In this document: positions 1-14,819 of the stretch, in pieces
How the letters are laid out: each line of letters begins with the position of its first letter
Position numbering within the stretch: the stretch's first letter is position 1
From: Myxococcales bacterium
Lineage (GTDB): Bacteria > Myxococcota > Polyangia > Polyangiales > Polyangiaceae
NCBI GenBank assembly: GCA_020430865.1
Contig: JAGQIY010001291.1
Coordinates: forward strand, 1 to 14,819
Direction: 5' to 3'
DNA length: 14,819 bases
Translations under genes and position numbers: made by a program
The notes under the pieces: model-generated
What the model was told of the DNA's origin: nothing
Databases searched by the model: none
The model's input: only the letters and a program-made list of their open reading frames with translations

Positions 1-579
1 ATTCACATGGCCGCGCAGACGCGACTACCCTTCCGGGTGTTCTGCCTGGACACCGGGCGACTCCACCCGGAAACGTATCGCTTCCTGGATCGAGTCCGAC
101 AGCGCTATGGCGTGGAGGTCGAGCTGATGTTCCCTGACGCGATCGCCGTCGAGAGCCTGGTGCGCAAGAAGGGCCTGTTCAGCTTCTACGACGACGGTCA
201 CCAGGAATGCTGCGGAGTGCGCAAGGTCGCTCCGTTGCGGCGCGCCCTCGCCGAGTACGCCGCCTGGATGACTGGCCAGCGGCGAGACCAGAGCCCGACA
301 CGTACCGAGGTGGAGGTCCTGGAGGCGGATGCCGCGTTCAGCGGCAAGCGGGAGGTCCTGTTCAAGTTCAACCCGCTGGCCGCCTGGAGTCAGAGCCAGG
401 TCTGGTCCTATATCCGCGAGGAGGGCGCTCCGTACAACGAGCTGCATGATCGCGGCTACGTCTCGATTGGCTGCGAGCCCTGCACCAGGGCGACTCGCCC
501 AGGGGAGCATGAACGAGCGGGGCGCTGGTGGTGGGAGGAGTCCACGCAGCGCGAGTGCGGACTCCACCTCAAGCACTGA
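1..579 (+). CDS. cysH: Assimilatory APS reductase (phosphoadenylyl/adenylyl-sulfate reductase family), 5'-truncated
   Basis: Reduces adenylyl sulfate to sulfite with thioredoxin in cytoplasmic sulfate assimilation. The reading frame is open from base 1, so the N-terminus, including the PP-loop nucleotide-binding motif of this family, lies outside the window. About 192 residues remain. Counting from the first in-window Met, the family motif [11 protein letters not shown] is at 14-24. A Cys pair is at 68-69 (ECCGVRK) and a CxxC at 156-159 (GCEPC). These four Cys are the [4Fe-4S] ligands that mark APS-preferring (plant/bacterial type) rather than PAPS-preferring enzymes. The C-terminal ECGLH box carries the catalytic Cys184, so the visible C-terminal part is intact. 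The gene ends 3 bp before the convergent J-domain gene. Upstream sulfate-assimilation partners cannot be seen. Family assignment is firm; APS preference is inferred from the cluster cysteines. Confidence 0.9.
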
Positions 580-582
580 GAC

Positions 583-2019
583 TCAGCGCTTGCCCAGCGC
601 CTTGCCCAGCTCTTTCACTCCCCGATCGGAGGGATCCAGCTCCTTTGCTCGCTCGTACTCGCCGAGGGCGCTCTTCTTCATCTCGGCGGCGAGGTACGCC
701 TTCGCAAGCACCACTCGCAGGGACACGCGCTGCGGGGCGATCAGGACGGCGTTCTTGGCCAGGCGAATGGCCTGACTCACATCGGTGTGGAGGAGGCACA
801 TCGCAGCCCGCTCCAGGAGCTGACCGTTGTGAGGCCGGCCCACGTGGGCCTTCTCGTAGAACTGCGCGGCCTCGGCCCACTGCCCCTGGCGCTCGGCGAC
901 TTGCCCCCGCTGGATGTACTCGTCAGCGTGCTTCACCGCGACGGCCTGCTCCAGCTGTTGCAGGCGCTCGAGCAACTCCGCGTTGTCTGGGTCGATGCCG
1001 ACAGCGATCTTCACTGCATTCCTTGCGGAAATTAGATCGGACTCGCGCTCGGCCTCCTGTGCGGTCTCCAGGTAGCGCTTGATCCGCACCTTTGGATCGC
1101 TCGATCGCTCTAGCTGCAAGCGACGAAGGGAGTCTCGCGCGGCCGTTCTCACCTCCTCGCTTGGCCTCTGGGGGGCCCCAGATACCTTTCGCAGCGCGGG
1201 ATTGCTGAACTTCCTGGCCAGCGCGCGGCGGCGCGCTTCGGAATCCCTGCCAACCGAGCCTGGGGGACGAGAAGAGCCGCCGGCTGGTGGCCGAGACGAG
1301 ACGCGGGGCGAGACGTCTGGCGCCTTTGGCGGCTTCGGTATCTCCACGGGGGGGGCACTGGTGCGCGCCGCGGCGGCACGGGAAGCGCGCTCCTCGGCGA
1401 CGAAGGAGCTCTCCACAGCCTCGTAGGCCGCCGTCAGCCGCTTGAAGATGTACTCCAGCTGAGACTTGAACGGCCCGAGCTGTTTGCCGAAGTAGCGATC
1501 GGGGTGATAGCGACGAATCCCAGCGTGGTATGCCGCGCGCAGCTCGTCTCGAGTGGCGCTCGCCTCGGCTCCCAAGACCACGAATGGGTCGGACGACGAG
1601 ACACGCTGCGCGACCTCGGAGATCTCCAGCTGGAGCTCCTCCGCCAGCTCGATCACCTCCTCCAGCTGCTTCGGCGGCTCTTCCGGGCTCGGCGCGGGCT
1701 CTCGCCCCAGCTCGCGGCGCGCCACCGCTTGCTCGAGCAGCTCGGCGCCAAGGCTGCGCTCGAGTCCTCCGGGACGCGGTCTCCCGAGGTCGACCAGCCC
1801 GCGCACCTCGAGCTCGGAGAGGAGCGGCGCGACACGCTCGACGTCGGCTCCCAGCAACGCGGGCAGCTCGGTCAGCGTCGAGTGGTCGTCGATCAAGCCA
1901 AGCAGCATGCTCGCGTCGGGACTGATACCCGACGGATCTCCAAACAGCCGCTTGGGGACCAGTGCCCCCGTCTCTTCGCGCTTCGTGTCCGCTGCCACAC
2001 CGTCGCCCTTCGGTGTCAT
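583..2019 (-). CDS. J-domain and TPR-repeat protein
   Basis: Probable cytoplasmic co-chaperone or scaffold of 478 residues from the chosen start. Residues about 30-80 look like a small winged-helix-type segment. A charged helical stretch follows at about 110-140. A J domain lies at about 144-203 with the HPD tripeptide (RYHPDRYF) at 172-174, the motif that stimulates Hsp70 ATPase. A Pro/Ser/Arg-rich linker covers about 215-325. At least three TPR-like helical repeats run to the C-terminus, which ends in ELGKALGKR. The open frame extends 42 codons further upstream from a non-ATG start. The ATG at 2017-2019 was preferred because the upstream extension is Arg/Trp-rich and lies in the divergent intergenic region. 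Neither start has a convincing Shine-Dalgarno. J-domain/TPR combinations recur in myxobacteria, often without known partners. No dnaK is adjacent, so the client is unknown. Confidence 0.8.
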   Translation of the reverse strand: MTPKGDGVAADTKREETGALVPKRLFGDPSGISPDASMLLGLIDDHSTLTELPALLGADVERVAPLLSELEVRGLVDLGRPRPGGLERSLGAELLEQAVARRELGREPAPSPEEPPKQLEEVIELAEELQLEISEVAQRVSSSDPFVVLGAEASATRDELRAAYHAGIRRYHPDRYFGKQLGPFKSQLEYIFKRLTAAYEAVESSFVAEERASRAAAARTSAPPVEIPKPPKAPDVSPRVSSRPPAGGSSRPPGSVGRDSEARRRALARKFSNPALRKVSGAPQRPSEEVRTAARDSLRRLQLERSSDPKVRIKRYLETAQEAERESDLISARNAVKIAVGIDPDNAELLERLQQLEQAVAVKHADEYIQRGQVAERQGQWAEAAQFYEKAHVGRPHNGQLLERAAMCLLHTDVSQAIRLAKNAVLIAPQRVSLRVVLAKAYLAAEMKKSALGEYERAKELDPSDRGVKELGKALGKR

Positions 2020-2200
2020 CCGGTGAGGATCATCGCACACTCCCACACGACCTGGGAAACGCCAGCGTATCAGGGTCCGCGACACTCGCGTCGCCGGGGC
2101 CGAGGACGCAAGGCTCCACCTCACCCCCAAACCCACTATCTGCACACCATGCGCAAATAGTTATTTGCACGTAGCATGCAACTATATCAGGCTCTGGCGA
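2020..2200. promoter_or_regulatory. Divergent intergenic region between J-domain gene and hydrolase gene
   Basis: This 181-bp stretch must hold the promoters for both divergent genes. The first part is ordinary GC-rich sequence. Bases 2150-2190 are conspicuously AT-rich for this genome and contain inverted-repeat sequence described separately. I could not pick a -35/-10 pair with proper spacing on either strand. Confidence 0.6.
2153..2168. promoter_or_regulatory. Palindrome, candidate operator for the TetR regulator
   Basis: Arms GCAAATA (2153-2159) and TATTTGC (2162-2168) are perfect inverted repeats around a 2-bp centre. A second overlapping dyad, TTGCA (2165-2169) and TGCAA (2177-2181), shares the right half. 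The site ends 32 bp before the ATG at 2201 of the first gene in a unit that also encodes a TetR-family repressor. TetR proteins usually bind short palindromes over their own operon promoter. Position and symmetry are seen; the binding protein is inferred. Confidence 0.5.
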
Positions 2201-3958
2201 ATGGGTCGCCGAGGTTCCTGGGTGTTTCTCGTCTGCTGCTCGCTTGGCGGAGGCGCGAGTCTGGCCAGTGTGGTCGGGTGCTCGAAGTCCGACCCCAAAC
2301 CGGCCGCCGTGGTGCCGACTCCGCAGACGCTCTCCGACCACTGTCAGACCGCGATCGGAGCGCCTCGGGTGGTCAAGGTCACGCCCAACCTATTCGTGGC
2401 GGTTGGCTACGATCTCGCCAACACGATCGTGCTCCACACCCCGGACGGCAACGTGGTGGTGGATGCGATGATGAGCCCCGAGCGCGCCAAGCAAGCCAGG
2501 GCGGAGCTCTCGAAGCTGGCGCCAGGGCCGACGAGAGCGCTCATCTTCACCCACAGTCACATCGATCACGTCGGCGGCGCCAGCGCTTGGCTCGACGAAG
2601 GTACCGAGATCTGGGCCACCGCGCGCTTTCGCGAGCACTTCATCAAGCAGTATGGCGTCTTCCAGCGCGCCGAACGTATCCGCGGGGTAAGGCAGTTCGG
2701 GCGCAACGTGGACGCAAAGTCTCTCGAGTGCTCGGCGCTGGGACGGAACCCAGACTTCGACCTGCACGTCGGAGGAGGGATCCGGATGCCAACCAAGACC
2801 TTCTCCGGCAAGACCAGCTTCAGTGTCGGGGGCGTGGAGGTCGAGCTGGTCGAGGCCCACGGAGAAACCGATGACGAGCTCTTCGTCTGGATCCCCAGCG
2901 AACGCGCGCTGCTGCCGGGCGACAACTTCTACCGGGCGTTCCCCAACCTCTACACGATCCGTGGCACGCGAGCGCGACCCGTTTCCGAGTGGATCTCGAG
3001 CCTGGATACCATGCGCAGGCTCGAAGCCGAGCACCTGGTGCCGTCGCACACGGTGCCCGTCTCCGGCAAGCAAGCCATTCAGCAGGCCCTGGTGACCTAC
3101 CGCGATGGAATCGCCTATGTGCGCGCAGCGGTGGTACGGGGTGCCAACGCAGGGCTCGGCGTCGACGAGCTCGTCGATACCATCCGCTTGCCTCCGCACC
3201 TGGCCAAGGCGGCGGAGCTGACCGAGCTGTATGGTCAGGTGGACTGGTCCGTGCGCGCGATCTATGACAACGAACTCGGCTGGTTCGACGGCTCACCGCA
3301 GGCGCTGTATCCGCTGCCAAGGAAGGAGCTGAGCCGCCGCGAGATCGCGGCGATGGGGGGCAGCGAGAAGGTGCTGGAGCTGGCCAGGCGTAGCCTGGAG
3401 CAGGGAGAGGCCCGCTGGGCGCTGCACCTCCTGAGCAAGCTACTGGACGTCGGCAGTGAGTCCGCACGGAAAGACCTGAAGCCCTTGGTCGCTCGCGCGC
3501 TGCGGGAGGTGGGCAAGGACGTCTACAACACCAACGGCCGCGGCTACTTGCTGCAGAGCGCGCTGGAGTACGAAGGCAAGGGCTCCAGCCTCAAGCCAGA
3601 GGTCAGCGACGCGCTGCTGGCCGAGCTCCCGGTGTCCACCTTCTTCGACACCATGGCCACCCGCCTTAAGGCGGACGAGGCGAAGGACGTCGAGGAGACG
3701 CTCAAGATCCATTTCAGGGATCTGGACGAAGACGTCTTCGTCACGGTGAGGAAGGGAGTGGCAGAGGTCGCGATGGGCACGGCGCTGCCGGGGACCCCCG
3801 AGCCCTTCGCCACCCTCACGACGGATAGCCTGACCTGGAAGCGCATGGCGCTCGGCAAGGACAGTCCGCTGTCTGCCAGCCTCGACGAACGTCTCAGCGT
3901 GGAGGGCGAGCTGCTCCGGGTGCGCAGCTTCACCGAGCGCTTCGACAAGGGGCTGTAG
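2201..3958 (+). CDS. Alkylsulfatase-like metallo-beta-lactamase-fold lipoprotein with SCP2-like C-terminal domain
   Basis: Predicted exported Zn hydrolase of 585 residues, resembling SdsA1/BDS1-type alkylsulfatases. The N-terminus is a lipoprotein signal with SVVGC placing the lipidated Cys at 27. The metal motif THSHIDHVGG gives H118, H120, D122 and H123. Later ligand candidates are E222 (GETDDE), D241 (LLPGDNFYRAFPNLYT) and H283 (PSHTVP). SdsA1 ligands E280 and E299 are also 19 residues apart, so D241 appears to replace the second Glu. The NLYTIRG segment near 249 matches the family's conserved substrate-side segment. A helical dimerisation-type region follows, then an SCP2-like domain from about 475. 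The frame continues 12 codons upstream from a TTG, but the ATG at 2201 gives a clean signal peptide. It may hydrolyse alkyl sulfate or a related ester; the substrate is not established. The regulator gene follows 21 bp downstream. Confidence 0.85.
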   Translation: MGRRGSWVFLVCCSLGGGASLASVVGCSKSDPKPAAVVPTPQTLSDHCQTAIGAPRVVKVTPNLFVAVGYDLANTIVLHTPDGNVVVDAMMSPERAKQARAELSKLAPGPTRALIFTHSHIDHVGGASAWLDEGTEIWATARFREHFIKQYGVFQRAERIRGVRQFGRNVDAKSLECSALGRNPDFDLHVGGGIRMPTKTFSGKTSFSVGGVEVELVEAHGETDDELFVWIPSERALLPGDNFYRAFPNLYTIRGTRARPVSEWISSLDTMRRLEAEHLVPSHTVPVSGKQAIQQALVTYRDGIAYVRAAVVRGANAGLGVDELVDTIRLPPHLAKAAELTELYGQVDWSVRAIYDNELGWFDGSPQALYPLPRKELSRREIAAMGGSEKVLELARRSLEQGEARWALHLLSKLLDVGSESARKDLKPLVARALREVGKDVYNTNGRGYLLQSALEYEGKGSSLKPEVSDALLAELPVSTFFDTMATRLKADEAKDVEETLKIHFRDLDEDVFVTVRKGVAEVAMGTALPGTPEPFATLTTDSLTWKRMALGKDSPLSASLDERLSVEGELLRVRSFTERFDKGL

Positions 3959-3979
3959 CGGAGTACACGGGCGCATCCG

Positions 3980-4564
3980 ATGTCACAAGCTCCCACCGAC
4001 GGCCGAGTGAAGCGCCGCATGCTGACTCGCAAGCGCATCATCGACGCCCTGCGTGCGCTGATCGCCGAAGGCCAGGCCAGACCGACGGCCGAGCAGATAG
4101 CAAGGCAAGCCGGAGTCTCGCTCCGCTCCATCTACCAGCACTTCGCCGATGTCGACGATCTGTTCGCCGAGCTCGCGAAGCAATCACTCGGCCCCAGCCC
4201 AGACAGCGTCCCGGTGGCCGAGGGCGCGCTCCACGAACGCATCGCACGAATCGTGGAGCAACGAGACCGCTACTACGACGAGATCCAGGACTCCGCGAAG
4301 CTGGCGCTCAGGCTCGAGGGCTCCTCCGACGAGGTCGCGCGCGCGGTACGGGCGGTGCGTCGCGAGCTGCGCCACCAGGTCAGCGCCACGTTCGCTCCAG
4401 AAATCGCCACGCTGCCAGACGACGAGCGCGAGGATCGCCTCGAGGCCTGCATCGTGGCGCTCTCGTTCAGCACCTACGAGCTGCTCCGCAGTCACCACGC
4501 GCTGAGTCGATCCCGTTACCGCAAGGTAACGAAACTCAGCCTGAGACTACTGCTGAGCCAGTGA
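3980..4564 (+). CDS. TetR/AcrR-family transcriptional regulator
   Basis: A 194-residue DNA-binding repressor-type protein. A basic N-terminus (VKRRMLTRKRIID) leads into the TetR helix-turn-helix at about 34-58, with the typical sequence AEQIARQAGVSLRSIYQHF and then the DLFAEL helix. The rest is all-helical and fits a ligand-binding/dimerisation domain too divergent to name an inducer. Length is normal for the family. It starts 21 bp after the alkylsulfatase-like gene on the same strand, so the two are probably co-transcribed. The shared upstream region carries a palindrome that could be its operator (2153-2168). A model follows in which the hydrolase substrate or product is the inducer; that is inference. 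The start has only a weak, distant GGAG. It converges on the small helical protein 17 bp downstream. Confidence 0.88.
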   Translation: MSQAPTDGRVKRRMLTRKRIIDALRALIAEGQARPTAEQIARQAGVSLRSIYQHFADVDDLFAELAKQSLGPSPDSVPVAEGALHERIARIVEQRDRYYDEIQDSAKLALRLEGSSDEVARAVRAVRRELRHQVSATFAPEIATLPDDEREDRLEACIVALSFSTYELLRSHHALSRSRYRKVTKLSLRLLLSQ

Positions 4565-4581
4565 GGCAAGTTCCATGGACA

Positions 4582-4980
4582 CTAGCGCCTCGGCGGGATT
4601 GGGTACAGCTCCGCCAGCAGCGCGTTGTTGCGGAAGCCCAGCGCCTCGCGCTGGATGCGCAGGTCACGGACTCGAAGCTTGGCGAACTCGCGCTTGCGGT
4701 TGAATTCGTCCTTCCTCAGCGTCGCCGCCTGGAGATCGCCGCGGGACTCGGCGGCTTCCACCGCCACGGCGAGCACGTCGAGCTCGAGCAGCGCCTGGTT
4801 GATGCGGTCCTCGGCACGCCCAAGAGAAGCGGCCATCTCCTCGACGATTTCCCGCTGGATTTTTCCTAGCTCGGCGTTGCGGCGCGCCTCCGCGGTGCGG
4901 GCCCTGAGACGTTCGAGATAGGGGCTCCGAAAGCCCTCCGCCGACAAGCGCTTGACCAAGTCCCGGGCGCGATCTTCCAT
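4582..4980 (-). CDS. Small helical/coiled-coil protein of unknown function
   Basis: A 132-residue protein I do not recognise. It is rich in Ala, Arg, Glu and Leu, has no Cys or signal peptide, and should be almost entirely alpha-helical with coiled-coil potential from about 18 to 115. The start (MEDRARDLVKRLSAEG) and the short unstructured end (YPIPPRR) are typical of a real small cytoplasmic protein. Composition and third-codon G/C fit the neighbours, and no competing frame is better. No Shine-Dalgarno is visible before the ATG. It is separated by 110 bp from the collagen-like gene on the same strand, so it may be read from that transcript or its own promoter. It is convergent with the TetR gene. 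Function cannot be inferred. Confidence 0.65.
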   Translation of the reverse strand: MEDRARDLVKRLSAEGFRSPYLERLRARTAEARRNAELGKIQREIVEEMAASLGRAEDRINQALLELDVLAVAVEAAESRGDLQAATLRKDEFNRKREFAKLRVRDLRIQREALGFRNNALLAELYPIPPRR

Positions 4981-5090
4981 CGTCGGCCAATCTAGTGCGC
5001 GAGCCTCACGACGTCGAACCCGGGGAGCGGTGATCGCCGGTCAACGGGGGTTTCAGTGCGCTGGCGGGCCACTCGGCAGCCGCCGCACGA

Positions 5091-6326
5091 TCAGAGCTGT
5101 GAGATCGTCACCGAGTAGAACGCCCGGTTGTAGCTGACCGTGCCGCCCTTGCCGAGGTAGCAGATCCCGGCGTAGTAGCGACCCGGGGGTGGCTTCACCC
5201 AGGTGTAGGTGATGGGCACGACGATGAGGGAACGAACAGCCGGAAGCTGGCTGTGGAAGACGGGCGCCAGCGGCCCTTGCGTTCCCACCAGACACGCGCC
5301 CACTTCGAAGCTGCTCTCGGAGCCGACGATTCCGGTCACACCGTTGATCGTCACCACCTGCCCGTCGCGGACATCGAACGTCTCGCTCTGCCCCACGACG
5401 ACGTCTTCTCCGATCAGCTGAACACTCCCATCTTTGATGGCGTCCGCGGCCCAGGCGTAGATCGTCCCACTTGGACCTTGTGGGCCCTGGATCCCCTGGA
5501 TCCCCTGGATCCCCTGAATGCCGCGCGGCCCGGTCGGCCCCGTGGGCCCAGGCGCGCCGTTCGTGCCGTTGGTTCCCGCTGGACCCGTGGGGCCGGTCGG
5601 GCCCGGGGCTCCGTTCGTGCCGTTGGTTCCCGTCGGCCCCGTCGGCCCCGTCGGGCCCCGCGTACCAGTCGCACCCGTCGCACCAGTTGGCCCGACAGGT
5701 CCTTGGGCTCCGGTCGCCCCGGTGGCACCCGTCGGACCGCGAGCACCGGTTGCGCCCGTGGCTCCGGGCGGTCCTTGAGGTCCCGTCGCCCCCTGAGCAC
5801 CCGTCGCGCCCGCGGGTCCCTGGGGTCCCGTCGGGCCGACCAGTCCGCTGCTCGGGCCGACCCAGTTGCCCGACTCGTCGATGACCAAGCCGCCCCCGAC
5901 ACTCACACTGAGCGGCGAGATGGCGCCGATCGCGTTCTCACACACCAGGGCGTACGGCGCGCTCACCAGCGGCTCCCGCGGGCTCATCTCCGTGTCTCCA
6001 TCGACGGCCACTCCGAGGTAGCGGGTGGAACCATCGAAGAGACCCGGGCTCAGCGGCACCGACTGCCCCAAGACGATGGCGAAGTAGCCATCCTCCAGGG
6101 TCACGTCCACCGTCTCGGTCCAGAGAACCGTGCCGTCCACGGACGCGTCGTACAGCGTGAACACGAAGCTGAGTGTGCCGTTCACGGGCTGACCCTGGTC
6201 GTCGAACAGGCGTCCCTGGTGCCCCAGATACGGCGGCACCGTCTGCGCGACCGCGACCGACTGGAAGCAGACGGCTGCTGCTACTGCGGCGATGCTCAAC
6301 TTGATGCGAGAGATCTTGCGCTTCAT
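5091..6326 (-). CDS. Secreted collagen-like (Gly-X-Y) fibre protein
   Basis: A 411-residue predicted extracellular protein. A signal peptide (basic MKRKISRIK, hydrophobic Ala/Val core, AVAQ cleavage-like site near 28) is followed by an N-terminal domain to about 163. That domain reads like a widespread bacterial module ([18 protein letters not shown], a LWTE box, then [12 protein letters not shown]). A continuous Gly-X-Y tract of about 41 triplets covers roughly 164-287. It is rich in [16 protein letters not shown] and [10 protein letters not shown] and ends in [14 protein letters not shown] globular C-terminal domain of about 120 residues may trimerise. Prolines sit largely at X and threonines at Y, as in bacterial collagens that lack hydroxyproline. 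The ATG at 6326 was chosen over the one at 6332 because GGAAGGG lies 8 nt before the former and only 2 nt before the latter. Its start is 21 nt after the upstream lipoprotein's stop, so the two form an operon. Confidence 0.9.
5466..5837 (-). repeat. Gly-X-Y coding repeat block
   Basis: Uninterrupted triplet-repeat coding for the collagen-like tract. Within it a 54-bp (18-residue) unit is duplicated almost exactly, seen as identical 22-bp cores at 5557-5578 and 5611-5632. A 9-bp unit (CCCTGGATC on the + strand) occurs at 5485-5493, 5494-5502 and 5503-5511 with a variant at 5512-5520, encoding GIQ repeats. Such arrays are prone to slippage and length change. Confidence 0.9.
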
Positions 6327-6334
6327 CGTCATAA

Positions 6335-6341
6335 CCCTTCC
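6335..6341 (-). promoter_or_regulatory. Ribosome binding site of the collagen-like gene
   Basis: The minus strand reads GGAAGGG, 8 nt before the ATG at 6326. It falls in the 21-nt gap after the lipoprotein stop and decides between two in-frame ATGs six bases apart. Confidence 0.7.
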
Positions 6342-6347
6342 GGCGCG

Positions 6348-6818
6348 TCAGTGGACGCTGCCCACCAAACCACCCTGCAACGAGTACTTGCTACCGCTCG
6401 CGGGCTTGCTGCTCCCCGGCCCTTGCCCCGCGGAAATCATCAAACGAAATCTGGAGCTCTTCATGTAGGCGCCGCCGGACAGCACACGAGTGCCTGGAGC
6501 ACCTGGATCCGGCGGAATGGGCGGCTCGCCGCCCGTCCCCCCGGTGCCTCCAGCACCCGCGCTACCGCCTGCGGCCCCCGTACCTCCCGTGCTCGGAGTT
6601 CCGGCCGCGCCAGCGACACCGCCGGTACCCGCCATTCCGCCGCTGCCACCCGCGGGAGCCGTTCCGTCGGCCCCAGCGTCCTGGCCTCGACCACTACGCT
6701 TCGTACCGTCGGAGTCGTCGCAGGCGAGCTGTCCCAGCGCGATGGTGATGCATAGTGCAGACAGGCCCCAGGCTCGCAGCGCAGCCTGCAGGCAGCGACT
6801 GTATGACGGTGTGGTCAT
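6348..6818 (-). CDS. Gly-rich lipoprotein paired with the collagen-like gene
   Basis: A 156-residue predicted surface lipoprotein. A hydrophobic signal leads to ALGQLAC with lipid Cys33; Gln at -3 is unusual but the rest fits. A charged segment is followed by a low-complexity Gly/Ala/Thr/Ser linker at about 57-97 (GGTGAAGGSAGAGG) and a Pro-rich hinge (EPPIPPDPGAPG). A short C-terminal module (SGGAYMKSSRFRL, then GQGPGSS, then KYSLQGGLVGSVH) ends the protein. That module resembles a pattern known from many bacterial secreted proteins, in which GGG, an aromatic-x-Leu strand, GQ and a second aromatic-x-Leu-x-Gly-Gly strand follow each other. ATG 6818 is preferred over an upstream TTG. It lies directly upstream of, and in one transcript with, the collagen-like gene, so it may anchor or assist display of the fibre. 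That role is inference. Confidence 0.78.
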   Translation of the reverse strand: MTTPSYSRCLQAALRAWGLSALCITIALGQLACDDSDGTKRSGRGQDAGADGTAPAGGSGGMAGTGGVAGAAGTPSTGGTGAAGGSAGAGGTGGTGGEPPIPPDPGAPGTRVLSGGAYMKSSRFRLMISAGQGPGSSKPASGSKYSLQGGLVGSVH

Positions 6819-6938
6819 GGGCCCGACTTTTGCTGAAACCAAAGCCCCGTCAAGTATCGGTATGACGCACCGGAGGTCGGGAATTGATAAGCTCGCGGAA
6901 AGCCACCACTCGCGTTCCTCGAAAAGGAGTTTCCTTCA
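6819..6938. promoter_or_regulatory. Divergent promoter region between two lipoprotein genes
   Basis: These 120 bp separate the minus-strand lipoprotein/collagen unit from the plus-strand repeat lipoprotein, so they must hold both promoters. TTGACG is readable on the minus strand at 6849-6854 but no acceptable -10 hexamer follows at 16-18 bp. No operator-like palindrome was found. Confidence 0.5.
6922..6929 (+). promoter_or_regulatory. Strong Shine-Dalgarno of the repeat lipoprotein
   Basis: AAAAGGAG lies 9 nt before the ATG at 6939. It is one of the best ribosome binding sites in the window and fixes the start. Confidence 0.8.
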
Positions 6939-7916
6939 ATGTTTCCGCACAGCTTATCTTGGTCTGCCCCTCGCAAGAGCCTGTTCCCGCTGCTCCTGGT
7001 CTTCGCCGCAGGGTGTGGAGACGCCGGGAGCAGCAACTCCGGTCTTGGTCAGGGCGGCAGCGGGCAGGGCGGCAGCGGGCAAGGCGGCAGCGGACAGGGC
7101 GGCAGCGGTCAGGGCGGCGACGGCTTCGGTGGAGGGTTGGGCGTCGACTCGGGCGCTGGAGACGGAGGCAACAAACGCTGTGCCTCGGGCGCGGAGTGGA
7201 TCTACCTGGTGGACAGCAACAACGTCCTGCTTCAATTCCGCCCGGATTCACTCACGCTGACGCCAATCGGCAACCTGAACTGTCCTTCCAGCGCCGGCGA
7301 TACGCCGTTTTCCATGGCGGTCGACCGCGACGCCACGGCCTGGGTGCTGTACCAGAGCGGAAACATTTTCCACGTAGATACCTCCAGCGCAGCGTGTTCC
7401 GCCACCAGTTTCCAGCCTGGACAGGCGGGCCTGGACAATTTCGGTATGGGCTTCGTCTCCAACGACGACGACGACGGTGAGTCGCTGTTCGTCGCTGGAG
7501 GGACGTCGGTCACCGTCGGCAACGCGACCCTCGCCTCGATCGACACCCAGACCCTGCAGCTCTCCACCATCGGTCAGATCAATGGCTGGCCGGAGCTGAC
7601 CGGTACCGGAAACGGTCAGCTCTGGGCGTTCAGTCCGAACACGACGCCGCCAACCATCCAGCGCCTCGACAAGACCAACGGCAGCGTCGCCGAGAGCTTC
7701 AACGTCAACCAGCTCACGGGCAGCCCGAGTGCTTGGGCCTTCGCGTTCTGGGGCGGCGGCTTCTACGTCTTCTTGCAGCGCGCGCTGGAGAACAGCACCA
7801 ACATCTGGTTCTTCGACCCCGGCACCCAGAGCCTGACCCAGGCAGTGAACAACACCGGCTACCGGATCGTCGGTGCAGGCGTCTCGACCTGCGCCCCGCT
7901 GACTCCGCCCGCCTGA
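6939..7916 (+). CDS. Surface lipoprotein with GQGGS repeats and beta-propeller-like body
   Basis: A 325-residue predicted lipoprotein of unknown function. The signal peptide ends in VFAAGC with the lipid Cys at 26, a good lipobox. Residues about 37-61 are five copies of Gly-Gln-Gly-Gly-(Ser/Asp), a flexible stalk. The remaining 250 residues are rich in short beta strands, with recurring WIYLVDSNN, AWVLYQSGNIFHVD, LFVAGG, GQLWAFSP and NIWFFDPGTQ segments spaced 40-50 residues apart. This suggests a beta-propeller of the type that reads a variable and reports it as repeated blades. A DDDDGE acidic loop near 178 could bind Ca2+. Four or five Cys lie outside the signal peptide. A strong Shine-Dalgarno supports the start. 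It is divergent from the lipoprotein/collagen pair. No catalytic residues are recognisable. Confidence 0.8.
   Translation: MFPHSLSWSAPRKSLFPLLLVFAAGCGDAGSSNSGLGQGGSGQGGSGQGGSGQGGSGQGGDGFGGGLGVDSGAGDGGNKRCASGAEWIYLVDSNNVLLQFRPDSLTLTPIGNLNCPSSAGDTPFSMAVDRDATAWVLYQSGNIFHVDTSSAACSATSFQPGQAGLDNFGMGFVSNDDDDGESLFVAGGTSVTVGNATLASIDTQTLQLSTIGQINGWPELTGTGNGQLWAFSPNTTPPTIQRLDKTNGSVAESFNVNQLTGSPSAWAFAFWGGGFYVFLQRALENSTNIWFFDPGTQSLTQAVNNTGYRIVGAGVSTCAPLTPPA
7047..7121 (+). repeat. Five tandem 15-bp repeats inside the lipoprotein gene
   Basis: Units start at 7047, 7062, 7077, 7092 and 7107, with consensus GGNCAGGGCGGCAGC. The last unit ends GGCGAC. They encode GQGGS in frame, so copy-number change would lengthen or shorten the stalk without a frameshift. 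Confidence 0.92.
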
Positions 7917-7933
7917 TCGCGTCTTCGCGGTCA
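7914..7933 (+). terminator. Hairpin overlapping the lipoprotein stop codon
   Basis: TGATCGCG (7914-7921) pairs with CGCGGTCA (7926-7933) across a TCTT loop, with one G-U wobble. It begins at the TGA stop. There is no U-run, so intrinsic termination is uncertain. Confidence 0.35.
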
Positions 7934-7951
7934 CTCGAGCCACGTTCCAGT

Positions 7952-7970
7952 GCGTCTCCCCCCCGAACCC
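7952..7970 (-). repeat. G-rich intergenic element, copy 1 (inverted)
   Basis: The minus strand reads GGGTTC, then seven G, then AGACGC. It closely resembles the element at 13364-13386, which also starts GGGTTCG and continues with a G run, GAGA and GCGC. It sits 36 bp after the lipoprotein stop, in opposite orientation to the next copy. Confidence 0.45.
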
Positions 7971-8004
7971 GCGTCTCGATTCACCAACCCCAGGGGGCGA
8001 GGAA

Positions 8005-8027
8005 GGGGATTTGGGGGTGAGGAGCGC
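8005..8027 (+). repeat. G-rich intergenic element, copy 2
   Basis: GGGGATTT then GGGGGTGAGGAGCGC. It matches the 13364-13386 copy at 16 of 23 positions without gaps, including the whole GGGGGTGAG core and the GCGC end. It lies 51 bp before the radical SAM start. Confidence 0.45.
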
Positions 8028-8078
8028 TGCAGACAAACGGACGTTGACGTGGCACCACGGAGGTCTCACGAGCGGTGC

Positions 8079-9734
8079 ATGCGCATTCTGCTCGTCATGC
8101 CCACCCCGTTCGAGACGGGACGCCTAGGACTTGAAAACGTAGTCTGGCTCTCGGAGCCCGTGGCGCTCACCAGCATCGCAGCGGCGGTGCCCGAGGAGCA
8201 TGAGATCCGTCTCCTCGACCTGCGCCTCGAGCCCGAGGACGCCCTGGCCAAGGCCCTGGTCGACTTCGCGCCCGACCTCGTCGGCACCACCAGCATGACC
8301 ACCGACGTCTACCAGGCGAAGGCGGTCTTGCGCATGACTCGTCAAATCCGCCCGGAAGCGCTCACCGTGGTCGGGGGTCACGCTCCGACGCTGCAACCGC
8401 AGGAGTTCGAGGAGGACTACATCGACGTCGTGGTGCAGGGTGAGGGCGAGCACACCTTCCGCGAGCTGGTGGAACGCTGGAATCAGGTCGTCAGCGCCGG
8501 GGCTCAGCTCGACGCGGTGAGCCGACGCTTTCCCGGCATCCCCGGCGTCCGCTATCGGGACGAGGGCGGATACGTCGTGAACGCCAAGCGCGAACAGACG
8601 GTCGCGCTCGACGAGCTACCAGCGCCAGACCGTAGCCTGGTGGCCAAGTACTACGGGCGCTACTTCTTCACCGTGGCGCGGCCCATGGCGAGCATCTTCA
8701 CCAGCCGGGGCTGCTCCTTCGACTGCAACTTCTGCGCGATCTGGGAGTTCTACGAACGGCGTACCCGCTTCTTATCCGCAGAGAAAATTGCGGACCAGAT
8801 GCAAGCCTGCAAGGAAGACTTCATCTTCCTGCTGGATGACAACTTCCTGACCAGCAAGCGGCGACTGACGGAGCTGTGTGAGGAGCTCGAGCGTCGCAAA
8901 CTGAAGAAGTTCTGGATGACCCAGGGCCGCACCGACTTCGTCGCGGACAACCCCGAGCTGATTGCGCGCCTGGCCAAGAACGGTCTGATCGGGCTGCTGA
9001 GCGGCTTCGAGTCCAACGACGACGACAGCCTGGCGTCGCTACGCAAGAAGAACACCTGGGACAAGAACAAGCGCGCCAATCAGATCCTCAGGGACAACGG
9101 CGTGTTCTCGACGGGGATCTTCATGGTGCGCGCGGACTGGACACGAGAGCAGTTCCAGGGTTTGTACGACTACATCAACACCCTGGAGATCGGCATCCCG
9201 CTGGTCACCATCCTGACACCGCTACCCGGGACCCAGCTGTATCGCGCCTATCAGGACAAGCTGTTGACGACCGACTACCGGCTCTTCGATCTGCTGCACG
9301 CGGTGCTACCCACGAAGCTGCCCCGCGAGGAGTTCTACCAGGAGTTCGCCCGCGCCCTCGACGCCACCGAGGACTCCGCGCACCGCGCAATGAAGAACGT
9401 GGCTAAGCGCCGACCGGACTTCATGCGCAAGTACGCGAAGAACATGCTCTGGTTCTACGCGCGCACCTGGCGCTACCAGCGCGTGCACCGCGACTACCGC
9501 TCGTTCCTGCGCGATGAGGAGGGCCTGCTGAATGGCCCCGGCGCCAAGGCGCAGCTCACCTGGCGAGACGTCGAGTATCCGCGCGGCGACGAACACAGTA
9601 AACAGGCGCAGCAGGAGCCAGGCCTGGTCAAGCTCCGAATCCCCAAGGATACATGGGTCGACGAGCTGCCCGCGGTGGGCGTCGCTCCTCCAAAGGGGCG
9701 AAACAACCCAGACAGCCCCATCGCCGCCGAGTGA
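8079..9734 (+). CDS. B12-binding-domain-type radical SAM protein
   Basis: A 551-residue cytoplasmic radical SAM enzyme. Residues 1-135 have the Rossmann-like cobalamin-binding fold (MRILLVMPTPFE, then LLDLRL, VGTTSMTTD and VVGGHAPTL at 97-105). The usual DxHxxG motif is replaced by DLRLEP, so the lower-axial His is missing. The [4Fe-4S]/SAM motif is CSFDCNFC, with C212, C216 and C219 in CX3CX2C spacing. The TIM-barrel part continues with LLDDNFL, GFESNDDDSL and the typical LTPLPGTQLY segment, then a 150-residue C-terminal region. Architecture resembles HpnP-like methylases and other B12-radical SAM enzymes of lipid and natural-product pathways. The substrate is unknown. The ATG at 8079 starts exactly at the domain; the open frame extends 43 codons upstream into non-coding sequence. 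GGAGG at 8059-8063 is a rather distant ribosome site. The HDO oxidase gene follows 22 bp later. Confidence 0.9.
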   Translation: MRILLVMPTPFETGRLGLENVVWLSEPVALTSIAAAVPEEHEIRLLDLRLEPEDALAKALVDFAPDLVGTTSMTTDVYQAKAVLRMTRQIRPEALTVVGGHAPTLQPQEFEEDYIDVVVQGEGEHTFRELVERWNQVVSAGAQLDAVSRRFPGIPGVRYRDEGGYVVNAKREQTVALDELPAPDRSLVAKYYGRYFFTVARPMASIFTSRGCSFDCNFCAIWEFYERRTRFLSAEKIADQMQACKEDFIFLLDDNFLTSKRRLTELCEELERRKLKKFWMTQGRTDFVADNPELIARLAKNGLIGLLSGFESNDDDSLASLRKKNTWDKNKRANQILRDNGVFSTGIFMVRADWTREQFQGLYDYINTLEIGIPLVTILTPLPGTQLYRAYQDKLLTTDYRLFDLLHAVLPTKLPREEFYQEFARALDATEDSAHRAMKNVAKRRPDFMRKYAKNMLWFYARTWRYQRVHRDYRSFLRDEEGLLNGPGAKAQLTWRDVEYPRGDEHSKQAQQEPGLVKLRIPKDTWVDELPAVGVAPPKGRNNPDSPIAAE

Positions 9735-9756
9735 GCATCTTCCACCTGGAGCCAAC

Positions 9757-10623
9757 ATGACCCAGTCAGCCAAAGCCTTCCTCAAGGACCTGCGCCGAGA
9801 GATCGAGTCGCACCCCGCGGTGAATCATCTGTTCCTGAATCGCCTCGCCACGAGCCCCTTCGCCAAGCAGGACTATCGGGTCTTCGCCGAGAACCACTAC
9901 GCCCTGGTGTGCATCTTCACGAGCTATCTGGAGTCGCTGCTGGTGCGGGCGCCGGACAGCGAAGCCAAGCTGTGGCTGGCGAAGGTTCTGGTCGACGAGT
10001 ACGGAGAGGGCTCCGAGGGGCGCGACCACAGCAACCTCTACGCAAGTTTCCTCGAGGCAACGGGCGGTGACCCGAGCGCGGTGATGAGCGAGAACGTGCG
10101 AGCTCCCGCGCACGCCTTCATCACGACGCATCAACGCCTGGTGCGCGAGCGCCCCTTCCTGGAGGGGCTAGGAGCCGTGGGCCCTGGTCACGAGTGGGCG
10201 ATCCCAAAGATGTTCGAGGCGGTGATACCTGGCCTGCGCCGAGCGGGCTTCGACGAGACCGAGATCCAGTACTTCACGTTGCACGTCGAGCAGGACGACG
10301 ACCACGGAAGCTGGCTCGAGGAGGCGCTCGAGCGCTACGCCAGTGAGACCCAGGCGCAGCAGGAGATCCGTCGTGGCGCCATCGCCAGCCTGGAAGCCCG
10401 CGGGCGCTTCTGGGAAGGAGTGCAACGCGAGGTCATCCGCTACCGCCAGCCCCGTGCGCCGCGACCCGATGGGCCGAAGCCGCGCGCCTTGCTCGGCGAA
10501 GTGCTGATCACCGCCTGGGACGGCTTCGAAGCCGGCAAGCAACTCGAAGACCGCGTCCGCGGCTGGTGGGCGGAGCGCCGCCCGACGCTCGCCGGCCTGC
10601 GGCAACTCACGCGACAACTCTGA
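9757..10623 (+). CDS. Heme-oxygenase-like diiron oxidase (HDO; CADD/PqqC/TenA-like superfamily)
   Basis: A 288-residue helical enzyme of the superfamily that includes CADD, UndA, BesC and the central SznF domain, which use a diiron or Fe/Mn centre and O2. The ligand pattern is complete. E81/E84 and H91 lie in DEYGEGSEGRDH, with E84 and H91 seven apart as in CADD. E146 is in GHEWAIP. H176, D180 and H183 are in HVEQDDDH, with the exact H-x3-D-x2-H spacing. Tyr172 lies four residues before H176, a position also Tyr in CADD. The C-terminal 60 residues (beyond about 230) exceed the usual CADD length and are Arg-rich. GGAG 5 nt before the ATG supports the start; the open frame runs 75 codons further upstream inside the radical SAM gene. 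It lies 22 bp after that gene, so co-transcription is very likely. The reaction is not predictable; oxidative cleavage, N-oxygenation or pABA-type chemistry are known for relatives. Confidence 0.88.
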   Translation: MTQSAKAFLKDLRREIESHPAVNHLFLNRLATSPFAKQDYRVFAENHYALVCIFTSYLESLLVRAPDSEAKLWLAKVLVDEYGEGSEGRDHSNLYASFLEATGGDPSAVMSENVRAPAHAFITTHQRLVRERPFLEGLGAVGPGHEWAIPKMFEAVIPGLRRAGFDETEIQYFTLHVEQDDDHGSWLEEALERYASETQAQQEIRRGAIASLEARGRFWEGVQREVIRYRQPRAPRPDGPKPRALLGEVLITAWDGFEAGKQLEDRVRGWWAERRPTLAGLRQLTRQL

Positions 10624-10660
10624 GGTCGCCAGGGTGAGGCTACGGGGCTAGGGCCAAGTC

Positions 10661-11578
10661 ATGAAACGCAGGACCTGGCTCGCGGGTGGTTTGGCGCTGG
10701 GGGGAGCCGGCCTGCTCGAGTATCTGTCTCTGCGCGGTGACTTCGACAATCGTTCCGCAGTCGGCACCACGAACGGCGATCGCTACCGGCAGAGCATTCG
10801 CCGACTCGACGCAGGAGAGGTGAAGAACGGGCTCTTGCACCTCGCCCACTCGACCCACCTGATCGTCCTCGACGGGAAACGAATCCTCACGGATCCCTGG
10901 TTCTTCGACCCCGCCTTCGGCTCGCTGGATCATGCGGTGCTGCCGCCGGTCCAGGCGGAGAAGGTGGGCAAACTGGACGCCATCCTGGTGAGCCACGATC
11001 ACCCCGATCACGCCGATCCGATGGCGCTCGACCGCCTGGACAAGTCGGCGACGGTGTTCGTGGGGCTGAAGGAGCTGGAGACCAAGCTCAGGTTGCTTGG
11101 ATTCAAGACGGTGGTGCGCATTGGCGAGTGGGAGCAAGGCAAGCTAGGGGATCTGGAGATCGCCGCCACTCCGGCGCTCCACGACTCACCCGAGGTCGGC
11201 TTCGTGCTCAGCGGTGAGCAGACGAGCGTCTACTTTGGCGGCGACACGACGCTGATCGATGACCATCACCGCATCGGTGAGCAGTTCGCACCCATCGTCT
11301 CGATCCTGCCCGTGGACGGGACACGTATCCGCTGGGAACCTCTCCTGGTGATGGATCCCACGCTCGCCGTCGAGGCCACCCGGCGCTTGAAGAGCAGGCA
11401 AGTGTTCCCGAGTCATCACGAAGCTGGATACTCGGATCCCCTGGCCGAGCACCTGCTATCGACCACGGTTCGCGGTGCGGGCGCCGACTTCTCGGCCCGA
11501 GTCGAGGAGCAGCTGAGCGGCGTGAAGGCCGAGCAGCCGCAGGCAGGCGAGCTCGTCCCACTCATCCTGCGTGGTTGA
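10661..11578 (+). CDS. UlaG-like metallo-beta-lactamase-fold hydrolase, possibly Tat-exported
   Basis: A 305-residue metal-dependent hydrolase. The N-terminus MKRRTWLAGGLALGGAGLL has a twin-Arg followed by x-W-L and a hydrophobic stretch, a plausible Tat signal or membrane anchor without a clear cleavage site. The metal motif SHDHPDH gives H112, H114, D116 and H117. Further ligands are H174 (PALHDSP), D195 (YFGGDTT) and H252 or H253 (FPSHHEAGYSD). This set matches the UlaG/NAPE-PLD-like branch, which acts on lactones, phosphodiesters or N-acylphospholipids. The sequence LLHLAHSTHLIVLDGKRILTDP at the start of the fold is represented here only by its ends, LLHLAHST and ILTDPWF, which are typical of the branch. 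It follows the HDO gene by 37 bp with a weak ribosome site. Its membership in the same pathway is likely by position only. Confidence 0.85.
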   Translation: MKRRTWLAGGLALGGAGLLEYLSLRGDFDNRSAVGTTNGDRYRQSIRRLDAGEVKNGLLHLAHSTHLIVLDGKRILTDPWFFDPAFGSLDHAVLPPVQAEKVGKLDAILVSHDHPDHADPMALDRLDKSATVFVGLKELETKLRLLGFKTVVRIGEWEQGKLGDLEIAATPALHDSPEVGFVLSGEQTSVYFGGDTTLIDDHHRIGEQFAPIVSILPVDGTRIRWEPLLVMDPTLAVEATRRLKSRQVFPSHHEAGYSDPLAEHLLSTTVRGAGADFSARVEEQLSGVKAEQPQAGELVPLILRG

Positions 11579-11673
11579 TGAGCACCCTGGCTGAGCGTCC
11601 GCAGGAGCAGCGTACCTGAGGCCACGCCTCGCGATACCCTCGGTCTCCCGGTCAGCGCGGTAAGGTCCAGGCC

Positions 11674-13344
11674 ATGAGCGGGTGGAGCGGAGACTTGGTG
11701 GTGATGGGCTCGGGCGCCGCGGGGCTCTCGGCGGCGCTGGCGGCGCGAGCGGCGGGCCTCTCGGTGCTCGTCATCGAGGCGGCGGACAGCATCGGAGGAA
11801 CGACCGCGGTGAGCGGTGGCGTGATCTGGGTCCCCTGCAACAGACACCAGCGAGCTCGCGGCATCAGCGACTCCATCCAGCACGCCCTCGAGTATCTGGA
11901 GCACATCAGCGAAGGGCGCGCGCCGCGCAGGCTGATCGAACGTTACCTCACGGCATCACCCATGATGCTCGACTTCGTCGAGGACAGCATCGGCGTGGAG
12001 TTCGAGTGCCTGGACACCTACCCAGACTACCAGCCGGAGCTGCCGGGGGGTCTCACTGGCGGGCGCAGCCTCGACAACCCACTCTACGACACGAACCGTC
12101 TCGGAGACTGGCAGCCCAAGCTGCGCAAGAACCCGATCACCGGCAAGGCGCCGATGACCATCGGTGAAGCCATGGCTTGGCAGGTGTTCTCCAAACCGCT
12201 CGGCTTTCCCTTTCGTGACGTCTACGATCGCCACAAGCGTGGCCTGGTGCACGGTGGCGCGGCGCTCATCGGGCGCCTTCTGGAGGCCTGTCTCGCTCGC
12301 GGGATAGAGCTCCGATTGCAGACCCGCGGGCGAGAGCTGATGCGCGACGACGCAGGTCGAGTGAACGGCTTGCGCGCGACCGACGAGAGCGGCGCCGTCG
12401 AGCTCACTGCTCAGCGCGGCGTCGTGCTCGCGAGCGGCGGATTCGCGTGGAATCCGGAGCTGTGCAAGGACTTCTTGCTTGGCGTACCTACACATCCGGC
12501 GAGCGTACCGACCTCGCGAGGTGACGGACTGCTGATGGCCATGAGCGCGGGTGCAGCGCTCGGCAACATGAGCCAGGCGTGGTGGTGTCCAGCGGTCGAG
12601 GTGCCGGGAGAGGAGTACGACGGCGCTCCGCTCTACCGACCCGAGTTCGCTGCGCGTTGCCTCCCCCACTCGGTGATCGTGAACGCCAGCGGGCAGCGCT
12701 TCACCGCGGAAGCGACCAACTACAACGACGTGACCAAGCCGTTCTTCGACCACGGCCCGGTCGGCTACCGTCGAAAGAACCTCCCGGCGTTTCTGATCGT
12801 CGACCAGCAATACCGCGAGAAGTACGCGCTGCTCAGCGTGCCGCCAGTGATCCCCGGCATCGAGCCGAGGCCACTTCCGGAGTGGGTGAAGTGCGCGGAT
12901 ACCTTGGAAGCGCTGGCCGACCGCTGCGGGATCGACGCCGCCACACTGGTCCGCAGCATCGAGCGCTTCAACCATCAGGCGGAGGCGGGTGACGACACGG
13001 ATTTCGGCCGAGGCAGGAGCGCCTTCGACCGCTTCTACGGCGACCCGGATCAGCTCCCGAACCCCAACCTCGGCACGCTCGCCAAGCCGCCGTTCTACGC
13101 CGTGCAGCTCCGACCGAGCACCATTGGCACCAAGGGAGGTCCGAAGGTCGATCAGCATGCGCGCGTCTTGCGACCAGACGGCTCCCCCATTCGAGGCCTC
13201 TACGCCGCAGGCAACGCCATGGCCAGCATCATGGGTCCAGGCTACCCGGGCGCCGGGGCGACGATTGGCGTGGCGCTGACCTGGGGCTACCTCGCAGGTC
13301 GCCACGCTGCCGAGGGCCGCAAGGAACGGTCCAGCGTCGAATAA
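11674..13344 (+). CDS. FAD-dependent oxidoreductase, 3-ketosteroid dehydrogenase-like
   Basis: A 556-residue flavoprotein of the fumarate reductase/3-ketosteroid dehydrogenase family. The FAD dinucleotide motif is GSGAAGLSAAL at 12-22, with the ribose-binding E35. It is followed by the family signature GGTTAVSGGVIWVP at 41-54. Residues resembling the KstD active site are present: Tyr119 in YPDYQPELPGG, Tyr350 in the FTAEATNYND segment, and Tyr524 plus Gly528 in GPGYPGAGATIG, where the +4 spacing is the same as Tyr487/Gly491 of KstD1. The second FAD segment is LYAAGNAMASIMG. Length is normal. It would remove hydrogens from a ketosteroid-like or other 3-keto substrate; the actual substrate is uncertain because the family is broad. 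AAGG at 11662-11665 is 8 nt before the ATG. The gap from the previous gene is 95 bp, so it may have its own promoter and need not belong to the preceding genes. Confidence 0.85.
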   Translation: MSGWSGDLVVMGSGAAGLSAALAARAAGLSVLVIEAADSIGGTTAVSGGVIWVPCNRHQRARGISDSIQHALEYLEHISEGRAPRRLIERYLTASPMMLDFVEDSIGVEFECLDTYPDYQPELPGGLTGGRSLDNPLYDTNRLGDWQPKLRKNPITGKAPMTIGEAMAWQVFSKPLGFPFRDVYDRHKRGLVHGGAALIGRLLEACLARGIELRLQTRGRELMRDDAGRVNGLRATDESGAVELTAQRGVVLASGGFAWNPELCKDFLLGVPTHPASVPTSRGDGLLMAMSAGAALGNMSQAWWCPAVEVPGEEYDGAPLYRPEFAARCLPHSVIVNASGQRFTAEATNYNDVTKPFFDHGPVGYRRKNLPAFLIVDQQYREKYALLSVPPVIPGIEPRPLPEWVKCADTLEALADRCGIDAATLVRSIERFNHQAEAGDDTDFGRGRSAFDRFYGDPDQLPNPNLGTLAKPPFYAVQLRPSTIGTKGGPKVDQHARVLRPDGSPIRGLYAAGNAMASIMGPGYPGAGATIGVALTWGYLAGRHAAEGRKERSSVE

Positions 13345-13363
13345 TTTCCCTGAGGATAAAAAA

Positions 13364-13386
13364 GGGTTCGAGGGGGTGAGAGGCGC
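13364..13386 (+). repeat. G-rich intergenic element, copy 3
   Basis: GGGTTCGA then GGGGGTGAGAGGCGC, starting 19 bp after the flavoprotein stop and preceded by an A-tract. Bases 13378-13394 continue into a small inverted repeat around GGCGCGCC. It shares the core with the two copies at 7952-8027. Confidence 0.45.
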
Positions 13387-13770
13387 GCCGTCTCCACCAA
13401 ACATCCGACCGAGAGAATCCAGGAGTTTCCAGCTGGTTCTGGCGCTATCCGGTCGAGCACACTGGTCAGAAAATTCCGTGCACGCGGTCCGCATCCCCAC
13501 CCGTGCGTGAGTTCGCACGCCGCCCCGAGTGCCTGGACCGTTCGTGCCGACGACCGGGCGCGAGCCCGTCAAACCTGTTCAAGACGCCGGAACCACACTG
13601 CAAAAGGTTTGGATTTCAACTATTTGCAAAAGCGCCGCGAGCAGGGCTTCGAGATCGCTCACATTCTTTGGGCTCGGATCTGGTCAAGCCATGGGAAGCC
13701 AGCTAAGCCATCGCTCGGGTTTGGGTCAGCGGGTAGTCGAATAGGCGGCACGCCCAGGGACCCGGTTTCG

Positions 13771-13775
13771 AGGAG
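13771..13775 (+). promoter_or_regulatory. Shine-Dalgarno of the Cys-rich lipoprotein
   Basis: AGGAG lies 10 nt before the ATG at 13786. It supports this start over any in the upstream open frame. Confidence 0.7.
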
Positions 13776-13785
13776 TCTTAGTCAC

Positions 13786-14475
13786 ATGAAGTTCAGCACC
13801 CTTTCGATCGTCGGTCTGGTCGCATTCTCGACCGCTCTCATCAACTGCAGCACCAGCGACAGCGACGGCGGCGGCAGCACCAGCGCTCTCGGACCGCAGT
13901 GCACCGAGTACTACGGTGGCTGCTGCGCCGAGGCGTCCGGACAGGATCAGGCCTGCGCCGACACGAAGGCCGACATCGAGCAGTCGATCGCCAACGGCGC
14001 GGACGCTTCGCAGTACGAGAGCGGCTGCAAGACCCTGCTGGACACGGCGAAGAACGCCGGCTTCTGTGGCGGCGGCGGCTCCGGCGGGACCGGGAACGGC
14101 GGAACCGGTGGCACCGCGAACGGCGGGACGGGTGGAACCGGGAATGGTGGCAGTGGCGCGACGGGCGGCACCGGCTCCGGCGACGCGTGCACCGATGGCG
14201 GCAACTCGAGCGCGGACTGCAACACCTGCATGTATGGGAAGATCCATACTAGCTGCTCCGCCGAGGCGAGCGCCTGCTCTGCAAACCAGGATTGCGCGGC
14301 TGTCCAGACCTGCTACCAAGGTTGCGGCCAGGACACTGCGTGCTTCGATCAGTGCGACGCCGACCACCCTACGGGCTCTCAGCTGTACCTTGACATCCTT
14401 GTGTGCCTCGTCGATCCAAACAACACAGGCAGCTACGATCCCAGTAGCCCGTGCGGCTCGGTCTGCGCTCCGTGA
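13786..14475 (+). CDS. Cys-rich secreted lipoprotein with Gly/Thr linker
   Basis: A 229-residue exported protein of a type common in Polyangiales and of unknown function. The signal peptide MKFSTLSIVGLVAFSTALIN leads to Cys21; LINC is an imperfect lipobox because Asn is rare at -1. An N-terminal domain at about 39-93 has six Cys (CTEYYGGCC, then C56, C80 and C93). A 38-residue linker of Gly, Thr, Asn and Ser follows at 94-131. A C-terminal domain at about 134-227 has thirteen Cys in short spacing (DCNTC, DCAAVQTCYQGCGQDTAC, SPCGSVC). The cysteines probably form disulfides outside the cytoplasm. No catalytic motif is evident. It is convergent with another Cys-rich gene and followed by a strong palindrome. 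The preceding 441-bp gap suggests independent regulation. Confidence 0.82.
   Translation: MKFSTLSIVGLVAFSTALINCSTSDSDGGGSTSALGPQCTEYYGGCCAEASGQDQACADTKADIEQSIANGADASQYESGCKTLLDTAKNAGFCGGGGSGGTGNGGTGGTANGGTGGTGNGGSGATGGTGSGDACTDGGNSSADCNTCMYGKIHTSCSAEASACSANQDCAAVQTCYQGCGQDTACFDQCDADHPTGSQLYLDILVCLVDPNNTGSYDPSSPCGSVCAP
14065..14178 (+). repeat. Gly/Thr linker coding repeat
   Basis: Degenerate low-complexity coding sequence for GGTGNGG/GGTGGT-type units. It joins the two Cys-rich domains of the lipoprotein and resembles the linker of the 6348-6818 product. Confidence 0.75.
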
Positions 14476-14497
14476 GTTCGCCCGGCATTTGAGCAAC

Positions 14498-14523
14498 GAA
14501 GGGAGCTCCTAGGAGCTCCCTTC
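14498..14523. terminator. Perfect 26-bp palindrome between convergent genes
   Basis: GAAGGGAGCTCCT (14498-14510) is followed immediately by its exact reverse complement (14511-14523). It lies 22 bp after the lipoprotein stop and 46 bp beyond the stop of the opposing gene. As RNA it folds into a strong GC-rich hairpin on either strand. The + strand continues TTCAATTT, a weak U-rich tail. It is probably a bidirectional terminator. Confidence 0.75.
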
Positions 14524-14569
14524 TTCAATTTAGTGCAGCCTTCGACGGCGACTCGTGCAGCGAGAACGA

Positions 14570-14819
14570 CTACCTGCAGGACTGAGTAGCGGGAGAATCG
14601 CAGTTAAACCACCGCGTGCATTCGCCCGGTGCGAGTTCCACGTAGCAGCGCCACGCCATCTGCTTCCCACAGCCAGGCACCTCGAAAATGCCAATGGCGT
14701 CCCAGCCACTTCTGCAGTCGCCCGTAACCGAAGAGTAAGCTTGGGTGAACTCCCGCTCCTCCACACCATCACAGTTGTAGTCGAACGGCTTCAGCCCCGG
14801 GATGTTGTGCGGCGTCGGG
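14570..14819 (-). CDS. Cys-rich secreted-type protein, C-terminal part only
   Basis: The frame is open from the window end to TAG at 14570-14572, giving 83 codons of a protein whose N-terminus lies outside. An internal GTG at 14764 could mimic a start, but the frame continues upstream without a stop and encodes FDYNCDGVEE, so the gene is longer. The visible part has six Cys (YNCDG, DCRSGW, PGCGK, WRCYV, ECTRWFNC with its second Cys, SC) plus several Trp and aromatic residues. The motif DYNCDGVEE followed by spaced Cys recalls C-terminal domains of myxobacterial secreted Cys-rich proteins, in which the acidic start may bind Ca2+. Function is unknown. It converges on the Cys-rich lipoprotein across the palindrome. 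Confidence 0.7.
   Translation of the reverse strand, partial: PTPHNIPGLKPFDYNCDGVEEREFTQAYSSVTGDCRSGWDAIGIFEVPGCGKQMAWRCYVELAPGECTRWFNCDSPATQSCR

Follow-up and report, generated by a model that had tools for sequence, protein, structure and literature searches.

Oxygen is usually harmful to radical SAM enzymes but essential to haem-oxygenase-like diiron oxidases (HDOs). Do the adjacent genes that encode one predicted enzyme of each kind in a Myxococcales genome serve a common pathway? The window, the whole stretch of 14,819 nucleotides analysed here, carries both genes on one strand and 22 bp apart, with a GGAG before the second, and the sequence confirms this arrangement as first annotated. 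The features are as follows.

8079–9734, forward strand: rSAM1, a B12-binding-type radical SAM protein (551 aa)
9748–9751, forward strand: GGAG, ribosome-binding-site-like, before the HDO start, read from the sequence
9757–10623, forward strand: HDO, predicted haem-oxygenase-like diiron oxidase (288 aa), from PF14518, alignment to CADD and BesC chains, and conservation
10661–11578, forward strand: putative metallo-beta-lactamase-fold hydrolase with an HDHPDH motif
11674–13344, forward strand: putative FAD-dependent dehydrogenase, ketosteroid-dehydrogenase-like, 95 bp past the metallohydrolase

The metallohydrolase follows HDO after 37 bp and has a twin-arginine-like N-terminus (MKRRTWLAGG...). 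The FAD dehydrogenase was considered as a module member and rejected, as it did not recur, and it probably lies outside the module because the related loci that were clustered hold no counterpart. No second B12-type radical SAM gene (rSAM2), as found at other loci, was detected in the window.

Conservation of the gene pair

The initial annotation proposed a genome-neighbourhood analysis of the oxidase, and this showed the rSAM1 partner to be kept beside HDO across Myxococcota and in some Planctomycetota. Among 29 related loci found by HDO sequence alone, 27 had rSAM1 adjoining. Close HDO (at least 53% identity) and close rSAM1 (at least 54%) were each detected in 15 of 377 Myxococcota genomes; these were the identical 15 genomes, with the genes adjacent in every one. 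The rSAM1 search in Planctomycetota covered 71 of 392 drawn genomes and found the gene (at least 55% identity) in only three, each with HDO adjacent, while four others of the 71 gave matches at just 28–33%. HDO was present in all 18 rSAM1-positive genomes from the two phyla, and rSAM1 without HDO was not seen among them. In these genome searches the best six or best three candidates per genome were scored where more existed.

The dependence does not run the other way. A predominance of HDO homologues without a radical SAM neighbour had been named in advance as evidence against a link, and this is the situation in Planctomycetota, where HDO is common without rSAM1 (absent from 33 of 36 HDO-positive genomes), but not in Myxococcota (0 of 15). 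In Bdellovibrionota, HDO was found in one of 191 genomes drawn, with no rSAM1 and with a UbiB/ABC1-like kinase gene following.

Gene order was compared in 34 non-redundant paired loci, using our own codon-based gene calls for gaps and neighbours. Five refetched copies (L129, L136, L140, L142 and L145) are omitted from these counts, and two close relatives of L014 (L137 and L139) are retained, hence the counts overstate the number of independent cases. The gap between rSAM1 and HDO was at most 30 bp in 29 loci, and the genes overlapped in 22. The pair was followed by rSAM2 in 17 loci, and a gene of the metallohydrolase family lay downstream of HDO on the same strand in ten, immediately next to it in six and at a distance of four to six genes in the other four, where at least three genes intervene. 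Distances among HDO sequences correlate with those among rSAM1 (r = 0.90, n = 34; none of 2000 permutations as high) and rSAM2 sequences (r = 0.96, n = 17), which may stem from shared descent of the hosts. Judged from gene order and sequence comparison, the pairing of rSAM1 and HDO is far beyond chance, and the two form a conserved, tightly packed gene pair of which rSAM2 and the metallohydrolase are frequent extra members.

Predicted enzymes and their nearest relatives

The description of rSAM1 as a B12-binding-type radical SAM protein with a CSFDCNFC cluster motif (residues 212–219) holds, as both domains exceed their Pfam cut-offs (B12-binding, PF02310, 81.8 bits; Radical_SAM, PF04055, 64.5 bits). 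The B12-binding domain precedes a radical SAM domain with CxxxCxxC, the arrangement that defines class B, and this motif is kept in all 38 listed rSAM1-family sequences (refetched copies counted). We therefore predict that rSAM1 is a class B B12-binding radical SAM enzyme. Its first NCBIfam model is HpnR, the hopanoid C-3 methylase (TIGR04367), which has the same B12-binding radical SAM architecture and aligns over residues 1–474; however, the score of 242 bits falls short of the equivalog cut-off of 650. The second, BchE, the Mg-protoporphyrin ester cyclase (TIGR02026), scores 154 bits against a cut-off of 481. Near relatives of rSAM1 outside the family (in G057, G197 and G190; 33–37% identity) score 224–232 bits to HpnR and, on these scores, are not HpnR either. 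A role in anti-phage defence was also considered and rejected, as PADLOC matched only the two radical SAM proteins, each weakly (27 and 36 bits), and neither HDO nor the metallohydrolase.

HDO matches PF14518 (Haem_oxygenas_2) at 111 bits, well above the cut-off of 28.9. It shares this domain and, by alignment, the pattern of three histidines and three carboxylates with the HDO superfamily (UndA, BesC, CADD, HrmI and SznF), to which it belongs by domain match and predicted ligands. The relationship is distant, however, with BesC (51.6 bits) and CADD (42 bits) as the best solved relatives, and 61 bits to the BesC equivalog NF042919, which requires 500. Homologous HDO proteins numbered 948, of which 15 were used from 120 listed. 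In a tree with identical sequences merged and L146 excluded, the family of the window HDO forms its own clade, in which no characterised member was found. Close relatives are labelled in their source databases as pyrroloquinoline-quinone synthase or iron-containing redox enzyme.

Five of the six metal ligands originally assigned (H91, E146, H176, D180 and H183) stand, and the first glutamate is probably E81 rather than E84, going by alignment and conservation. E81 pairs in a phmmer alignment with a CADD glutamate, which we take to be a metal ligand of CADD. It occurs in all 68 family HDOs, with E84 in 84%; in a second set of 43 sequences E81 occurs in 42 and E84 in 43. Both sets keep H91, H176, D180 and H183 without exception, and E146 is absent from about one sequence in each, so that all six residues, counting E81, are each present in 99–100% of the 68. 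The C-terminal extension, previously thought unusual, is common to window-like myxobacterial HDOs. In the three compared, 30–34 of 65–66 residues are identical, and the extension is poorly conserved in seven other HDOs; it is a feature of the clade.

A candidate pathway and its possible link to light

Genes for CarH-like regulators were found in five of 33 fetched paired loci and in one solo HDO locus (L110). Excerpts of PMC9304148 give the features of CarH as Wx9EH plus D/ExHx2G/P motifs and an RxWERRY recognition helix; all six regulators carry Wx9EH, ExHxxG and RxWERRY. The one profile-scanned protein, that of L004 (whose sigma factor was also scanned), scores 112 bits, below the NF052513 equivalog cut-off of 400. 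In L002, L004 and L007 the genes run on one strand in the order CarH, RpoH-like sigma factor, rSAM1, HDO, metallohydrolase. Several of the CarH loci come from related genomes, hence the paired loci may represent perhaps two independent cases, in addition to L110. More broadly, a gene for CarH, a polyketide-cyclase-like (SRPBCC) protein or an Epimerase/DUF1731 protein occurs in ten of the 33 paired loci, one of which also has a 2-thiouracil-desulfurase/DUF1722 gene. Such genes were absent from all 23 control loci and, in the main solo clade of Planctomycetota, from all 16 loci fetched, although the families were picked after being sighted in the paired loci. Queries for CarH and other light genes had no match in the window.

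In the excerpted text of PMC9304148 and PMC9758184, the genes under CarH/LitR control in Myxococcus and Pseudomonas are those for carotenoids, photolyase, furan fatty acids and pterins, and the phrase “radical SAM” is absent from the main text of the former. Literature searches for radical SAM with HDO, and for CarH with radical SAM, returned no such system, which agrees with the initial view that the pair is not a described one. A conserved, packed unit with no described counterpart makes a dedicated pathway the natural reading. That suggestion, also made at first annotation, is partly supported by a packed unit conserved in two phyla, but needs amending in that dependence is one-way and the unit is often larger than the pair.

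We put at roughly even chances a dedicated biosynthetic module in which HDO acts first and which is controlled by light in some lineages. HDO would oxidise the substrate with O2 at its diiron site, by desaturation or by cleaving a C-C or C-H bond in the manner of UndA or BesC, and some Planctomycetota may use the product unchanged. rSAM1, with rSAM2 where present, would then alter this product by radical methyl transfer or ring formation, like the relatives of HpnR and BchE, and the metallohydrolase may trim or release it, perhaps outside the cytoplasm. We infer this order from the conserved pair and from the observation that HDO is found without rSAM1, whereas no rSAM1 was seen without HDO. 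In a subset of lineages CarH, sensing light through adenosyl-B12, would repress the operon in the dark, so that the product would be made on illumination, probably for photo-oxidative protection. For the genome of the window the light step is an extrapolation, since the window carries no CarH gene.

More tentatively, and on balance doubtful, this could be a light-switched pathway in Myxococcota and Planctomycetota that uses B12 twice, in the CarH photoreceptor that turns the operon on and as cofactor of one or two radical SAM enzymes, together with an O2-dependent diiron oxidase, and yields a new photoprotective metabolite, lipid or tetrapyrrole. That two phyla keep radical SAM and HDO genes in one operon, placed in several lineages next to a B12 light sensor, suggests a new pathway with unusual chemistry. 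The operon is also a tangible starting point for studying an HDO subfamily in which no characterised member was found, and for seeking possible targets of myxobacterial CarH beyond the carotenoid genes.

Alternative substrates and roles

A lipid pathway, which we regard as unlikely though the best placed of the specific alternatives, would have rSAM1 alter an aliphatic lipid, as HpnR does with hopanoids, and HDO desaturate or decarboxylate a fatty chain to give a light-protective membrane lipid. HpnR is indeed the nearest model to rSAM1, a fatty acid is the substrate of UndA (in excerpts of PMC13108848), and the lipid gene ufaM lies within a light-regulated Pseudomonas cluster (in excerpts of PMC9758184). 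However, among 26 paired genomes, all relatives of the genome of the window, a strong hopanoid/sterol cyclase match is missing from 23; squalene/oxidosqualene cyclase matches of at least 170 bits were confined to three. Matches of this strength occurred in three of 14 Myxococcota and three of 11 Planctomycetota without close HDO, and in eight of 11 genomes of the main solo clade. Methylation of hopanoids or sterols by rSAM1 was dropped for most hosts on this cyclase test, which makes these compounds unlikely substrates there, and inspection of the neighbours by eye revealed no fatty-acid gene that recurs next to the pair.

The other candidate substrate, a tetrapyrrole, we consider distinctly unlikely. 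HDO would convert propionate to vinyl groups by decarboxylating a coproporphyrin-type compound (an olefin-forming reaction, as in UndA and BesC), and rSAM1, as a relative of BchE, its second-best model, would tailor the ring in paired lineages. Porphyrins are photosensitisers, and would fit control by light. Of the 19 solo planctomycete loci with a close HDO that were fetched, 12 have a ferrochelatase-family gene after HDO, which is the next gene in 11 and one further on in L119, and these 12 represent three different surroundings; one of the 12 was scanned and exceeded the cut-off of 124.6 with 145.8 bits. Furthermore, HemF, HemN (over cut-off) and HemQ all lack a match in 17 of the 23 planctomycete genomes with solo HDO that were tested, yet each of these 17 encodes a protoporphyrinogen oxidase of the TIGR00562 type. 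By comparison, nine planctomycete genomes without HDO carry that oxidase over cut-off, and eight of them match one or more of HemF, HemN and HemQ. Set against this, 16 of the 20 solo-HDO genomes examined, 14 of them among the 17, encode a relative of the radical SAM haem synthase AhbD (214–317 bits for the best stretch, cut-off 500), with the six other HDO-related genomes tested alongside reaching at most 138 bits. The AhbD-like protein thus probably fills most of the HemF/HemN/HemQ gaps in solo-HDO genomes; an HDO-free genome (G399) has a 427-bit copy approximately 3 kb from its protoporphyrinogen oxidase gene. Among paired genomes, 17 of 19 have their own HemF-, HemN- or HemQ-family match, although ten of these are weak (all eight HemQ at 40–53 bits, two of five HemF at 78–94 bits), and members of the ferrochelatase cluster were absent from the paired loci.

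A search for HDO genomes without any other enzyme for coproporphyrin decarboxylation thus found candidate alternatives in most. HDO as the missing coproporphyrinogen or coprohaem decarboxylase was demoted to the tetrapyrrole alternative on account of the AhbD-like protein and the matches in those 17 paired genomes, and the sequence matches speak against HDO being essential as a haem decarboxylase in genomes with the pair. The ferrochelatase neighbourhood of solo planctomycete HDOs is a different context from that of the paired loci.

That the two enzymes are merely co-inherited or co-regulated neighbours with no common pathway is improbable. The frequency of HDO without rSAM1 in Planctomycetota would agree with it, but the one-way dependence of rSAM1 on HDO, the overlap of start and stop codons within the pair, its recurrence in two phyla and the correlated divergence all argue against it.

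Scarcely credible is a self-sacrificing p-aminobenzoate synthase of the CADD/PabS type with rSAM1 as an unrelated neighbour: the CADD-family model TIGR04305 is the best NCBIfam match to HDO, but its 69 bits are far under the cut-off of 200, Val156 occupies the position of CADD Lys152, and the rSAM1 neighbour is conserved rather than accidental. This activity was dropped because the donor tyrosine is missing from HDO; Tyr27, the CADD donor residue in excerpts of PMC13108848, aligns with Leu27, and leucine occurs here in 96% of the 68 family members.

The radical SAM–diiron oxidase pair and its conservation

The initial annotation described a B12-binding-type radical SAM gene (rSAM1) and a haem-oxygenase-like diiron oxidase gene (HDO) lying 22 bp apart on one strand, which is borne out by their coordinates and Pfam domains. 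Together with the genes that follow, they are:

8079–9734, + strand: rSAM1, Pfam B12-binding plus Radical_SAM, cluster motif CSFDCNFC at residue 212
9757–10623, + strand: HDO, Pfam Haem_oxygenas_2
10661–11578: metallo-beta-lactamase-fold protein (metallohydrolase), 37 bp after HDO
11674–13344: FAD-dependent dehydrogenase, 95 bp after the metallohydrolase

Elsewhere, the window encodes an alkylsulfatase-like metallo-beta-lactamase protein with C-terminal dimerisation and SCP2-like domains (2165–3958), a TetR-family regulator downstream of it (3980–4564) and, on the minus strand, a protein whose Gly-X-Y repeats are collagen-like and whose start looks signal-peptide-like by eye (5091–6332).

Searching GTDB species genomes for HDO yielded 29 loci, and in 27 of these rSAM1 (49–74% identity) was directly upstream; of the other two, L008 is cut by its contig start and L025 has none within the fetched stretch. 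Among 377 Myxococcota genomes drawn, in which the best few candidates per genome were scored, HDO at ≥53% identity and rSAM1 at ≥54% identity each occurred in 15, the same 15 genomes for both and adjacent in every one, with next-best matches at 39% (HDO) and 37% (rSAM1). In 34 non-redundant loci (window included) the gap was ≤30 bp in 29 and the genes overlapped in 22. Pairwise distances of the two proteins were correlated (r = 0.90, n = 34, 0 of 2000 permutations as high), to which shared descent of the hosts contributes. We consider rSAM1–HDO a genuine conserved operon, combining known enzyme classes in a way we did not find described.

Searches of an open-access library found no description of such a pair, and the papers retrieved for the two terms treat them independently. 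In the accessible portions, PMC10849742 names radical SAM once only, in a reference title, and PMC4520260 handles radical SAM and HDO as separate domain families. A review of HDOs, as far as its text was available, reports about a dozen characterised members, mostly acting on fatty or amino acids, and nowhere in its main text do the terms radical SAM, B12, ferrochelatase, myxo- and planctomycet- appear (PMC13108848). Radical SAM is also absent from the text of the mangotoxin paper (PMC13185094).

The HDO metal ligands first proposed held except for E84, the first Glu ligand being most likely E81 as judged from alignments. All 68 relatives compared have E81, whereas E84 occurs in 84%; a second, different set of 43 sequences has E81 in 42 and E84 in 43. 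E81 aligns with a Glu of the characterised relative CADD that acts as a metal ligand there. One close relative, P0013, has lost both E81 and E146 and kept the other ligands, and is possibly a degenerate or repurposed copy.

HDO without rSAM1 and the haem alternative

In Planctomycetota, HDO with ≥51% identity to that of locus L023 occurred in 36 of 392 genomes. The rSAM1 search covered 71 genomes, of which 35 lack a close HDO and the rest are the 36 just named; it found rSAM1 at ≥55% in three, adjoining HDO each time, and matches of 28–33% in four more. A close HDO was detected in one of 191 Bdellovibrionota genomes (G012), where the best rSAM1 match (30% identity) is on a different contig. 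HDO without rSAM1 (solo) therefore does occur, while no rSAM1 without HDO was seen in the Myxococcota and Planctomycetota searches (18 of 18 rSAM1 genomes have HDO). Because the dependence runs one way, we infer that HDO would act first in the pathway, ahead of rSAM1.

Phylogenetic analysis of 67 HDOs recovered the family as one clade (support 99/98). Its deepest split separates two groups with moderate support (97/79 and 91/61), each containing paired members, and solo members fall in two places, one nested within paired planctomycete members. Tentatively, the simplest reading is that rSAM1 was lost on two or more occasions. The Bdellovibrionota HDO (L025:7995–8783, also L145), which belongs to the family and has no rSAM1, lies upstream of a UbiB/ABC1-like kinase gene. 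A distant planctomycete clade (L130, L131, L132, L143, L144) carries one to three HDO genes in tandem followed by a gene that by eye resembles an FMN-binding glutamate synthase, and preceded in L130, L132 and L143 by NtrC-type regulator and histidine kinase genes (also recognised by eye).

Of 19 close solo planctomycete loci that were fetched, 12 have a ferrochelatase-family gene after HDO, directly so in 11, and we therefore tested HDO as a haem-enzyme substitute. The 12 loci are L111, L112, L114, L115, L117, L118, L119 (one gene between), L121, L122, L125, L126 and L128; eight of the 12 have a divergent Nramp-like transporter gene. In 23 solo-HDO planctomycete genomes HemF was found in two, HemN over cut-off in one, HemQ in three and none of these in 17, with protoporphyrinogen oxidase over cut-off in 22; such absences are soft, because genome completeness is not given. 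In controls without a close HDO, all three were missing in six of 14 Planctomycetota, only G399 of these having protoporphyrinogen oxidase over cut-off, and in two of 14 Myxococcota (G018, G025). However, an AhbD-like radical SAM protein, under model cut-off, was present in 16 of 20 solo-HDO genomes tested, HDO-free G399 has a 427-bit AhbD-like protein ~3 kb from its protoporphyrinogen oxidase gene, and 17 of 19 paired genomes have a HemF-, HemN- or HemQ-family match (HemF 5, two weak; HemN 4; HemQ 8, all weak, 40–53 bits), G123 and G305 having none. The AhbD-like proteins of solo genomes and the matches in paired genomes leave haem replacement as a rival reading only, and not our verdict.

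Most solo HDO–ferrochelatase genomes lack HemF, HemN and HemQ and have an AhbD-like protein. The occurrence of such proteins alongside protoporphyrinogen oxidase genes, in G399 (L169, L173) and 16 of 20 solo-HDO planctomycetes, suggests that haem is made by a mixed route whose last step falls to a radical SAM enzyme.

The tests spoke against other identities: HpnR for rSAM1 (score 242 vs a cut-off of 650), a hopanoid route in most hosts (strong squalene/oxidosqualene cyclase match in only three of 26 paired genomes), CADD for HDO (sacrificial Tyr27 replaced by Leu), the BesC and BchE equivalogs (scores far under cut-off) and a defence role (weak PADLOC matches only).

Genes surrounding the conserved operon

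CarH-like MerR/B12 regulators were found near the rSAM1–HDO pair in L002, L004, L007, L009 and L011, and divergent from a solo HDO in L110. All six contain Wx9EH, ExHxxG and RxWERRY, which the available part of PMC9304148 gives as CarH features, Wx9EH separating CarH from CarA. In L002, L004 and L007, one strand carries CarH, an RpoH-like sigma factor (scanned in L004), rSAM1, HDO and the metallohydrolase. Furthermore, L018 has a gene fusing a polyketide-cyclase-like part to Epimerase/DUF1731, as well as a 2-thiouracil-desulfurase/DUF1722 gene, with Epimerase/DUF1731 relatives in L001, L019 and L027 and a polyketide-cyclase-like (SRPBCC) gene in L022 and L002. The families other than CarH are presumably members of light regulons. 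Of the 33 paired loci fetched (435 kb), 10 contain CarH or another such gene. None occurred in 23 control loci (250 kb), an imperfect control since the families were chosen after being seen in paired loci, or in the main solo clade of Planctomycetota, for which 16 loci (265 kb) were fetched. For some of the lineages a link to light is promising; the window has none of the queried genes, hence light control of its own operon is an extrapolation.

A second B12-type radical SAM gene (rSAM2), 25–27% identical to rSAM1, lies downstream of HDO in 17 of 34 loci, and also in the truncated L008; two rSAM2 proteins scanned scored far under all NCBIfam cut-offs. Of the 34 loci, 10 have a member of the window's metallohydrolase family downstream on the strand of the pair; it is the next gene in six, and in the other four it comes four to six genes later. 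HxHxDH is present in all 12 members listed, and eight, including the window's, have a twin-arginine-like N-terminal stretch by eye, so export is possible. In L170, a 37% rSAM1 relative without HDO (5952–7349) is followed by a gene of metallo-beta-lactamase fold by eye (7321–8154), and this radical SAM group may therefore pair with such hydrolases elsewhere.
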